Both the position numbers and the translations under genes were made by a program. 64,000 nucleotides of DNA from NCBI RefSeq assembly GCF_027594425.1, contig NZ_CP115159.1, forward strand, positions 2,627,001 to 2,691,000, written 5' to 3'. The notes below the pieces were generated by a model. The model was given only the letters and a program-made list of their open reading frames with translations. It was not told where the DNA came from and searched no databases. This DNA is from Zunongwangia sp. HGR-M22. Its GTDB lineage: Bacteria; Bacteroidota; Bacteroidia; Flavobacteriales; Flavobacteriaceae. Shown one piece after another: positions 1 through 64,000 of the stretch; within the stretch, counting starts at the first letter, position 1; each line of letters starts with the position of its first letter.

Positions 1-1
1 G

Positions 2-727
2 CCACAATATTCGTATACCGGAACAACAGATGGACATCAATTAACACCGCAGTACATGTACAAAATGTACGATGTAACCGATGGTTTTGGGTTTAATCCA
101 AACACCAACGAATTTGGAATATCTGCTTTATCTGAAGAATCGGCCGAGAGATTAAGAAATAATCCATTTATAAAGACACTCGAAAGACGAGTATATCCTG
201 AAGATCAAAAATCGGCTAGCCTTTTTCCGAACGATAAAAAAAGAAGATATAACCTGGATTATTTTGGCCCAATTTATATTCCAGAGGAAGGAAAAACCGT
301 AGAGATAACCCCAGAGTCGTTACCATTTTATCGCAGAATTATCGAGGTTTACGAAGGAACCGAAATGGGATTAAAAAATACTATTACACAAAATGGCACT
401 CAAATTCTTTTAAACGGGCAGCCATTCGATTCGTATACTTTTAAGCAAGATTATTACTGGATGATGGGCGACAATCGTCACAATAGTGAAGATAGCCGCA
501 GTTGGGGTTATGTTCCTTATAATCACGTAGTAGGTAAACCAGTATTTATTTGGTTTAGTAAAGACAAATATGCCTCTGGATTTTTAGATGGCATACGCTG
601 GGATCGCATGTTTACAACCGTTAAAGGTAATGGCACTCCTGTTTCCTATCTACCCTATTTCTTAATTTTAGTATTAATAATAGTGGCTTTTAATTACTTT
701 AAAAAACGTAGAAACTCAGATTCTTAA
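2..727 (+). CDS. lepB: Signal peptidase I, C-terminal part (5' end outside window)
   Basis: Type I signal peptidase, which removes signal peptides from exported proteins at the cytoplasmic membrane. The frame is open from the window edge, so at least 241 residues are present and the catalytic Ser and Lys boxes lie upstream. The recognisable part is the conserved box GDNRHNSEDSRSWG (nt about 468-510), followed by VGKPVFIWFS. A hydrophobic segment near the C terminus (nt about 645-700) ends in a basic tail, implying a second membrane anchor. The long stretch before the GDNR box fits the large insertion seen in Bacteroidota LepB. The first ATG at 56 is internal, not the start. wbqC follows after 3 nt. 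Confidence 0.93.
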   Translation, partial: PQYSYTGTTDGHQLTPQYMYKMYDVTDGFGFNPNTNEFGISALSEESAERLRNNPFIKTLERRVYPEDQKSASLFPNDKKRRYNLDYFGPIYIPEEGKTVEITPESLPFYRRIIEVYEGTEMGLKNTITQNGTQILLNGQPFDSYTFKQDYYWMMGDNRHNSEDSRSWGYVPYNHVVGKPVFIWFSKDKYASGFLDGIRWDRMFTTVKGNGTPVSYLPYFLILVLIIVAFNYFKKRRNSDS

Positions 728-730
728 AAA

Positions 731-1384
731 ATGAGTACTGTTCTAATACATCCGGCCTATTTTGGGCCGGTTTCCCAATATGCCGTAATTTCTCAATACG
801 AGAATATTATCTTTGAAAATGAAGATAATTATCAAAAGCAAACGTATCGCAATCGAATGTACATTTACGATGCCAATGGAAAATTGTTACTAAATATTCC
901 GATAAAACATAGAACGTCTATCGAGAAGAATCAATCAAACGACCATCAGAGTTATAAAAAAGTTTTAATTGATAATTCTTTCGAATGGCAAAAGCAACAC
1001 TGGCGTGCACTTAAAGCGTCATATCAAACCTCTCCTTTCTTTGAATTTTACGAAGACGAACTACTTCCATTATATGAAAATAGATATGATTATTTAATGG
1101 AGTTTAATTATCACTGTCAAAATTTTGCTTTTGACGCTCTAGGGATTGAACCTGAAATTATTAAAACTAAAGAATATTTTAGTAATCCGAAGGAAATGGA
1201 TAACGGCAGACATCTCATCACAGCTAAGAAAAACTTTAATTTTGAATCGCAACGCTACGCCCAGGTATTTGAACCAAAACATGGTTTTATAAATAACCTC
1301 AGTATTCTAGATTTAATTTTCAATCTTGGTCCGCAGAGCTTGGAATTTCTTGAAAATCAGAAATTGCCCGACATTAATTTTTGA
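731..1384 (+). CDS. WbqC-like family protein
   Basis: A 217-residue protein of the WbqC family (named after an O-antigen locus protein; biochemical role not settled). The N terminus has the typical family opening with HPAYFGP and QYAVISQYENIIFENEDNY, followed by the lysine- and histidine-rich stretch LLLNIPIKH. No signal peptide or membrane segment is visible, so it should be cytoplasmic. It starts 3 nt after lepB, so the two are very probably cotranscribed, a pairing I recognise from flavobacterial genomes. Its 3' end overlaps the convergent hydrolase gene by 11 nt. Confidence 0.85.
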   Translation: MSTVLIHPAYFGPVSQYAVISQYENIIFENEDNYQKQTYRNRMYIYDANGKLLLNIPIKHRTSIEKNQSNDHQSYKKVLIDNSFEWQKQHWRALKASYQTSPFFEFYEDELLPLYENRYDYLMEFNYHCQNFAFDALGIEPEIIKTKEYFSNPKEMDNGRHLITAKKNFNFESQRYAQVFEPKHGFINNLSILDLIFNLGPQSLEFLENQKLPDINF

Positions 1385-2423
1385 AAGAAAATGTTGTTAA
1401 TATTGGATAATGATCTGAATATGGCACTTTGATTCTTTCATAAGATTTAATTTCAAAAACAGTATCCAAAAGATGAAAATCGATTCTTAATGGGAAGTAG
1501 TTTAAATTATAAGTACTACTAAACCCACCTCCTTTTTTTACATAAGAATCTTGAAAACGACCATTTCTCACATGAGCATACGTATGTGAAAAAGCAGTGT
1601 TATTGAAATCTCCACTAATGATTATAGGATAACGAACATCTTTAAAAGATCGTTCAACTCTTTCTGCCTGTCTTTGTTGACGAACAAATCCACCTGAAAT
1701 GTTTTTGACTACTTTTTTAGATTCCTGTTTATGCTTCAAATTATTAACATCCTGAATATCTTCTGTTACTTTTAAACTCTGAAAATGAATATTATAAAGT
1801 CTTACAGTATCCTTATCAATTACGACATCAGAAAATATAGCATTATTATTTTCTCCTGTAAAATCGTCAACATTAAAATCTATAGATTCTTTAGAAAGTA
1901 AAGGAAATTTAGAAAATATAGCCTGACCAAATGAAGAATTATCAGTTCGATATTTTATAAATTGATAAGGATATTTTGCTTCTAAATATTCATTTTTGTA
2001 ATACTCTTCGATAGTTAATATGTCAGGATTTTTTTCTTCAATTACGGCATTAATTTTTTCGGTAATATTTTCTTCATCTGTCCATTTAGACTTGTTAAAC
2101 ATGCGAACATTATAATTCATTATAGAGTAATCACCCGTGGGGTTATTCTCTTTATAAGGCCATTGATAAAACTTAGAAGCAAAGCCAAAACCTACTATCA
2201 TAATTATTAGCGATAGCAGCATTTGCCTTTTCATCCTTATTAACCAATATAGAAAGAAAACTAAATTAGCCATTATTAAAATAGGAACACCCAGCGTTAA
2301 AACCGAAATTAAAGGATAACTTTTAGGTGGAATATAGGGTAAAAAATAGGCTATAATAAGCCCAATAGCTAATAAAGAATTTAGAAAAAAAATAAACTTA
2401 TCAAACCATGATAATTTCTTCAT
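1374..2423 (-). CDS. Membrane-anchored endonuclease/exonuclease/phosphatase family protein
   Basis: A 349-residue EEP-superfamily hydrolase (DNase I-like fold; members act on nucleic acids, phosphoinositides or sphingomyelin, so the substrate is open). The N terminus has three hydrophobic segments (about residues 10-30, 35-60, 68-85), so the catalytic domain probably faces outward. Visible catalytic motifs are the NYNVRMFN strand (about residue 103), an EEYY glutamate, ISGDFNNT (about residue 269) and the C-terminal SDHYPI. Last gene of the mutL operon; its ATG follows directly on the stop of the upstream rhomboid (TAAATG). Confidence 0.85.
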   Translation of the reverse strand: MKKLSWFDKFIFFLNSLLAIGLIIAYFLPYIPPKSYPLISVLTLGVPILIMANLVFFLYWLIRMKRQMLLSLIIMIVGFGFASKFYQWPYKENNPTGDYSIMNYNVRMFNKSKWTDEENITEKINAVIEEKNPDILTIEEYYKNEYLEAKYPYQFIKYRTDNSSFGQAIFSKFPLLSKESIDFNVDDFTGENNNAIFSDVVIDKDTVRLYNIHFQSLKVTEDIQDVNNLKHKQESKKVVKNISGGFVRQQRQAERVERSFKDVRYPIIISGDFNNTAFSHTYAHVRNGRFQDSYVKKGGGFSSTYNLNYFPLRIDFHLLDTVFEIKSYERIKVPYSDHYPILTTFSFKN

Positions 2424-3338
2424 TTAATCATCTTTGCCGGCCTGAAAGAGAAAGTCTTTTTCGGCTTTTGTTAAACTTTCGTATCCGCTTTTACTTATCT
2501 TATCCAAAATAGCATCAATTTCCTGCTGCTTTTCAGACTTGGACATCGTATTAGATTTATGTCTAGAAGAATTTGAAGTTGCTGACTTTTTTTTGCTGAC
2601 ATTCTTATGAACAGTCTTCATCCGAGCTTTCTTCTCTTTCTTTTTAAACAAACTTGCTACTGCATCCATAATGTTTTCCCACCACGCACCAATATCATTT
2701 CCTTTATGCAACTGCGTGGTATAAAGATAACCTAATGCAGCTCCACCCAAATGAGCTAAATGTCCGCCTGCATTTCCCATAGGAATTTGTATCACATCCA
2801 GAGCGACAAGGAAAGCAGCTAACCACCAAAATTTAATATTTCCTATAATCATTAATCTAATATACATATTGGGAGCTTGCGTAGCCACGCCAATAAGAAC
2901 AGCCATTACTCCCGCAGAAGCGCCAACCAAATAAGATTTACCACCAGCAAATGCAGGAAACAAATTATAACTCAGCATAAAAACTAACGCTCCAATAAGC
3001 ACTCCTAAAAAATAATAATTGAGCAATCTTTTAGGACTAAAAAAGTTTAAAAAATACATTCCTGAAAAATACAGGATCAACATATTGGATAGTAAATGCC
3101 AAATACCACCATGCAGAAAAGAATAAGTTATAATAGTCCAAGGCTTTAGAATAAACTCAGCCGGATCTGATGGCAAAACAAACCAATTATAAAAAGATTG
3201 GAAGCCAGGAATATTAAATAATGTGAAGATGGTATTTAATAATCCAAATAATAGAAATGCAATCACATTTGCAGCAATAAGCTTTTCTGTAACCGAAGCT
3301 GTATTTATTTTATACCTTATCTTATCAGATGTTTTCAT
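2424..3338 (-). CDS. Rhomboid family intramembrane serine protease with basic C-terminal tail
   Basis: A 304-residue polytopic rhomboid. The catalytic serine motif GASAGVMAVLIG (about residues 138-149) and the histidine in GGHLAHLGGAALGY (about residues 190-203) form the expected Ser-His dyad; the early loop HGGIWHLLSNM is also typical. After the last membrane segment there is a long Lys/Ser-rich cytoplasmic tail (about residues 225-304), absent from the neighbouring paralogue. Rhomboids cleave substrates within membranes; the substrate is unknown. The gene directly abuts both neighbours (TAAATG), so translation is probably coupled. Confidence 0.9.
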   Translation of the reverse strand: MKTSDKIRYKINTASVTEKLIAANVIAFLLFGLLNTIFTLFNIPGFQSFYNWFVLPSDPAEFILKPWTIITYSFLHGGIWHLLSNMLILYFSGMYFLNFFSPKRLLNYYFLGVLIGALVFMLSYNLFPAFAGGKSYLVGASAGVMAVLIGVATQAPNMYIRLMIIGNIKFWWLAAFLVALDVIQIPMGNAGGHLAHLGGAALGYLYTTQLHKGNDIGAWWENIMDAVASLFKKKEKKARMKTVHKNVSKKKSATSNSSRHKSNTMSKSEKQQEIDAILDKISKSGYESLTKAEKDFLFQAGKDD

Positions 3339-4088
3339 TTAATCCCATCGGTTTTGGTTGAACTGATTTTTCTTCCAGTACCACATTGTGATAAATCCAA
3401 TGATTGCACCACCTATATGAGCCCAATAAGCCGTATTGGAAGGACCAAACAAAGTTTGACCAGTAACTGCCGAGTAAACATTTAAAAGAAAATATCCGCC
3501 AATTAAGTATTTTGCTTTTATGGGAACTGGGATAAACATGATGTATAATGGCAAATTGGGAAAAATAACTGCAAAAGCTGCCATAACACCAAAAATTGCT
3601 CCCGATGCACCAACCATAGGAACCATAAAAGAACTCGCCAAATCGTTTACCAATGCATTGCCTCCGTTATACATCATTCCATAGGCTTTCCCATCAAATT
3701 GATTGAGTAAATCGTTAATCTGAGCTACGGTAGCACCATTTTCAATTAGCGCATTGTAGGCCGAATTAAAGTCGAGATAGGCAAATAAAATCTGAAGTCC
3801 TGCAGCTCCTAACCCTGCTGAAAAATAAAGGAATAAAAATCGATTTTGACCGATGCTTTGCTCCAAGAAACTCCCAAAGATATAAAGACCAAACATATTG
3901 AAAAATATGTGAGATATCCCGCCATGCATAAACATATGCGTTATAATTTGCCAAAAATGAAAATTTTGATTTTCAGGAAACCATAGGGCAAATAACTCGT
4001 AAGCTTTTTCACCAATAAGCTGGCTGCCTATAAAAAATAAAATATTAGCAACTAAGATTACTTTTACAGATTCTGAAATTCTTCCCAT
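3339..4088 (-). CDS. Rhomboid family intramembrane serine protease
   Basis: A 249-residue polytopic protein with the rhomboid signatures HGGISHIFFNMFGLY, the serine motif GASGAIFGVMAAF and the C-terminal AHIGGAIIGF carrying the catalytic histidine. It is a second rhomboid directly before the longer paralogue at 2424-3338 and shares its fold and dyad but not the basic tail. An insertion of about 50 polar residues lies between the third hydrophobic segment and the serine motif. Start and stop abut mutL and the second rhomboid with no spacer. Substrate unknown. Confidence 0.92.
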   Translation of the reverse strand: MGRISESVKVILVANILFFIGSQLIGEKAYELFALWFPENQNFHFWQIITHMFMHGGISHIFFNMFGLYIFGSFLEQSIGQNRFLFLYFSAGLGAAGLQILFAYLDFNSAYNALIENGATVAQINDLLNQFDGKAYGMMYNGGNALVNDLASSFMVPMVGASGAIFGVMAAFAVIFPNLPLYIMFIPVPIKAKYLIGGYFLLNVYSAVTGQTLFGPSNTAYWAHIGGAIIGFITMWYWKKNQFNQNRWD

Positions 4089-5948
4089 TTAGGTAAACTT
4101 TTTATCCAATTCATCAACAGTTAACGTAACAAACACAGATCTGTTAAAAGGACTAACACCTGGTTCTTTACACGCAAACAATCGATTTACAATATGCTGT
4201 TGTTCTGTACTATTTAATAACGTACCCGATTTAACCGCCATACCTTTTGCTAAGGATTTTGCCAGCAAATCGGTTTGTGAAAATCCATTATCGGGCACTT
4301 CATTTTCAAAGTCAGACAATAACTGTTCTAGTAACATCCCCACTTCGCTTTCACTTATTAAGGTGGGTATGCCTGTAATCTCTACGATTTCGCTGTCAAT
4401 ATTAGAAAAAATAAAACCAGTTTGTTCTAAAGATTCCTTAATTTCTTTCAGCATTTCAATTTCATGCGTATTAAATTGCAATTCTAAAGGAAACAGTAGC
4501 TGTTGACTTACAGCAGCAGCGATCGTAATATTTTTTAAAAGCTCTTCGTAAAGTATTCTAGTATGAGCGCGGTTTTGATCGATAACTAAAATTCCGCTTT
4601 TTAAAGTAGAAACTATATATTTCTTCTGAAGTTGAAAAGTACCTGCCTCCGGTTCTGAATGATTTTCGTCGAACAGTTTTCCAGTGACTTCTTCGCTTTC
4701 AAATTCAACCTGATTAAAATGATTTTGATCAGGTTCTGTACCTGTATCTAATCCTGAATATAAGCTCTCCCAGGATTGTCTAGACTCTCTTTTGAAACTA
4801 GTATTTTTTCCTGATCGTATTGAAGCCGTATTAAATTCATTTTCGAAAGGATTAAAATTGCGATCTACTTCAATCTTAGGAACTTCAGCTTGTTTGTTTT
4901 TATAATCATAGGGCGTATCTAAGTTTGCATCGCGATCAAAATCCAACACCGGAGCTACGCTAAACTGCCCCAAACTATGTTTTATAGCACTCCTTAGCAT
5001 CGCATAAAGCGCATGCTCATCATCAAACTTAATTTCAGTCTTTGTTGGATGTATATTTATATCAATACTTTTAGGATTTACATCCAAATAAAGAAAATAG
5101 CTGGGATAGGTTTTTTCTTTCAGTAAACCTTCAAATGCCGCAGAAACTGCATGGTTAAGATATGGGCTCTTTATAAATCTATTATTAACAAAGAAGAACT
5201 GTTCACCCCTACTCCGCTTAGCAAATTCCGGTTTACCAACAAAACCTGAAATTTTTACAATTTCAGTATCCTCCTCTACCGGGACCAATTTTTCATTGGT
5301 CTTAGCGCCAAATATATTTGTTATTCGCTGCCTGTGATTAGTTGATGGCAACTGAAAAAGTTCCGCTCCATTATGAAAAAGAGAAAATGAAATAGAAGGA
5401 TGTGCCATTGCAACACGTTGAAATTCGTCAATAATATGGCGTAATTCCACCGCATCAGATTTTAAAAAATTTCTTCGTGCAGGAATATTATAAAAAAGAT
5501 TCTTTACACATAGCGAAGTTCCCTTAGGTGTCACACAAGGTTCTTGAGAAGTTACTTTGCTTCCTTCAATTTTAATGCAAGTTCCAACTTCTTCGTCTTC
5601 TGGTTTGGTTTTAAGTTCTACGTGTGCAATTGCTGCAATCGAGGCTAAAGCTTCGCCCCTAAATCCTTTAGTATTTAAACTAAAAAGATCTTCAGCAGAT
5701 TTAATTTTGGAAGTTGCATGTCTCTCAAAACACATACGAGCATCGGTAAGGCTCATTCCACCACCATCATCCACTACCTGAATTAGGGTTTTACCTGCGT
5801 CTTTTATTACAACCTGAATATTTTGCGCATGAGCATCTATAGCGTTCTCCAGCAATTCTTTAATAACAGAAGCTGGTCGCTGTACTACCTCTCCCGCTGC
5901 TATTTGATTGGCAACGTGATCTGGTAAAAGTTGTATTATATCACTCAT
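4089..5948 (-). CDS. mutL: DNA mismatch repair protein MutL
   Basis: A 619-residue MutL. The N-terminal GHKL ATPase is clear: ELLENAIDAH, DDGGGM and the GFRGEALASI lid, then the MutL transducer domain to about residue 330. A variable acidic linker follows (about 350-430), then the C-terminal dimerisation domain. MutL couples mismatch recognition by MutS to strand incision. In the C-terminal domain the usual DQHAx2Ex4E endonuclease motif appears as DQNRAHTRILYE, lacking the His and the middle Glu, and a canonical CPHGRP is not seen (SPFNRS instead). The gene is flanked by a small membrane protein and the rhomboids, all abutting. Confidence 0.97.
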   Translation of the reverse strand: MSDIIQLLPDHVANQIAAGEVVQRPASVIKELLENAIDAHAQNIQVVIKDAGKTLIQVVDDGGGMSLTDARMCFERHATSKIKSAEDLFSLNTKGFRGEALASIAAIAHVELKTKPEDEEVGTCIKIEGSKVTSQEPCVTPKGTSLCVKNLFYNIPARRNFLKSDAVELRHIIDEFQRVAMAHPSISFSLFHNGAELFQLPSTNHRQRITNIFGAKTNEKLVPVEEDTEIVKISGFVGKPEFAKRSRGEQFFFVNNRFIKSPYLNHAVSAAFEGLLKEKTYPSYFLYLDVNPKSIDINIHPTKTEIKFDDEHALYAMLRSAIKHSLGQFSVAPVLDFDRDANLDTPYDYKNKQAEVPKIEVDRNFNPFENEFNTASIRSGKNTSFKRESRQSWESLYSGLDTGTEPDQNHFNQVEFESEEVTGKLFDENHSEPEAGTFQLQKKYIVSTLKSGILVIDQNRAHTRILYEELLKNITIAAAVSQQLLFPLELQFNTHEIEMLKEIKESLEQTGFIFSNIDSEIVEITGIPTLISESEVGMLLEQLLSDFENEVPDNGFSQTDLLAKSLAKGMAVKSGTLLNSTEQQHIVNRLFACKEPGVSPFNRSVFVTLTVDELDKKFT

Positions 5949-6242
5949 TTAACGAGGATTCGAGAAGATAGACAAATCAAAATCTATAATCCATAAAAAA
6001 ATAAATATGAGAATTAAAGCAACGTAAATTACACGTCGGTTAATTTCACGATTGCCTCGATTTCGGCTAGATTCTCGGTCTCTAGACCATTGTGCGCCAA
6101 AATCGATATCATTTGTGATCTCTCTATATTTATTAAATTTCGAATCAAAATCGTAAATATTACCCACTTTTTTACCCTGATAGTAACGAGGTGTGTAGTT
6201 GTAGCGGGTATTTTTTTTTGTTTTTAAAAAATTGACTCTCAA
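5949..6242 (-). CDS. Small basic protein with C-terminal membrane anchor
   Basis: A 97-residue protein that I do not recognise by function. The first 70 residues are highly polar and basic, rich in Arg, Asn and Tyr, and are followed by one hydrophobic segment (about 71-90, VIYVALILIFIFLWIIDFDL), suggesting a tail-anchored inner-membrane protein with a cytoplasmic head. It is the first gene of the minus-strand unit that continues into mutL, with its stop codon directly before the mutL ATG (TAAATG). It lies downstream of ribH, separated by 142 nt that contain a hairpin. Confidence 0.7.
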   Translation of the reverse strand: MRVNFLKTKKNTRYNYTPRYYQGKKVGNIYDFDSKFNKYREITNDIDFGAQWSRDRESSRNRGNREINRRVIYVALILIFIFLWIIDFDLSIFSNPR

Positions 6243-6331
6243 AATTATTGCTTTAACTGTGGTACATCAAATTTAATCAAAAGCTTTCTAAAATAGAAGA
6301 GCTCTTTTGTGAAATATAGAAAAGCAATAAT

Positions 6332-6354
6332 AATGCCGCTTTAAAAGCGGCATT
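6332..6354 (-). terminator. Hairpin downstream of ribH
   Basis: Inverted repeat AATGCCGCTT / AAGCGGCATT with a 3-nt loop, 31 nt beyond the ribH stop on the minus strand. The following bases are T-rich but interrupted, so it is a moderate intrinsic terminator or a stabilising 3' hairpin. Confidence 0.55.
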
Positions 6355-6384
6355 TAGATTATAATTTTGCGCTACCTAAGATTA

Positions 6385-6882
6385 TTAAAATCTGGCTTCT
6401 TTTCTTAATTGTGCCATTTTTATGGCAGCTATGGCAGCTTCGGTTCCTTTGTTACCATGCTTTCCACCAGAACGATCTAGCGCTTGTTGCATATTATTAT
6501 CTGTAAGTACACAGAAAATTACAGGCGTATCACTATTCACATTTAACTGGGTAATACCGTTTGAAACGCCTTGGCACACAAAATCGAAATGCTTTGTTTC
6601 TCCCTGGATCACGCTACCAATTGCAATAATACCATCCAGCATATCATAAGTTTCCTGCATTTTCTTACAGCCATAAGTTAATTCGAAACTTCCTGGTACA
6701 TTCCAGCGAACTATTTTCTTTTCTAGTACACCATGTTCTTTTAATGTTTCAAAAGCTCCCTGAAATAAACCTTCAGTTACTTTTTCATTCCATTCTGAAA
6801 CAACAATCCCAAACCGAAATTCTTTCGCGTTTGGGATTGTAGATTTATCGTATTCCGATAGATTATTTCCTTCGGTTGCCAT
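6385..6882 (-). CDS. ribH: 6,7-dimethyl-8-ribityllumazine synthase
   Basis: A 165-residue lumazine synthase, the penultimate step of riboflavin synthesis, joining the ribityl-amino-uracil intermediate with dihydroxybutanone phosphate. Family motifs: FGIVVSEWNEKVTEGL at the N terminus, the VPGSFELTYG loop, the IAIGSVIQGETKHFDFVC active-site stretch, and the C-terminal GGKHGNKGTEAA carrying the phosphate-binding residues. Length is normal for a capsid-forming subunit. It starts 8 nt after the TPR membrane protein gene, so the two form an operon. No FMN riboswitch is seen in the short upstream spacer. Confidence 0.97.
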   Translation of the reverse strand: MATEGNNLSEYDKSTIPNAKEFRFGIVVSEWNEKVTEGLFQGAFETLKEHGVLEKKIVRWNVPGSFELTYGCKKMQETYDMLDGIIAIGSVIQGETKHFDFVCQGVSNGITQLNVNSDTPVIFCVLTDNNMQQALDRSGGKHGNKGTEAAIAAIKMAQLRKEARF

Positions 6883-6890
6883 ATATGTAT

Positions 6891-7682
6891 TTACTTCGTT
6901 GCCTGAGCCTGACCTTTAAAGACTGGAGCTTGCTCTGCCTCTGTAGACTCTGGATATTCATTTTCCAATTTATTCAGATATTCTAAAGCATCTTCAGCAT
7001 TTCCTAATTCTAATGCCGTAACAGCTGCTTTCAATAAAAATTTAGGCGTCGTAAAGCTATTAGATCTCATATTAGCAGCTTTCACATAATAATCCAAAGC
7101 TTCTTCTGGCTGATCTAATTGCATAAATGCATCACCAATACCACCAGTTGCAAGTGGAGCAAGAACTTCGTCATCACTACTAAAATCTTCTAGATGCTCT
7201 ATAGCTTCCTGATATTTACCTGTATAAAGATAAGCGAAACCAGCATTATAAGAAGCGATATTAGCACTTGGCGTTCCACCGTAGTTATCGATAATATCAA
7301 GAAAACCGTATTTACCTTCACCTCCGTTTAAAGCAAGATTATAAAGTGAATCACTTTCAGAAGCTCCTGCACTCATAGCTGCCTGCATATAATTTTGTGC
7401 CTGTGCCATCTCGTTAGCGGCTTCAGCTTTCTTAGGCTCTTGTATCCATTGTTCATAACCAAGGTAACCAAGAACAGCTACGATAACAACACCTAAAACT
7501 ATATAAATATATTTTTGGTTTTCAGCTACCCATGTTTCTGTACGGCTAGCGCCTTCATCTAAAGTGTTAAAAACTTCTTCGGTAGTAGATTCTCCATCTA
7601 CATACTCGTTTTCATTTCCTTCTTCAACGTCCTGGATTTTCTCCTTTGGTGATTTATATCCTCTTTTCTTATAAGTTGCCAT
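6891..7682 (-). CDS. Single-pass membrane protein with TPR domain (YfgM-like architecture)
   Basis: A 263-residue protein: an acidic cytoplasmic N terminus (1-55), one membrane helix (about 58-77, YIYIVLGVVIVAVLGYLGY), and an exported domain with tetratricopeptide-like helices (about 85-260). This layout matches the YfgM/ancillary Sec translocon group, but the sequence alone does not prove that role. It is the first gene of a two-gene unit with ribH. A TATTTTTG box lies 21 nt upstream of the start and fits the Bacteroidota -7 promoter element. Confidence 0.8.
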   Translation of the reverse strand: MATYKKRGYKSPKEKIQDVEEGNENEYVDGESTTEEVFNTLDEGASRTETWVAENQKYIYIVLGVVIVAVLGYLGYEQWIQEPKKAEAANEMAQAQNYMQAAMSAGASESDSLYNLALNGGEGKYGFLDIIDNYGGTPSANIASYNAGFAYLYTGKYQEAIEHLEDFSSDDEVLAPLATGGIGDAFMQLDQPEEALDYYVKAANMRSNSFTTPKFLLKAAVTALELGNAEDALEYLNKLENEYPESTEAEQAPVFKGQAQATK

Positions 7683-7702
7683 AAGATATTTTTAATGCGT
7701 GG

Positions 7703-7710
7703 CAAAAATA
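7703..7710 (-). promoter_or_regulatory. -7 promoter box for the TPR-ribH operon
   Basis: Minus-strand TATTTTTG matches the TAnnTTTG element of the Bacteroidota housekeeping sigma factor. It lies 21 nt upstream of the ATG at 7682. No clear TTG element was found at the usual distance upstream. Confidence 0.45.
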
Positions 7711-7829
7711 TAATATTTTGTGAAAATTAAAAGGGAATTTATTTGTATTTTTTCAATATTTTCAGCTCTTTCGCTTTGGATACGCAACCTAAAACCCAAA
7801 AGCTTAAAAATACTGAATTCCAACACTTT

Positions 7830-8909
7830 ATGCATTTAAAACACCTATCTATTTTAAATTACAAGAATCTGGAATCTACTTCTTTTGATTTTGACCCTAA
7901 AATTAACTGCATGGTGGGACATAACGGTGTGGGCAAAACGAATGTTTTAGACAGTATTTATCATCTTGCTTTTGGAAAAAGTTATTTTAATCCAATTACA
8001 AGTCAGAATATAAATCACGATGCCGATTTTTTTGTAGTCGATGGAACTTTTGAAAAAAACAATCAAGACGAACAAATATTGGTGAGCGCAAAGCGCGGAC
8101 AAAAAAAAGTTATAAAAAGAAACCAAAAGCCTTACGAAAAAGTAAGTGAGCATATTGGTTTTATACCGGCAGTGATTATTTCTCCGGCAGATCGCGACCT
8201 TATAATAGAAGGTAGTGAAACGCGCAGAAAGTTTATGGATGGTGTGATCTCGCAAAGTGACAACATCTATCTTAACAACTTGATAAATTACAGCAAAGTT
8301 GTATCGCAGCGAAATTCACTCTTAAAATATTTTGCTGCTAACCATACTTTTGATCGGGAAACCTTAGAAGTTTATAATCTGCAGCTTAATGATTTGGGCA
8401 CAAAATTGCATAAAAAACGTTTAGATTTTTTAGATGAATTTGTGCCAATCTTCAATAAAAGATATGCAGACATTACCAATAATCAAGAACCGGTAAGTAT
8501 TCAGTATAAAAGTCAGCTTTCCGAGAAATCACTTTCTCAACTTCTGGAAGATCAACTTCAAAAAGATATGGTATTGCAATATACCAGCGTAGGAACGCAT
8601 AAAGATGATCTAAGCTTTGAAATTGAAGGTCATCCTATTAAAAAATTTGGTTCGCAAGGACAGCAAAAATCGTTTTTAGTCGCTCTCAAGTTGGCACAAT
8701 TCGATTTTATAAAAAAAATAAGCGGGGTTAATCCAATCTTATTATTAGATGATATCTTTGACAAATTAGACGAACAACGTGTAGCTCACATTGTGGCTTT
8801 GGTGGCAACCAATCAATTAGGACAAATTTTTATAAGCGATACCCACGCCGATAGAACCGAGAAAGTCGTAAAAGAAAGTAATCAAACCTATAAAATCTTC
8901 AAATTGTGA
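7830..8909 (+). CDS. recF: DNA replication/repair protein RecF
   Basis: A 359-residue SMC-like ATPase that helps load RecA at single-stranded gaps. Seen: the N-terminal [14 protein letters not shown], Walker [10 protein letters not shown] (about residue 32), the ABC signature region [15 protein letters not shown], and Walker [12 protein letters not shown] near the C terminus. The open frame extends upstream to 7743, but the family always begins just before the LKxLxIxNYKN strand, so I place the start at ATG 7830. Its last bases overlap the next gene (GTGA), implying coupled translation. dnaA, dnaN and gyrB are not nearby, as is common in this phylum. Confidence 0.95.
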
Positions 8910-9343
8910 AAAATAGAGGACTCATCTTTTTTGTATTCAGTTTATTTCTTTTAAGTTGTAGTAAGCAAAATCCTAAGGAGCAAATACAATATCTAGAAGG
9001 CTATTGGGAAATTGACAAAGTGAAAGTTAGTGAAGATTCTACGATCACCTATAAGGTAAATCAAAATGTAGATTACTTAGAAATTGAAGGTAGAACAGGA
9101 CAACGCACAAAGGTTCGACCTCAAATGGATGGTTCGTTTAAGACCAGTAATTCCGCAGAAAAATTAGAGTTAAAAATTGAAGAAGATAGTCTTAGAATTT
9201 ATTACAAAACATCTTACGATAGCTGGAAAGAAACGGTGCTAAATGCTTCTAACGATCAATTGGTAATAAAAAACGACCAGGATAAAATCTATCACTATAA
9301 AAAATACACCCCAATAAGTATCGAAACCAATGAAGAGAAATAA
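8906..9343 (+). CDS. Small lipoprotein, lipocalin-like
   Basis: A 145-residue predicted lipoprotein. The N terminus has a signal peptide ending in LFLLSC, a lipobox whose Cys would be lipidated. The mature part contains a [10 protein letters not shown] strand and alternating beta-like segments resembling small flavobacterial lipocalin-like proteins, but I cannot assign a ligand. It starts with GTG overlapping the recF stop by 4 nt and ends inside the DciA-like gene (14-nt overlap), so it is physically locked between two DNA-metabolism genes. The function in that context is unknown. Confidence 0.7.
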
Positions 9344-9623
9344 CGAAAATCTAAGTATAGGCGACGTTCTAAAAGATTTTGTAGAAAAAAATAATCTGGA
9401 AAAAGGATTAGACAAAGTTCATGTTCGCGATGCATGGAATAAACAAATGGGACCGGCAATCCAGAAATATACCACGGCGATCAAACTCCAAGACACTACA
9501 TTATTTGTACAGCTAAGCTCTTCGGTATTGCGAGAAGAATTAAGCTACGGAAAAGAAAAAATCGTAAAAATGCTTAATGAAGAGTTGGGGAAAAAATTAA
9601 TCGAAAAGTTGGTGCTTCGGTAA
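9330..9623 (+). CDS. DUF721 / DciA-like protein
   Basis: A 97-residue protein of the DUF721 family. DciA, the founding member, loads the replicative helicase in bacteria that lack DnaC/DnaI. Visible family features are the N-terminal helix SIGDVLKDFVEKNNLEKGLDKV, the conserved tryptophan in VRDAWNKQMGP, and the KH-like segment TLFVQLSSSVLREELSYGKEKI. It is shorter than proteobacterial DciA and consists almost only of the core domain. It overlaps the lipoprotein gene by 14 nt and ends just before a bidirectional terminator. Confidence 0.8.
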   Translation: MKRNNENLSIGDVLKDFVEKNNLEKGLDKVHVRDAWNKQMGPAIQKYTTAIKLQDTTLFVQLSSSVLREELSYGKEKIVKMLNEELGKKLIEKLVLR

Positions 9624-9650
9624 TAGTACTTTCAAAAAGAAACATAAAAA

Positions 9651-9675
9651 AAAGCTATCCAAATTGGATAGCTTT
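9651..9675. terminator. Bidirectional intrinsic terminator between the recF unit and ndk
   Basis: Perfect 10-bp inverted repeat AAAGCTATCC / GGATAGCTTT with a 5-nt loop, flanked by T-runs on both strands. It closes the plus-strand recF unit and the minus-strand ndk gene. Confidence 0.85.
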
Positions 9676-9697
9676 TTTATTTATAGTCAAAAAGTTC

Positions 9698-10117
9698 TTA
9701 GAACATTTCTCTTCCTGCAAAATGAAAAGACCCCTCGATAGCAGCGTTCTCGTCGCTATCACTACCGTGAACTGCATTTTCTCCTACAGAAGAAGCATAT
9801 TTTTTTCTAATAGTTCCTTCAGCAGCATCCTCAGGATTTGTAGCACCAATTAAAGTTCTAAAATCTTCTACTGCATTTTCTTTTTCTAGGATTGCAGCAA
9901 CTATTGGTCCTCTTGTCATAAATTCTACCAATTCTCCAAAGAACGGACGTTCTTTATGAACCGCGTAAAAAGTCTCTGCATCTGCCTTCGTCATTTGCGT
10001 TAACTTCATGGCTACGATTCTAAAACCTGAAGCATTGATCTGATCTAAAATTGCACCAATATGCCCTTTTTCTACAGCATCAGGCTTAAGCATGGTGAAA
10101 GTTCTGTTTCCTGCCAT
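9698..10117 (-). CDS. ndk: Nucleoside diphosphate kinase
   Basis: A 139-residue NDK that transfers the gamma phosphate between nucleoside di- and triphosphates through a phospho-histidine. Motifs: N-terminal [14 protein letters not shown] with the conserved Lys, the [17 protein letters not shown] stretch, and the active-site [15 protein letters not shown] with the catalytic histidine. Length is normal. It is monocistronic with its own well-formed promoter (TTG-N19-TACTTTTG) and shares a bidirectional terminator with the recF unit. Confidence 0.98.
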
Positions 10118-10602
10118 TTTCTTTTATTTAAATTTTCAGCAAAAGTAACCAATTCTCCTGCAAATACAAGGTTATTAAAACTTTATATCAACTTTCTAAA
10201 AATAGAGTTGAAATTTTGTTGAAAATGAAATTTCAGCATTCAACCATCAACAAACAAATAACTGATTTTCAGTAAAAAACTAATGAATTACAATGATTAG
10301 AGTTATTAATCGACGAAGCAACCATCAATCAATAAATTGAAAATCACAGTAAATCCTTTTCAAAAATTTTGAAATCGATTGAAAATTGAACTAGTCAAAA
10401 TATATGAATTGATACTGAAAATAAACGGGTGATTTTCCTTCAATACAATTAATCAATTGAAAATCGCAAAATTTTAAGCATTTTTGTTCTTTCACTTGCA
10501 AAAAGCTTCATACTTAAATTGTATAGCAAAAAAGAGTATTGCAATTGGAACAGGAAGAATGAAGATTCTTAAAGAGGATTAAATTGTATATTTACAATTC
10601 TT
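10118..10602. other. 485-nt non-coding region between ndk and nrnA
   Basis: Very AT-rich. Apart from the ndk promoter it holds four direct copies of TTGAAAAT (10219, 10337, 10379, 10457) and two inverted copies of GATTTTC (10264, 10431). No convincing reading frame or RNA gene is seen. Confidence 0.5.
10140..10169 (-). promoter_or_regulatory. ndk promoter (-33 TTG, -7 TACTTTTG)
   Basis: On the minus strand, TTG (10169-10167) is followed after exactly 19 nt by TACTTTTG (10147-10140), a full match to the Bacteroidota sigma-A consensus and spacing. The box ends 22 nt upstream of the ndk ATG. Confidence 0.65.
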
Positions 10603-11619
10603 ATGATAGAACAAAATATTTTAGAGATTACGGCGGAGTTGTCCAGAGCTAATAATATAGTTATTGTTCCGCACAAAGGACCCGATGGTGATGCTATAGG
10701 AAGCACCCTGGCTTTAATGCATTTCTTAAAAGAAAAGGGGCATAATGCTAAAGTTATCGCTCCTAACGAGTATCCAATTTTTTTAAAATGGTTACCGGGC
10801 AATGATGAGGTTATAATTTACGAAGAAAATACAGCTGATGCCAACAGCATTATCGAGGACGCTGAAATTATTTTCACGTTGGATTTTAATGACCTTTCCC
10901 GTTGTGGTGATATGCAACAAGCATTAGAGGCCAGTAAGGCAACGTTTATAATGATCGACCACCATCAGGAACCTGCAACTTATGCCGATTATACCTATAG
11001 TAATCCTAAAATGAGTTCTACCTGCGAGATGGTCTATCATTTTATAGATAAACTGCGCGCTAAAAATAAGATCACTCCACAGATTGCCAGTTGTTTGTAC
11101 ACCGGTATTATGACAGATACAGGATCTTTTAGATTTAGCAGTACCAGTGCAACCACTCATCGCGTAATAGCCGATCTTATTGATAAGGGCGCAAAAAACA
11201 GTGATATCCATCAAGATGTATTTGATACAAATTCTGAAAGCCGCCTGCAATTATTAGGTGTCGCACTTAATAATTTAAAAGTTAACCGACAGTACAGAAC
11301 GGCCTATATAACCATGAGCCAGGAAGAGTTAGATGCCAATAATTTTAGAAAAGGTGATACAGAAGGCTTTGTTAATTACGGTTTATCTTTAGATGGAATT
11401 ATTTTTGCAGCTATTTTTATAGAAAATAAACAGGAAGGAATTATTAAAATATCATTCAGATCTAAAGGTAATTTTTCGGTAAATACATTTGCCAGAACTC
11501 ATTTTAATGGTGGTGGACATAACAACGCGGCCGGCGGCAGAAGCGACGAAAATATGAATGACACCATCGTTAAATTTAATAGTTTGCTTCCAGATTATAA
11601 AGAACAACTTCAGGCATGA
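10603..11619 (+). CDS. nrnA: DHH-family phosphoesterase, NrnA-like oligoribonuclease/pAp phosphatase
   Basis: A 338-residue DHH/DHHA1 enzyme. Members degrade short RNA oligonucleotides and dephosphorylate pAp. Metal-binding motifs are visible in order: PHKGPDGDAIGS (about residue 27), DFNDLSR, the DHH motif IDHHQEP (about residue 109) and TDTGSFRFS; the C-terminal DHHA1 domain has the GGGHNNAAGG loop (about residue 304). The start ATG is preceded by an AT-rich spacer. The stop overlaps the gldI start by 4 nt (ATGA), so the genes are coupled. Confidence 0.9.
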   Translation: MIEQNILEITAELSRANNIVIVPHKGPDGDAIGSTLALMHFLKEKGHNAKVIAPNEYPIFLKWLPGNDEVIIYEENTADANSIIEDAEIIFTLDFNDLSRCGDMQQALEASKATFIMIDHHQEPATYADYTYSNPKMSSTCEMVYHFIDKLRAKNKITPQIASCLYTGIMTDTGSFRFSSTSATTHRVIADLIDKGAKNSDIHQDVFDTNSESRLQLLGVALNNLKVNRQYRTAYITMSQEELDANNFRKGDTEGFVNYGLSLDGIIFAAIFIENKQEGIIKISFRSKGNFSVNTFARTHFNGGGHNNAAGGRSDENMNDTIVKFNSLLPDYKEQLQA

Positions 11620-12170
11620 AAAAATTATTCTTTATTTTTTTAATTATTTCCGCAGTGATTTCCTGTAAATCTCCAGAAGCACGTTATCCTGTGAGTCAGA
11701 ATTCAGGGAGCTATATAAACGAATCTGTTGCGTACAACAAAAAATTGTTGGCAGAAGAAGAATCTAAAATTAAAAAAATAATTGCACAAGATAGCACCAA
11801 AAACTATATCGCAAGCACCAGCGGATTCTGGTACTTTTATAATGAAAAGGTAATGGATTCAGTTTCCTCTATTCGACCTGAATTTGGGGACGTAGTGAAT
11901 TTTGATTATTACATAAGTACGCTGGATAACCAGATGATTTATGAAAAAGGAGAAAAACCTACCAAGGAGTACGCAGTAGATCAGGAAAAATTATTTAGTG
12001 GCTTAAGAGATGGTATCAAATTAATGAAAGCAGGCGAAACGGTCACCTTTTTATTCCCGTCTTACAAAGCTTTTGGATACTATGGAGATAAAAATAAAAT
12101 AGGCATCAATATACCTATTAAAACTACTGTAACATTACATTCTATTATAGATCAAGACTCTATAAATTAA
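11616..12170 (+). CDS. gldI: Gliding-motility-associated FKBP-type peptidyl-prolyl isomerase GldI
   Basis: A 184-residue lipoprotein with signal peptide and lipobox (VISCKSPE), then a spacer of about 70 residues and a C-terminal FKBP domain (VVNFDYYISTLDN, FSGLRDGIKLMKAGETVTFLFPSYKAFGYYG). GldI is one of the Gld proteins needed for gliding in Flavobacterium johnsoniae, presumably folding envelope proteins of the gliding/type IX secretion machinery. It overlaps nrnA by 4 nt and precedes another PPIase by 41 nt. Whether this organism actually glides cannot be told from this window. Confidence 0.85.
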   Translation: MKKLFFIFLIISAVISCKSPEARYPVSQNSGSYINESVAYNKKLLAEEESKIKKIIAQDSTKNYIASTSGFWYFYNEKVMDSVSSIRPEFGDVVNFDYYISTLDNQMIYEKGEKPTKEYAVDQEKLFSGLRDGIKLMKAGETVTFLFPSYKAFGYYGDKNKIGINIPIKTTVTLHSIIDQDSIN

Positions 12171-12211
12171 AAATCTTAATTACATTTACCTCTAAAATTA
12201 AAATTATTAAA

Positions 12212-13330
12212 ATGAAGAAATTTAGCCTTTTAGTTTTAAGCGCTATTGTACTGGTTTTTACAGCCTGTAAGGAAGATTACCCAGATTTAGAAGATGGTAT
12301 GTATGCCAAATTCGACACCTCAATGGGTCCCATTGTAGCCGAATTATATTATGACCAAACTCCTATTACTGTTGCTAGTTTTGTCTCTCTAGCCGAAGGA
12401 AACAGCACAATGGTAGATAGTACCTACAAAGATAAAAATTTTTACGACGGACTTATTTTCCATAGAATTATTGATGGTTTTATGATTCAGGGAGGTGATC
12501 CTACCGGTACAGGACGTGGCGGCCCGGGTTATCGTTTTCCAGACGAAACTATCGATAGCTTAAGCCACGATTCTAAAGGAATACTTTCTATGGCCAACGC
12601 TGGCCCAGGAACCAATGGCAGCCAGTTTTTTATAACGCTTGTACCTACTCCAAATTTAGATGGAAGACATACTGTTTTCGGGAAAGTAGTTAAAGGGCAA
12701 GATGTAGTAGATGCAATAGGAAAAGTAGAGACAGATCCAAGAGACCGCCCGGTAAAAGATGTCACTATTAATACTGTTGAAATTATACGAAAAGGAAAAG
12801 CTGCCAGAAAGTTTGATGCACCTGAAGTTTTTAAAGAAGAGCTTGAAAAAATAAAACAAGCTGAAGAAGAGGAAGCAAGAAAACTTGAAGAAACTAAAAA
12901 GGAAAATAAAGCGATGTTCGATAAATATCGCGAAGAAGCTAAAACACTAGAAAGTGGTTTAGGAATTTATATTTTGAAAGAAGGGAACGGTCCAAAACCT
13001 AAAATAGGACAACAAGTAGGTGTAGATTATGAAGGTTACTTTTTGGATGGTGGTATTTTTGACACTAGCAAAGAAGATATAGCAAAAAAGTTTGATATTT
13101 TCAACGAAATGCGAAGTATGCAGGGTGGTTACGCACCTTTAAGCCTTAAGTATGGCCCAGATTCCCCAATGATTGCAGGATTTAAAGAGGGAATAATGCA
13201 AATGAAAGTTGGCGATAAAGCAATATTATACATTCCTAGTCATCTTGCTTACGGTGAGCGTGGTAAACGACCAATCGAACCTAACACCGATTTAATTTTT
13301 GTCGTAGAACTAGTTGAGATTAAAGACTAA
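12212..13330 (+). CDS. Lipoprotein with fused cyclophilin and FKBP peptidyl-prolyl isomerase domains
   Basis: A 372-residue lipoprotein (lipobox VFTACKED) with two unrelated PPIase folds in one chain. Residues about 28-195 are a cyclophilin domain with FHRIIDGFMIQGGDPTGTG and NGSQFFITL. Residues about 200-245 form a charged Glu/Lys helix. Residues about 248-372 are an FKBP domain with VGVDYEGYFLDGGIFDTS, MIAGFKEGIMQMKVGDKAILYIPSHLAYG and LIFVVELVEI. Such cyclophilin-FKBP dual immunophilins are rare overall but I recall reports of them in flavobacteria. With gldI it forms an envelope-folding pair, ending at a strong terminator. Confidence 0.9.
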   Translation: MKKFSLLVLSAIVLVFTACKEDYPDLEDGMYAKFDTSMGPIVAELYYDQTPITVASFVSLAEGNSTMVDSTYKDKNFYDGLIFHRIIDGFMIQGGDPTGTGRGGPGYRFPDETIDSLSHDSKGILSMANAGPGTNGSQFFITLVPTPNLDGRHTVFGKVVKGQDVVDAIGKVETDPRDRPVKDVTINTVEIIRKGKAARKFDAPEVFKEELEKIKQAEEEEARKLEETKKENKAMFDKYREEAKTLESGLGIYILKEGNGPKPKIGQQVGVDYEGYFLDGGIFDTSKEDIAKKFDIFNEMRSMQGGYAPLSLKYGPDSPMIAGFKEGIMQMKVGDKAILYIPSHLAYGERGKRPIEPNTDLIFVVELVEIKD

Positions 13331-13352
13331 TAATTCAACTGATAAAACAAAA

Positions 13353-13376
13353 AAATCCTGCCAATTGGCAGGATTT
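13353..13376. terminator. Bidirectional terminator between the PPIase and pepD
   Basis: A perfect 24-nt palindrome, AAATCCTGCCAA / TTGGCAGGATTT, followed by T8 on the plus strand and flanked by A/T runs on the other side. It serves both convergent genes. Confidence 0.85.
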
Positions 13377-13396
13377 TTTTTATTTTTAGATTTATT

Positions 13397-14857
13397 TTAT
13401 TTCTTCGGAATATTCTTTAAAACTTCTAAGGTGAAATCCCAGAATTTTTGAGTCGAAGAAATACTTGCTCTTTCATCTGGTGAGTGCGCTCCTCTAATGG
13501 TTGGCCCAAAAGAAATCATATCCATCTCAGGATAGTGATTTCCAATAATTCCACACTCTAATCCTGCATGGCAAGCTGCAATATCGGCTTTCTCACCGTT
13601 CTGCTTTTGATAAATTTCATCTAAAACTTTAAGAATTTCAGAATTTGGATTTGGTGCCCAACCTGGATATTCTCCAGATTGCTTCACCTTGAATTTTGCT
13701 AATTCAAAACTTGCCTGAAGACTATGTGCAAGGTCGCTCTTAACAGACTCTACAGAGGATCTGGTAAGACATTTTACTTTCGCTTTCCCATTAGCTACAA
13801 CAACATTGGCGATATTGTTAGAGGCTTCAACTAAACCTTCAATATCAGGACTCATTCTATAAACACCATTATGTGCGGAAGCGACAGCTTTAATAATTTC
13901 CATTTGATCTTCTACCTTCATTACATCACCGCTAACCTCAGCTTCAGAAATACTAATATCCATATTAGGTTCAAGACTGGCATATTCTTTTTTAATTTCT
14001 CCAATCCATACTAACATTTGCTGTACAAATACATTAGTATCTTCTTTATCGACCACTACAAGAGCTTCACTTTCCCGAGGAATTGCATTTCTTAAACCAC
14101 CACCTTGTAATTTAGAAATTCTTAACCCAAAATCACGATAAGCAGTATATAACAATCTTGCCATTAATTTATTGGCATTGGCCAAACCTTTTATGATATC
14201 CATACCAGAATGGCCACCTTGCAATCCTTTAACAACTATTTTATATCCTACAGAGTTTTCTGGGTTGTTTTCTTGTTCATATTCACGCAAAGCAGTAATA
14301 TCTACACCTCCGGCACATCCTATACCAATTTCATTATCCTCTTCAGTATCCAGATTCAGTAAAATATCTCCTTTCAACAACTCTGGTGATAAACCTTTAG
14401 CACCTGTCATTCCGGTTTCTTCGTCTATAGTAAAAAGTGCTTCAATAGCTGGATGGGCTATATATTCGCTTTCCAAAATAGCCATGATCGTAGCTACACC
14501 CAAACCATTATCAGCTCCTAGGGTTGTACCATCGGCCTTTACCCAATCACCATCAACATGCATTTTGATTCCCTGCGTATCAAAATCAAAATTTGTATCA
14601 TTATTTTTTTGATGCACCATATCTAAATGAGACTGTAACACCACCATCTTGCGATCTTCAAAACCTTGAGTAGCAGCTTTACGAATCACTACATTTCCGG
14701 TTTCATCAACCAGCGTTTCTAAGCCTAAATTTTCGCCGAAATCTTTAATAAATTCTATTACCCTTTCTTCTTTTTTTGAAGCTCTTGGAACTGCATTTAA
14801 ATCTGCAAAATTACTCCATAGCGCTTTGGGTTGTAAATCCCTTATCTCATCATTCAT
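13397..14857 (-). CDS. pepD: Aminoacyl-histidine dipeptidase (M20 family)
   Basis: A 486-residue Xaa-His dipeptidase (carnosinase-type PepD), a cytosolic dizinc enzyme that splits dipeptides ending in His. Metal-site motifs: LQSHLDMVHQ (about residue 75), GTTLGADNGLGVA (about 115), the catalytic TIDEETGMTGA (about 147), LLNLDTEEDNEIGIGCAGG and the C-terminal GPTIRGAHSPDER histidine. Between them lies the lid/dimerisation domain with GGHSGMDI. It is monocistronic. A TAATTTTG box 23 nt upstream of the start is a candidate -7 element. Confidence 0.95.
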   Translation of the reverse strand: MNDEIRDLQPKALWSNFADLNAVPRASKKEERVIEFIKDFGENLGLETLVDETGNVVIRKAATQGFEDRKMVVLQSHLDMVHQKNNDTNFDFDTQGIKMHVDGDWVKADGTTLGADNGLGVATIMAILESEYIAHPAIEALFTIDEETGMTGAKGLSPELLKGDILLNLDTEEDNEIGIGCAGGVDITALREYEQENNPENSVGYKIVVKGLQGGHSGMDIIKGLANANKLMARLLYTAYRDFGLRISKLQGGGLRNAIPRESEALVVVDKEDTNVFVQQMLVWIGEIKKEYASLEPNMDISISEAEVSGDVMKVEDQMEIIKAVASAHNGVYRMSPDIEGLVEASNNIANVVVANGKAKVKCLTRSSVESVKSDLAHSLQASFELAKFKVKQSGEYPGWAPNPNSEILKVLDEIYQKQNGEKADIAACHAGLECGIIGNHYPEMDMISFGPTIRGAHSPDERASISSTQKFWDFTLEVLKNIPKK

Positions 14858-14880
14858 TGTTCTATTTTTTGATGTATTTT

Positions 14881-14888
14881 CAAAATTA
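14881..14888 (-). promoter_or_regulatory. Candidate -7 box for pepD
   Basis: Minus-strand TAATTTTG fits TAnnTTTG and sits 23 nt before the pepD start. No TTG at a matching distance was found, so support is from the -7 element alone. Confidence 0.35.
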
Positions 14889-15109
14889 ACGCTATTTAAT
14901 TGAGAATTAAAGAGAAGAACTATAATTCTATCTTAATTTGAAGGGAAAAATAAATAAGCTATTCTCAAAAGCCATTTTTAGCTATTTTATGCTGAAAAAT
15001 AGTTATTTCAAAATTCTATAATCTTGACTAAGAATCAAAATTCCGCATAGCACATACCGGCAATAGATAATATACTATTTATGAGATTAAAATTTTACAA
15101 TTAAAATCC

Positions 15110-15117
15110 TATTTTTG
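15110..15117 (+). promoter_or_regulatory. -7 box directly before the DUF3810 gene
   Basis: TATTTTTG ends only 5 nt before the GTG start at 15123, so transcription would begin at or next to the start codon (leaderless or nearly so). Confidence 0.45.
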
Positions 15118-15122
15118 GGAGT

Positions 15123-16196
15123 GTGAAAAATAAGCCTCAAATACTACTCGCCATCCTATTGCCTTTTCAGATTATAATAATCAATCTTTTAAAAGGTCAC
15201 GAACTTTTTGTAGAAAGTTGGTATAGTCGCGGAATTTATCCATTTCTATCCAAAATTATGAGATGGTCGTTGGGAATACTTCCTTTTTCTTTTGGAGACC
15301 TGGTATATGCTATTTTAGTCATATTTCTTATCAGGTGGTTAATAAAACGAATACAAACGCGCTTCCAAAAACCTAAAAGATGGATTACAGATGCATTAGC
15401 CACACTTTCTATTATTTATTTTTGTTTCCATTTGTTTTGGGGATTCAATTATTATCGACTTCCGCTGCACGAATCTTTAGATATCGATAATGAATATTCT
15501 ACGGAAGAATTAGTTCTTCTTACTGAAAAATTGATTGAAGAATCGAATAAAATTCATCTTGAAATTACCGAAGATGACTCCGCCAAAGTTGATATTCCTT
15601 ATTCTAAAGCTGAAATTTTTGATATAACCGTTGAAGGCTATGATCATATTGAAAATGATTTTCCTCAACTTTCGTACACTGGGAGAAGCTTAAAGCGTTC
15701 TATATTCAGCCTACCTTTAACTTATATGGGATTTAATGGGTACTTAAACCCATTTACCGGTGAATCTCAGGTAAACACAACCATTGTACCCTTTAAAATA
15801 CCAACCACCGCCAGCCACGAAATTGGTCACCAACTAGGATTTGCTAAAGAAAACGAAGCCAATTTTATTGCCTGTTTGGTCACCATAAACCATCCAGATA
15901 CATACTTTAGATATTGTGGTTTCACCTTTGCATTACGCTATTGTCTTGCTGAACTTTTTAGAAGAGATCAAGAACGCTGTGAAGAAATGATAAAATTATT
16001 GAATCCAGGAATTTTAAAAAATTACCAGGAAGTAGAAAGTTTTTGGCTGCAACATGAAAATCCTTTAGAACCATTATTTCAAGCATTTTACAATCGTTTT
16101 CTAATTGTGAATAATCAGCAAGACGGCTTAAGAAGCTATAGTTATGTAGTGGCTTTACTTGTAAATTATTATGAAGATGTAGAAAATGCTTTCTAA
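15123..16196 (+). CDS. DUF3810 membrane protein with HEIGH zinc-peptidase-like motif
   Basis: A 357-residue DUF3810 protein. The N terminus has three hydrophobic segments (about residues 8-24, 40-65, 88-108), followed by a soluble domain. This contains TTASHEIGHQLGF (about residue 227), a gluzincin-type HExxH motif, and KENEANF 8 residues later, whose Glu could be the third zinc ligand. That suggests a membrane-anchored metallopeptidase, although no substrate is known. The start is GTG; no upstream ATG exists in frame. It lies between divergent pepD and the amidohydrolase pair, 82 nt before the latter. Confidence 0.85.
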   Translation: MKNKPQILLAILLPFQIIIINLLKGHELFVESWYSRGIYPFLSKIMRWSLGILPFSFGDLVYAILVIFLIRWLIKRIQTRFQKPKRWITDALATLSIIYFCFHLFWGFNYYRLPLHESLDIDNEYSTEELVLLTEKLIEESNKIHLEITEDDSAKVDIPYSKAEIFDITVEGYDHIENDFPQLSYTGRSLKRSIFSLPLTYMGFNGYLNPFTGESQVNTTIVPFKIPTTASHEIGHQLGFAKENEANFIACLVTINHPDTYFRYCGFTFALRYCLAELFRRDQERCEEMIKLLNPGILKNYQEVESFWLQHENPLEPLFQAFYNRFLIVNNQQDGLRSYSYVVALLVNYYEDVENAF

Positions 16197-16278
16197 TAAG
16201 TTAAGGGTTTGTTTATTTTTTCTTAATTTTCTGCTTTTTAAAAAATCAACCTAAATTTTAACCAAACCCCTAACATTT

Positions 16279-19257
16279 ATGAAATACAAATTTCTACTAT
16301 GTTTCCTGTTTTTGGGCTTTACAAGTCTATTTGCCCAAGAATATTTCCCCACAAATTCGGGAGTCAAAACTACCAATACCAACTACACTGTTTTTAAAAA
16401 TGCAAATATTCATGTAGACCCCACCTCTACTATCAAAAACGGAATGTTTGCTATCCAAAACGGAAAAATCACCGCTGTAGGCAAATCGATTAATACTCCT
16501 AAAAATAGTGTGGTTATCGATTTAAAAGGAAAAGATGTTTATGCATCTTTTATAGATCTTTATAGTGAATTTGGAATTGAAAAACCTAAAGGAGAATCTG
16601 GTCGTCGATCAGGTCAATATGAACCAACAAGAGAAGGTTATTATTGGAACGACCATATTAGACCTGAACAAAATGCTGCTAAAAGTTTTAGATACGATGC
16701 CAAAGAAGCTACAAAATATCATAACGGCGGTTTTGGTGTTGTAAACACACATATTCCAGACGGAATAATTCGAGGTAATGGTATTCTTGTTGCTTTAAAT
16801 CCAAAAGGAACTGAAGGTGACCGTATTCTCGAGGATCGCTCTGCACAGTATTTTTCTTTTGATAAAAGTGTAAAATCCAATCAATCTTACCCATCTTCAG
16901 TTATGGGTGTAATGGCATTAATCAGACAAGCTTATTATGATGCTGAATGGTACGCCAATGGACAAGCTAATAATAAAGATCTAGCTCTCGAAGCTTTAAA
17001 CAGAAATAAAAATCTGACGCAAATATTCGCTACAGATAATCTTTTAAACGAATTAAGAGCCGATAAAGTTGGTGATGAATTCGGAGTTCAGTTTGTCATT
17101 CTTGGTAGCGGTTATGAGTACGAGAAATTAGAGGAAATAAAGCAGACAGATGCAACTTATTTGGTTCCTTTAACTTTTCCGGCAGCATACGATGTAGAAG
17201 ATCTAAACATGGCAGAATATGTAAGCCTTGCAGATATGAAACGCTGGAACCAAGCACCGGCAAACTTAAAAATGTTAGCCGATGCTAAGGTACCATTTAC
17301 CATCACAACCAAAGGTTTAGATCCAGCAAAAGAATTTAAAGAAAATCTCCTTAAAGCTATAGAATATGGACTTCCCAAGGAAGATGCATTAGCTGCGCTT
17401 ACTACTACTCCTGCTAAAGTTATTGGTCAATCTGGCAAATTAGGTGAGATTAAAGAAGGCGCATTAGCTAACTTTATTATTACTTCTGGTGACTTTTTTG
17501 AAAAAGATTCAAAAATCTTCGAAAATTGGATTCAGGGAGAAAAAACAGTCATCAACACAATGAATACTACAGATATTACCGGAAAGTATGAGTTGGATTT
17601 AGACGGAAAAGAATATATCCTTAGTATAAGCGGTTCTTCAGATAAGCCAAATGCCACAATAGAGACTAATAATTTGAAGCTGGGCAGTAAACTTAGTTTT
17701 GAAGATAACTGGATGAATGTATTAATATCTTCACCAGATACTACAAAAACTGAATTTATTAGATTAACTGCAAAAGTAGATTCTAGTTCAGATGATATTA
17801 AAGGAAAGGCAGTTCTGGCTAACGGCGACACAACTTCGTTTACAGCTACTAAGCAAGCAGCTAACGAAGAAGAAAGCGAGAAAAAGAAAAAAGAAAAAGA
17901 TACTGAAAACCCAGAAGTTTTACCCGTAAGTTTCCCAAATCAAGCATATGGTTTTGCGCAGATGCCAGAAGCAGAAAATATCCTTTTCAAAAATGCGACT
18001 GTTTGGACCAATGAAGAACAGGGAATTATGGAAAATGCCGATGTTCTTGTAAAAAAAGGCAAAATCGCTAAAGTAGGAAAAGATTTAAAAGCCGGTGGCG
18101 CTACGGTTATCGATGCTACAGGAAAACATCTTACTTCAGGCATTGTAGACGAGCACTCTCATATCGCAGCGTCTTCAATTAACGAAGGAGGACATAATTC
18201 TTCTGCCGAAGTAAGTATGGAAGATGTGATCGATCCTTCAGATATTGCAATTTATCGTGATTTGGCCGGTGGTGTAACAACGGTACAACTTCTCCACGGC
18301 TCTGCAAACCCTATTGGTGGTCGTTCAGCCATTTTAAGACTGAAATGGGGCGCTTCTGCAGAAGAAATGATTTTCGATAACTCGCCAAAGTTTATAAAAT
18401 TCGCCTTAGGAGAAAATGTAAAACAATCGAATTGGGGAAGCGGAAACAGATTTCCAGTAACCAGAATGGGAGTTGAACAAGTGTACAAAGATTACTTTGG
18501 TCGCGCTAAAGATTACATGGATAACAAAGCTAAAAATCCAGATTCTTACCGAAAAGATTTAGAAATGGAAACCCTTGCTGAAATTCTAAGAGATGAGCGT
18601 TTTATTTCTTGCCACTCCTATGTGCAAAGCGAAATAAATATGCTAATAAGCGTAGCCGACAGTATGGATTTTAGAATAAATACTTTTACACATATTCTTG
18701 AAGGTTACAAGCTTGCCGATAAAATGGCCGAGCGTAATATTGGGGGATCAACGTTCTCAGATTGGTGGGCTTACAAATATGAAGTAGAAGACGCTATTCC
18801 TTATAATGCTGCCATTATGCACAGCCAGGGCGTAACTGTCGCTATAAATAGTGATGATGCTGAAATGAGCCGTCGTTTAAATCAGGAAGCTGCAAAGACC
18901 ATGAAGTATGGCGGAGTTTCTGAAGAAGAAGCCTGGAAATTTGTAACACTAAATCCTGCAAAACTGCTTCATTTAGATGACCAGATTGGAAGTATTAAAG
19001 AAGGAAAAGATGCCGATTTGGTGCTTTGGAATAATCACCCGCTTTCTGTTTACGCTAAACCTGAAAAAACAATGATTCAAGGTGTAGTCTATTTTGATAT
19101 TGAGCGTGATAAGGAAATGCGTAAAGAAATTCAGAAACAAAAAAGTGAATTAATCACTCAAATGCTTCAGGCAAAAAACAAAGGCATGAAAACACAGCCA
19201 GTTGTTAAGAAAGATAAAGTTGAAGCGCATTGTGACACTATGGGAACAATCCAATAA
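16279..19257 (+). CDS. Exported tandem amidohydrolase-domain protein
   Basis: A 992-residue secreted protein (signal peptide ending in LFAQE). It carries two amidohydrolase-like halves. The first (about 35-430) has the beta-sandwich lead VFKNANIHVD and the C-terminal ALTTTPAKVIGQSGKLGEIKEG, but where active enzymes have PGFIDxHxH it has YASFIDLYSEFG, so the metal site is missing. A linker with an acidic/Lys-rich patch follows. The second half (about 555-970) has TSGIVDEHSHIAA with an intact HxH, plus FTHILEG and NSDDAE. Possibly imidazolonepropionase-like; substrate unknown. The next gene, 12 nt on, is a related protein. Confidence 0.85.
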   Translation: MKYKFLLCFLFLGFTSLFAQEYFPTNSGVKTTNTNYTVFKNANIHVDPTSTIKNGMFAIQNGKITAVGKSINTPKNSVVIDLKGKDVYASFIDLYSEFGIEKPKGESGRRSGQYEPTREGYYWNDHIRPEQNAAKSFRYDAKEATKYHNGGFGVVNTHIPDGIIRGNGILVALNPKGTEGDRILEDRSAQYFSFDKSVKSNQSYPSSVMGVMALIRQAYYDAEWYANGQANNKDLALEALNRNKNLTQIFATDNLLNELRADKVGDEFGVQFVILGSGYEYEKLEEIKQTDATYLVPLTFPAAYDVEDLNMAEYVSLADMKRWNQAPANLKMLADAKVPFTITTKGLDPAKEFKENLLKAIEYGLPKEDALAALTTTPAKVIGQSGKLGEIKEGALANFIITSGDFFEKDSKIFENWIQGEKTVINTMNTTDITGKYELDLDGKEYILSISGSSDKPNATIETNNLKLGSKLSFEDNWMNVLISSPDTTKTEFIRLTAKVDSSSDDIKGKAVLANGDTTSFTATKQAANEEESEKKKKEKDTENPEVLPVSFPNQAYGFAQMPEAENILFKNATVWTNEEQGIMENADVLVKKGKIAKVGKDLKAGGATVIDATGKHLTSGIVDEHSHIAASSINEGGHNSSAEVSMEDVIDPSDIAIYRDLAGGVTTVQLLHGSANPIGGRSAILRLKWGASAEEMIFDNSPKFIKFALGENVKQSNWGSGNRFPVTRMGVEQVYKDYFGRAKDYMDNKAKNPDSYRKDLEMETLAEILRDERFISCHSYVQSEINMLISVADSMDFRINTFTHILEGYKLADKMAERNIGGSTFSDWWAYKYEVEDAIPYNAAIMHSQGVTVAINSDDAEMSRRLNQEAAKTMKYGGVSEEEAWKFVTLNPAKLLHLDDQIGSIKEGKDADLVLWNNHPLSVYAKPEKTMIQGVVYFDIERDKEMRKEIQKQKSELITQMLQAKNKGMKTQPVVKKDKVEAHCDTMGTIQ

Positions 19258-19269
19258 AAAATTCAGAAA

Positions 19270-20583
19270 ATGAAATTATTTAATATAACATTTATACTAG
19301 CATTTATTTCTGTCTTAGGATTAAATGCGCAACAAATGCCCGCCAAAAAGCAATCTGAAGCAGTTAGCATAGTAGGCGCTACAGCTCATATTGGAAATGG
19401 AAAAGTGATTGAAAAAAGTTTGATCATTTTTGAAGATGGAAAAATAACTAAAGTTGGTGATGCATCTACGGCAGCTTCCCAAGCAAAAGGCATGATTATT
19501 AATGCTGAAGGAAAACATGTATACCCAGGTTTCATTGCGCCAAATGCTAGTTTGGGTTTAGTTGAAATTGATGCAGTTAAAGCTACAGACGATGAAGACG
19601 AAATTGGAGAAATGTTGCCGCATATTCGAAGTTTGATTGCTTACAACGCAGAAAGTCAGGTAACCGAAACCATGCGTCCTAATGGAGTTCTTATGGGACA
19701 AATTGCACCCAGAGGAGGATTTATTTCGGGAACATCATCAATTGTACAATTTGATGCCTGGAATTGGGAAGATGCTGCAATAAAGACAGATGATGGTTTG
19801 CATATTAACTGGCCTAACAGTGTTCGTCGTGGTCGCTGGTGGATGGGTGAAGATCCCAGTGTGAAACCTAGCAAAGAATATCAAGATGATATCAACAAAT
19901 TAAAAAGTTTTTTTGCTGAAGCTAAAGCGTATCTAGCAGGTGACCAGAAAGAAAATAATCTTCCTTATTTAGCTATGGAAACTGTTTTTACCTGCGATAA
20001 AAAAGTGTATGTACATGTAAATGGCGAAAAGGAAATATTAGATGTTATCGCTTTTAAAAAAGCTGAAGAACTTGATAATCTTGTAATCGTTGGTGCCTAT
20101 GATGCACTAAATATTGCAGAAGAGCTAAAAGAAAATAACATCCCAGTATTGACCGGAAGACCACACAGTCTGCCAAATCAAGATGGTGACGATTATGATT
20201 TACCTTATAAACTGGCAGCCGAACTAACTAAAAAAGGCGTGCTCGTAGGAATTGAAGGTAGCGGTGATATGGAACGTATGAATTCTAGAAACCTACCTTT
20301 CTACGCTGGTACAGCCGTAGCTTTTGGTTTAGATAAAGAAGAAGCGCTAAAGCTAATTACCAGCAATACTGCAAAAATATTAGGAATAGACGGTTTGGCA
20401 GGAACTTTAGAAGAAGGTAAAGACGCGACACTTTTTATAAGTGAAGGTGATGCTTTAGATATGAGAACAAATAAGCTTACCGATGCTTTTATTCAGGGTA
20501 GAAAAATTAGCCTGGAAACACGCCAAACAAAGCTTTGGAAACGATATATGCAAAAATACGAAAGACAGGAAGCTAGTAAATAA
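19270..20583 (+). CDS. Exported amidohydrolase-like protein, probably lacking the metal site
   Basis: A 437-residue secreted protein (signal peptide up to LNAQQM) with the amidohydrolase scaffold: AVSIVGATAHIGNGKV beta-sandwich lead, IINAEGKHVYPGFIAPNASLGL and the C-terminal LITSNTAKILGIDGLAGTLEEGKDATLFI. At the HxH position it reads PNAS, so the binuclear metal site appears absent. It also resembles the N-terminal half of the preceding 992-residue protein. Twelve nt separate the genes, so they may act as partners. It ends at a strong terminator. Confidence 0.8.
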   Translation: MKLFNITFILAFISVLGLNAQQMPAKKQSEAVSIVGATAHIGNGKVIEKSLIIFEDGKITKVGDASTAASQAKGMIINAEGKHVYPGFIAPNASLGLVEIDAVKATDDEDEIGEMLPHIRSLIAYNAESQVTETMRPNGVLMGQIAPRGGFISGTSSIVQFDAWNWEDAAIKTDDGLHINWPNSVRRGRWWMGEDPSVKPSKEYQDDINKLKSFFAEAKAYLAGDQKENNLPYLAMETVFTCDKKVYVHVNGEKEILDVIAFKKAEELDNLVIVGAYDALNIAEELKENNIPVLTGRPHSLPNQDGDDYDLPYKLAAELTKKGVLVGIEGSGDMERMNSRNLPFYAGTAVAFGLDKEEALKLITSNTAKILGIDGLAGTLEEGKDATLFISEGDALDMRTNKLTDAFIQGRKISLETRQTKLWKRYMQKYERQEASK

Positions 20584-20610
20584 ACTTTCTAATTTCGAGA
20601 ATTAAACTAA

Positions 20611-20637
20611 AAAGCTGCCTTCAAAAAGGGCAGCTTT
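20611..20637 (+). terminator. Intrinsic terminator after the amidohydrolase pair
   Basis: AAAGCTGCC / GGCAGCTTT stem with a 9-nt loop followed by a T-run, 28 nt after the stop codon. Confidence 0.85.
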
Positions 20638-20655
20638 TTTTAGTATTTTCGCATT

Positions 20656-21462
20656 ATGAATACAGAAATTTCGAGCACTCAAAATAAAAGAATTAAAAAT
20701 CTTATACAGCTTCAGGAAAAATCCAGAAATCGTAGAAAGGAAGGGAAATTTGTGGTTGAAGGTTTACGGGAAACCGGACTCGCCATTCAGGGAGATTTTA
20801 ATCTTTTGGAAGTTTATTTTTGTCCCGATTTTTTTTCTGAAAATGAATTTAAATCTATACCGAATTTCGAGAATTCTAATGCCGAGATCATAGAAATTTC
20901 TACTGAAGTTTATGAAAAATTAGCTTACCGCTCTACTACAGAAGGTTTAATTGCAGTATTTGCTTCAAAAGAAAACAGTCTCAAAACACTTAATTTCAGC
21001 AAAAATAATCCACTTATTTTAGTTGCTGAAGCTCCAGAAAAACCTGGAAATATAGGTGCTATTCTAAGGACTGCCGATGCTGCGAATATCGATGCAGTAT
21101 TAATCGCTAATCCAAAAACCGATCTTTATAATCCTAATATCATAAGATCTAGCGTTGGTTGCGTGTTCACTAACACTATAGCTACGGGAACTACAGCTGA
21201 AATTATCGATTTTCTTCAGAAACAAAATATCGCTATTTACGCGGCGGCATTGCAGGCTTCAGAAATTTATACTAAAATGGATTTCACCCAAGCTTCTGCC
21301 ATTGTCGTTGGCACTGAAGCAACCGGACTAAACCAGGAATGGCGCGATGCGGCAAAGCAAAACATCATTATCCCAATGAGTGGCGCGATCGATAGCATGA
21401 ATGTTTCAGTGGCTGCGGGAATTCTTATTTTCGAGGCTAAAAGACAACGATCATTTTTGTAG
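20656..21462 (+). CDS. TrmH/SpoU-family RNA 2'-O-methyltransferase
   Basis: A 268-residue SPOUT methyltransferase. An N-terminal substrate-binding domain (about 1-105; RIKNLIQLQEKSRNRRKEGKFVVEG) is followed by the knotted SPOUT domain with motif 1 PEKPGNIGAILRTADAA, motif 2 VVGTEATGLNQEW and motif 3 IIPMSGAIDSMNVSVAAGI. The family methylates ribose 2'-OH in rRNA or tRNA; the exact target is not clear (RlmB/TsnR/YsgA-like). The ATG is only 5 nt downstream of TATTTTCG, a near match to a -7 box, so the mRNA leader may be very short. Confidence 0.93.
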   Translation: MNTEISSTQNKRIKNLIQLQEKSRNRRKEGKFVVEGLRETGLAIQGDFNLLEVYFCPDFFSENEFKSIPNFENSNAEIIEISTEVYEKLAYRSTTEGLIAVFASKENSLKTLNFSKNNPLILVAEAPEKPGNIGAILRTADAANIDAVLIANPKTDLYNPNIIRSSVGCVFTNTIATGTTAEIIDFLQKQNIAIYAAALQASEIYTKMDFTQASAIVVGTEATGLNQEWRDAAKQNIIIPMSGAIDSMNVSVAAGILIFEAKRQRSFL

Positions 21463-21504
21463 ATTCGGCATTTAATTTGCTTTTCAATTTTTAAAATTCT
21501 CAAT

Positions 21505-22737
21505 TTGAATCCTGAAACTTTATTTTACATTATTGTCGCTATAATTTTAGCCGATTTTATTTTTGATAAGATCCTGGATACCTTAAACGCTAAGCATTTT
21601 AACGATCCAATTCCGCCAGAATTAGCTGATGTTTACGACAAGGAAGAATACGAAAAGTCGCAGCGTTATAAAAAAGAGCGCTATAAATTCGGAATATTGA
21701 CTTCAGGATTTTCGTTAATCCTAACTTTAGGCTTTCTTTTTTGGGATGGCTTTGAATATGTAGATAATATTGCTCGTGCATTTTCTAATAATGAAATTGT
21801 AATTGCGCTTATTTTCTTTGGTATTATAATGATTGGGAGCGACATACTTACCACGCCGTTCTCCTACTACTCTACTTTTGTAATCGAAGAAAAATATGGC
21901 TTTAATAAAACTTCAAAATCGACATTTTTTGTAGATAAAATTAAAGGTTGGCTTTTAATGGCAATTCTAGGTGGCGGAATTTTAGCACTTATTGTTTGGT
22001 TTTATCAATTTTCAGGTTCATATTTTTGGTGGTACGCCTGGATTTTGATAGCTGTATTTTCCATATTTCTGAATATGTTTTATGCCAAACTTGTTGTGCC
22101 TTTATTCAATAAGCAAAGTCCGCTTGAAGATGGATCATTAAGAACCAAAATTGAAAACTACGCTAAAAGTGTAGGTTTTAAATTAGATAATATTTTTATT
22201 ATCGATGGCTCTAAGCGAAGCACTAAAGCTAACGCTTATTTTTCTGGTTTTGGAAGTGAGAAACGAATTACGCTTTTTGACACTTTAGTGAACGATTTAG
22301 AAGAAGAAGAAATTGTTGCGGTATTGGCGCATGAAGTTGGTCATTATAAAAAGAAACATATCATTTTTAATTTAATTGCTTCAGTACTTACCACAGGTTT
22401 TACACTTTGGTTACTGAGTTTGTTTGTTGGAAATCCGATTTTATCACAGGCCCTAGGCGTAGAAACACCAAGTTTTCATATTGGATTAATCGCCTTCGGA
22501 ATTTTATACAGTCCAATTTCAGAAATTACCGGACTTTTAATGAATCTGATTTCCAGAAAATTTGAATATCAAGCCGATAATTACGCAAAACATACTTATA
22601 ATTCAGAAAATCTTATTAGCAGTTTAAAGAAACTCAGTAAAAATAGTTTAAGCAATTTAACTCCGCATAAAACTTATGTGTTTTGGCATTATTCACATCC
22701 TAGTCTTTTACAACGCTACAAAAATTTGATGAATTAG
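21505..22737 (+). CDS. M48 family (Ste24-type) membrane metalloprotease
   Basis: A 410-residue integral membrane zinc protease related to CAAX prenyl protease Ste24. Several membrane segments surround the catalytic helix LAHEVGHYKKKH (about residue 275, HExxH), and the downstream FEYQADNYA supplies the third zinc ligand. The N-terminal ETLFYIIVAIILADFIFDKILD begins at a TTG codon; no in-frame ATG fits better. In bacteria this family is linked to membrane protein quality control rather than prenyl processing. It starts 42 nt after the methyltransferase gene. A short tandem repeat lies just downstream. Confidence 0.92.
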   Translation: MNPETLFYIIVAIILADFIFDKILDTLNAKHFNDPIPPELADVYDKEEYEKSQRYKKERYKFGILTSGFSLILTLGFLFWDGFEYVDNIARAFSNNEIVIALIFFGIIMIGSDILTTPFSYYSTFVIEEKYGFNKTSKSTFFVDKIKGWLLMAILGGGILALIVWFYQFSGSYFWWYAWILIAVFSIFLNMFYAKLVVPLFNKQSPLEDGSLRTKIENYAKSVGFKLDNIFIIDGSKRSTKANAYFSGFGSEKRITLFDTLVNDLEEEEIVAVLAHEVGHYKKKHIIFNLIASVLTTGFTLWLLSLFVGNPILSQALGVETPSFHIGLIAFGILYSPISEITGLLMNLISRKFEYQADNYAKHTYNSENLISSLKKLSKNSLSNLTPHKTYVFWHYSHPSLLQRYKNLMN

Positions 22738-22756
22738 TTTTGGTTGCCAAGAGAAA

Positions 22757-22782
22757 AGAGATAAGAGATAAGAGATAAGAGA
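22757..22782. repeat. Tandem heptamer repeat AGAGATA
   Basis: Three perfect copies of AGAGATA (22757-22777) followed by a partial copy, preceded by GAGAAA. It lies in the spacer between the M48 gene and rel. Confidence 0.8.
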
Positions 22783-22869
22783 ATTTGAAAAATTTAATAA
22801 GCTTAAAATAATTGAGAAAAAAGCTGAGTTAAATGCTGAAAATCAATATTTGATATTTTAGTTAATTTT

Positions 22870-22906
22870 AATTGATTACTGTTTATTGCTAATTGATTAT
22901 TGTTTA
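22870..22906. repeat. Direct repeat upstream of rel
   Basis: Two 16-nt copies of AATTGATTAYTGTTTA (22870-22885 and 22891-22906, one C/T difference) with a 21-nt period, ending 14 nt before the rel ATG. Confidence 0.75.
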
Positions 22907-22920
22907 CGTATTTTTATTTT

Positions 22921-25131
22921 ATGACAGAGGCATTTATAGAAAAAGAAAATAAAGAAATTGCTCAGCAGTATAAAGAATTGCTGAGAATAAGCTACCAAAC
23001 GCTTACCGACGAGGACAAAAAACTTATACGGGCAGCGTTTGATACGGCTGTAGATGCACATAAAGATCAGCGTAGAAAATCTGGTGAAGCTTATATTTTT
23101 CATCCTATAAGTGTAGCTAAAATTGTAGCTTCAGAAATTGGGTTGGATGCCACCTCTATTGCTGCTGCCCTATTGCACGATGTTGTAGAAGATACCTCGT
23201 ACACATTAGACGATCTGGAAAGAATGTTTGGCGAAACGGTGGCGAAAATTGTAGACGGCTTAACTAAAATTTCCAGTCTTAAAAAGGATAAAGACGTATC
23301 GCTACAGGCAGAGAATTTTAGGAAAATGCTGCTTACCCTTAATGATGATATTCGTGTAATTATCATCAAAATTGCAGACCGCTTGCACAATATGCAGACG
23401 ATGGATGCAATGCGCAGGGATAAGCAAATTAAAATTGCTTCTGAAACCTTATATATTTATGCGCCACTTGCCCATAGAATAGGACTTTATAATGTAAAAA
23501 CAGAACTTGAAGATCTAGGTTTAAAATATACAGAACCTGAAGTTTATCAAGACATTTTCACAAAAATAAAGGAAAGTAAGGAAGAGCAGGACGCATATAT
23601 TAATGAATTTACCAGAGTAATACAAGATTCCTTAGATAAGGAAAATATGGATTATGATATTAAGGGAAGACCAAAATCTATCTTTTCCATTCGTCGTAAA
23701 ATGAGCAAACAAAACATCAGTTTTGATGAAGTTTACGACAAATTTGCGATCCGAATTATTTATAGAAGTGATAAAGAAAATGAGAAGTTTTTAGCTTGGA
23801 AAATATATTCGGTAGTTACAGATCATTTTCGCCCCAACCCTACCCGCTTAAGAGATTGGATTTCGTCACCAAAATCTACCGGTTACGAAGCTTTGCATAT
23901 TACAGTTATGGGTCCCAAAGGACGATGGGTAGAAGTACAGATTCGTAGTGAACGTATGCATGAAATTGCTGAAAAAGGCTATGCTGCACATTATAAATAT
24001 AAGAATGCCGGCGAAAAAGAAGAACAGGGAATTGAAGAGTGGTTAAACCGCCTTCAGGAAGTATTGGAAAATCAAACCGTTAATGCGGTAGATTTTGTAG
24101 AGCAATTCAAATTAAATCTTTATTCCAAAGAAATATTTGTCTTTACACCTCAGGGAGATTTAAAATCTTTACCTAAAGGCTCAACCCCTTTAGACTTTGC
24201 TTTTAGCATCCATACCGAGGTTGGCACTCATACTCGAGGAGCAAGAGTTAATAATAAACTTGTACCATTAAGCCACGTTTTAAAAAGTGGTGATCAGGTA
24301 GAAATAATTACTTCAGAAAACGCAAAACCTAATGTAAACTGGTTAGACTACGCCACTACGGCCAGAGCCAGAGCGAAAATAAAATCTTCCTTAAAGGATG
24401 AAAAAACGGTTATTGCCGAAGATGGAAAAGCGATTTTAACGAGAAAATTAAAAGCTCAAAAAATACCGTTTAATGAAAATACAGTAAACGAACTTGTTGC
24501 TCATTTTCATCTTAAAACAAGCTTGGATCTATTTTATCGTGTAGGTATTGGAAAAATCGATAACCAGTCACTTAAAGAATTTGCATCTTCTCGTAGCAAT
24601 GCTTTAGTAAGTTACATAAAAAGGAAAATAAGTAAGAAACCTGAAGTTAATCAAGACCTTAATAAAGATGAAATTACCGCTAATTACGATCAGCTTGTTT
24701 TTGGAAAAGAAGAAGATGAATTAGAATATAAACTGGCGAATTGTTGTAATCCTATACCGGGTGATGATGTTTTTGGTTTTGTAACGGTAAATGAAGGGAT
24801 TAAGGTGCACAAAATGGATTGCCCAAATGCTATTCAGCTACAAAGTAATTATGCTTATCGCATAATTCAGGCTAAATGGGTAGATTCCTCACAACAAGAT
24901 TTTAAAGCGGTAATTAAACTTAACGGTATAGATAATATTGGTTTAGTAAGCGATGTGACCAGGGAAATCTCCAGTAACATGCATGTTAATATGAAGAATA
25001 TTAATTTTGAAAGTGATGATGGGATTTTTAACGGTCGTATCACAGTAGTTGTTAAGAACAATGCTACATTAATCAAAATTATAGACCGACTGAAAAAAAT
25101 TAACGGGATAGATAAGGTTACCCGTGAATAA
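22921..25131 (+). CDS. rel: Bifunctional (p)ppGpp synthetase/hydrolase (RelA/SpoT family)
   Basis: A 736-residue long RSH enzyme controlling the stringent response. Domains in order: HD hydrolase (about 45-195, with IFHPISVAKIV, LLHDVVEDT and IKIADRLHNM), synthetase (about 235-350, with GRPKSIFSIRRKM, FAIRIIY and STGYEALHITV), TGS (about 395-455, IFVFTPQGDLKSLPKGSTPLDFAF), a zinc-finger-like region with LANCCNPIPGDDV, and a C-terminal ACT domain. Both catalytic centres look intact. The open frame begins at TTG 22900, but the ATG at 22921 gives the standard N terminus. fur follows after 30 nt and purA after that. Confidence 0.96.
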   Translation: MTEAFIEKENKEIAQQYKELLRISYQTLTDEDKKLIRAAFDTAVDAHKDQRRKSGEAYIFHPISVAKIVASEIGLDATSIAAALLHDVVEDTSYTLDDLERMFGETVAKIVDGLTKISSLKKDKDVSLQAENFRKMLLTLNDDIRVIIIKIADRLHNMQTMDAMRRDKQIKIASETLYIYAPLAHRIGLYNVKTELEDLGLKYTEPEVYQDIFTKIKESKEEQDAYINEFTRVIQDSLDKENMDYDIKGRPKSIFSIRRKMSKQNISFDEVYDKFAIRIIYRSDKENEKFLAWKIYSVVTDHFRPNPTRLRDWISSPKSTGYEALHITVMGPKGRWVEVQIRSERMHEIAEKGYAAHYKYKNAGEKEEQGIEEWLNRLQEVLENQTVNAVDFVEQFKLNLYSKEIFVFTPQGDLKSLPKGSTPLDFAFSIHTEVGTHTRGARVNNKLVPLSHVLKSGDQVEIITSENAKPNVNWLDYATTARARAKIKSSLKDEKTVIAEDGKAILTRKLKAQKIPFNENTVNELVAHFHLKTSLDLFYRVGIGKIDNQSLKEFASSRSNALVSYIKRKISKKPEVNQDLNKDEITANYDQLVFGKEEDELEYKLANCCNPIPGDDVFGFVTVNEGIKVHKMDCPNAIQLQSNYAYRIIQAKWVDSSQQDFKAVIKLNGIDNIGLVSDVTREISSNMHVNMKNINFESDDGIFNGRITVVVKNNATLIKIIDRLKKINGIDKVTRE

Positions 25132-25136
25132 TCGCA

Positions 25137-25144
25137 TACCTTTG
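25137..25144 (+). promoter_or_regulatory. Candidate -7 box before fur
   Basis: TACCTTTG fits TAnnTTTG and ends 17 nt before the fur ATG at 25162. It would give fur and purA a promoter independent of rel. No clear -33 TTG. Confidence 0.4.
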
Positions 25145-25161
25145 TGCGGCAGCAAAAAATT

Positions 25162-25617
25162 ATGAGTAAAAAAGTTGTAAATAAAAACGATCAGGCAGTA
25201 GTTAAAAACGTATTCACCAAGTATTTGGAGGAAAAAGGGCACAGAAAAACCCCAGAACGTTTTGCCATTCTGCAAGAAATCTACGATAGTGATGAGCATT
25301 TTGATATTGAATCTTTATATATCAAAATGAAAAATAAAAAGTACCGTGTTAGTAGAGCTACACTGTATAATACAATCGAACTTTTATTAGGATGCGGCTT
25401 GGTGCGCAAACATCAGTTTGGGCAAAACCAGGCACAATACGAAAAATCTTATTTTGATAGACAACACGATCATATTATTCTTACCGATACCGGTGAGGTG
25501 ATCGAATTTTGCGATCCTCGCATTCAATCTATTAAGCAAACAATAGAAGAAGTGTTTGATATAGAAATAAACAAACATTCTTTATATTTTTACGGCAATA
25601 AAAAAACAACCAATTAA
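25162..25617 (+). CDS. fur: Fur-family transcriptional regulator
   Basis: A 151-residue Fur-family metalloregulator. The winged helix is seen at [15 protein letters not shown] and [19 protein letters not shown], followed by the dimerisation domain with [20 protein letters not shown] carrying conserved metal-ligand histidines. The C-terminal CxxC zinc site found in many Fur proteins is not visible, so this may sense iron, zinc or peroxide. A longer frame from GTG 25144 exists, but ATG 25162 is the likely start. purA begins 11 nt after its stop, so they should be cotranscribed. Confidence 0.9.
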
Positions 25618-25628
25618 GTATAATTTTC

Positions 25629-26903
25629 ATGGCGGTAGATTTACTACTCGGGCTTCAATGGGGCGACGAAGGCAAAGGAAAAATTGTTGACGTTTTTACC
25701 TCTAAATATGATATTATTGCACGCTTTCAAGGCGGGCCAAATGCGGGCCACACTTTAGAATTCGACGGGCAAAAACATGTTTTACATACTATCCCATCAG
25801 GAATTTTTCACGACAACACCATCAACCTTGTTGGTAACGGAGTGGTAATTGATCCTGTAATCTTTAAAAAAGAACTGGACAACCTGGCTAAACATAATGT
25901 AGATTATAAATCTAAATTAGTAATTTCCAGAAAAGCCCATCTTATTTTACCAACTCATCGTTTACTAGATGCAGCTTCTGAAGCTTCTAAAGGTAAAGCC
26001 AAGATTGGTTCTACTTTAAAAGGTATTGGTCCAACTTACATGGACAAAACCGGAAGAAATGGTATACGTGTTGGTGATTTAGAATTAGATGATTTTAAAG
26101 ATCGTTATCAAGCACTTGTAGATAAGCATGTAAAAATGATTGATTTTTATGATGCCGATGTGCAATTCGATCTTGCTGAATTAGAAAAAGAATTCTTTGA
26201 GGCTATCAAAACATTAAAATCACTTCAGTTTATCGATAGTGAAGAATTTTTACAACAAGCACAGGCTGAAGGTAAAACCGTTCTTGCTGAAGGTGCTCAA
26301 GGTTCTCTTTTAGATATCGATTTTGGAACTTACCCATATGTAACTTCATCTAATACTACTGCTGCAGGTGCCTGTACAGGACTTGGAGTATCTCCAAGAC
26401 AAATAGGCGAAGCATTTGGTATTTTTAAGGCATACACTACTCGTGTTGGAAGTGGACCATTCCCAACTGAACTTTTTGATGAAGACGGTGAAACAATGGG
26501 ACGTGTTGGTAACGAATTTGGAGCAACAACCGGTAGACGCAGACGTTGTGGATGGTTAGATCTTGTTGCACTAAAATATGCGGTACAAGTTAATGGCATT
26601 ACTCAACTTATCATGATGAAAGGTGATGTTTTAAGTGGATTTAATACGCTGAAAGTTTGTACAGCTTATAAGTATCGCGGAGAAGAAATTAAACATCTTC
26701 CTTATAACATAGAAGAGCAAAATATTTCTCCTATATATACTGAACTAAAAGGTTGGGAAGCCGATTTAACAGGAATGACCGAAGCGTCGCAACTTCCAAA
26801 AGAATTTAACGACTACGTTGATTTCTTAGAGAAAGAATTGAATGTACCAATTTCTGTAGTTTCTGTGGGACCTGATAGAACCCAGACGATACAAAGAAAA
26901 TAA
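25629..26903 (+). CDS. purA: Adenylosuccinate synthase
   Basis: A 424-residue adenylosuccinate synthetase, joining IMP and aspartate with GTP in the first committed step to AMP. Motifs: the P-loop-like LGLQWGDEGKGK with the catalytic Asp, GGPNAGHT, the IMP/Asp loops GIGPTYMDKTGRNGIRVGD, EGAQGSLLDIDFGTYPYVTSSNT, and the GTP-site TTGRRRRCGWLD. Full normal length. It is the third gene of the rel-fur-purA run and ends at a strong terminator. Confidence 0.98.
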   Translation: MAVDLLLGLQWGDEGKGKIVDVFTSKYDIIARFQGGPNAGHTLEFDGQKHVLHTIPSGIFHDNTINLVGNGVVIDPVIFKKELDNLAKHNVDYKSKLVISRKAHLILPTHRLLDAASEASKGKAKIGSTLKGIGPTYMDKTGRNGIRVGDLELDDFKDRYQALVDKHVKMIDFYDADVQFDLAELEKEFFEAIKTLKSLQFIDSEEFLQQAQAEGKTVLAEGAQGSLLDIDFGTYPYVTSSNTTAAGACTGLGVSPRQIGEAFGIFKAYTTRVGSGPFPTELFDEDGETMGRVGNEFGATTGRRRRCGWLDLVALKYAVQVNGITQLIMMKGDVLSGFNTLKVCTAYKYRGEEIKHLPYNIEEQNISPIYTELKGWEADLTGMTEASQLPKEFNDYVDFLEKELNVPISVVSVGPDRTQTIQRK

Positions 26904-26932
26904 CAATCGAAATTATCGATTTTTGGATATAA

Positions 26933-26962
26933 AAAAAAGGCTGTTTTTCAACAGCCTTTTTT
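26933..26962. terminator. Bidirectional terminator between purA and the ferritin-like pair
   Basis: 13-bp inverted repeat AAAAAAGGCTGTT / AACAGCCTTTTTT with a 4-nt loop and long A and T flanks, suited to stop transcription from both convergent sides. Confidence 0.85.
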
Positions 26963-26986
26963 TTATATAATTTTTTCAAAAGATTA

Positions 26987-27847
26987 CTAATCTTCTTCTG
27001 GTACAATGAATGTTCCTGCAATTGCATTTACTTCTCCCATCGTTAATGGTTCATCAAAAGCTGCACTTACAGCTGCATCGCCACCAAAGTCATTAAACAT
27101 TCCAGAAAGATCAACTCCTCCTTGCACTAAATTAGCTTCTGAATTTGGAGTACCATCTTCATCTGTATCTACGCCTTGATAGATTCCTGCAAATGGTGCT
27201 GGCAATGTATTTTCAGCATTAACGATCCAACCTTTTTCTCCTCTCATCCTTCTTACCTGTGAAGCATGACGAGCTTCAATTGAGTGAATCTGTAAAGCAT
27301 ACTTCAATAGATCATTACTATTAATAAGTGCGCCCGCCTGTCCCTTGTAGGCTCTTACACCAGTATCTTCAAATCCTTGTGCTAATGCCATAAATGTTGC
27401 ATAATTGCTAAAAGTATCAAGTGCTAAACCACCTGGAGCTCCAGTAAAATCGAAAGAGGGTTCCGGAATAGCATCTTCTCCTAAAGCACCAACAAGAAAG
27501 TCTACATGATCATCCTCATGCTTAGAGATTTGACCAAAAACATCTCTATCTGCTTCGGGTATTAATCCATTTGTATCTAGAGCCATTTGATAGAAATTTC
27601 TTTCTAAATACTCTAAAGTTAGGGCGAAATTAAGTACATCTGTCGGAGAGGCTTGAAATGCAGCGGAAGCCATATTCATTGTAGCAGCTTTTGTTTTATT
27701 GCTAGTTGCTGCTAAACCAAATGGAATTGATGCTAAAGCTGCACCTTTTCCTAAATTTTTCATTCGATTAAAGGTATCTTTCCTCGAACCTTTTGCATTA
27801 AGAACGTCCTCATTGGACAATTTATCTAATAATTTTAATAAACTCAT
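26987..27847 (-). CDS. Exported ferritin-like domain protein (second of pair)
   Basis: A 286-residue protein with a ferritin-like four-helix bundle (Ferritin_2/DUF4439-like). A hydrophobic alanine-rich segment at about residues 33-55 may be an export signal, although it is preceded by an unusually long polar N terminus. Helical ligand motifs are seen: LTLEYLERNFYQMAL, ISKHEDDHVDFLV, QGFEDTGVRAYKGQ and IHSIEARHASQVRRMRGEKGW, giving the E...ExxH pattern of a diiron site. The start lies 24 nt after its paralogue's stop, so they form an operon. Iron storage, oxidase or structural roles are all possible. Confidence 0.8.
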   Translation of the reverse strand: MSLLKLLDKLSNEDVLNAKGSRKDTFNRMKNLGKGAALASIPFGLAATSNKTKAATMNMASAAFQASPTDVLNFALTLEYLERNFYQMALDTNGLIPEADRDVFGQISKHEDDHVDFLVGALGEDAIPEPSFDFTGAPGGLALDTFSNYATFMALAQGFEDTGVRAYKGQAGALINSNDLLKYALQIHSIEARHASQVRRMRGEKGWIVNAENTLPAPFAGIYQGVDTDEDGTPNSEANLVQGGVDLSGMFNDFGGDAAVSAAFDEPLTMGEVNAIAGTFIVPEED

Positions 27848-27871
27848 AATTTTGTTTTTTTAGTTTGGTGA

Positions 27872-28642
27872 TTACTCAGTTGGTAAATTATCAGCAGTAA
27901 ATGATGTTTGAACAACACCTAATCCTACTACAGCAGAAAGTACATCACCTGGAGGTGTCGCCTTATCGTATGCTGCTTCAGAATCACCAATACTAACTAA
28001 TACACCATCTCTTGCAAAAGCAGTAGAACCTGGATCTAATAAATCTGCGATTGCGGATGCATGTCTTGCTTCTACCGATACGATTTTACCAGCCAACAAT
28101 AAATAATTAGGATTTTCTATTAAATTACCTGCTCCATTGTAAGCGCTTACACCGGTATCTTCTAATAATTGGGCTGTGGTAAGTACAGAATTTCTATCAG
28201 AAAAATCCACTGCTTCAGAAAAATCAAATTCTAATTCAGGCAATGTCATCTCCTCACCCGCAGCAGCAGTAATTGCTGTTTTGAAAAATTCTCTATGGAT
28301 AACTTCATGATTTCTCAAATCGGTTAAAATTTCTTTTTCGTTGTCTTCTGCTCCACTAAAATAAGAACCGTTCAAAACTTCATTATAAAATGCTGCTTCC
28401 AATTGCTCTAAAGCATATGCATAATTTAAAATACCAACATCACCGCTACCTAGATCAAAAACTTCTGGATCTGGGTCTGGGTCTGGCTCCTCTCCCCCAG
28501 GATTAAAATCATCATCTTCGCTACATGCGTATAATAATGTTGATCCCGCAAAGGCTAAACCACTCATCTTAATAAATCTTCTTCTCGAATTCCCAGGTCC
28601 CTTATTGTCCTGAAAATCCACTTTTACAACTGGTTTTTTCAT
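27872..28642 (-). CDS. Exported ferritin-like lipoprotein with Tat-like signal
   Basis: A 256-residue ferritin-like protein. The N terminus has a twin-arginine-like motif (SRRRFIKMSG) followed by a hydrophobic stretch and a lipobox-like LLYACSED, so it may be exported folded through Tat and lipidated. After an Asp/Pro-rich spacer (PDPDPDPEVFD) come the four helices with YALEQLEAAFYNEV, LRNHEVIHREFF, LLEDTGVSAYNGA and IVSVEARHASAIADLL, carrying the Glu/ExxH diiron ligands. First gene of a two-gene unit; a possible ECF-type promoter lies upstream. Confidence 0.82.
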   Translation of the reverse strand: MKKPVVKVDFQDNKGPGNSRRRFIKMSGLAFAGSTLLYACSEDDDFNPGGEEPDPDPDPEVFDLGSGDVGILNYAYALEQLEAAFYNEVLNGSYFSGAEDNEKEILTDLRNHEVIHREFFKTAITAAAGEEMTLPELEFDFSEAVDFSDRNSVLTTAQLLEDTGVSAYNGAGNLIENPNYLLLAGKIVSVEARHASAIADLLDPGSTAFARDGVLVSIGDSEAAYDKATPPGDVLSAVVGLGVVQTSFTADNLPTE

Positions 28643-28669
28643 AATTTAATTTTATTAGTTATGCTAAAC

Positions 28670-28695
28670 TTACGGAGGAGTTTGGCTTATGGTTT
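28670..28695 (-). promoter_or_regulatory. Possible ECF-type promoter of the ferritin-like operon
   Basis: On the minus strand AAACC (28695-28691) and CGTAA (28674-28670) are separated by 16 nt, matching the general AAC / CGT layout of group IV sigma promoters, 27 nt upstream of the start. Weak support from one sequence. Confidence 0.3.
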
Positions 28696-28880
28696 TTCTA
28701 AAAGAGTTAATATTTTATTAAACTGAAAATTTAAAACTTAAAAAATCCCAATTTTTAGAATATTTCACTACTCATTAAGTAATAATTTAGCAATGTTTAG
28801 CGTTGAAAATTTTCAATTTATCAGTTTCAAACCTTGTAATTATCAATTCAAGTCTTTTAAAACTATCTCATGAATTTCGC

Positions 28881-28888
28881 TATTTTTG
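28881..28888 (+). promoter_or_regulatory. -7 box for the OstA-like gene
   Basis: TATTTTTG, a full match to TAnnTTTG, ends 12 nt before the ATG at 28901, giving a very short leader. Confidence 0.45.
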
Positions 28889-28900
28889 CATAAACTTTTA

Positions 28901-30712
28901 ATGTTGAAAAATTTCCTTCTTACCATATTTTTTCTTTTTAGCCTTATCCCATCCTACGCTCAGGAAACTGGTCGTAAAATTGATTATGAAAACGATAGGC
29001 AATATCGCGATGAAGAAAAATACCCTGGTGCCTTAGTAATGAGCAAAGTAACCAATCAGGTACATTTCACTCATCAGGGGATCGAAGTATGGTGTAACAA
29101 TGCTGTTTTCTATGAAAGCGATAACTTTTTTAAGGCATACGGTGAAGTCCGTATGAAACAGGGAGACACCGTTAATATGAGTAGTGATTATGCTGAATAT
29201 AATGGCAACACTCAATTTGCTTTTGCCAGTGGCCAAGTAAAAATGAAGAGACCGCAGACTACTTTAGAAACAGACACCCTATTTTTTGACCGATTAAAGC
29301 AAGAGGCTTACTATCGCAGTGGAGGAAAAGTAACCGATACCGCAAGTGTTCTTACCAGTACTATAGGAAGATATTATTTTGAAGAAGATAAATATACTTT
29401 CTTATTAGATGTTAAAATTACAAATCCAGATTATATCGTAAATTCAGATCATATTGATTTTTATTCTGATAGTGGTCACGCTTACCTCTACGGGCCTTCT
29501 ACGATCGAAGGTGAAGAAAGCACCGTATATTGCGAACGTGGCTTCTACGACACCCGCGGTGACACTGGATACTTTGTAAAGAACTCAAAAATAGATTATG
29601 ATAATCGAACGGTATTAGGTGATAGCTTGTATTTTGACAGGAATACCAGTTTTGCTTCAGCAACAAATAATATCGAAGTTATCGATACGACTAATAATAG
29701 CAAAGTCACCGGTCATTACGCCGAGGTCTATAGAGAAAAAGATTCTGTAATAATAACCAAATGGCCAGTTGCTGCCTCACTTCAGGATCAGGATTCGGCA
29801 TTTATACACAGCGACACTTTACTAGTTACCGGCAAACCTGAGGATAGAATTATTCGAGGATTTTATGATGTTCGGTTATATAAAACTGACATGAGTGGTA
29901 AAAGTGATTCTATTTATGTAAATCAAAAACAAGGACTAACCAGACTTATTAATATCAATCCCGGAGAAAATAGCGCTACTAGTGTAAAAAGAAATCCTGT
30001 ATTATGGTCGGGCTTAAGTCAGATGACGGGAGATACTATTGAAATTTTAAGCAATAAAGAAACAGAGCAATTAGATAGTCTTAAAGTTTTTAAAAATGCT
30101 TTTCTAATTAACAAAGATAGTATAGAAGGCTATAATCAAATTAAGGGGCAAGAATTAATTGGTTTGTTCGAAAATAACGAACTATACCGTGTAGATATCG
30201 ATAAAAACACGGAAACGCTTTACTATAGCCGATCCGAAAACAAAGATCTTATTGGTATTAACAAAACACTTTCTAGCCGTATTGAAGTCTTTTTTAAAGA
30301 ACAACAAATCCAAGATGTTTATTATTATAAAACTGTAGAAGGTACTTTAAAACCTGAAGAAAAAGTTCCCCAAAATACCAGAGAATTGCAAGGTTTTAAT
30401 TGGCGAGGCGACGAAAGACTATTGAAAAAGCAGGATTTATTTAAAGGGAAAGAGTTGCCCAATTTGGTTCGAATTCAAGGTATACCACTGCCTTCCCAGG
30501 CAGAAGACTTTTTTGATGAACGTGAGGATGGTGACATGCTACTCAACGAAAACTCCAGATTGAAACCAGAGGACTTAAAAGATAAAGTACAGGATTCTAT
30601 TCCATCCCTTAAAAATTTGACACCCCAACGTGTTCAAATAAAAACTGAAGAATCAGAAGATAAAAAAGCAGATAGCTTAAAAACAAAAAAATTGCCTACT
30701 ACAATTGAATAA
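28901..30712 (+). CDS. OstA-like protein (LptA/LptD N-terminal-type beta-jellyroll)
   Basis: A 603-residue exported protein (signal peptide ending in PSYAQE). The mature part consists of repeating short beta strands typical of the OstA/LptA jellyroll, with the pattern 'VNMSSDYAEYNG... ASGQVKMK... TDTLFFDR', which in LptA/LptD forms the bridge carrying lipopolysaccharide across the periplasm. No beta-barrel is present, so it would be a periplasmic LptA-like component rather than LptD itself. The C-terminal about 100 residues are charged. ATG 28901 is preferred over TTG 28886. The aminotransferase gene overlaps its end by 8 nt. Confidence 0.85.
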   Translation: MLKNFLLTIFFLFSLIPSYAQETGRKIDYENDRQYRDEEKYPGALVMSKVTNQVHFTHQGIEVWCNNAVFYESDNFFKAYGEVRMKQGDTVNMSSDYAEYNGNTQFAFASGQVKMKRPQTTLETDTLFFDRLKQEAYYRSGGKVTDTASVLTSTIGRYYFEEDKYTFLLDVKITNPDYIVNSDHIDFYSDSGHAYLYGPSTIEGEESTVYCERGFYDTRGDTGYFVKNSKIDYDNRTVLGDSLYFDRNTSFASATNNIEVIDTTNNSKVTGHYAEVYREKDSVIITKWPVAASLQDQDSAFIHSDTLLVTGKPEDRIIRGFYDVRLYKTDMSGKSDSIYVNQKQGLTRLININPGENSATSVKRNPVLWSGLSQMTGDTIEILSNKETEQLDSLKVFKNAFLINKDSIEGYNQIKGQELIGLFENNELYRVDIDKNTETLYYSRSENKDLIGINKTLSSRIEVFFKEQQIQDVYYYKTVEGTLKPEEKVPQNTRELQGFNWRGDERLLKKQDLFKGKELPNLVRIQGIPLPSQAEDFFDEREDGDMLLNENSRLKPEDLKDKVQDSIPSLKNLTPQRVQIKTEESEDKKADSLKTKKLPTTIE

Positions 30713-31892
30713 AGATTTTTTAAAATATCAGGCGCAAACTACACCCCATCCTTTGGGGTTAGAAGTAATAAAAGCTGAAGGCTCTTACATTTTCACCTTA
30801 GATGGACAGAAACATTTGGATTTTGTGGCGGGTGTTTCCGCTACAAGTTTGGGGCACTGCCATCCTGAAGTCATTAAAGCGATAAAAGAACAAGCTGACA
30901 AATATTTGCACGTAATGGTTTACGGCGAATATTCACAAGCTCCTGCGGTAGCATTCTCTAAGTTACTTGCCGATAATCTTCCGCAGCCATTAAAAAAAGT
31001 TTATTTAGTAAATTCTGGCACCGAAGCTATCGAAGGCTCCCTAAAACTTGCACGAAGAGCAACAGGAAGAACTCAATTAATTGCAGCCAAGAGCGCTTAC
31101 CACGGTAACACCATGGGATCGCTGAGTTTAATGAATTTTGAAGAACGCCAGAAACCATTTAGACCTTTAATTGGCGATATCGACTTTATTGAATTCAATA
31201 ATGAGCAAGATTTAAACGAAATTACAGAAAAAACAGCCGCAGTTATTTTAGAAACCATTCAGGGAGGCGGTGGATTTATTCAGCCAAAAGATCAATATTT
31301 AAAAAAAGTAAAATCACGTTGCGAAAAAGTTGGCGCCTTATTGATTTTGGATGAAATTCAGCCTGGTTTTGGCAGGACGGGAAAATTATTCGGCTTTCAA
31401 AATTACGACGTCGTTCCAGATATCATGGCAATTGGTAAGGGAATGGGCGGTGGTTTACCGGTAGGAGCTTTTGTAGCTTCAGAAAAATTGATGGATTTAC
31501 TTTCAGACAATCCAAAAATGGGGCATATTACCACATTTGGTGGCAATCCATTGATTGCAGCAGCCTGTCATGCCACGCTAAAAACGATTCTGGAAACTGA
31601 ATTAATGGCAGCAACCTTAGAAAAAGAAAAACGCTTTAGAGAATTATTAGTTCATCCATTAATTTCAGAAATAAGAGGAAAGGGATTAATGCTCGCGGCC
31701 ATTGTAAAATCTGAAGAAATTGCCAATAAGATCATCCTAGATTGCAAAGAAAAAGGACTTATTTTATTCTGGCTGTTATTCGAGAAAAAAGCGTTAAGAA
31801 TCACTCCGCCACTCACAATTTCTATGGAAGAAATTGAAGAAGGATGTGGCATTATAATTGAAGCTCTAAATAAAATAAAAACTAAAGCTTAA
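30705..31892 (+). CDS. Class III PLP-dependent aminotransferase
   Basis: A 395-residue class III (omega-type) aminotransferase, the group that includes acetylornithine, ornithine and 4-aminobutyrate transaminases. Seen: SGTEAIEGSLKLARRATGR near the PLP phosphate site, AYHGNTMGSLSL, ILDEIQPGFGRTGKLF with the PLP-binding Asp, and the Schiff-base lysine in AIGKGMGGGLPVGAF (about residue 246). The exact amino donor is not clear. The start is TTG and overlaps the OstA-like gene by 8 nt, so the genes are coupled in expression though not obviously in function. Confidence 0.9.
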   Translation: MNKDFLKYQAQTTPHPLGLEVIKAEGSYIFTLDGQKHLDFVAGVSATSLGHCHPEVIKAIKEQADKYLHVMVYGEYSQAPAVAFSKLLADNLPQPLKKVYLVNSGTEAIEGSLKLARRATGRTQLIAAKSAYHGNTMGSLSLMNFEERQKPFRPLIGDIDFIEFNNEQDLNEITEKTAAVILETIQGGGGFIQPKDQYLKKVKSRCEKVGALLILDEIQPGFGRTGKLFGFQNYDVVPDIMAIGKGMGGGLPVGAFVASEKLMDLLSDNPKMGHITTFGGNPLIAAACHATLKTILETELMAATLEKEKRFRELLVHPLISEIRGKGLMLAAIVKSEEIANKIILDCKEKGLILFWLLFEKKALRITPPLTISMEEIEEGCGIIIEALNKIKTKA

Positions 31893-31992
31893 GTTGTTGA
31901 TTACTTTGTTAACAACAATTGAAGCATCTACACTCGCTGGGTTAAATCCTTTTTTAACTTTAGTAATGTAGGAACCACGTAACAACTTGCTT

Positions 31993-33390
31993 ATGCAGTT
32001 AAGTCATAACGAAGATAACAATTTCTCACTTTCACGTTTCGAATCGATGCTAAAGACTAATGATGTGCTTTTTTTCGATTCCAACGAATTCGAAAATATT
32101 ATTCATCATTATTTAGAAATCGGAAAAATTAATCTGGCGAAGAAAGCAGTAAAATTGGGACTTTCTCAACATCCTTCATCTATAAATTTAAAACTTCTTA
32201 AAGTTGAAATTCTGGTTTTTGAAGATAAATTAGATTTAGCAGATGGGCTCTTAGCCGAAGTTCAGGATTTAGAGGCGAATAACGAGGAGGTTTATATTCA
32301 GAAAGCGCAAATCTTTTCTAAGCGAGATGAGCATCAGCAAGCAATTAAAGTGCTGGAACTTGCTCTTGAAGTTACCGAAGACTTGGCAGAAATCTACTCT
32401 ATGATTGGAATGGAATATTTATTCCTTGAAGATTTCCAAAATGCGAAGATTAACTTCATGAATTGTTTAGAAGCAGATGAAGAAGACTATTCTGCACTAT
32501 ACAATGTGATGTATTGTTTTGATTTTCTGGGAGAAAGCGAAGAAGCTATAGAATATCTTAATATGTATTTAGATAAAAATCCATACTGTGAGGTAGCTTG
32601 GCATCAGGTTGGTAAACAATATTTCGATTTAAAAGATTATAAAAAAGCACTGGCAGCCTTTGATTTTGCGATTATAAGTGATGAATTTTTTATAGGTGCC
32701 TACTTAGAAAAAGGGAAGGTTTTAGAAAAGCTCAAACGCTATCCTGAAGCCATTGAGAGCTATAATGTAACCCTCGAGCTAGACGATCCCACTTCTTTCG
32801 CTTATCTGAGAATAGGAAAGTGTTTTGAACAACTTGGAAATGATAAACTTGCCATTGTTAATTACGAAAAAACGGTTCACGAAGATCCTCTTTTAGATAA
32901 AGGATGGATTGCGATTACCGATTTTTATATCAAGAAGAAAAACTTTAAAAAAGCATTGTACTACATCAATAAGGCAATAAATATTGATGAAGAAAATGTA
33001 TTGTACTGGAAACGCTATGCCAGAATCAATAACCGATTAAACCTGAACAGAGAAGCTGAAAGAGGTTATCGAAAAAGCTTAGATTTAGGAAATTATGAAC
33101 TTGAAACCTGGATAAGAAGATGTGATATTCTTATTAATCTGGGAGAATGGGAATCTGCTGTTCAAAACCTTTTACAAGCAAACGAATTCTATCCCGGAAT
33201 TGCGGAGATTGAGTATCGTTTAAGCGGTTTATATTTTATGCTGAATAATGCCGAATTGGCTTATAAACATTTAGAAAGTGGATTAAAGGCTGACGCTGAA
33301 TATTATATTATAATAGAAGAACTTTTTCCAGAAATTTTTAAACGCAAAAGCGTTAAACAATTAATAGATTCTTACCAAAAGCCTTCATAG
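31993..33390 (+). CDS. Tetratricopeptide repeat protein
   Basis: A 465-residue soluble protein made almost entirely of TPR units (about 34 residues each; for example EIYSMIGMEYLFLEDFQNAK and EVAWHQVGKQYFDLKDYKKA). No signal peptide is visible, so it should be cytoplasmic. TPR solenoids bind other proteins; the partner is unknown. I take the start at ATG 31993, 6 nt inside a longer TTG frame. The spacer before it is about 100 nt, and the DUF368 pair follows after 37 nt. Confidence 0.88.
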   Translation: MQLSHNEDNNFSLSRFESMLKTNDVLFFDSNEFENIIHHYLEIGKINLAKKAVKLGLSQHPSSINLKLLKVEILVFEDKLDLADGLLAEVQDLEANNEEVYIQKAQIFSKRDEHQQAIKVLELALEVTEDLAEIYSMIGMEYLFLEDFQNAKINFMNCLEADEEDYSALYNVMYCFDFLGESEEAIEYLNMYLDKNPYCEVAWHQVGKQYFDLKDYKKALAAFDFAIISDEFFIGAYLEKGKVLEKLKRYPEAIESYNVTLELDDPTSFAYLRIGKCFEQLGNDKLAIVNYEKTVHEDPLLDKGWIAITDFYIKKKNFKKALYYINKAINIDEENVLYWKRYARINNRLNLNREAERGYRKSLDLGNYELETWIRRCDILINLGEWESAVQNLLQANEFYPGIAEIEYRLSGLYFMLNNAELAYKHLESGLKADAEYYIIIEELFPEIFKRKSVKQLIDSYQKPS

Positions 33391-33427
33391 TAATTTCCTA
33401 ACTTTGGCCAAATCTAATTTTTAGGAC

Positions 33428-34372
33428 ATGCAAAGAAGCTTTAAAGAATATTTAAGCGTTACACTAAAAGGTATGGCCATGGGTGCCGCAGATGTTGTGC
33501 CTGGAGTTTCTGGTGGAACTATCGCTTTTATCTCTGGGATTTACGAAGAATTGATCTCTACCATAAGCGGAGTTGATCTTTCTCTTTTAAAAACCTGGAA
33601 AAACGAAGGTTTTAAAGCGATGTGGAATCAGCTTAACGGTGGGTTTATCGTTTCTTTATTTCTAGGAATCTTAATTAGCGTTTTTACTTTAATGCGATTG
33701 GCTAATTATTTATTAGATAATCACCCTGTACTAATTTGGTCCTTCTTCTTTGGTCTTGTTTTGGCTAGCATTTGGTATGTGGGTAAGCAAATTCCTAACT
33801 GGAATTATAAAATCGTGCTAGCCGTTATCATTGGTGCTGCGACAGCCCTATATGTCACTTCGCTACCTCCTATGGGAAGTTCAGAAAGCACTTTTTTCAT
33901 GTTTATTGCGGGAGCAATTGCTGTTTGTGCCATGATTTTACCAGGAATATCTGGTGCTTTTATATTAGTATTACTTGGCGCGTATCGCCCGGTAACCGAT
34001 GCTGCACACAACTTCGATATTAAAACATTAGCAATAGTTGGCGTAGGTGCCATTTTTGGTTTGCTTAGCTTTTCTAAAATATTAAAATGGTTATTTACTA
34101 ATTATACTAGTCTAACCTTAGCTGTATTAACCGGTTTTATAGCGGGATCTCTGAATAAGATATGGCCGTGGAAAAAAGTTCTGGAAGTAGCCCGATTTAA
34201 TGATAAAGAAATTCCCATAAGTGAAACTTCAGTACTGCCATGGAATTTTGAGGGGGATCCACAACTACTTTTTTCAATTGTCCTCATGTTAGCAGGATTC
34301 GGACTCATTTTTCTTTTGGAAAGTTTAGCAGGCAATAGCAATAAACCTGAAGAGGCTAATGCAACAAACTAG
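33428..34372 (+). CDS. DUF368 membrane protein (PopT-type polyprenyl-phosphate transporter candidate), copy 1
   Basis: A 314-residue integral membrane protein with about eight hydrophobic segments. The DUF368 signature GMAMGAADVVPGVSGGTIAFI is at the N terminus, and a second related loop, CAMILPGISGAFILVLLGAY, lies mid-protein; the two inverted-repeat-like PGxSG loops are typical. Members of this family (PopT) were identified as undecaprenyl-phosphate flippases that recycle the cell-wall lipid carrier. A second copy follows with a 14-nt overlap. The function is inferred from the family only. Confidence 0.9.
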   Translation: MQRSFKEYLSVTLKGMAMGAADVVPGVSGGTIAFISGIYEELISTISGVDLSLLKTWKNEGFKAMWNQLNGGFIVSLFLGILISVFTLMRLANYLLDNHPVLIWSFFFGLVLASIWYVGKQIPNWNYKIVLAVIIGAATALYVTSLPPMGSSESTFFMFIAGAIAVCAMILPGISGAFILVLLGAYRPVTDAAHNFDIKTLAIVGVGAIFGLLSFSKILKWLFTNYTSLTLAVLTGFIAGSLNKIWPWKKVLEVARFNDKEIPISETSVLPWNFEGDPQLLFSIVLMLAGFGLIFLLESLAGNSNKPEEANATN

Positions 34373-35378
34373 AACCTTAACCGATAAAATTTTCCTTATT
34401 TTAAAAGGATTGGCCATGGGTGCCGCTAACAAGGTTCCCGGGGTATCTGGTGGTGTTGTAGCTTTTGTAGCAGGATTCTACGAGGAGTTTATTTATTCCC
34501 TTCAAAAGATTAATCTTAAAGCTGGTAAGCTTTTAATTGCTGGTAGATTCCGCAGTTTTTATCATTACATAAATGGTAAGTTTTTAGCTTTGCTTATTTT
34601 GGGTATGCTCATTAGCTATTTTAGCGTGTCCAAATTATTAGATTACCTCATTGTTCATTACGAACTTTATGTGTGGTCGGCATTCTTTGGAATGATTATC
34701 GGTTCTATTTATTACATCAGTAAAGATTTTGACGAATGGAGCCGGCGAAGCCTATTATTCGTTATGCTGGGAATTTTTTTTGGTATAGCTATTAGCATGC
34801 TCGAACCCGCAAAACAAAACGATAATTTATGGTTCGTGTTTTTTTGCGGAATGATTGGCGTTTCGGGAATGACGCTTCCCGGGTTATCTGGCTCCTTCAT
34901 ACTTATTTTATTAGGTAATTATGTATTGTTACTGGTCGATTCAGTCAACGCGCTTTATGATACACTAGCAGATATCATTAGCTTAGACTTCAGCTTTGTT
35001 TCAAATGAAGCTCGCATGCACCTTTTACAGGTAATGATCACCTTCGCCGCAGGCTCATTAGCAGGACTGGTATCACTTTCCCATCTTTTGGGATATGTTT
35101 TAAAAAAATATAAAAAAGATACTTTTGCCACTATTATCGGCTTTATTACCGGATCGTTAGGCGTAGTATGGCCTTGGAAAGATAAAATATACAAAGTAAA
35201 TAAAAGCGGCGATTTTTTAAGAGATAGTCACGGTGACAAAATTGTAGATAACTACAACCGTTACTTGCCAGATTTTGAGCATTTAGATACGTATATTGCT
35301 ATGTTTTTTATTCTGGTAGGAATTTTTATAGTATTGGGACTGGCTCTTTATGAGAAAAGAGCGCAAGCAAAAAAATAG
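34359..35378 (+). CDS. DUF368 membrane protein (PopT-type polyprenyl-phosphate transporter candidate), copy 2
   Basis: A 339-residue polytopic paralogue of the preceding gene, with the signature GLAMGAANKVPGVSGGVVAFV and the second loop GMTLPGLSGSFILILLGNY. It differs in a longer loop before the last membrane segment (about residues 275-310, charged). It starts 14 nt inside the upstream gene, so translation is probably coupled and the products could form a heterodimer. aroE begins 6 nt after its stop. Confidence 0.9.
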   Translation: MQQTRTLTDKIFLILKGLAMGAANKVPGVSGGVVAFVAGFYEEFIYSLQKINLKAGKLLIAGRFRSFYHYINGKFLALLILGMLISYFSVSKLLDYLIVHYELYVWSAFFGMIIGSIYYISKDFDEWSRRSLLFVMLGIFFGIAISMLEPAKQNDNLWFVFFCGMIGVSGMTLPGLSGSFILILLGNYVLLLVDSVNALYDTLADIISLDFSFVSNEARMHLLQVMITFAAGSLAGLVSLSHLLGYVLKKYKKDTFATIIGFITGSLGVVWPWKDKIYKVNKSGDFLRDSHGDKIVDNYNRYLPDFEHLDTYIAMFFILVGIFIVLGLALYEKRAQAKK

Positions 35379-35384
35379 TGAAAC

Positions 35385-36116
35385 ATGAGAAAATTCGGAC
35401 TTTTAGGTAAAAATATAGATTATTCATTCTCAAAGAAATACTTCAACGATAAATTTGAAAATGAAAAAATTGATGCTGAATATGTAAATTTTGATATTCC
35501 TAAAATTGAAGACTTCTCATTGATCATCACCAAAAATCCTCGTTTATCAGGTATGAATGTTACTATTCCTTATAAAATGGAAGTAGTAAAATATCTCGAT
35601 GAACTTTCTGAAGATGCAAAAGAAATTAAAGCTGTAAATGTCATTATGTTTGAAGAAGCTAGCAAATTGGTAGGGCATAATACCGATTTTATAGGTTTTA
35701 GAGATGCTTTATCCCCGCATTTAAGACCTCAACATACGCATGCTTTAATTCTTGGAACCGGTGGCGCTTCCAAAGCAGTAGCTTACGCCTTAAAAACATT
35801 GGGAATTTCGTATAAATTTGTCTCCAGAACTCCAGATGAAGATCAATTCTCGTATAATACTTTAACTGAAGCCATTATTCAAAAATATTCGCTTATTATA
35901 AATACCACGCCACTAGGCACGTTCCCTAATACCGATAAATATCCAGAAATCCCATATCACTATATCGGTAAAAACCATCTGGTATTCGATTTGATTTATA
36001 ACCCGGCAGAAACCAGTTTTATGAAAAAGAGTAAGGAACATGGTGCCGAAGCAATAAATGGTAAAAAAATGCTCGAACTTCAGGCTGAAGCTGCCTGGTC
36101 TATATGGAATTCCTAA
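35385..36116 (+). CDS. aroE: Shikimate dehydrogenase
   Basis: A 243-residue shikimate dehydrogenase, NADPH-dependent reduction of 3-dehydroshikimate in aromatic amino acid synthesis. Motifs: FGLLGKNIDYSFSKKYFN substrate site, GMNVTIPYKMEVVKYLD with the catalytic lysine, AVNVIMFE, HNTDFIGFRDAL with the catalytic Asp, and the nucleotide loop LGTGGASKAVAYAL. It is somewhat shorter than the E. coli enzyme (about 272), as in many Bacteroidota. It lies 6 nt after the second DUF368 gene. Confidence 0.96.
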   Translation: MRKFGLLGKNIDYSFSKKYFNDKFENEKIDAEYVNFDIPKIEDFSLIITKNPRLSGMNVTIPYKMEVVKYLDELSEDAKEIKAVNVIMFEEASKLVGHNTDFIGFRDALSPHLRPQHTHALILGTGGASKAVAYALKTLGISYKFVSRTPDEDQFSYNTLTEAIIQKYSLIINTTPLGTFPNTDKYPEIPYHYIGKNHLVFDLIYNPAETSFMKKSKEHGAEAINGKKMLELQAEAAWSIWNS

Positions 36117-36234
36117 GTATTTCATCAAAATTGCGCATATTTTCTCATAAAAAATTTCGTTTTCTTGCCCAAGTTTAGTGTAGTTGTTATCTTTCAGCTT
36201 TAATAACTATAGCCGAACTTTAACATTGAAATAT

Positions 36235-38316
36235 ATGTCTCAATCAGATAACGAAAACAAGAAAGAAAAACTTTCTAACAAAGAAAATCCTGAGAACCTT
36301 GAATTAACTCAGAATCAGGAATCTTCAGAAGAAAGTAAGAAAGAAGAAAAGAAGGTAGATGAATCTTTTTCGGAAGAGGTTGAGAATCCAGAGGCTGCAA
36401 ATGAAGAGCTGGAAGAAGCTATGGTAGCCGAATCTACTTTTGTTCAGGATACTGAAAATAATAAAGTTACAAATGCGCAAGATAAGGACGAGGATGAAGA
36501 TGAACACGAAGATGCCATTATCGAAGAGCATAAAAAAGGAGTAGACGATTCTCTTGCCGAGGATAGCGAAGATGAGAGTGTAACCGAACGTCACAACATC
36601 CCCAAAAAAGATTACCATTCGATGAGTAATGAGCAACTAGCCGATGAGCTGGAACGATTACTTAAAAACGAGAAGGTACAGGCCATCAAAGATCATGTTA
36701 TCGAAATTAGAGCAGAATTCAATGCTAAGTTTGATGAAGAATTTGAAGAGAAAAAAGAAAATTTTCTTTCAGAAGGTGGAAATATTATAGACTTCCACTA
36801 CTCTACACCGCTTAAAAATCGTTTCAACTCACTTTATTTCGATTACCGCGAAAAAAGAAATAAATACTACCAGCAACTTAAGCAGGATCTAAACGCTAAT
36901 CTTAGCAAACGTCTTGAAATAATTGAAGAGTTAAAAGGTATTATTAATATTGAAGAAAATATCAATACCACCTATAATCATTTTAAAGATATTCAGGATA
37001 AATGGCGCACAGCAGGGCCAATCCCTCGAGATAAGTACAATAATGTTTGGAATACTTATCATCATCACGTAGAAAATTTCTATGACTTCCTTCACCTAAA
37101 TCGCGAATTTAGGGATATGGATTTTAAGCATAATCTAGATCAAAAACTTAAAGTTATCGATCGTGCTGAAGAATTGGCGCAAGAACAGGATATTAATCGT
37201 GCGTTTAGGGAATTGCAGATGCTCCATAAAATGTGGAAGGAAGAACTTGGCCCAGTAGCCAAAGAATATCGAGAAGAAATATGGGAAAGATTTAGCAATG
37301 CTACCAAAATAATCCATGATCGCCGTCAGGAATATTTCGAAAATTTAGACAAAGAATTCGATAAAAACTGGGAAAAGAAACAGCAAATTATAGAAAAGAT
37401 TCGCGAAATCGCCAATCAGGATATTAGCAGCCATAGTAAATGGCAACAAAAGATTAAAGAAATTGAAGCTTTACGGGAAGATTTCTTTAAGGCAGGAAAA
37501 GTACCACGTAGCAAAAATGAAGAGACGTGGAAAGACTTTAAAGAAACTGTTAGAAGCTTTAACCGAAAGAAAAATTCTTTTTACAAGAATTTGAAGAAAG
37601 AGCAGTACGAGAATCTCGAGAAGAAAAAAGAATTAATCCAGATCGCAGAAGACAATAAGGATAGTGACGATTTTAAAACGGTTACTCCTTTAATGAAAAA
37701 GATTCAGACCGATTGGAAAAAAATAGGTCACGTTCCAAGAAAAGACAGCGATAAGATCTGGAAGCAATTTAAAGCCGCCTGCAACTATTATTTTGATCGT
37801 TTGCATGAGAATCGTAGCGAAGAAAATAAAGAGGAAATGGAAGCTTTTACCAAGAAAAAAGATCTTTTGGAAAAAGTTCGATCATACGAATTTGCAGGGA
37901 ATAAAGAAGAAGATTTAGAGCATATAAAAGCTTTTATTGCGGAATGGAAAACTTTAGGTCGCGTTCCTTATAATAAGCGTTTTATTGAAGGGAAGTTTAA
38001 TAAATCTTTAGATCAGTTATTTAATAAATTGGATATAAATCGTACAAAAGCTGAAATGCTGAAGTATGAAAATAAAATTCAATCGCTTAATGACGCTGAT
38101 GACGATAAGAAAATTAGAAATGAGCATTTCTTCTTAACTAAGAAAATTGAAGAAACTCAAGCCGAAATTCGACAATTAGAGAATAATTTACAATTTTTCT
38201 CTAACGTAGATGACGACAATCCTTTGGTACAAGATGTTCATAAGAATATTAATGATCATAAAGCACAACTTAAAGTTTGGAGAGAAAAACTTAAAAAAGT
38301 AAAATCTCTTTATTAA
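36235..38316 (+). CDS. DUF349-repeat coiled-coil protein
   Basis: A 693-residue highly charged cytoplasmic protein. After an acidic, low-complexity N terminus (about 1-125) it contains several DUF349 repeats of about 70-75 residues, each with a tryptophan-rich motif such as IQDKWRTAGPIPRDKYNNVW, MHKMWKEELGPV, LREDFFKAGKVPRSKNEETW, IQTDWKKIGHVPRKDSDKIW and FIAEWKTLGRVPYNKRF. The C terminus is a coiled coil. DUF349 proteins are not well characterised. The open frame reaches 36184, but the N terminus MSQSDNENKK at 36235 fits better. It ends at a strong hairpin. Confidence 0.88.
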   Translation: MSQSDNENKKEKLSNKENPENLELTQNQESSEESKKEEKKVDESFSEEVENPEAANEELEEAMVAESTFVQDTENNKVTNAQDKDEDEDEHEDAIIEEHKKGVDDSLAEDSEDESVTERHNIPKKDYHSMSNEQLADELERLLKNEKVQAIKDHVIEIRAEFNAKFDEEFEEKKENFLSEGGNIIDFHYSTPLKNRFNSLYFDYREKRNKYYQQLKQDLNANLSKRLEIIEELKGIINIEENINTTYNHFKDIQDKWRTAGPIPRDKYNNVWNTYHHHVENFYDFLHLNREFRDMDFKHNLDQKLKVIDRAEELAQEQDINRAFRELQMLHKMWKEELGPVAKEYREEIWERFSNATKIIHDRRQEYFENLDKEFDKNWEKKQQIIEKIREIANQDISSHSKWQQKIKEIEALREDFFKAGKVPRSKNEETWKDFKETVRSFNRKKNSFYKNLKKEQYENLEKKKELIQIAEDNKDSDDFKTVTPLMKKIQTDWKKIGHVPRKDSDKIWKQFKAACNYYFDRLHENRSEENKEEMEAFTKKKDLLEKVRSYEFAGNKEEDLEHIKAFIAEWKTLGRVPYNKRFIEGKFNKSLDQLFNKLDINRTKAEMLKYENKIQSLNDADDDKKIRNEHFFLTKKIEETQAEIRQLENNLQFFSNVDDDNPLVQDVHKNINDHKAQLKVWREKLKKVKSLY

Positions 38317-38330
38317 TTAAGAGTAAGCAT

Positions 38331-38367
38331 CAACATAAAAGCCGGCAAATTGCCGGCTTTTATGTTG
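38331..38367. terminator. Long perfect palindromic terminator between DUF349 gene and mazG
   Basis: Two 18-nt arms (starting CAACATAAAAGCCGGC, ending GCCGGCTTTTATGTTG) separated by a single nucleotide, a 37-nt perfect inverted repeat between convergent genes. Confidence 0.8.
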
Positions 38368-38425
38368 GTATTCAGTATAGTTAATTTGACTTCAACTTAC
38401 ATTGATTAAGATTCTAAATTAAATA

Positions 38426-39199
38426 CTATAATTTTTTTGCTTCATTCCAAAACACATCCATTTCAGCTAAAGTCATATCTTTTAGCTTCTTTTTGTTTTC
38501 TTCAGCTTTACTTTCAAGATATTGAAAACGCTTAATAAATTTTTTATTGGTGCGTTCTAATGCATTTTCTGGATTAATATTTAGAAACCTGGCATAATTA
38601 ATCATTGAGAACAATACATCTCCAAATTCGGCTTCCATTTTATCCTTATCCTCAATGTTTACCTCATCCTGAAACTCTTCTAACTCTTCCTGGACTTTCG
38701 CAAATACCTGCTCTGGATTTTCCCAATCAAAACCAACACCAGAGACTTTATCCTGAATTCTAGTGGCTTTTACCAAAGCTGGTAAAGATCTGGGAACTCC
38801 TTCCAAAACACTTTTCTTTCCCTCTTTGAGTTTTAAATTTTCCCAATTTTTCTTTACATCATCTTCGTTTTCCACTTTTACATCTCCATAAATATGAGGG
38901 TGTCTTGAAATGAGTTTCTCACAAATTCCATTCGCTACATCTGCAATATCAAAATCCTTAGTTTCGCTTCCTATTTTGGCGTAAAAAACAAGATGTAAAA
39001 AAACATCACCTAATTCTTTTCGAACTTCTTCCAGATCGTTATCCAGTATCGCATCTCCCAATTCGTAAGTTTCCTCTATCGTAAGATGCCGTAAACTTTC
39101 CATGGTTTGCTTGCGATCCCAAGGACATTTTTCCCTAAGATCGTCCATGATGGTTAATAATCTATCAAATGCTTTTAGTTGTTCTTCCCTGGAATTCAT
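38426..39199 (-). CDS. mazG: Nucleoside triphosphate pyrophosphohydrolase MazG
   Basis: A 257-residue all-alpha NTP pyrophosphatase with two MazG repeats. The N-terminal repeat has CPWDRKQTMESLRHLTIEETYEL and KELGDVFLHLVFYA; the C-terminal repeat has EELEEFQDEV and EAEFGDVLFSMINYARFL. These provide the ExxE...ExxD magnesium site. The enzyme cleans non-canonical (d)NTPs. Length matches E. coli MazG. It is transcribed alone toward the palindromic terminator. Confidence 0.96.
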   Translation of the reverse strand: MNSREEQLKAFDRLLTIMDDLREKCPWDRKQTMESLRHLTIEETYELGDAILDNDLEEVRKELGDVFLHLVFYAKIGSETKDFDIADVANGICEKLISRHPHIYGDVKVENEDDVKKNWENLKLKEGKKSVLEGVPRSLPALVKATRIQDKVSGVGFDWENPEQVFAKVQEELEEFQDEVNIEDKDKMEAEFGDVLFSMINYARFLNINPENALERTNKKFIKRFQYLESKAEENKKKLKDMTLAEMDVFWNEAKKL

Positions 39200-39255
39200 T
39201 GTAACTTTTTAAATCTAAAGTACAATTTTAAGAAGATTTAGATAGATACAACTAC

Positions 39256-39717
39256 TTACTGTCTTTTTAATTTATAAATACAGCCTTCAGTACATTTTGG
39301 GGATTTATAAGTTGGATAGTAAACGATATAATCTGTATTTATATTCTCTAGAGCCTGATAGTACACATTCTCTGGAGATATATTTTTATTGATCGCGCAA
39401 TCGTAATTTAAAACCAGCATCTTTATATCGCTATCATCAGGATGCTTAACGAGACTGTAATTACCAGTATTGCAGTTGGCAAAACCACCTTCAAAAGTAC
39501 CATTTTCAAAAAAATCTATAGTGTATCCATCACTAACTGACGTCCAAGATGCTTCATCTCCTGTACTAACTTTTTCTTCTACAAGTTTCCATTTACCAAC
39601 AATATGGATTTGGTCGATTGCTGAAACCGGTAATTCTTCCAAATTTTCTTCTTCCTCACTACTGCAGGAGAAAAGACATATAACAATAACAAACAGGCTA
39701 AGTAAATAAGTTTTCAT
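39256..39717 (-). CDS. Lipocalin-like lipoprotein
   Basis: A 153-residue predicted lipoprotein (signal peptide with lipobox LFSCSSEE, then an acidic linker). The mature part has the lipocalin-like opening IVGKWKLVEEKVS and YTIDFFENGTFEGGF with a later Cys pair, resembling the small lipocalin-like proteins common in flavobacteria. Role unknown. The upstream region has GCAACC-N16-ATCT, the same ECF-type element found before the next lipoprotein gene at 39969-40613, so the two are probably in one regulon though not one operon. Confidence 0.75.
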   Translation of the reverse strand: MKTYLLSLFVIVICLFSCSSEEEENLEELPVSAIDQIHIVGKWKLVEEKVSTGDEASWTSVSDGYTIDFFENGTFEGGFANCNTGNYSLVKHPDDSDIKMLVLNYDCAINKNISPENVYYQALENINTDYIVYYPTYKSPKCTEGCIYKLKRQ

Positions 39718-39736
39718 AATATAAGAGTTTCTATGT

Positions 39737-39762
39737 AGATCCTAAATAAGCTAAAAGGTTGC
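39737..39762 (-). promoter_or_regulatory. ECF-type promoter of lipocalin-like lipoprotein gene
   Basis: Minus-strand GCAACC (39762-39757), 16 nt, ATCT (39740-39737), 20 nt upstream of the ATG. Identical elements and spacing occur at 40641-40666. ACGCAACC is the 8-nt common core at the -35 side. Confidence 0.55.
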
Positions 39763-39968
39763 GTAATATATAGTTGAGATATTGAGGTTATTAATGATTA
39801 TGCTAATCTTTCACTTGATTTATAGAAAAATATAAACTGAAAATCTATAAAAATTCCAAAAATTAGGATAACCAGCCATCGTCTATAATTATTATTTGGT
39901 GTTGTCCTTACAGCAAGATTAACTCATTTATAATTTTAATGATTCCTAATTAATTATGACAAATAACA

Positions 39969-40613
39969 TTAAAAATTGATTTTCTGTGTATTGAAAACAA
40001 ATTTCTTATTGTTGTTAAATCTGAATGTTGTCCTGAAAATATATGAGTTTGTTTCCATTTCTTTATCGTCATAAGCTAAAACAAAATACTCTGGAAATGA
40101 ATTCTTACATCTAGCGATAAATTCTTCTATTGTGAATTCGTATTTTGCAAACGTATGTTGACTTTCAATCTCTGGAGTAGGAATTAATTTTACGGCATTT
40201 GAATAATCGTTTATTTTAAAAAATTCACCATTATTCTTTTTAACATCTATAGAAATACTTTCTAATCTATCATTATACTTTAATGCGTAATCAACTACAA
40301 TCCCCTTTTCGTAGTTTTCTTCATCTATTTTGGAATAATAGTTTAATAAAGAATCACGACTACTGGATATAAAATCAAAATAAACTAAAATTTCATTCTT
40401 ATCTACAAATTGATTTATAGGGTTTGGTTTAATTATGGGAAAGTTGTCACTACTTTGATAAATTGTTGCATATTTTAATGCAATTGTATCAATAGTTATT
40501 CCTTTATCCATTATAGCCTGGATATCTGCGGAAGGTTCAGTTTCTGTATTTGCATCATCTTTATCGCATGCTGCAAACAATAAAACACAGATAAAAAATA
40601 ATAACTTTCTCAT
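39969..40613 (-). CDS. Lipoprotein of unknown function
   Basis: A 214-residue predicted lipoprotein: signal peptide with lipobox LLFAACDKDD and an acidic linker, then a mature domain that I do not recognise (alternating strands and charged helices, one Cys near residue 170). No catalytic motif is evident. It is transcribed alone and has an ECF-type promoter (GCAACC-N16-ATCT) shared with the lipocalin-like gene downstream. That common control suggests an envelope-stress or surface role, which is inference. Confidence 0.7.
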   Translation of the reverse strand: MRKLLFFICVLLFAACDKDDANTETEPSADIQAIMDKGITIDTIALKYATIYQSSDNFPIIKPNPINQFVDKNEILVYFDFISSSRDSLLNYYSKIDEENYEKGIVVDYALKYNDRLESISIDVKKNNGEFFKINDYSNAVKLIPTPEIESQHTFAKYEFTIEEFIARCKNSFPEYFVLAYDDKEMETNSYIFRTTFRFNNNKKFVFNTQKINF

Positions 40614-40640
40614 AGTTCCAATTTTAATGGTTTATTATAG

Positions 40641-40666
40641 AGATGCTATAACAGCGACATGGTTGC
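40641..40666 (-). promoter_or_regulatory. ECF-type promoter of the 214-residue lipoprotein gene
   Basis: Minus-strand GCAACC (40666-40661), 16 nt, ATCT (40644-40641), 28 nt before the ATG. It matches the element at 39737-39762 in both boxes and spacing. Confidence 0.55.
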
Positions 40667-40770
40667 GTTGCATAGACAATTTTTGCTATGATAAATTTAT
40701 TCAATTAAAAAGAAAGCTAGCTAGCACTTTGCTTCGGAAAGATTATTTCAGTCGCTAATTCAATGGCGAT

Positions 40771-41031
40771 TTATTTAGCGTAGAGATTCAATTTTGGGTA
40801 GGCCGAGACTGAATAATTTCTGGAATTACAGATATCTTCATATTCTTCTTCAGTAATTAAATCAAAATCCTGAAAATAACTGGAGAAAAGTTCAAGCTCT
40901 GCATAAGAATTCAAAATAATTACAAGACTCTCATATTTTGGTAAGGGAAAAGAAAATTCAAGTTTTGCCTCAACGTTATTGTGAGTTTCTAAAAATTCTT
41001 CAATTCTTTTTATTTTATTCCTAGTTACCAT
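40771..41031 (-). CDS. Small protein of unknown function
   Basis: An 86-residue soluble protein that I do not recognise. It is acidic in the middle (LITEEEYEDICNS), has a basic N terminus (VTRNKIKRIEEFLE), and shows no signal peptide or membrane helix. A full TATTTTTG -7 box 32 nt upstream supports expression. It lies between a lipoprotein gene and tRNA-His on the same strand, with no operon partner. Confidence 0.55.
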   Translation of the reverse strand: MVTRNKIKRIEEFLETHNNVEAKLEFSFPLPKYESLVIILNSYAELELFSSYFQDFDLITEEEYEDICNSRNYSVSAYPKLNLYAK

Positions 41032-41062
41032 TTAGCGGGGTTAAGTAAACTAAAATACGATG

Positions 41063-41070
41063 CAAAAATA
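41063..41070 (-). promoter_or_regulatory. Candidate -7 box for the 86-residue protein gene
   Basis: Minus-strand TATTTTTG fits TAnnTTTG, 32 nt before the start at 41031. No -33 TTG seen at standard spacing. Confidence 0.4.
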
Positions 41071-41110
41071 AAAATTTTATACGAATGATGTATAAGTTTG
41101 AAGATATAAA

Positions 41111-41136
41111 AAACCCTACTTAAAAAAGTAGGGTTT
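41111..41136 (-). terminator. Intrinsic terminator downstream of tRNA-His
   Basis: AAACCCTACTT / AAGTAGGGTTT, an 11-bp stem with a 4-nt loop, followed on the minus strand by a T-run. It lies 11 nt beyond the 3' end of the tRNA gene. Confidence 0.85.
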
Positions 41137-41146
41137 CACAAATAAG

Positions 41147-41221
41147 GGTGGAAGACCGGTTTCGAACCGGCGACCTCTGGAACCACAATCCAGCGCTCTA
41201 ACCAGCTGAGCTACAACCACC
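41147..41221 (-). tRNA. tRNA-His (anticodon GTG)
   Basis: A complete cloverleaf can be drawn on the minus strand: D-arm GCTC/GAGC, anticodon stem CTGGA/TCCAG with loop TTGTGGT (anticodon GTG), 5-nt variable loop, T-arm GCCGG/CCGGT with TTCGAAA. The extra 5' G-1 opposite C73, the identity element of tRNA-His, is encoded. CCA is not encoded. The acceptor stem, GTGGTTG with CTTCCAC, shows two adjacent U-U mismatches (5:68 and 6:67). The gene follows bshB1 by 60 nt. Confidence 0.95.
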
Positions 41222-41281
41222 ATTTCAAATTGCGGTTGCAAATATATGTTATTTTATCGCTCCTGCAAAGAAAAAAATCGA

Positions 41282-41998
41282 TTAAATAAGATCAAAAATG
41301 GAATCTACTGCTACATAGCGCTCTACAGTAAAACCTTCAGCATATTCTGTATTAATTATTCTTCCTAAATCGCGTGCTCTATAGTTTACACTGTCTAAAA
41401 AGTTATTACTAGATATAGGAGTATTCGGTTCTTTACTATTTGGATCGTAGAACTGGGTTGCATAAGTTTTTACTGCATCCATTTTCTTGTCCATATACCC
41501 CGTAACATCTACAAGCACATCTGGCTCGATTGATTTCCACTGTATATAATGAAAAACCTGTTTAGGCCGCCAGGCTTTCTGCTTATTGCCATCATTAGTA
41601 GTTTCTATCTTCATCAAACCGCTTAAAAAACAGGCATCACTAACTAGTTTTGAACCTCTACCATGATCGATATGACGATCGTCTATAGCATTACAGAAAA
41701 CAATCTCTGGCTGATATTTTCTAATAATCTCTATAATTTTTAGTTGATGCGCTTTATCATTAATAAAAAATCCATCAGCAAAACTTAAATTTTCGCGCAC
41801 ATGAACACCTAAAATTTCAGCAGCTTTAGCCGCTTCTTTATCTCTGGTTTCCGCAGTACCACGTGTGCCAAGTTCTCCTCTTGTTAAATCTAAAATACCA
41901 ACTTTTTTACCACGATCTATTTCTTTAGCCAAGGTAGCAGCACAACTTAATTCTACATCGTCTGGGTGCGCTCCTATGGCAAGAATATCTAATTTCAT
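41282..41998 (-). CDS. bshB1: Bacillithiol biosynthesis deacetylase BshB1
   Basis: A 238-residue zinc-dependent deacetylase that converts GlcNAc-malate to GlcN-malate in synthesis of bacillithiol, the low-molecular-weight thiol of Firmicutes and many Bacteroidota. Motifs: IGAHPDDVELS (zinc ligands and catalytic Asp), DLTRGELGTRGTAETRDKEA, and the second ligand region CNAIDDRHIDHGRGSKL. Length fits the family (about 235). bshA and bshC are not in the window. It follows the trans-sulfuration gene after 21 nt on the same strand, so thiol chemistry genes are grouped. Confidence 0.93.
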   Translation of the reverse strand: MKLDILAIGAHPDDVELSCAATLAKEIDRGKKVGILDLTRGELGTRGTAETRDKEAAKAAEILGVHVRENLSFADGFFINDKAHQLKIIEIIRKYQPEIVFCNAIDDRHIDHGRGSKLVSDACFLSGLMKIETTNDGNKQKAWRPKQVFHYIQWKSIEPDVLVDVTGYMDKKMDAVKTYATQFYDPNSKEPNTPISSNNFLDSVNYRARDLGRIINTEYAEGFTVERYVAVDSIFDLI

Positions 41999-42019
41999 AA
42001 AATTTTATTTGTTTTTAAT

Positions 42020-43162
42020 CTAGGCTAATGCCTGTTCTATATCATCAATTAATTCTTCTGCTTCTTCTATACCTACCGAAAAACGAAGCAAACCATCTTT
42101 AATCCCCTGCTCTGCTCTTTCTTCTGGACTAAGTAAACCATGCGAAGTTTTAGCAGGTGAAAGAATAGTGCTTTCAACTCCGGCTAAACTCATCGATGAT
42201 TTAATAAGCTTCAGTTTTTTCTGGAATTGGTCGGGATTAATTCCTTCAACTAACTCAAAAGACAACATTCCTCCAAATCCGCTCATTTGTTTTTTTGCTA
42301 TTTCGTGATCGGGATGAGAAACCAAACCAGGATAATATACTTTCGCTACCTTTTTATGATTGTATAAATATTCGGCTAAAATCATTGCATTATTATTCTG
42401 CTCCTTTACTCGAAGTCCCATGGTTTTAAGGCTTCGCTCTAAAAGCCACACCGTATAATCACTTAAATTTCCTCCTAAGTTTTTAGCCATCTGAAAGATC
42501 GTATCAATATGTGCTTCCGAAGAAATTACCGTTCCGGCGAGAATATCACTATGACCTCCCATATATTTTGTGGCCGAGTGAATTACCACATCAATACCCA
42601 TATCAAGAGGATTTTGATTTACGGGTGAGGCAAATGTATTATCGATCATGCTCACTACACCTTTGCTTTCCGCTAATTTTGCTATGGCCTCAACGTCGGT
42701 AATAGTTAATAATGGATTTGAAGGCGTTTCGATATAAATAACTTTGGTATTCTCTTTAATTTCAGCTTCAAAAGAGGACAATTTTACATCCTTGGTAAAA
42801 CTATATTCTATACCGAATTTATCGAATTCCTCAGTAATTAAATTACTAGTTCCGCCATACAAAGTATTCTGAAAAACCACGTGATCACCCTGGTGTAAAA
42901 ATGCTAAAAGCGCGGTGCTTACAGCAGCCATTCCGCTTCCAAATATGAGTGATGCTTCCCCATGTTCTAAAGCTGCCATTTTTTTGGCCAAAGCTACCTG
43001 ATTGGGTGTATTAAAATATCTAGGATATCTTTTAACTGCAACATCTTCAAAAGCATAAGATGTAGACATATAAAGCGGACTTACCGCTCCTTTAAATTCT
43101 GTATCCTCGAGTTCTCCGGCATGCGTACAAATAGTATTTATGCCCTTATATTTTTGATCCAT
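42020..43162 (-). CDS. Trans-sulfuration PLP enzyme (cystathionine gamma-synthase/lyase or methionine gamma-lyase type)
   Basis: A 380-residue Cys/Met metabolism PLP enzyme. Seen: the N-terminal THAGELEDTEFKGAVSPLYMSTSY, the phosphate loop FGSGMAAVSTALLAFLHQGDHVV, SNPLLTITDVEAIA, DNTFASPVNQNPLDMG, and the Schiff-base lysine in HSATKYMGGHSD (about residue 199). The C-terminal SLAGVESTILSPAKTSH is typical. The family shares scaffolds, so the exact reaction (gamma-synthase, gamma-lyase) cannot be fixed here. It lies 21 nt upstream of bshB1, which consumes cysteine-derived pathways, so a joint role in cysteine/thiol supply is plausible. Confidence 0.9.
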   Translation of the reverse strand: MDQKYKGINTICTHAGELEDTEFKGAVSPLYMSTSYAFEDVAVKRYPRYFNTPNQVALAKKMAALEHGEASLIFGSGMAAVSTALLAFLHQGDHVVFQNTLYGGTSNLITEEFDKFGIEYSFTKDVKLSSFEAEIKENTKVIYIETPSNPLLTITDVEAIAKLAESKGVVSMIDNTFASPVNQNPLDMGIDVVIHSATKYMGGHSDILAGTVISSEAHIDTIFQMAKNLGGNLSDYTVWLLERSLKTMGLRVKEQNNNAMILAEYLYNHKKVAKVYYPGLVSHPDHEIAKKQMSGFGGMLSFELVEGINPDQFQKKLKLIKSSMSLAGVESTILSPAKTSHGLLSPEERAEQGIKDGLLRFSVGIEEAEELIDDIEQALA

Positions 43163-43389
43163 GATTTATAATTTTAGGGATCTAATTTAAGAAGTTAGGC
43201 TTGCAATTGCTACAGTTAATTTGGGTTTCTTAATCTGCACTTTAACATCTCTTTAAAACGAAAACGTAATAAAAAATTTTGGGCCGATTAATTTACCTTT
43301 TTGTTGTGAAATTAATTTATCGCTTTACCACTGGTTTAACAGCACTAATAGGATATTTACAATAACTTAGAGCTATAAAAAAAGTTATC

Positions 43390-45129
43390 ATGGGAAAAAA
43401 TGTTTCAGACCTATTGGTCAATATGCTTGTTGAAGCAGGAGTTAAGCGCGTCTATGCAGTTACAGGAGATAGCCTAAATCCTGTTAATGATGCCGTACGC
43501 AGAGATGGTAGATTGCAATGGATTCATGTTCGCCATGAAGAAGCAGGTGCCTATGCAGCTTCAATGGATGCCGAATTAGATGGTATTGGATGTTGTATGG
43601 GTAGTAGTGGTCCCGGACATGTGCATCTTGTAAACGGTCTTTACGATGCTAACCGAGCTGGTAACCCTGTAATCGCAATCGCTTCTACAGTCCCAACTAA
43701 TAAGTTGGGAACCGAAAATTTTCAGGAAACGAATGTCACAAAATTGTTTGATGACTGTAGTAAATATTGTTTTATGGCAAACACGCCAGAACAAGCCGCG
43801 CATGGTTTTCAAAGTGCAATCCAATCTGCTATACACCAAAAGGGAGTTGGAGTGGTAGGATTGCCCGGTGATATCGCCTCGGCTGACGCTGCCCATATAA
43901 CAACATCTGAACAGAATTATTTCACAAATTCTAAACTCTTACCTAGTAACGAAGAACTAAAAACATTAGCTAAAGTAATTAATGAAAATAAAAAGGTGAT
44001 GGTTTATTGCGGGTATGGCTGTAAGGATGCCCAAGATGAAGTAATGCAACTTGCCAAAAAACTTAATGCTCCTATGGGATTAAGCTTTAGAGGAAAAATA
44101 TTTTTCGATAAAGAAAGTAATCCATATGTAGTAGGATTAAACGGACTTTTAGGTACAAAGTCTGGATTTAAGTCTATGCACGAAGCCAATGCACTAATAC
44201 TTTTAGGAACAGATTTTCCTTATACAGATTTTCTCCCTGAAAAAAATACAATTATTCAAATCGATGAAAAACCAGAGCGTATAGGACGAAGAGCGAAAGT
44301 AAACTTTGGTTATCATGGTAAAATTAAAGATACTTTAGAAGCTCTAATTCCGATGTTAGAGGCTAAAAAAGACACGTCTTTTCTTGATGATATGAGAAAA
44401 GTGCACTTAGATATCGAAGAAAAATATCACAGCTACGTAAAAGAAAAAGGAGAAGATGAAAAAATTCATCCTGAATATGTAGCTTCAGTTATCGATGAAA
44501 TAGCTAATGATGATGCGATATTCACTGTAGATACAGGCATGAGTGCCGTTTGGGCAGCGCGTTATCTAAAGGGAAAGAAAAATAGATATTTAACGGGTTC
44601 TTTTAATCATGGATCGATGGCAAATGCTATGCCTATGGCTATTGGCGCTGGTTTGGGCCATCCAGATCGTCAGGTTATTGCTTTTTGCGGGGACGGAGGA
44701 ATTTCAATGCTATTGGGTGATTTAATGACTATTAGTCAATATAAAATTCCGGCTAAAATTATCATTTTTAATAATTCCTCATTAGGAATGGTAAAATTAG
44801 AAATGCAGGTAGAAGGTTATCCCGAATGGCAGACAGATATGGTAAATCCAGATTTCGCCATGATTGCTAAAGCTATGAATATCGAAAGTTGGGTGGTAAA
44901 AAGTCCATCTAATGTTAGACAAGCATTGGCTGAAGCTTTTGCGTATGACGGACCTGCAGTGGTTAACATTTTTACCGATCCTGACGCTTTAGCGATGCCC
45001 CCTGAAATTAAGTTTGAACAAATAAAAGGTTTTGCGAAAACCATGGGTAAAATGATGATAAATGGAAAATCTGCAGATGTAATTGATACCGCTAAATCTG
45101 ATGCTAAATATTTGAAAGAGCTATTTTAA
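43390..45129 (+). CDS. poxB: Pyruvate oxidase-type thiamine diphosphate enzyme
   Basis: A 579-residue ThDP- and FAD-dependent enzyme of the PoxB (pyruvate:quinone oxidoreductase) type, converting pyruvate to acetate and CO2. Domains: PYR (1-170; VKRVYAVTGDSLNPVNDA, the catalytic Glu in HEEAGAY), a central FAD-binding domain (about 185-330), and the PP domain (about 360-530) with the ThDP motif FCGDGGISMLLGDLMT ... FNNSSLGMVKLE. The C-terminal membrane-binding helix of E. coli PoxB is not obvious. A stand-alone transcription unit; an alcohol dehydrogenase gene follows 107 nt later. Confidence 0.9.
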   Translation: MGKNVSDLLVNMLVEAGVKRVYAVTGDSLNPVNDAVRRDGRLQWIHVRHEEAGAYAASMDAELDGIGCCMGSSGPGHVHLVNGLYDANRAGNPVIAIASTVPTNKLGTENFQETNVTKLFDDCSKYCFMANTPEQAAHGFQSAIQSAIHQKGVGVVGLPGDIASADAAHITTSEQNYFTNSKLLPSNEELKTLAKVINENKKVMVYCGYGCKDAQDEVMQLAKKLNAPMGLSFRGKIFFDKESNPYVVGLNGLLGTKSGFKSMHEANALILLGTDFPYTDFLPEKNTIIQIDEKPERIGRRAKVNFGYHGKIKDTLEALIPMLEAKKDTSFLDDMRKVHLDIEEKYHSYVKEKGEDEKIHPEYVASVIDEIANDDAIFTVDTGMSAVWAARYLKGKKNRYLTGSFNHGSMANAMPMAIGAGLGHPDRQVIAFCGDGGISMLLGDLMTISQYKIPAKIIIFNNSSLGMVKLEMQVEGYPEWQTDMVNPDFAMIAKAMNIESWVVKSPSNVRQALAEAFAYDGPAVVNIFTDPDALAMPPEIKFEQIKGFAKTMGKMMINGKSADVIDTAKSDAKYLKELF

Positions 45130-45213
45130 CCTCAAAAATTGATCTAGGTTAATAGTTCTGGTTAAATATGAGTTAAAGATAAAACTGCAAAATTACAGCT
45201 ATTTGATTTCAAT

Positions 45214-45221
45214 TAGTTTTG
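45214..45221 (+). promoter_or_regulatory. -7 box for the alcohol dehydrogenase gene
   Basis: TAGTTTTG matches TAnnTTTG and ends 15 nt before ATG 45237. The spacing to an upstream TTG is not canonical. Confidence 0.4.
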
Positions 45222-45236
45222 CCAAAAATAGTTAGA

Positions 45237-46289
45237 ATGAATACTACAGAAATAAAAGCATTTGGTGCTAAATCTAAAACAGCATCTTTAGAAGAATTAA
45301 ACATTGAAAGAAGAGAAACCTTAGCCGATGATGTAGAAATCGATATTCTATATTGCGGCGTATGTCATAGCGATATACATACCGTACGAAACGATTGGGG
45401 AGGTTCTAAATATCCAGTAGTGCCAGGTCACGAAATTGTTGGTAGAGTAATTAGCGTTGGAGATAAGGTTTCTAAATTTAAGGAAGGTCAGCTTGTAGGT
45501 GTTGGCTGTATGGTAGATTCTTGTCAGCATTGCGATTCTTGCAAAGACGGATTAGAACAATACTGTGAGAATGGTATGGTGGGAACTTATAACGGAAAAG
45601 ATAAACACCTTGGCGGTCATACTTACGGTGGATATTCAGAAAAAATTATTGTAGATCAAAAATTTGTTTTGGATGTGCCAGAAACTTTAGATGCTAAAGC
45701 AGTGGCGCCATTACTTTGCGCAGGGATAACTACATGGTCACCATTAAGAAATTGGAATGTAAAAGAAGGTGATAAAGTTGGTGTTATTGGTTTAGGAGGA
45801 TTGGGCCATATGGGTATAAAATTCGCCCACGCTCTTGGCGCTAAAGTGGTAATGATTACAACCTCTCCTGGCAAAAGTGAAGATGCTAAGAGATTAGGAG
45901 CAGATGAAGTTCTTATTTCTAAAGACGCCGAACAAATGGCTGAGCATAAAGCTAGTTTTGATTTTCTACTGAATACCGTTCCTGTAAAGCACGATATCAA
46001 TCCATATATAGGTCTGCTTAAAAGAGATGCTACTATGGTTTTAGTTGGCGCAATTGAACCATTAGAATTCCATGGTGGCGGAGTGATTGCCGGAAGAAAA
46101 AGTATTGCAGGATCTTTGATCGGAGGAATTAAAGAAACTCAAGAAATGTTAGATTTCTGTGGAGAACACGACATCGTTTCGGATATAGAAATGATCGATA
46201 TGCAAAATATCAATGAAGCCTATGATCGTGTAACCAGTAACGATGTTAAATATCGTTTTGTAATCGACATGCAGTCATTAAAAAACTAA
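45237..46289 (+). CDS. Zinc-dependent NAD(P) alcohol dehydrogenase (YahK/cinnamyl-alcohol type)
   Basis: A 350-residue medium-chain alcohol dehydrogenase. Catalytic zinc ligands: CGVCHSD and GHEIVGRV; structural zinc: CQHCDSCKDGLEQYC; Rossmann loop: GVIGLGGLGHMGIKFAHALG. The arrangement fits the broad-range aldehyde reductase group (YahK, cinnamyl-alcohol dehydrogenase), usually NADPH-dependent. The frame opens at TTG 45219, but the ATG at 45237 fits the -7 box upstream. It is downstream of pyruvate oxidase but separately promoted. Confidence 0.92.
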   Translation: MNTTEIKAFGAKSKTASLEELNIERRETLADDVEIDILYCGVCHSDIHTVRNDWGGSKYPVVPGHEIVGRVISVGDKVSKFKEGQLVGVGCMVDSCQHCDSCKDGLEQYCENGMVGTYNGKDKHLGGHTYGGYSEKIIVDQKFVLDVPETLDAKAVAPLLCAGITTWSPLRNWNVKEGDKVGVIGLGGLGHMGIKFAHALGAKVVMITTSPGKSEDAKRLGADEVLISKDAEQMAEHKASFDFLLNTVPVKHDINPYIGLLKRDATMVLVGAIEPLEFHGGGVIAGRKSIAGSLIGGIKETQEMLDFCGEHDIVSDIEMIDMQNINEAYDRVTSNDVKYRFVIDMQSLKN

Positions 46290-46344
46290 TTAAGCTGAAA
46301 TTATTTTTTCAATATTAGGGAAAAAATATAACATTTTTTTATCT

Positions 46345-46393
46345 AAACTGCCTTTGAGTTATAATCCGCGGATGTGTAATTTAAAGGCAGTTT
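46345..46393 (+). terminator. Large hairpin between adh and the PH-domain gene
   Basis: Perfect 11-bp arms AAACTGCCTTT (46345-46355) and AAAGGCAGTTT (46383-46393) with a 27-nt loop containing CCGCGG, followed by TTAATTTT. It is either the adh terminator or a leader structure ending 24 nt before the next start codon. Confidence 0.5.
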
Positions 46394-46417
46394 TAATTTT
46401 AATCAAAAAACATAATC

Positions 46418-46795
46418 ATGAGCATATTTTCATCGCTATTGGGCAACGCCGGGGCTATTAGTAAAGAGAAACTGGAAGAGAAATATCATAAGCTATTAAT
46501 CCCTTCAGAGAATATAGAAGCTGGATTTAAATTAATTAGAGATACTTTTATATTCACCAATAAAAGATTAATTCTGGTAGATATTCAGGGTTTAACTGGA
46601 AAGAAAACCGAATATTTTTCAGTGACTTATAAAAGTATAAGTCGGTTTAGCGTAGAAACCGCCGGAAGTTTTGATTTGGATGCTGAACTAAAAATTTGGA
46701 TTTCTGGGGAACAAAATCCTTCTATAAGTAAAAGGTTCAATACAAGTGTCGATATTTATGAAGTACAGAAAATACTGGCCTCTTTTGTTCTTTAA
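46418..46795 (+). CDS. Bacterial PH-domain protein
   Basis: A 125-residue soluble protein with the bacterial PH-like fold: VIPSENIEAGFKLI-type strand (here LLIPSENIEAGFKLI), DTFIFTNKRLILVDIQG, GKKTEYFSVTYKSISRFSVETAG, and LKIWISG, ending in a C-terminal helix. These YozB/YvbH-like proteins are small, widespread and of unknown role. Single gene, preceded by a large hairpin. Confidence 0.85.
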   Translation: MSIFSSLLGNAGAISKEKLEEKYHKLLIPSENIEAGFKLIRDTFIFTNKRLILVDIQGLTGKKTEYFSVTYKSISRFSVETAGSFDLDAELKIWISGEQNPSISKRFNTSVDIYEVQKILASFVL

Positions 46796-46891
46796 TTGTC
46801 TCTCTAAGAATCGCAAAATTAAATTTAACCGAATAGATATCCATATTTTCAGTAATAGATCCCAGACTTATTTGGCATACAATTATTCACT

Positions 46892-47416
46892 TCAGTCACA
46901 TAGTGAACATTGCGATTGACCGACAAGTTTACCCTCAGTATTTGTTTCGTATTTACAGCATTCTTTAAAGCGATTTTTCATTATCTTTTTTGATCTTCGA
47001 ATAAGCGCTTTAGCATTCGCCAGTGAAAGACTTGCTAATTCTGCGGCTTCCTTTTGTGGTTTTCCATCAACATAAACGAGCTTCATAAGCCTGCGATTTT
47101 TTTCTGGCAACTCGTTCAAAAATTTATCAAAACAACAAACTTGAGTAAAAGGACTAGAATCCTCTTCTGAATTCTGGAATCTTATGTCCCTTACACAATA
47201 TACCGAGTCTTTAAAGTAATCGTTAATCTCATTTCTAATAATCTGAAAGATCCAGGATTTCAATTTACCTGGATTTTTCAGTTTATCTAAGTTTTTATGA
47301 ATTTTTATAAACGAATTTTGTAGAATATCATTAGTATGCTCTTCATTCTTTACTCTTTTCAGAATAAAGAAATAAAACTCGATATGGTATTTTTCCCAAA
47401 TTTCTCTGGTATTCAT
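46892..47416 (-). CDS. sigZ: SigZ-like ECF RNA polymerase sigma factor with Cys-rich tail
   Basis: A 174-residue group IV sigma factor. Sigma-2 region at about residues 5-75 (YHIEFYFFILKRVKNEEH, DILQNSFIKIHKNL, LKSWIFQIIRNEINDYF); sigma-4 helix-turn-helix at about 95-150 (NRRLMKLVYVDGKPQKEAAEL, SLANAKALIRRSKK). The tail has Cys at 153, 154, 170 and 173 (ECCKYE ... CSLCD), resembling a metal or redox switch. The frame can start at GTG 47455, but the ATG at 47416 is 4 nt behind the stop of a cysteine-rich peptide gene and gives a normal SigZ N terminus. No anti-sigma factor gene with a membrane domain is adjacent. Confidence 0.85.
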   Translation of the reverse strand: MNTREIWEKYHIEFYFFILKRVKNEEHTNDILQNSFIKIHKNLDKLKNPGKLKSWIFQIIRNEINDYFKDSVYCVRDIRFQNSEEDSSPFTQVCCFDKFLNELPEKNRRLMKLVYVDGKPQKEAAELASLSLANAKALIRRSKKIMKNRFKECCKYETNTEGKLVGQSQCSLCD

Positions 47417-47420
47417 ACAC

Positions 47421-47546
47421 TTATAATTCTTTGCCGCAGCAAGAACATTTATCACAATTGCATTCTTTACACGGGCAATTAGCAGCGGCGCAATTTATAC
47501 AATTACATTTATCGCATTCGCACTGGGTACAATTACATTTACTCAT
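47421..47546 (-). CDS. Cysteine-rich metallothionein-like peptide, first gene of the sigma operon
   Basis: A 41-residue open frame, ATG to TAA, below the usual gene-finding threshold. It has 14 Cys (34%), no His and no aromatic residues. The Cys fall into two halves of seven (residues 4-19 and 24-37) joined by AAAN. Each half contains the pattern CxCxxCxCDKCxC, so the peptide is an internal duplication. Spacing is almost entirely CxC and CxxC, as in metallothioneins. The stop lies 4 nt before the sigma factor ATG. An ECF-like promoter precedes it. It could bind and store metal or act as a sensor for the sigma factor; I know of no named family for it. Confidence 0.75.
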   Translation of the reverse strand: MSKCNCTQCECDKCNCINCAAANCPCKECNCDKCSCCGKEL

Positions 47547-47564
47547 ATCTACAGGTTTTTATTT

Positions 47565-47593
47565 GTAGACTGAAAATGCTATAAAAAGATACA
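47565..47593 (-). promoter_or_regulatory. ECF-like promoter of the Cys-rich peptide / sigma operon
   Basis: Minus-strand TGTATC (47593-47588), 17 nt, GTCTAC (47570-47565), 18 nt upstream of the ATG. It is close to the TGTAAC / GTC pattern used by Bacteroidota ECF sigma factors and suggests autoregulation by the encoded SigZ. Confidence 0.4.
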
Positions 47594-47609
47594 ATTTTAC
47601 ATATAAAAT

Positions 47610-48428
47610 TTATCCATTACCATTAAAACCAGGATAGCATGTCATTCCGCCATCCACAAATATTGTTGTACCGTTAATGTATTCAGATTCATCAGATGCC
47701 AGCCAGGATGCTACACTGCCAATGTCTTCAGGTTCTCCAATTTCGTCATAAGGAATCACCTTTTTCATTTTTTTACGGCCTTCTTCAGTACTCCAAACAT
47801 CTTTATTAATTTCAGTTTTAATAGCGCCCGGGGCAATGCTATTACAGCGTATTTTTCTAGACGCATATTCCTGGCAGATACTTTTCATTAACATTTCAAT
47901 TCCTCCCTTAGATGCTGCATAATTTGCATGCCCGGCCCAAGGAATAATCTCGTGTACCGAACTCATAGTTATAATTTTCCCAAGAGATTTAGAAACTTTT
48001 GGTCGCATACCTCGATTCAGAAATTCGATAATCGCTTCTTTACAGCAAAGAAATTGTCCCGTAAGATTTAGAGCTATTACCTGGTTCCATTGATCTAATG
48101 TCATTTTATGCAATTCAGCATCTTGTTGCATTCCTGCATTAGGGACGCAAATATCTATAGTCCCAAATTTGTCTATTCCTTTTTTAAAAAGTTGCTTTAC
48201 TTCTTTTTCTTTACTTACATCTGCCTTTACTACTATGGTCTCTCCACCTGCTTTACACTCGCTTATTTCGTTAGCGACATCTTCAGCTTCTTCTTTACTA
48301 GAATGATAATTTATAACAATATTTGCGCCTTCTTTGCCCATAGCCAATGCTACGGCTTTACCTATGCCAGAACTGGATCCTGTGATAATAGCAGTCTGTC
48401 CTTCTAGTCTTTTATTGGGTGTATGCAT
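47610..48428 (-). CDS. SDR family oxidoreductase (glucose 1-dehydrogenase-like)
   Basis: A 272-residue classical short-chain dehydrogenase. Cofactor loop ITGSSSGIGKAVALAMG, NAG at PNAGMQQD, catalytic Ser in ITMSSVHEI and the YAASKGG Tyr/Lys pair, then CNSIAPGAIKTEI. The layout and length fit glucose 1-dehydrogenase-type or general sugar/stress SDRs; substrate unknown. The Cys-rich peptide/sigma operon begins 63 nt downstream on the same strand, so read-through is possible. Confidence 0.9.
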   Translation of the reverse strand: MHTPNKRLEGQTAIITGSSSGIGKAVALAMGKEGANIVINYHSSKEEAEDVANEISECKAGGETIVVKADVSKEKEVKQLFKKGIDKFGTIDICVPNAGMQQDAELHKMTLDQWNQVIALNLTGQFLCCKEAIIEFLNRGMRPKVSKSLGKIITMSSVHEIIPWAGHANYAASKGGIEMLMKSICQEYASRKIRCNSIAPGAIKTEINKDVWSTEEGRKKMKKVIPYDEIGEPEDIGSVASWLASDESEYINGTTIFVDGGMTCYPGFNGNG

Positions 48429-48471
48429 AACTTTTTTATTTAAAGTTAGCCGAATTAAAAACTAAACTATG

Positions 48472-50097
48472 TTATTCAGACGTTAATTTCTTGTATACGC
48501 CATTGCTCCATCCGAATCCGTCTTGGGTTGGATATTCCCCGCCTCCACTTTCCTTAGATAAATCTTCCACATTATATTTTTCAGTCATTTTGTAGGTATT
48601 TTTATATACCTTTTCATTTAGATTAATCCAACGATCTTTTATTGTATCGGCTAAATCTAAAATTTGATAATTCTGAAGTGCTTTGTAAGATATCCATTGC
48701 AAAGGTGCCCATCCATTGGGCGCGTCCCATTGCTGGCCACTATGATTTGGTGTGCTCACTATTCCTCCTTTTTTCAATAATTCAGTTTTTAAAGTTTCAG
48801 CAGCTTTTTGGGCTTTATCTTCCGTAGGGATTTCAAAAAACAAAGGGTAAATGCCGGCAGCAGAAATTACGGATGTTTGCTCTTGCTTTACAAAATCGTA
48901 ATCTTTATAAAATGCGCTTGAAGCATTCCAAAAATACTTATCGATAGCTTTTTTTCTAATTTCGGCTAGTTCTTTAAATTCCTTTGATAGATCTGGCTGG
49001 CCGCTAATAAGATAAGCTTTAGCCAAGGTTTTCTCTAAGTGATACAAAAGGCTATTTAGGTCGATTGGTAAAATAGCTGTGGTATGAATATCTTTAAGGT
49101 CAAATTTGCCATTTTCATCAGGTTTTATCCATCGGCTAGAAAAATCCCAACCCGATTCGGCTGCTGCTCTTAAATCTCTGTAAACTTGTTCTTTCGTTAA
49201 ATTATCGGTTTCTTTTACGGCAGCTTCAGCTGTTTTTAAGTCTTCTCGATAACTTTCAGGTCTAGGTGTATTTTTGTTATCGTAATAGCGATTCAAGATA
49301 CTTCCGTTCGGCATCCGAACAACTCTTTTATAAACCGAATTATTTTCAGAAAGTTGATTCTCGCCTTCCATCCAAAACCGATATTCTTTTTCCAATTCAG
49401 ATAAAAAAGAAGTGTAAATTGAATCTCCTTTTTCTTCAGCTAATAAATCGACCATTAACGCATAAAATGGAGGTTGAGAACGGCTAAGATAATAGGTACG
49501 GTTTCCGTTGGGAATAAAGCCATATTCGTTAATTAGATAAGAAAAATTGTCTACCATTTGCTGGATCATTTCTATTTCTCCATCTACTTGCAAACCAAGC
49601 ATCGTAAAATAACTATCCCAATAATAGATTTCTCTAAAACGACCACCGGGAACAATGTAGGGACGTGGCAAAGGAATTAGTGTACCCGAAATTTTACGAT
49701 CTGCGGGGCGCTTTAAAACCGACCATAACTTTGTAATATGCGCATCGATAGCTGAAGAATCTGTTTTATATTCTTGACGCTTTTCTTCCCCAGGAATGTG
49801 AAAATTTTGTTTTAAAAATTGAAGAATATAGGTATTCGAAGAATCTTTGATATTGCTGTATTCAGATTTGATAGAATCTAAAGAACGCTTGGGTAAAGCA
49901 TCAACAAAAGTTTTACTATCTGAAAATAAGTTCTCATTTTGCTGAATGTCATAAAAAAGATCCCCATAAAGCTGCTCGGGCGGAAGAATACTAATTTCTT
50001 GGACTAAAACCTTTTCTTCTTTGCTTTTATCTTTACAAGAAATTGATATAAAAGCAATTACAAAGAATAAGATACTATATGGTTGAAATCTTCGCAT
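48472..50097 (-). CDS. treF: Lipoprotein trehalase (glycoside hydrolase family 37)
   Basis: A 541-residue GH37 trehalase that splits trehalose to glucose. The two family signatures are intact: PGGRFREIYYWDSYFTMLGL and QWDAPNGWAPLQ, plus SGWDFSSRWI with the catalytic Asp and a C-terminal glycine-rich GGGEYPTQDGFGWSNGV. The N terminus is a lipoprotein signal (FISISCKDKS), so the enzyme sits on the envelope, most likely periplasmic. The frame opens at 50145, but the ATG at 50097 gives the signal peptide. The small 63-residue lipoprotein gene lies 59 nt upstream on the same strand. Confidence 0.93.
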   Translation of the reverse strand: MRRFQPYSILFFVIAFISISCKDKSKEEKVLVQEISILPPEQLYGDLFYDIQQNENLFSDSKTFVDALPKRSLDSIKSEYSNIKDSSNTYILQFLKQNFHIPGEEKRQEYKTDSSAIDAHITKLWSVLKRPADRKISGTLIPLPRPYIVPGGRFREIYYWDSYFTMLGLQVDGEIEMIQQMVDNFSYLINEYGFIPNGNRTYYLSRSQPPFYALMVDLLAEEKGDSIYTSFLSELEKEYRFWMEGENQLSENNSVYKRVVRMPNGSILNRYYDNKNTPRPESYREDLKTAEAAVKETDNLTKEQVYRDLRAAAESGWDFSSRWIKPDENGKFDLKDIHTTAILPIDLNSLLYHLEKTLAKAYLISGQPDLSKEFKELAEIRKKAIDKYFWNASSAFYKDYDFVKQEQTSVISAAGIYPLFFEIPTEDKAQKAAETLKTELLKKGGIVSTPNHSGQQWDAPNGWAPLQWISYKALQNYQILDLADTIKDRWINLNEKVYKNTYKMTEKYNVEDLSKESGGGEYPTQDGFGWSNGVYKKLTSE

Positions 50098-50156
50098 ATT
50101 TAAAAATTCAATTAGAAGTTTTATAAATATAACCAAGATCGGCAAATTCTAAGAAT

Positions 50157-50348
50157 TTAAGTTTGCTTATCTGAATGCTGTCTTCTCCTGATGCGATGCA
50201 TTCCTTCATAAAAAAAACGACTACTGTCGATTTTTTTAACTTGAACATCCTCAGCATTTCCTGTATCCAAATCACGAGTTTCAGGTATTCCACTACAAGA
50301 AACTAGAGAAACGCTTACTAATAAAATTAAAAATAAGGTAAATTTCAT
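50157..50348 (-). CDS. Small lipoprotein of unknown function
   Basis: A 63-residue frame beginning with a clear lipoprotein signal (VSLVSCSGIPETRD) and ending in a basic tail (HRIRRRQHSDK). No domain recognised. It lies 59 nt upstream of the trehalase gene on the same strand, so it may be cotranscribed. Its start is near a group of palindromes in the upstream spacer. Confidence is moderate because it is short. Confidence 0.55.
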   Translation of the reverse strand: MKFTLFLILLVSVSLVSCSGIPETRDLDTGNAEDVQVKKIDSSRFFYEGMHRIRRRQHSDKQT

Positions 50349-50825
50349 CGAATTATTTCATGAATAACTTATACAATAATACGCTGCAGCAGCGCACGGG
50401 AGAATACCCAGGCAAGGGGATATTCAATAAAAAAGCATGGTAAAATTTAGAAAGGAACATTCATTGAAGCTGAATTAGAAGAACTCAGTTTTATCATAAA
50501 TAAACATCTATGGACATAATCTGCTACAGGCTCTTCAAAAGTATTTTCATATGCAAAAATTAGATTTGCGACTTTTAAAAAAGTGGGTACTAATGAATAT
50601 TGAAGAGCGCAGCAGAAAAATAATTGACTAATACAAATCGCTCAAATGGGCTAATCGCCCTCTAAGCAACATCTAAAATACTGATTTTCAGTATTAAATA
50701 AAAATACCCAATTATAGGTATTTTTTATCGCTGTAGTCGCCCTCATACATTCATCACTTATAAATAAAGATGCCTGGAAAATGATTAGAAATTGCTACTT
50801 AAAATCATATTTTAGCAGAAAAAAA
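50349..50825. other. 477-nt non-coding region with several palindromes
   Basis: Between divergent genes. It contains CGCTGC-A-GCAGCG (50382-50394), an imperfect GAATACCC/GGGGATATTC hairpin (50402-50425), AATACTGA/TCAGTATT (50677-50695) and AATACC/GGTATT (50703-50722). Short frames (for example 26 codons from 50551) are not convincing. It may hold operators for the flanking genes or decayed sequence. Confidence 0.5.
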
Positions 50826-51284
50826 ATGGAGATCATCAGTTTTGAGCCTCAGTACAGCAAGGATTTTAAAAGACTTAATATAGAGTGGTTAGAAAAATAT
50901 TTTTACGTAGAACCACATGATGAAGACGTACTAGGCAAACCTGAAGAATACATTATTAAATCTGGTGGACAAATTTTCTTTGTTAAGCAAAATGAGGAAA
51001 TTATAGGATGCGTAGCTTTAATGAAAATAGAAGAAAATATTTTCGAATTAACGAAGATGGCCATTTCGCCAAAATTTCATGGAAAGAAAATTGGTCAAAA
51101 ATTAATAAATTTCACTATTGAATATGCTAAACGTCAACCTTGGGAAACGCTTATAATTTATAGTAGTAGAAAATTAGAAAATGCTCTTCATATTTATAAA
51201 AAGTTTGGTTTTACTGAAATCCCTATTGAAGAAAATAATCCCTATGCGCGAGGAGATATAAAAATGAAGCTTCAGTTATCTTAA
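50826..51284 (+). CDS. GNAT family N-acetyltransferase
   Basis: A 152-residue GNAT acetyltransferase using acetyl-CoA. Motifs: FFVKQNEEIIGCVALMKI strand pair, FELTKMAISPKFHGKKIGQKLI with the Q/RxxGxG/A-like CoA pyrophosphate loop (HGKKIGQKL), and YKKFGFTEIPI near the end. Substrate unknown. A longer frame starts at 50781, but the ATG at 50826 gives the standard N terminus. The MBL-fold lipoprotein gene follows after 68 nt. Confidence 0.88.
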   Translation: MEIISFEPQYSKDFKRLNIEWLEKYFYVEPHDEDVLGKPEEYIIKSGGQIFFVKQNEEIIGCVALMKIEENIFELTKMAISPKFHGKKIGQKLINFTIEYAKRQPWETLIIYSSRKLENALHIYKKFGFTEIPIEENNPYARGDIKMKLQLS

Positions 51285-51352
51285 ATCTTTGTAAAACAGC
51301 CTGTATTTGATATTGTCTTGCTTAATTTTATATTCAATAAAAACCATTCAGA

Positions 51353-52165
51353 ATGAAAAAAATAATTTTTACCGCTGCTACTGTGCTTTCATTATTTGCC
51401 TGCAAAAATGAAAAAACAGAGGCGAAACCAGGAACAATGATTCCGGCTGAAGACGGAGTTGTAAACATGAACGAGGATGAAACAGAGTCAAAAGATAAAG
51501 AAACTATTCATATCGAACCTATTTCTCATGCAACTGCAGTAATCAATTGGGATACGGCTGTATTTTATACCGATCCTGTTGGAGGAGCAGAAGCTTTTGA
51601 AAATGTAGATAAACCAGATTTTATTTTGGTGACTGATATTCATGGCGATCACATGAATGCAGCTACTTTAAAAGGATTAGAATTAGACGATAAAAAGATC
51701 ATAGTTCCGCAAGCAGTAAAAGATGAATTACCAAGTTCTTTACAACAAAATCTGATGGTAATGAATAACGGAGATTCGAAGGAAATCGATGGTTTTACAA
51801 TCGAGGCCATTCCTATGTATAATTTACCAGAGGCTGATGATGCCATGCATATTAAAGGTCGTGGTAATGGATATATCATTGAAAAAGATGGAAAGCGTTT
51901 ATATATTTCTGGAGATACTGAAGATATTCCGGAAATGAGAAATCTCAAGAATATTGATGCTGCGTTAGTTTGCATGAACCTTCCTTACACTATGCCGGTA
52001 GATCAGGCTGCAGAAGGTGTTTTAGCTTTTGCTCCTAAAAAGGTTTATCCTTATCACTACCGCGGAAAAGATGGGTTGGCAGATGTAGAAAAATTTAAAT
52101 CTCTAGTTGAAGAAAAGAATAAAGATATTGAGGTAATTCTTTTGGACTGGTATCCTGAAATGTAA
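51353..52165 (+). CDS. MBL-fold metallohydrolase lipoprotein
   Basis: A 270-residue lipoprotein (lipobox LSLFACKNE) with an acidic linker and a beta-lactamase-fold domain related to UlaG-type hydrolases. Motifs: VTDIHGDHMNAATL (metal site with HxDH), RLYISGDTEDIPEM, and the C-terminal PKKVYPYHYRGKDGLADVEKF. It acts outside the cytoplasm; the substrate is unknown. Shares a terminator with the convergent small secreted protein gene. Confidence 0.88.
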   Translation: MKKIIFTAATVLSLFACKNEKTEAKPGTMIPAEDGVVNMNEDETESKDKETIHIEPISHATAVINWDTAVFYTDPVGGAEAFENVDKPDFILVTDIHGDHMNAATLKGLELDDKKIIVPQAVKDELPSSLQQNLMVMNNGDSKEIDGFTIEAIPMYNLPEADDAMHIKGRGNGYIIEKDGKRLYISGDTEDIPEMRNLKNIDAALVCMNLPYTMPVDQAAEGVLAFAPKKVYPYHYRGKDGLADVEKFKSLVEEKNKDIEVILLDWYPEM

Positions 52166-52186
52166 ACTTGTTCTTATTCAAAAAAT

Positions 52187-52218
52187 AAAGGCTGTGAGTT
52201 GATGTGCTCACAGCCTTT
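52187..52218. terminator. Bidirectional terminator after the MBL-fold lipoprotein gene
   Basis: Perfect 12-bp stem AAAGGCTGTGAG / CTCACAGCCTTT with an 8-nt loop, A-rich on the left and T-rich on the right, between convergent genes. Confidence 0.85.
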
Positions 52219-52262
52219 GTTATTTTCTACGTTTATTGATTGATATTTAGAAACTACGGGAA

Positions 52263-52613
52263 TTAAGATTTAGCTTTAAGGGTAACTGGTAATTTAAATT
52301 CTTCTACATCTGGATCTACGGCACAATTAATCTTTTTGTAATTCAATTTTTGTTTAATAAAACGCTTTACTTCGTCATTATCTGCTTCAACAGAAAGCAC
52401 AACAATTTCATTGTCTTTATTGATAGCCAAAAGTACATTTGCTCTAACATCTTTCTTTAAGTCCAACTCATGATTCTTCAGTAAAGAAGAAATTTCTAGG
52501 CTCATCATTCTGGGATCTGGCTCAAAAGCCATTTCTAAATTGTTTGCACTTGTAGTGAACGTGCTGCAAATTGCGATTGCTACTACGAGCAATAAGGATT
52601 GTAATCTTTTCAT
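52263..52613 (-). CDS. Small secreted protein of unknown function, probable ECF regulon member
   Basis: A 116-residue protein with an N-terminal signal peptide (LLLVVAIAICSTFTTSANN) and a mature domain of about 92 residues with two beta-alpha stretches (VRANVLLAINKDNEIVVLSVEADNDEV) that resemble a TonB-C/energy-transducer type small domain. Not recognised by family. A textbook-looking ECF promoter, TGTAAC-N17-CGTCTT, lies 33 nt upstream, so it is likely under an extracytoplasmic-stress sigma factor. Confidence 0.65.
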   Translation of the reverse strand: MKRLQSLLLVVAIAICSTFTTSANNLEMAFEPDPRMMSLEISSLLKNHELDLKKDVRANVLLAINKDNEIVVLSVEADNDEVKRFIKQKLNYKKINCAVDPDVEEFKLPVTLKAKS

Positions 52614-52645
52614 GATTAAATTTTTTAAAAGTTTAATACACTCTA

Positions 52646-52674
52646 AAGACGACAGTTAGCAATCGAATGTTACA
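52646..52674 (-). promoter_or_regulatory. ECF-type promoter of the small secreted protein gene
   Basis: Minus-strand TGTAAC (52674-52669), 17 nt, CGTCTT (52651-52646). This is close to the classical Bacteroidota ECF pattern, 33 nt before the start at 52613. Confidence 0.55.
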
Positions 52675-52831
52675 CAACTAATAATTTTTTAAGTTCTTTT
52701 TAACTATTACAGAAGTGAAAAAATTTGATAAACAAATATTTTAAGGTCTAGTCAACAGAACATTTTTTATAATACATATAAATTTTTGGCAAGGTTTATT
52801 ATTAATAACCCCCCAAGATTGATCTCTATAA

Positions 52832-52929
52832 AGTAAATTTCTCCGAGGCAAGCCCACGGAGCATCTTAGCTGAACGCGTTTTCAAACTTTAAAAATTTAC
52901 TAACGAGGCAAGCCTCGGGGTATTTACCC
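52832..52929. repeat. REP-like palindromic element pair
   Basis: Two CGAGGCAAGCC cores (52844-52854 and 52904-52914), 60 nt apart, each inside a palindrome: CTCCG/CGGAG around the first and CGAGGCAAGCCTCG as the second. Inverted AGTAAATTT (52832) / AAATTTACT (52893) lies around the first, and GGGTA-TT-TACCC (52918-52929) follows the second. The GC content is well above the neighbourhood. Confidence 0.6.
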
Positions 52930-52941
52930 TCCTAGAATAAA

Positions 52942-52964
52942 AAAGCCCGCAAAATGCGAGCTTT
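52942..52964 (-). terminator. sucC terminator
   Basis: AAAGCCCGCA / TGCGAGCTTT hairpin with a 3-nt loop and one mismatch in the stem, 24 nt beyond the sucC stop, flanked by A/T runs. Confidence 0.7.
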
Positions 52965-52987
52965 ATTTGTATAAATTTGACTGATAT

Positions 52988-54181
52988 TTAAGCAAGAACT
53001 TCCTGTACTTTATCAGCTGCTTCTTTAAATTGTACTGCACTAGAAACCGCTAATCCACTTTCGTCGATTAATTTCTTAGCAACATCTGCATTTGTACCTT
53101 GTAATCTAACGATAATTGGTACTTTAATGGCATCTCCCATATTTTTGTAGGCATCCACGATACCTTGCGCCACACGATCACAACGTACAATACCTCCAAA
53201 AATATTTACAAGAATTGCTTCTACTTTATCATCTTTCAAGATTAATCTAAAAGCTTCTTCAACACGCTTAGCATCTGCAGTTCCTCCTACATCTAAAAAG
53301 TTTGCAGGTTCACCACCGGCTTGCTTAATAAGATCCATAGTTGCCATTGCAAGACCGGCTCCATTTACCATACAGCCAACATTACCATCTAAATCTACGT
53401 AGTTAAGACCTACTTCTTTAGCTTCAACCTCTGTTGGATTCTCCTCACGTTTATCACGCATCTCTGCGTAATCTTTATGACGGAAAAGTGCATTATCATC
53501 TAAAGTAACTTTAGCATCTACTGCCAAAATTTTATCATCACTTGTCTTTAAAACAGGATTGATTTCAAATAAGGAAGAATCAGATTTATCAAAAGCAGTA
53601 TAAAGCGACATTACGAATTTTGTCATTTCTTTAAACCCGGTTCCACTAAGCCCAAGATTAAAAGCTATTCTTCTAGCCTGAAATGGCATTAATCCAGTTG
53701 CAGGATCGATTTCTTCAGTAAAAATTAAATGCGGAGTTTCTTCAGCAACGGTTTCGATATCTACTCCACCTTCAGTAGAATACATAATCATATTACGACC
53801 TGTAGAACGATTAAGCAATACAGACATATAATATTCTTCTGGTTCGTTATCTCCTGGATAGTAAACGTCTTCTGCAATATATACCTGATGAACTTTTTTA
53901 CCTTCAGCAGAAGTTTGCGGAGTTACAAGATTCATCCCGATAATTTCTCCTGCAATTTGCTCAACTTCCTTAAGGTTTTTAGCTAGTTTAACACCGCCAC
54001 CTTTACCACGGCCACCTGCATGAACCTGTGCTTTAATCACATGCCATCCGGTACCGGTTTGTTCAGTTAATTCTTTTGCGGCTTTTACAGCTTCTTCTGC
54101 ACTGTGAGCTACAATACCTCTTTGGGTACGTACGCCGAAACTGCTTAGTATTTCTTTTCCTTGATATTCGTGTATGTTCAT
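52988..54181 (-). CDS. sucC: Succinate-CoA ligase (ADP-forming) subunit beta
   Basis: A 397-residue ATP-grasp beta subunit of succinyl-CoA synthetase (TCA cycle). Motifs: MNIHEYQGKEILSSFGV, AQVHAGGRGKGGGVKLAK, SLFEINPVLKTSDDKILAVDAK, FLDVGGTADAKRVEEAF, and the C-terminal VEAILVNIFGGIVRCDRVAQGI with the succinyl-CoA site. Full family length. sucD is not adjacent, which is usual in flavobacteria. A TACTTTTG box lies 34 nt upstream. Confidence 0.98.
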   Translation of the reverse strand: MNIHEYQGKEILSSFGVRTQRGIVAHSAEEAVKAAKELTEQTGTGWHVIKAQVHAGGRGKGGGVKLAKNLKEVEQIAGEIIGMNLVTPQTSAEGKKVHQVYIAEDVYYPGDNEPEEYYMSVLLNRSTGRNMIMYSTEGGVDIETVAEETPHLIFTEEIDPATGLMPFQARRIAFNLGLSGTGFKEMTKFVMSLYTAFDKSDSSLFEINPVLKTSDDKILAVDAKVTLDDNALFRHKDYAEMRDKREENPTEVEAKEVGLNYVDLDGNVGCMVNGAGLAMATMDLIKQAGGEPANFLDVGGTADAKRVEEAFRLILKDDKVEAILVNIFGGIVRCDRVAQGIVDAYKNMGDAIKVPIIVRLQGTNADVAKKLIDESGLAVSSAVQFKEAADKVQEVLA

Positions 54182-54215
54182 AATCAGGTATTTCTTCAGT
54201 TTTAATTATGGTAAA

Positions 54216-54223
54216 CAAAAGTA
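54216..54223 (-). promoter_or_regulatory. -7 box for sucC
   Basis: Minus-strand TACTTTTG (TAnnTTTG), 34 nt before the sucC ATG. No TTG at perfect spacing. Confidence 0.45.
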
Positions 54224-54382
54224 ACAAATGTAAAAGTATTAGACCAATAAATTTGCCTTAAACATTTTGTATTAATCTACTAATTCTGCTTAAATAGAAG
54301 GCGATTTCAACATATTACAGCTCAGACTATAAGGTTATCGTAATTAATCCAAGTGTTTTTCTATTTTCTGAGTATTCTCAAC

Positions 54383-54390
54383 TATTTTTG
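54383..54390 (+). promoter_or_regulatory. Candidate -7 box for the MFS transporter
   Basis: TATTTTTG fits TAnnTTTG, 66 nt before the start at 54457, leaving a leader of about 60 nt. No -33 element seen. Confidence 0.35.
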
Positions 54391-54456
54391 CGCTTTTAAG
54401 AAAAGCTAAAATTAATCATTTGAGATCAACCGCACTCAAATTATACAAAAGGATTT

Positions 54457-55635
54457 ATGAATAAAGCGCTAATCGCATTAGCAATAGGAGGATTTGGCAT
54501 TGGTATGACCGAATTTGTGATAATGGGTATTTTACCCGATGTAGCTTCAGCATTAGATATTACCATTCCGCAAGCAGGGCATTTTATTTCAGCTTACGCG
54601 TTAGGAGTTGTTGTAGGTGCACCGCTACTAACAGGGATTGGCGGTAAATGGCCCGCTCATAAAACTTTATTGTTCCTAATGCTATGGTTTACCGTTTTTA
54701 ATACATTATCTGCATTTGCAAACAGCTATACGCTCTTGCTAATTTCAAGATTTCTATCTGGCTTACCACATGGTGCTTTTTTTGGTATTGGAGCGGTGGT
54801 TGCAAGTAAACTTGCCAAACCCGGTAAAGAAGCGCGAGCTATTGCTACAATGTTTACAGGGCTAACTTTAGCTAATGTAATAGGTGTGCCTCTTGGAACT
54901 TATTTTGGACATAATTTTAATTGGAATATTGCTTTCTTTTTAGTTGGAATAGTGGGTATCTGCGCAATTTTAGGCATCAAATTTTGGATGCCAGAATTAC
55001 CTAAAAGCTCTCCAGAAGGAATAGTAAAAGATTTTAAAGTGCTAAAAAGACTTGAGCTCTGGATGGTTATTTTGCTAACAACTATTGGTACAGGCGGATT
55101 CTTTGCATGGTACAGTTATATCGCTCCATTAATTACAGATGTTGCAGGCCATCCCGAAAGTGTGGTGAGTTACGCGATGATTTTAGCAGGTTTAGGAATG
55201 GTTACAGGAAATTTTATAGGAGCAAAATTGGCCGAGAGCTTCTCTCCTATTTATGCGGTATTAATTGCACTCATATTAATGGTTATTGCACTCGTATCTA
55301 ATACCTATCTAGCCCATGATAAAATTGGAGTATTAGTGATGACCTTTTTAATTGGGACCATTGCATTTTGCCTTTCTACACCTGTACAAATGGCGGTGAT
55401 CAATTCCGCTAAAGGATCTGAAATGCTGGGATCTTCATTAAATCAAAGTGCATTTAATATGGGGAATGCCTCTGGTGCCTATCTAGCCGGGTTGCCAATT
55501 GCTGCTGGATATGCTTATACCTCGGCAGATTTTGTGGGCGCAGGAATGGCTAGTGCTGGTATTATTCTCAGTTTTGTTGTTATTTATCTGCGGAAGAAAA
55601 ATAAAAATAAAGCACCTAACCCAATTGAAGCTTAA
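54457..55635 (+). CDS. MFS efflux transporter (DHA1/AraJ-like)
   Basis: A 392-residue major facilitator with 12 predicted helices. The first helix pair has FGIGMTEFVIMGILPDVASAL, motif A-type sequence GGKWPAHKTLLFLML between helices 2 and 3, RFLSGLPHGAFFGIGAVVAS in helix 4, and NVIGVPLGTYFG in helix 5 (antiporter motif C-like). These are typical of the AraJ/NepI/PbuE group of drug or nucleoside exporters. Substrate not determined. Single gene with its own promoter; lysA follows 106 nt later on the same strand. Confidence 0.93.
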   Translation: MNKALIALAIGGFGIGMTEFVIMGILPDVASALDITIPQAGHFISAYALGVVVGAPLLTGIGGKWPAHKTLLFLMLWFTVFNTLSAFANSYTLLLISRFLSGLPHGAFFGIGAVVASKLAKPGKEARAIATMFTGLTLANVIGVPLGTYFGHNFNWNIAFFLVGIVGICAILGIKFWMPELPKSSPEGIVKDFKVLKRLELWMVILLTTIGTGGFFAWYSYIAPLITDVAGHPESVVSYAMILAGLGMVTGNFIGAKLAESFSPIYAVLIALILMVIALVSNTYLAHDKIGVLVMTFLIGTIAFCLSTPVQMAVINSAKGSEMLGSSLNQSAFNMGNASGAYLAGLPIAAGYAYTSADFVGAGMASAGIILSFVVIYLRKKNKNKAPNPIEA

Positions 55636-55741
55636 ATTTACAGAAATAACAGATTGTTCAAATTCGTTATTTTTTTGATATTCTTTTGGGTGGAAATGGA
55701 TTAGGCCAGTATTTTGGTCTCATTAAATTTAGAAAATAAAA

Positions 55742-56965
55742 ATGACAAATCAAGATCTTCTTGCAATTGCAGATGAATATGGAAGTCCCGTTTATGTTTA
55801 TGATGTCGAAAAGATTGAAGCACAATACAAGCGACTAACCAATGCATTTAGCAGTGTTAAAAACCTTAGAATCCATTATGCTGTAAAAGCGCTTTCAAAT
55901 ATATCTATTCTTAAGTTTTTAAATAAATTAGGAAGTGGTTTAGACACCGTAAGCATTCAGGAAGTTCGTCTTGGCTTAAAAGCCGGTGTAGATCCTTCTA
56001 AAATTATCTATACCCCAAATGGCGTATCATTAGAAGAAATTGAAGAAGTTGCAAAACTTGGTGTACAGATAAATATCGATAATCTGTCGATTTTAGAACA
56101 ATTTGGCACCCGACATCCTAAAACTCCCGTTTGTATAAGGATTAACCCACATGTTATGGCTGGGGGAAATTCGAAAATATCAGTAGGACATATCGATTCG
56201 AAATTTGGTATTTCAATTCATCAAATGCCCTTATTAAAAAGAATTGTAGAAAACACAGGAATGACCATTAACGGAATTCACATGCATACCGGTAGTGATA
56301 TTCTGGATATTCAGGTATTTATTCAGGCTTCAGAAATATTATTTGATGCCGCCAGAAATTTTGATAATCTTGAGTTTATTGATTTTGGCAGTGGGTTTAA
56401 AGTACCTTATAAACCTGGCGACATAGAAACTGATATTGAAGAATTAGGTGCAGAATTATCTAAAAGGTTTAAGTCTTTTTGTAAAGAATACGGCAAAGAT
56501 CTAACACTAGCTTTTGAGCCGGGAAAATATCTTGTTAGCGAATCTGGAAAATTTTTGGCCAAAGTAAATGTTATAAAACAAACCACATCTACAGTTTTTG
56601 CAGGAATCGACACTGGTTTTAATCACTTAATAAGACCTATGTTCTACGGCTCGCATCACGAAATTTCTAATATATCTAATCCTGATGGAAAACAAAGATT
56701 TTATTCGGTTGTAGGATATATTTGTGAAACCGACACCTTTGCTTCTAACCGCAGAATTTCTGAAATTACAGAAGGCGACTTATTGGCGTTTAGCAATTCT
56801 GGAGCTTACTGCTACTCTATGTCCAGTAATTTTAACTCTAGATTTCGTCCCGCTGAAGTATTATGGTACAATAAAGAAGCACATCTTATTAGGGAAAGAG
56901 AAACTTTTGATGATCTTCTAAAACATCAAATTGAACTTGACTTTTCTAAAGAAGTCAAAGCATAA
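55742..56965 (+). CDS. lysA: Diaminopimelate decarboxylase
   Basis: A 407-residue fold-III PLP decarboxylase that makes lysine from meso-diaminopimelate. Motifs: SPVYVYDVEKIEAQYKRL, the PLP lysine in HYAVKALSNISILK (about residue 47), GLDTVSIQEV, HMHTGSD, the FIDFGSGFKVPY glycine loop, EPGKYLVSESG, and the C-terminal VGYICETDTFASN with the CxxxD substrate site. Full length. Its stop is followed by an extended terminator hairpin. Confidence 0.95.
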   Translation: MTNQDLLAIADEYGSPVYVYDVEKIEAQYKRLTNAFSSVKNLRIHYAVKALSNISILKFLNKLGSGLDTVSIQEVRLGLKAGVDPSKIIYTPNGVSLEEIEEVAKLGVQINIDNLSILEQFGTRHPKTPVCIRINPHVMAGGNSKISVGHIDSKFGISIHQMPLLKRIVENTGMTINGIHMHTGSDILDIQVFIQASEILFDAARNFDNLEFIDFGSGFKVPYKPGDIETDIEELGAELSKRFKSFCKEYGKDLTLAFEPGKYLVSESGKFLAKVNVIKQTTSTVFAGIDTGFNHLIRPMFYGSHHEISNISNPDGKQRFYSVVGYICETDTFASNRRISEITEGDLLAFSNSGAYCYSMSSNFNSRFRPAEVLWYNKEAHLIRERETFDDLLKHQIELDFSKEVKA

Positions 56966-56996
56966 AAAATTACCGTAGCTCATTTTTCATATTAAA

Positions 56997-57062
56997 AGGA
57001 GTAAGAATTTTCCAAAATCAGGTTAAACAGATTTTAGATAATTCTTGCTCCTTTTTTTATTT
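56997..57062 (+). terminator. lysA terminator with nested stem
   Basis: Outer arms AGGAGTAAGAATT / AATTCTTGCTCCT (one mismatch), followed by a T-run; the 40-nt loop contains a second stem AAAATC / GATTTT. The whole is a long terminator or a decayed small element. Confidence 0.75.
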
Positions 57063-57189
57063 TCTTAAAAAATTTTGAAATAGAAAAATCATAAAATAAT
57101 GCAATCAATTCAATAGCATAAAACCAGCTATAATAGCGCATTTCGCTAAAATTAAGGAGTAACTATCTAGCCATCAGAGGAATGATTAA

Positions 57190-57227
57190 TTAACAATGAA
57201 ATAGAAATAAATTAACATAAAGTTAAT
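57190..57227 (+). promoter_or_regulatory. Candidate Pho-box-like operator
   Basis: TTAACAATGAA at 57190, TTAACATAAAG at 57212 and TTAAT at 57223 are in 11- or 22-nt phase; ATTAAC-N5-GTTAAT is also an inverted repeat. The TTAACATAAAGTTAAT core resembles the E. coli PhoB site spacing. It lies 54-90 nt upstream of the start at 57281. Confidence 0.3.
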
Positions 57228-57280
57228 TTTAATGTTTTTTTTTATTATATTCGTAAGACCAAACATTTTAACACCCTATT

Positions 57281-57520
57281 ATGAATTTTATTGATCAAGA
57301 ACTTCAATTTTTTATACTGCAATCATTAGGATTGTTAGCTATAATGTTCCCTGCATTTTGTATTCTTAGTATTGTAAGAAATTCTAACGCTTTTAAAAAG
57401 AGAGGCAAATTGATGTGGACTTTAGTGGTAATTTTAATTCCTATTATTGGATCATTCCTGTATTTATCTATCGGAAGAGAAAAGGTTTTAAATACTGAAA
57501 TTCAGTCTAACATTCAATAG
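57281..57520 (+). CDS. PLDc N-terminal domain membrane protein
   Basis: A 79-residue protein with two membrane helices (about 13-35 and 47-66) and the PLDc_N pattern, a conserved IVRN loop and a GSFLYLSIGRE at the end of helix 2. Stand-alone PLDc_N proteins are common in flavobacteria; their role is not established. Single gene ending at a terminator, with possible Pho-box-like repeats upstream. Confidence 0.75.
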   Translation: MNFIDQELQFFILQSLGLLAIMFPAFCILSIVRNSNAFKKRGKLMWTLVVILIPIIGSFLYLSIGREKVLNTEIQSNIQ

Positions 57521-57545
57521 CACCCTATAACGTTTGAAATAAGAA

Positions 57546-57570
57546 AAGCCCTCATTATATTTGAGAGCTT
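57546..57570. terminator. Bidirectional terminator between PLDc_N gene and guaC
   Basis: AAGCCCTCA / TGAGAGCTT, a 9-bp stem with one mismatch and a 7-nt loop, followed by T7. It serves both convergent genes. Confidence 0.75.
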
Positions 57571-57585
57571 TTTTTATTTATAAAT

Positions 57586-58623
57586 TTATTTATAAACGGT
57601 ATTTTCCTGTTCTGCAACCCTTATAAATGTTGTTCTTTTAGTAAGTTCTTTTAACCTACTCGCACCAACGTAAGTACAGGTACTTCTAAGTCCTCCAAGA
57701 ATATCTTGCAGTGTATTTTCAACGGCTCCTCTATAAGGCACTTCTACTGTTTTACCCTCACTCGCACGATACTCTGCTACGCCTCCGGCATGTTTTTCCA
57801 TTGCAGTGTTAGAACTCATTCCGTAGAAACGTTTATATTTTTCACCCTGTAATTCGATAATATCACCACCACTTTCATCATGGCCAGCTAGCATACCTCC
57901 CAGCATCACAAAATCGGCACCAGCACCAAATGCTTTTGCAATATCTCCAGGAATAGCGCAACCACCATCACTTATTATTTGCCCGCCTAATCCATGAGCT
58001 GCATCGGCACATTCAATAATTGCGGACAATTGTGGGTAGCCAACTCCGGTTTTCACTCTTGTGGTACAAACCGATCCTGGTCCTATCCCTACTTTTACAA
58101 TATCGGCTCCGGCTATCAGCAACTCTTCTACCATTTCACCTGTCACAACATTTCCGGCGATGATTACTTTTTCAGGGAAATTCTCTCTGGTTTTTTCCAA
58201 AAATTCTACAAAATGTTCAGAATAACCATTTGCAACATCAATGCAGATAAATTTTAGATCTTTAGAGAGTGATAAAATTTCCTTTAATTTCTTAGAATCT
58301 TCTTTCCCCGTTCCTGTACTTACCGCTATATAATTCTTAAGTTCTGGTGAGGTTTCCTCAATAAAAGTTTTCCATTCTTCAATAGTATAATGCTTATGGA
58401 TTGCCGTAAACAATTTCTTCTCAGCTAACTTTTTTGCCATTTCAAATGTTCCTACGGTATCCATATTAGCTGCCATAATTGGTGTACCGGTCCAGGTAAT
58501 TTTTGCATGCAAAAAAGTATACGTTCGCTCTAGGCTTACCTGTGATCTACTTTTTAGGGTAGAACGCTTTGGACGTATCATCACATCCTTAAACCCAAGT
58601 TTTAAATCCTGCTCAATTCTCAT
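57586..58623 (-). CDS. guaC: GMP reductase
   Basis: A 345-residue enzyme of the IMPDH/GMPR family that reductively deaminates GMP to IMP. Seen: [55 protein letters not shown], the catalytic-Cys loop [46 protein letters not shown], and YFYGMSS-type KRFYGMSS. The CBS domains of IMPDH are absent, which together with the length gives GMPR. Transcribed alone from a TATTTTTG promoter. Confidence 0.95.
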
Positions 58624-58646
58624 TCAACTTTCAATTTAGTTACCCT

Positions 58647-58654
58647 CAAAAATA
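58647..58654 (-). promoter_or_regulatory. -7 box for guaC
   Basis: Minus-strand TATTTTTG (TAnnTTTG), 23 nt before the ATG. No clear TTG at 17-23 nt upstream. Confidence 0.45.
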
Positions 58655-58848
58655 TAAGTTAGTTTGATATAAATTCAGTATGATTAATTAAATTTCACCA
58701 AAATCTTAAAAATGCTTTACGCCCAACAACTAACGAAAATTATTCGAATTTAATCTACACCAGATAAACAGGCACAAAGCAAAACCAAAAATTCTAATTC
58801 TTTTTCCTGAAAACTAAAAGACTAACTTTATTATAAAATTATTGAACC

Positions 58849-59424
58849 TTGAAGAAAATAGAGATTATTGAAAAGAAAGTACTATCGAATGAATGGGCCA
58901 TTTTAAACGAATATGTTTATAGCTTTGAGCGTAAAGACGGAACTCGCCAGATTCATAACCGCGAAGTTTATGACAAAGGAGACGGCTCTGCAATTATTCT
59001 TTATAATCTAGAAACGAAAAAAATAATCCTTACACGCCAATTTAGAATACCTACTTATGTTAACGGGAATGAAGATGGTTACCTAATTGAAGCCTGTGCA
59101 GGACTTTTAGACGGACTTACACCAGAGGAATGTATTGTAAAAGAAACTGAAGAAGAAACCGGTTATAGAATAAAAACACCAAAACGATTATTTCACTCTT
59201 ATATGGTTGCGGGTGCAGTAACCGAAATAATATACTTTTTCGTCGCTCCTTATGATGAATCTATGAAAATAGGAAAAGGAGGCGGATTAGCTTCTGAAGG
59301 AGAGGAAATAGAAATTATAGAAATTGATTTTGAAGAAGCCTACGAAATGATCGCTACGGGTAAAATCGTTGATGCTAAAACCATCATTCTTTTACAACAC
59401 ATGAAGATAAATAAGATCATGTAA
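58849..59424 (+). CDS. nudK: NUDIX hydrolase, NudK-like (GDP-mannose type)
   Basis: A 191-residue NUDIX hydrolase. The Nudix box reads GLLDGLTPEECIVKETEEETGY, with Lys replacing the usual Arg as in E. coli NudK. Other NudK-like features are the N-terminal RQIHNREVYDKGDGSAIILY and LTRQFRIPTYVNGNEDGYLIEACAG. NudK hydrolyses GDP-mannose. The frame starts at TTG 58849. Single gene. Confidence 0.88.
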   Translation: MKKIEIIEKKVLSNEWAILNEYVYSFERKDGTRQIHNREVYDKGDGSAIILYNLETKKIILTRQFRIPTYVNGNEDGYLIEACAGLLDGLTPEECIVKETEEETGYRIKTPKRLFHSYMVAGAVTEIIYFFVAPYDESMKIGKGGGLASEGEEIEIIEIDFEEAYEMIATGKIVDAKTIILLQHMKINKIM

Positions 59425-59605
59425 AACAATAAAACACGAGAACGAGTATAAAATTATTTTTGAAAAAAGTTTGTGCTATATTAACACAATCTATTAGAAT
59501 ACAAGCAAATAATACTTTTATATTGCAATAAATTCGAATATCGCCCCAACCGAAATTTGCTATTGACACTCGTTGGCCATGGCTTAACCATCTAAATAAG
59601 GTTCT

Positions 59606-59770
59606 ATGCCAAATATGAAAAAACAGCGTATATTAGGAACATTTTGCCTAATATTTGCTTTATTACTTTTTGAAATAGATAGAAAAGATGACCTCGTATT
59701 GTTATCTGGAATCTTGCTAGGCCTTGGCGTGGGCCTCTTCTTTATACCTCTTCTTAAAAAAACAGAATAA
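59606..59770 (+). CDS. Small two-helix membrane protein, missed by length threshold
   Basis: A 54-residue frame, ATG to TAA, with two hydrophobic segments (about 10-23 and 30-50) separated by a charged EIDRKDD loop and a basic tail. Small membrane protein of unknown function, 73 nt upstream of the pentapeptide-repeat gene on the same strand. Length and composition favour a real gene, but it rests on the reading frame alone. Confidence 0.5.
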   Translation: MPNMKKQRILGTFCLIFALLLFEIDRKDDLVLLSGILLGLGVGLFFIPLLKKTE

Positions 59771-59843
59771 ATTCTTATTTAGATACAAGTTTTATTATTT
59801 TTCCTGTTACATTCTTAGTTCCATTTAAACTGAATTAAATAAG

Positions 59844-60419
59844 ATGAACAATAGAGTATATTGTGATGAAGAAGAATTTATCAATGTAGATTTTCAAAAC
59901 AAAAACTTTCAAAAAGGGGAATATGAGTTTTGTGTTTTTAAAAATTGCAATTTTAATGCTGTAAATTTAGCTGCAGTTAGCTTTTCTGAATGTGAATTTT
60001 TAGACTGTGATTTTAGTAATGCGAATATAAAAAACACACAGTTCAATCAGGTGCAATTTGAGTCTTGCAAATTAATAGGACTAAACTTCGATAGCTGCAA
60101 TCCTTTTTTGCTATCCTTTTACTTTTCACATTCAATAATAGACTTCTCTTCTTTTTACAATCTTAAACTTAAAAATACAAATTTTGAACGTTGCTCCTTA
60201 AAGGAGGTAGATTTTAGCAATGCCGATTTCACTGCTTCCTATTTCACCAACTGCGATTTACAGGGGGCTATTTTTGAAGATACTAACTTGCAGCGATGCG
60301 ATTTCAAGTCGGCTAAAAATTTCAACATCCATCCAACTCAAAACCAAATTGCAAAAGCAATATTTGCTTCAGATAATTTAATAGGATTATTACAAAGCTT
60401 CAATATTAAAATTGAATAA
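59844..60419 (+). CDS. Pentapeptide-repeat protein
   Basis: A 191-residue right-handed beta-helix protein. About half of the sequence follows A(D/N)LXX pentapeptide periodicity, for example NCNFNAVNLAAVSF, CEFLDCDFSNANIKNTQFNQ, NTNFERCSLKEVDFSNADF and TNCDLQGAIFEDTNLQRC. Cys and Phe alternate at core positions. Members such as Qnr and McbG mimic DNA and protect gyrase; Qnr likeness is a possibility but the family is broad. It directly precedes the aminotransferase gene (1-nt gap), so coupled. Confidence 0.85.
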   Translation: MNNRVYCDEEEFINVDFQNKNFQKGEYEFCVFKNCNFNAVNLAAVSFSECEFLDCDFSNANIKNTQFNQVQFESCKLIGLNFDSCNPFLLSFYFSHSIIDFSSFYNLKLKNTNFERCSLKEVDFSNADFTASYFTNCDLQGAIFEDTNLQRCDFKSAKNFNIHPTQNQIAKAIFASDNLIGLLQSFNIKIE

Positions 60420-60420
60420 T

Positions 60421-61332
60421 ATGATTCATGGTACACATAACGCAATCGAAGATCCCAGGAATGCGAACATAAAAATTATGATTAACGATGAGTTGTATAA
60501 TCGTAAAGACGCCAAAATATCTGTCTTTGACAGTGGTTACCTGGTTGGTGACGGTATATGGGAAGCTTTTAGAATATACAAAGGACATTTGGCGTTTTCT
60601 AATATGCACTTAGATAGACTGTGGAGCGCGGCCGCTAGTGTAGATATGAATTTTCCTTTCAGTAAAGAAGAATTGCTTGAGAAAGTTTGGAAGGTTCTAG
60701 AAGCTAATAATATGAGTAATAACGTCCATGTACGCGTTATGATTACTCGCGGAATAAAAAAAACACCTTCGCAAGACCCAAGATTAACTATTAGCGGTCC
60801 TAATGTTGTTATTATTGCTGAACATAAAAAAGCAAGTAAAGAAAGTAAAGAAAAAGGTATTACGCTATTTACAAGCACTATTAGAAGAGGAAGCCCAGAT
60901 TATCTGGATCCTCGCTTAAATTGTCATTCTAAATTACATGAAGTACAAGCCTTAGTACAAGCTATAGAAGCTGGGGCAGATGAAGCGCTAATGTTAGATA
61001 TAAACGGTTTTGTAAGTACCTGTAATGCCACCAACTTTTTTATAGTAAGGAATAACGAAGTTTGGACATCTACTGGAGAATATTGTATGAATGGTATTAC
61101 CAGGCAAAATGTTATACGAGTATGCGAAAAACACCAAATAATATGTAAACAAAAAAACTTTTCTTTATTTGATGTTTACAGTGCAGATGAAGCTTTTGTT
61201 ACAGGCACCTTTGGCGGTTTAACTCCTGTAACTAAAATCGATGGAAGAATAATAGGAAAGGGCAACTATGGCGATTTTACTAAAAAGCTTAGTGGTTTCT
61301 ACGAGCAATTAATCGAAGAAGAATGTTCCTAA
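60421..61332 (+). CDS. Class IV PLP aminotransferase (BCAT/D-amino-acid type)
   Basis: A 303-residue fold-IV aminotransferase related to branched-chain and D-amino-acid aminotransferases and 4-amino-4-deoxychorismate lyase. Seen: VFDSGYLVGDGIWEAFRIY, the Schiff-base lysine in NCHSKLHEVQALVQAI (about residue 170), DINGFVSTCNATNFFIV, and TGTFGGLTPVTKIDGR in the phosphate loop. Which amino acid it uses is unclear. ATG 60421 is preferred to the TTG 9 nt upstream; it follows the pentapeptide gene by 1 nt and precedes the sulfotransferase-like gene by 10 nt. Confidence 0.88.
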   Translation: MIHGTHNAIEDPRNANIKIMINDELYNRKDAKISVFDSGYLVGDGIWEAFRIYKGHLAFSNMHLDRLWSAAASVDMNFPFSKEELLEKVWKVLEANNMSNNVHVRVMITRGIKKTPSQDPRLTISGPNVVIIAEHKKASKESKEKGITLFTSTIRRGSPDYLDPRLNCHSKLHEVQALVQAIEAGADEALMLDINGFVSTCNATNFFIVRNNEVWTSTGEYCMNGITRQNVIRVCEKHQIICKQKNFSLFDVYSADEAFVTGTFGGLTPVTKIDGRIIGKGNYGDFTKKLSGFYEQLIEEECS

Positions 61333-61342
61333 TTAGATAAAG

Positions 61343-62071
61343 ATGAGCGATCAAAAAATTAAAAGAATTTGCTTGTGGTCTTGTCCCCGTAATATTTCTA
61401 CGGCCACCATGTATTCTTTCGCACAACGTAAAGACACCAAAGTTTTTGATGAACCGCTTTATGGGTATTATTTAAAACAAACTAATGCTGCAAGTTATCA
61501 TCCAGGGGCTAAGGAAATAATAAATAGTATGGAATCTAATGGAAATGCGGTAATAGATATGATGCTGAAAAATAGAGAGAAACCTGTACTATTTTTCAAG
61601 AATATGACGCACCATTTATTAGATCTAGATACTTCATTTTTAAAAGAAGTGACTAATGTCTTACTTACACGAGACCCTAGGGATATGATTCCGTCCTTCA
61701 ATCAGGTAATCAAAAATCCTACGATGCAAGATGTTGGCTATGCAGCCCATACCAAAATCTTAAAAAAATTGGATAATTTAAACGCTAAAACAATTGTACT
61801 AGATTCTACACAAACTCTAAAAAATCCAGAAATTAAGCTCAAAAAATTATGTGATTTTATCGGAATTCCTTTCGATAAAAATATGCTGAGCTGGAAGGCA
61901 GGAGCAATTCCAGAAGATGGAATTTGGGCAAAGTATTGGTATTCTAATGTGCACAAATCGACCGGTTTCCAAAAATATATACCAAAAAAGAAAAATATTC
62001 CTGAACATTTACTGCCATTATTAGAGGAATGTATTCCGCATTACGAAGTATTAAAAAAGCGATCTATTTAA
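61343..62071 (+). CDS. Sulfotransferase-like P-loop protein
   Basis: A 242-residue protein with the 5'-PSB loop CLWSCPRNISTATMYSFAQ and the 3'-PB-like LTRDPRDMIPSFNQV, the two PAPS-binding signatures of sulfotransferases, followed by a DFIGIPF / WKAGAIPEDGIWAKYWYSNVHKS region typical of the family. Such proteins transfer sulfate from PAPS, but activity is unproven here. It lies 10 nt after the class IV aminotransferase, and the two together suggest a coupled amino-acid/sulfonation step. Confidence 0.8.
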   Translation: MSDQKIKRICLWSCPRNISTATMYSFAQRKDTKVFDEPLYGYYLKQTNAASYHPGAKEIINSMESNGNAVIDMMLKNREKPVLFFKNMTHHLLDLDTSFLKEVTNVLLTRDPRDMIPSFNQVIKNPTMQDVGYAAHTKILKKLDNLNAKTIVLDSTQTLKNPEIKLKKLCDFIGIPFDKNMLSWKAGAIPEDGIWAKYWYSNVHKSTGFQKYIPKKKNIPEHLLPLLEECIPHYEVLKKRSI

Positions 62072-62117
62072 AAAATCCAGAATTCGCTATATTTGAAGCA
62101 CTCTCAAACTCAAAACA

Positions 62118-62687
62118 ATGCAGGAACGCTTAGCTATTATCAATATTTTCAGATTTAATAAAAAAGAGATTCACGACTATGATAAAAAAATTAAAACACT
62201 AAATAGGTGGTCTTACTTTATCACTTTTTATTGCGTTCTCGCCTGGTCTTTAATCTTATCGACCATCGTATTGGATCTTAGTGGAAATAACTCTTTTTTA
62301 GCGTGGAACGAAGCTGGAGTTTTGGTAATGATGGCTATCGTGGCTTTGATATTTTGTTCTAAAATTCTTAGCCAAATTAAATTAATAAAACACGAGAAAT
62401 TCCTACAAAATACTTCAACGATTACTACCGCTAATAACGATGAATTTGAAAATTTGGTAAAAAAAGCAAATCTTAGATTTTATCCAGAACTTCCACTGGC
62501 TATTTTAGGTTTTATAATACTTATTTCCGCAGTAATAATTACCGTTTTTGATGATAAGCAATACAGCACATTAATTTGGAACTACGCGAAAATTGCCATC
62601 ATATTATTCTTCGCCATCGAAGTATTTTCTATTCTGAAGCTACAAAAAGAACTGAAAATAAACATCCAGAAAACTGAAAATCGGTGA
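62118..62687 (+). CDS. Four-helix membrane protein of unknown function
   Basis: A 189-residue protein with four hydrophobic segments (about 32-53, 64-85, 128-146, 155-173) and charged termini. No family recognised. It follows the sulfotransferase-like gene by 46 nt on the same strand, and may be its distal operon partner. Confidence 0.6.
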   Translation: MQERLAIINIFRFNKKEIHDYDKKIKTLNRWSYFITFYCVLAWSLILSTIVLDLSGNNSFLAWNEAGVLVMMAIVALIFCSKILSQIKLIKHEKFLQNTSTITTANNDEFENLVKKANLRFYPELPLAILGFIILISAVIITVFDDKQYSTLIWNYAKIAIILFFAIEVFSILKLQKELKINIQKTENR

Positions 62688-62970
62688 TTTAACCTTTATC
62701 TCTAATAATTAAATATTTTGAAAATATGACAACAATGTTAGTCGCATTTTGAGGATTGGCATTAAAATTGAAATATTTCCATTAGTGTGCGATAAATAAA
62801 TCGTAAGAGAGAAAAAGTAATCCTATTATATAAAATGTAGGCCTTAACATTAACTAATCATAGTTGTTAAGATATTCTCAAAGTGTAGATTCTTAATCAA
62901 AATTATTTTGAATGCCAATCTATTAATAATAGGTTTACAGGATATTAATTCAAGAAAAAGAGAAAATTTT

Positions 62971-63450
62971 ATGTTGAAGTCAAAAAAGATTGCAGGTTTA
63001 CTTTTTGCATTTGCCCTTATGGCTGGTACCGCTGCCGTAGCACAAACACCTGCTATGCAGCAACAACAAGAGGTAAATGTAGATGTAAGTGATGCTGAAC
63101 TTTCTAAGTTTGCCAAAGCATATCAAGGTTTGAGAATGATGAACCAACAGGTAAATCAAAAAATGATGAAAACTGTTCAGGATGGTGGTATGGAAGTACA
63201 ACGATTCAATGAAATTCATCAAGCAAGTCAGGATCCAAATAAGGAAGTTGAAGCTAGCGAAGAAGAGCTAGAACAACATGCAGCTATCTTATCTGAAATA
63301 GAAGGCATGCAAGGCGAATTTCAGAAGAAAATGGAAACCACGATAAAAGATCAGGGATTAACTGTAGAACGTTACCAGAAATTGGCAATGGCACTACAAT
63401 CAGATCAAGAATTACAATCTCGTTTGCAAAAAATGATGCAACAAGGTTAA
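62971..63450 (+). CDS. DUF4168 secreted protein
   Basis: A 159-residue exported protein: signal peptide ending in AAVAQTP, a Gln/Glu-rich mature domain with two helical repeats (DAELSKFAKAYQGLRMMNQQV ... and ILSEIEGMQGEFQKKMETTI). The FAKAY and LxxRYxxL patterns fit DUF4168, a periplasmic helical family of unknown function. The frame extends to 62908, but the signal peptide starts at ATG 62971. It ends at a strong terminator. Confidence 0.75.
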   Translation: MLKSKKIAGLLFAFALMAGTAAVAQTPAMQQQQEVNVDVSDAELSKFAKAYQGLRMMNQQVNQKMMKTVQDGGMEVQRFNEIHQASQDPNKEVEASEEELEQHAAILSEIEGMQGEFQKKMETTIKDQGLTVERYQKLAMALQSDQELQSRLQKMMQQG

Positions 63451-63477
63451 TTAACGCTTTAGATTTTAAAATATTAG

Positions 63478-63500
63478 AGCAGCAATTTTTTATTGCTGCT
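63478..63500 (+). terminator. Terminator after the DUF4168 gene
   Basis: AGCAGCAAT / ATTGCTGCT, a 9-bp perfect stem with a 5-nt loop, followed by T7. Confidence 0.85.
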
Positions 63501-63602
63501 TTTTTTATGTGTTAATCGGGCTAATTAAAGTATTTTTAAATCCATTTTAACAGCAGGCACTTTAAACAAAACCTGACATTGCTTAAATTGAACCAAAAAA
63601 AA

Positions 63603-64000
63603 TTGAAATCACGAATCAAGATCACCACGCTACTATTATTGCTAAGCTGTATCTTCTCTAACATTTGTGAAGCCCAACACATGAAACAAAAAGATAGTTT
63701 AAAATTTACCAATAAAATTGTACCCGACACTATTTGGAGAGAAGCTTACGTAGCCTTGTCCCATTATCCAGAACTAAAAGACACCCCTATAACGCTTAAG
63801 TTCAAAAAAAATATTAAAAAATCTTTTATGCAGGCGCAACCCAGCTTTTGGGGCATCTTTAAAAATCGCAAAAAAAGATCATACTACATTTTTATAAATG
63901 AAAAAATAGAGATTGAAGACGAAGTGTTTACAGTAACCTCTGCACCATCTGAAGTTATTGTAGGATGGATTGGGCATGAACTAGGCCATATAATGGACTA
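63603..64000 (+). CDS. Putative secreted zinc metalloprotease, 5' part (truncated by window edge)
   Basis: The frame is open from TTG 63603 to the window end (132 residues so far). A signal peptide (basic SRIK, then LLLLLSCIFSNICEA) precedes a mature domain with IFKNRKKRSYYIFINEKIEI and, at the end, GWIGHELGHIMDY, an HExxH zinc-binding motif. TTG codons at 63579 and 63588 are alternative starts. The catalytic part continues outside, so the family cannot be given. Confidence 0.55.
   Translation, partial: MKSRIKITTLLLLLSCIFSNICEAQHMKQKDSLKFTNKIVPDTIWREAYVALSHYPELKDTPITLKFKKNIKKSFMQAQPSFWGIFKNRKKRSYYIFINEKIEIEDEVFTVTSAPSEVIVGWIGHELGHIMD

What the first reader, a model, noticed from the sequence alone, without database searches (positions are those of the whole stretch)
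46892..47546. Cysteine-rich duplicated peptide coupled to a SigZ-like sigma factor
A 41-residue ORF with 14 Cys in two matching 7-Cys halves (each CxCxxCxCDKCxC) ends 4 nt before the start of a SigZ-like sigma factor whose tail carries four more Cys (CC...CxxC). No anti-sigma gene is adjacent. A metallothionein-like peptide could buffer a metal sensed by the sigma tail, act as a peptide anti-sigma factor, or be the main output of an autoregulated stress response. I know of no described pair of this kind.
Basis: partly seen in the sequence, partly recalled or inferred. Interest (0 to 1): 0.75.

Follow-up and report, generated by a model that had tools for sequence, protein, structure and literature searches.

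The report
Metallothionein-like peptide with private sigma factor
A tiny cysteine-packed peptide and a gene-switching protein that itself carries cysteines are kept together behind a matching promoter in dozens of related bacteria, and look like a self-contained metal or metalloid defence switch.

Summary
In detail: a 41-aa, 14-Cys ORF (47421-47546, -) ends 4 nt before a SigZ-like ECF sigma gene (46892-47416, -) with a CC...CxxC tail and no adjacent anti-sigma gene. It is not chance. Of 48 sigma places in 299 genomes of the family, 45 have a Cys-rich peptide (14- or 11-Cys type) just upstream and 1 downstream. A 14-Cys profile hits 17 of those genomes; 16 hits lie at the sigma. An ECF-type promoter (TGYATC-17 nt-GTCTA, at most two of 16 scored positions off) precedes the peptide in 36 of 36 loci aligned; its strict form occurs once in this genome, so the regulon may be this operon alone. 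At peptide-free relatives the motif stands before arsM, arsI/cadI-acr3 or a cation-efflux gene, and two peptide-sigma pairs sit right behind arsC-like and acr3 genes. Cysteines in the sigma linker and tail recall CorE. Best reading: a metal(loid)-activated, self-transcribing sigma factor whose main output is a metallothionein-like peptide. Metal binding, inducer and promoter recognition are inferred. Ten searches of open papers showed no description of the pair. New variant of a known kind.

The parts
47565..47593 (-). ECF-type promoter-like site, TGTATCTTTTT-N12-GTCTAC (17 nt between TGTATC and GTCTAC); ends 18 nt before the peptide ATG
   Evidence: like sites upstream of 36 of 36 aligned peptides; only strict match in the genome
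47421..47546 (-). 41-aa, 14-Cys metallothionein-like peptide
   Evidence: 13 Cys invariant in 19 aligned relatives, the 14th missing in one; purifying selection; found next to the sigma gene
47417..47420 (-). 4-nt gap between peptide stop and sigma start; no hairpin here, unlike in 26 of 36 loci aligned
46892..47416 (-). SigZ-like ECF sigma factor, 174 aa, regions 2 and 4
   Evidence: PF04542 and PF08281 above cut-off; SigZ models TIGR02959 and NF007215 matched but below cut-off
47132..47137 (-). linker Cys pair C94-C95 (CCFDKF) between sigma regions 2 and 4
   Evidence: at least one linker Cys in 65 of 65 peptide-bearing relatives against 15 of 32 others
46898..46960 (-). Cys tail: C153-C154 ... 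C170xxC173
   Evidence: CC in 65 of 65, C170 in 65 of 65, C173 in 64 of 65 peptide-bearing relatives

Best explanation
A two-gene, self-contained stress module. The sigma factor has no anti-sigma; soft metal or metalloid ions (arsenite-like, or Cd/Zn/Cu-like) bind the cysteines of its linker and C-terminal tail and switch it on, as proposed for CorE. The active sigma transcribes its own promoter just upstream of the peptide gene. Much peptide is made (a hairpin after the peptide gene probably limits read-through in most relatives, not in the window) and some sigma. The peptide binds the metal(loid) as a metallothionein and, by lowering the free ion, switches the sigma off again. Shown by sequence: the conserved pair, protein-level selection, the promoter-like site and its place, the Cys positions, arsenic/metal genes behind the same motif at related loci. 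Inferred: that this sigma reads that promoter, that the tail senses metal, that the peptide binds metal, the ion, and the feedback.
For: Pairing: 45 of 48 sigma places in 299 family genomes with an upstream Cys-rich peptide (one of them a decaying copy), 1 more downstream; 16 of 17 peptide-profile hits in the same genomes at the sigma. Promoter: site upstream of 36 of 36 aligned peptides and, by a strict expression, of 42 of the 48 sigmas, all peptide-bearing; pattern 44 hits in 80 genomes against 1 for the reversed control, 26 of the 44 within 29 nt of a Cys-rich ORF; 4 hits against 3 control in 80 family genomes without a close sigma. Promoter type goes with peptide type: GTATC in 23 of 23 14-Cys loci, TGC in 13 of 13 11-Cys loci. 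Sigma Cys conservation. Same motif before arsM twice, arsI/cadI-acr3, a Cation_efflux gene and, after a 78-aa ORF, an ArsP_1 permease. Arsenic/metal query hits at 16 of 32 SigZ-type loci against 1 of 18 control stretches; 13 of 29 after removing the three loci that gave queries (Fisher p 0.007). arsC-like and acr3 directly before the pair in two genomes. No other ORF of 90 aa or more shared among 26 loci: sigma 26 of 26, next best 6 of 26.
Against: No expression, metal or binding data. The metal queries hit only 3 of 26 peptide-type loci within about 5 kb (L168, from the other set, is a further one), so the arsenic link rests mainly on peptide-free SigZ relatives. Some motif-linked genes are not obviously metal genes (PAP2 twice by Pfam; PhzF-like, MATE-like and TonB-receptor-like by eye). 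Four of 44 motif hits lie inside ORFs and one (G058) overlaps a gene start. Of five plasmid regions opened, two SigZ neighbourhoods have no arsenic genes and one has no annotation. The linker-Cys/peptide association is not shown to be independent of kinship: only 3 usable pairs.
Confidence: 0.6

Rival explanations
1. Thiol or redox module: the sigma cysteines sense disulfide, electrophile or reactive-sulfur stress and the peptide is a thiol buffer, metals being incidental.
For: Cys pairs suit redox sensing (general knowledge); at one SigZ locus (G529) the motif stands before a MATE-like gene and then a glutamate-cysteine-ligase-like gene (read by eye).
Against: Of the motif-linked genes with a family match, those for arsenic or metals outnumber the others, and metal queries hit 16 of 32 SigZ-type loci; strict CxC/CxxC spacing in the peptide is typical of metal clusters (general knowledge).
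Confidence: 0.2
2. Peptide anti-sigma: the peptide, perhaps metal-loaded, binds and silences the sigma factor and releases it on stress.
For: Adjacent small partner, probably co-transcribed; no other shared ORF of 90 aa or more among 26 loci (smaller ORFs were not clustered).
Against: The peptide has few hydrophobic residues for an interface; its type and place vary (up- or downstream of the sigma); two members of the sigma clade have none (L017, L030). For CorE, too, no anti-sigma was found (PMC3107203, passages).
Confidence: 0.12
3. Cysteine attenuator: the ORF is a leader peptide whose Cys codons stall ribosomes when Cys-tRNA is short and so control the sigma gene through the hairpin.
For: Up to 14 Cys codons, then a stable hairpin in the 50 nt after the peptide stop in 18 of 23 14-Cys and 8 of 13 11-Cys loci (z <= -2).
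Against: In 5 loci the Cys-rich ORF lies downstream of the sigma; in the window and its three orthologues of the genus (L014-L016) there is no hairpin and the gap is 4-19 nt; Cys evenly spaced, not in runs; purifying selection on the protein; no Rfam element in 46700-47900.
Confidence: 0.06
4. Chance ORF beside an ordinary SigZ.
For: Small ORF of biased composition.
Against: Peptide at 46 of 48 relatives, conserved promoter, dN below dS.
Confidence: 0.01

Closest known systems
CorE and CorE2 of Myxococcus xanthus (former ECF44, ECF238)
   Same: ECF sigma without linked anti-sigma, Cys-rich C-terminal extension and a Cys motif in the region 2-4 linker; metal genes as targets (PMC3107203 and PMC8999054, passages)
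   Different: Here the linker has CC or a single C, not CxC; the tail is CC-x15-CxxC rather than CorE's conserved Cys pattern; the neighbour and likely target is a Cys-rich peptide; sigma of SigZ type
SigZ (TIGR02959, NF007215)
   Same: Best-matching named sigma families; CC after region 4 is common to many SigZ-type relatives
   Different: Below both curated cut-offs (127.9 of 168.65 and 141.3 of 212 bits); the tree places the 14-Cys clade apart from the set that holds the 11-Cys and the over-cut-off SigZ proteins (SH-aLRT 96)
Bacterial metallothioneins under a metal sensor (SmtA/SmtB, MymT/RicR)
   Same: Small Cys-rich peptide expected under a metal-responsive regulator (recalled; both regulator pairs are named in passages of PMC10141476)
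   Different: A sigma factor beside it instead of a repressor; the peptides match no Pfam, NCBIfam or PDB entry
ars operons
   Same: arsC-like, acr3, arsM, arsI/cadI found with SigZ-type relatives, some behind the same promoter motif
   Different: At 23 of 26 peptide-type loci no such gene was found within about 5 kb

Membership tests
CorE-like ECF sigma factors | No anti-sigma gene linked | tested here: met
   in the window; no ORF of 90 aa or more but the sigma is shared by more than 6 of 26 loci
[quoted passage not shown]
   CC in the 14-Cys clade, single C in the 11-Cys clade
CorE-like ECF sigma factors | C-terminal extension with the four invariant Cys of the 21 CRD sigmas (CorE 181, 184, 192, 194) | tested here: not met
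   Tail is CC-x15-CxxC; spacing differs from the residue numbers given in PMC3107203; no CorE sequence was aligned
CorE-like ECF sigma factors | Metal-dependent DNA binding | not testable with these tools
   Needs purified protein
SigZ (TIGR02959) | Score above curated cut-off | tested here: not met
   127.9 bits against 168.65; 'SigZ-like' only
Metallothionein | Small, very Cys-rich, CxC/CxxC spaced, no aromatic residues | tested here: met
   14 Cys of 41, no H, F, W or Y; 13 Cys invariant in 19 relatives, one missing in a single row
Metallothionein | Match to a catalogued metallothionein family or structure | tested here: not met
   Pfam: 0 for the window peptide and for 19 14-Cys members; NCBIfam: 0 for the window peptide and 13 11-Cys members; PDB: 0 chains
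Metallothionein | Binds metal in thiolate clusters | not testable with these tools
   Needs expression and spectroscopy
Autoregulated ECF sigma | Conserved ECF-type promoter before its own operon | tested here: met
   that this sigma reads it is inferred from co-occurrence

The most novel reading that the evidence does not exclude
SigZ-type sigma factors of Bacteroidota, and relatives elsewhere, form a previously unrecognised class of anti-sigma-free, metal(loid)-sensing sigma factors reading one promoter type (TGYRTC-17-GTCTA). Again and again they have acquired a Cys-rich mini-peptide (14-Cys, 11-Cys, downstream and other types) as private target, reaching the minimal form seen here: a regulon of one operon in which sensor, output and brake are two genes, the peptide competing with the sigma's own cysteines for the ion.
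Probability: 0.35. Interest if true: 0.85.

Novelty: new variant of a known kind. Interest (0 to 1): 0.73.

Why it matters
SigZ has had a name but, as far as I recall, no known function. The promoter motif and its targets make that function directly testable, with arsenite and soft metals first. If right, the module is one of the smallest complete metal-response circuits: a promoter, a peptide of about 40 residues and its own sigma factor, usable as a biosensor part. It also points to sets of metallothionein-like peptides in Bacteroidota that are absent from the family libraries searched here, perhaps because they are so short and so Cys-rich (inference).

Tried and rejected
Cys attenuator considered and largely rejected (downstream copies, codon evidence, no Rfam hit). 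Wider regulon in the own genome: the 2-mismatch pattern gave 9 sites including the true one against 11 for the reversed control, so no further target is claimed. Kinship-corrected test of linker Cys against peptide: only 3 usable pairs, uninformative. Sigma-70 promoter scan of 46700-47900: 4 sites against a mean of 5.9 in shuffles. Family and PDB searches with the peptides: nothing. Bufferin-like or other modified-peptide clusters were thought of from memory; no shared maturation gene of 90 aa or more exists among 26 loci. Structure prediction was not run: as described, its output gives no coordinates with which to measure Cys-Cys distances. The dN/dS pair L035/L034 was thrown off by a one-codon offset and is not used; dS was saturated in two pairs. 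The 17-nt spacing was built into the scoring scan; it was first read from the raw sequences.

Dropped rows: L007 and L008 from the 36-locus set because their contigs have the same lengths and sigma identities as L014 and L015; L017 and L030 because they have no peptide. Small Cys-rich ORFs were called with thresholds, so the one of G403 (L163), inside a longer ORF, is counted as none. In one search each motif string was looked up once among the loci, so G298, G073 and G277 were read in a sister genome with the identical string; for G298 and G073 one search shows the same arrangement. A checkpoint note of mine gives 4 of 26 for metal genes at peptide-type loci; the call shows 3 of 26.

Literature: ten searches of the open PMC library. 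SigZ+metallothionein 0 papers; ECF sigma factor+cysteine-rich domain+CorE 2; SigZ+Bacteroidetes 1; metallothionein+sigma factor+Bacteroidetes 2; ECF287 1; SigZ+sigma factor+cysteine 3; SigZ+arsenic 3; arsenic resistance+ECF sigma factor 6; metallothionein+ECF sigma 8; 'sigma factor SigZ' 0. From titles and abstract starts none describes such a pair. Passages were read of PMC8999054, PMC3107203, PMC12563154 and PMC10141476 (the last reports CorE homologue hits in all marine species surveyed, Bacteroidota included). The ECF reclassification paper (NAR 2021) is not held, so its groups could not be checked.

Full report
OBSERVATION. On the minus strand a 41-residue ORF with 14 Cys (47421-47546) ends 4 nt before the ATG of a 174-aa ECF sigma factor (46892-47416). 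The sigma has regions 2 and 4 (PF04542, PF08281) and matches SigZ models below their cut-offs. Besides the CC...CxxC tail it has a CC in the linker between the two regions. The neighbours are a PH-domain gene and an SDR gene; no anti-sigma is adjacent. The window is part of a 4.04-Mb genome; its nearest named relatives are two Zunongwangia species (74 and 72% identity).

CONSERVATION OF THE PAIR. A scan of genome contigs gave 7 loci; the 6 close relatives (Zunongwangia twice, Algibacter twice, Mesonia, a Saprospiraceae MAG) have a 37-38-aa, 14-Cys ORF just upstream of the sigma; the seventh, remote one (26% identity, Patescibacteria) has none. In the genus 5 of 6 genomes hold the sigma at E <= 1e-30, one of them twice; the one without the peptide (G004) has a cation-efflux gene in its place. 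In 299 genomes of the family, 47 genomes hold 48 sigma places at E <= 1e-25. All 48 were read: 45 have an upstream Cys-rich peptide on the same strand (one, G192, is a decaying copy), one (G113) only a downstream one, two (G230 and the second copy of G125) none. Two main types occur: 14 Cys in about 37 residues and 11 Cys in about 33. The reverse test is as strong: a profile of the 14-Cys type hits 17 of the 299 genomes, once each; 16 hits lie beside the sigma, the exception (G227) is an orphan. Among 19 aligned 14-Cys peptides 13 Cys are invariant and one is missing in a single row. Of 11 close pairs compared, 8 give dN below dS (0.01-0.17 against 0.06-2.9; the nearest, 0.032 against 0.058, rests on four changed codons), two are saturated in dS and one was misaligned; Cys codons switch between TGT and TGC while Cys stays. 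The pairs share sequences and are not all independent.

PROMOTER. Upstream of each of the 36 peptides aligned, a site fits TGYATCYTTTT-N-GTCTA with 17 nt between TGYATC and GTC, at most two of 16 scored positions off, 16-28 nt before the ATG (the spacing was part of the scan). A stricter expression finds it upstream of 42 of the 48 sigma places, all peptide-bearing. GTC in the -10 element is typical of ECF promoters (general knowledge). The 14-Cys group has GTATC (23 of 23), the 11-Cys group TGC (13 of 13). In the window genome the strict pattern occurs once; with two mismatches there are 9 sites against 11 for the reversed control, so there is no sign of a wider regulon. In 80 genomes (79 of the 90 sigma-bearing ones then known, and G227) a slightly looser pattern gives 44 hits against 1 in the control, in 40 of the 80 genomes; 26 stand within 29 nt of a Cys-rich ORF, 14 before another ORF start within 250 nt, 4 inside ORFs. 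In 80 family genomes without a close sigma it gives 4 hits against 3 control, and 2 of the 4 lie beside a SigZ-like gene after all, judged by eye. In the 50 nt after the peptide stop a stable hairpin is found (z <= -2) in 18 of 23 14-Cys and 8 of 13 11-Cys loci, but not in the window or its three orthologues in the genus (L014-L016); the second copy of G005 (L018) has it. I read it as a partial terminator that favours the peptide over the sigma.

WHAT THE SIGMA FAMILY DOES. TIGR02959 at E <= 1e-30 hits 44 of 296 genomes of the phylum at 45 places, 10 genomes over the cut-off. All 45 were read: by my thresholds 12 have an upstream Cys-rich peptide and 4 only a downstream one; G403 has another inside a longer ORF. 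Where the peptide is missing the motif can lead elsewhere: arsenite methyltransferase (two genomes, NF008823 above cut-off), ArsI/CadI followed by ACR3 (both above cut-off) with an arsenate-reductase-like gene further on (below cut-offs), and a Cation_efflux gene that takes the peptide's place directly before the sigma (G004). In G113, which has a downstream peptide, it stands at another place before a 78-aa ORF and then an ArsP_1 permease, next to a second sigma gene. Other motif-linked genes are a PAP2 protein (G349, by Pfam; alike in G479), and by eye PhzF-like, MATE-like with a glutamate-cysteine-ligase-like gene, and TonB-receptor-like genes.

With seven metal/arsenic query proteins, 16 of 32 SigZ-type neighbourhoods of 4.4-14 kb were hit against 1 of 18 control stretches from the same genomes (20 asked for, two did not exist). 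Without the three loci that supplied queries it is 13 of 29 (Fisher p 0.007). The 32 are 32 of the 45 places: the 29 without a called peptide and three with one; the 13 left out all bear a peptide. Of 26 peptide-type loci with about 5-kb flanks 3 were hit (L204, L214, L011), so most pairs stand alone. In L204 and in L168, from the other set, the order is arsC-like, acr3, 14-Cys peptide, sigma, the promoter motif lying between acr3 and peptide (arsR-like and chrA-like genes by eye in L168).

Five plasmid regions were opened out of 1160 records with a match. A betaproteobacterial plasmid has acr3, permease, arsM, arsC and then the sigma, whose tail however has C...CC in place of CC...CxxC. A Hymenobacter plasmid has the motif with a 16-nt spacer before the sigma and again before a 22-aa, 7-Cys ORF, with arsC and acr3 near. 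Two others (Priestia, Vibrio) show no arsenic genes, and one has no annotation.

CYSTEINES OF THE SIGMA. In 97 distinct sigmas the 65 with a peptide have a linker Cys in 65, CC after region 4 in 65, C170 in 65 and C173 in 64. The 32 without have them in 15, 25-26, 27 and 21. Kinship may account for much of this: a pair test on the tree had only 3 usable pairs. The tree sets the window's 14-Cys clade (27 rows, SH-aLRT 92, two of them without peptide) apart from a group with the 11-Cys and the over-cut-off SigZ proteins (SH-aLRT 96), so peptide partners arose or were exchanged more than once, or are very old.

MECHANISM. CorE shows that an ECF sigma can be a metal sensor without a known anti-sigma through a Cys-rich tail and a linker Cys motif (PMC3107203 and PMC8999054, passages). 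The present sigma has the same kinds of parts but other spacings, so it is not filed under CorE. The peptide has the make-up of a metallothionein but matches no catalogued family. I propose: ion binds sigma cysteines, sigma transcribes the peptide-sigma operon, peptide binds the ion, sigma falls silent. Among 26 loci the sigma is the only ORF of 90 aa or more shared by all, the next best being in 6, as expected of a self-contained cassette.

NOVELTY. In ten searches of the open PMC library no paper was seen, by title and abstract start, that couples SigZ or a Cys-tailed ECF with a metallothionein-like peptide, or SigZ with arsenic; most subscription papers and the 2021 ECF classification were not available. 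I rate it a new variant of a known kind: metal-sensing sigma factor plus metallothionein, in a combination and sigma family for which I found no precedent.

Noticed in passing
L096:2007-2150 (G227): Orphan 14-Cys peptide with no SigZ in 4.1 kb and no promoter motif before it, next to toxin-antitoxin-like genes (by eye) and between two pieces of an lpd-like ORF.
   Followed up: partly
L156:1730-3074 (G004): In a close sigma relative the peptide is replaced by a 209-aa Cation_efflux protein behind the same promoter; a TonB-receptor-like gene downstream carries a near-match of the motif too, and in G230 a like gene carries a strict match.
   Followed up: partly
L016, L018 (G005): One genome of the window's genus holds two copies of the sigma-peptide pair with different peptides.
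   Followed up: no
L229:6030-6174 (Hymenobacter plasmid): A 22-aa, 7-Cys ORF, not in the record's gene table, behind the same motif (16-nt spacer), 2 kb from the sigma and near arsC-acr3.
   Followed up: partly
L111 (G192): Decaying copy: sigma with in-frame stops and a shortened 9-Cys ORF.
   Followed up: no
L077, L079, L085: Another Cys-rich peptide type, 26-27 aa (ECTCxECDC..C.C.CC), lies downstream of SigZ in three genomes of one distant family (f23).
   Followed up: partly
window:47610-50145: Two larger genes on the same strand precede the pair, one a trehalase-like gene (by eye) and one an SDR gene, as in L007 and L008; whether SDR read-through feeds the peptide is unknown.
   Followed up: no
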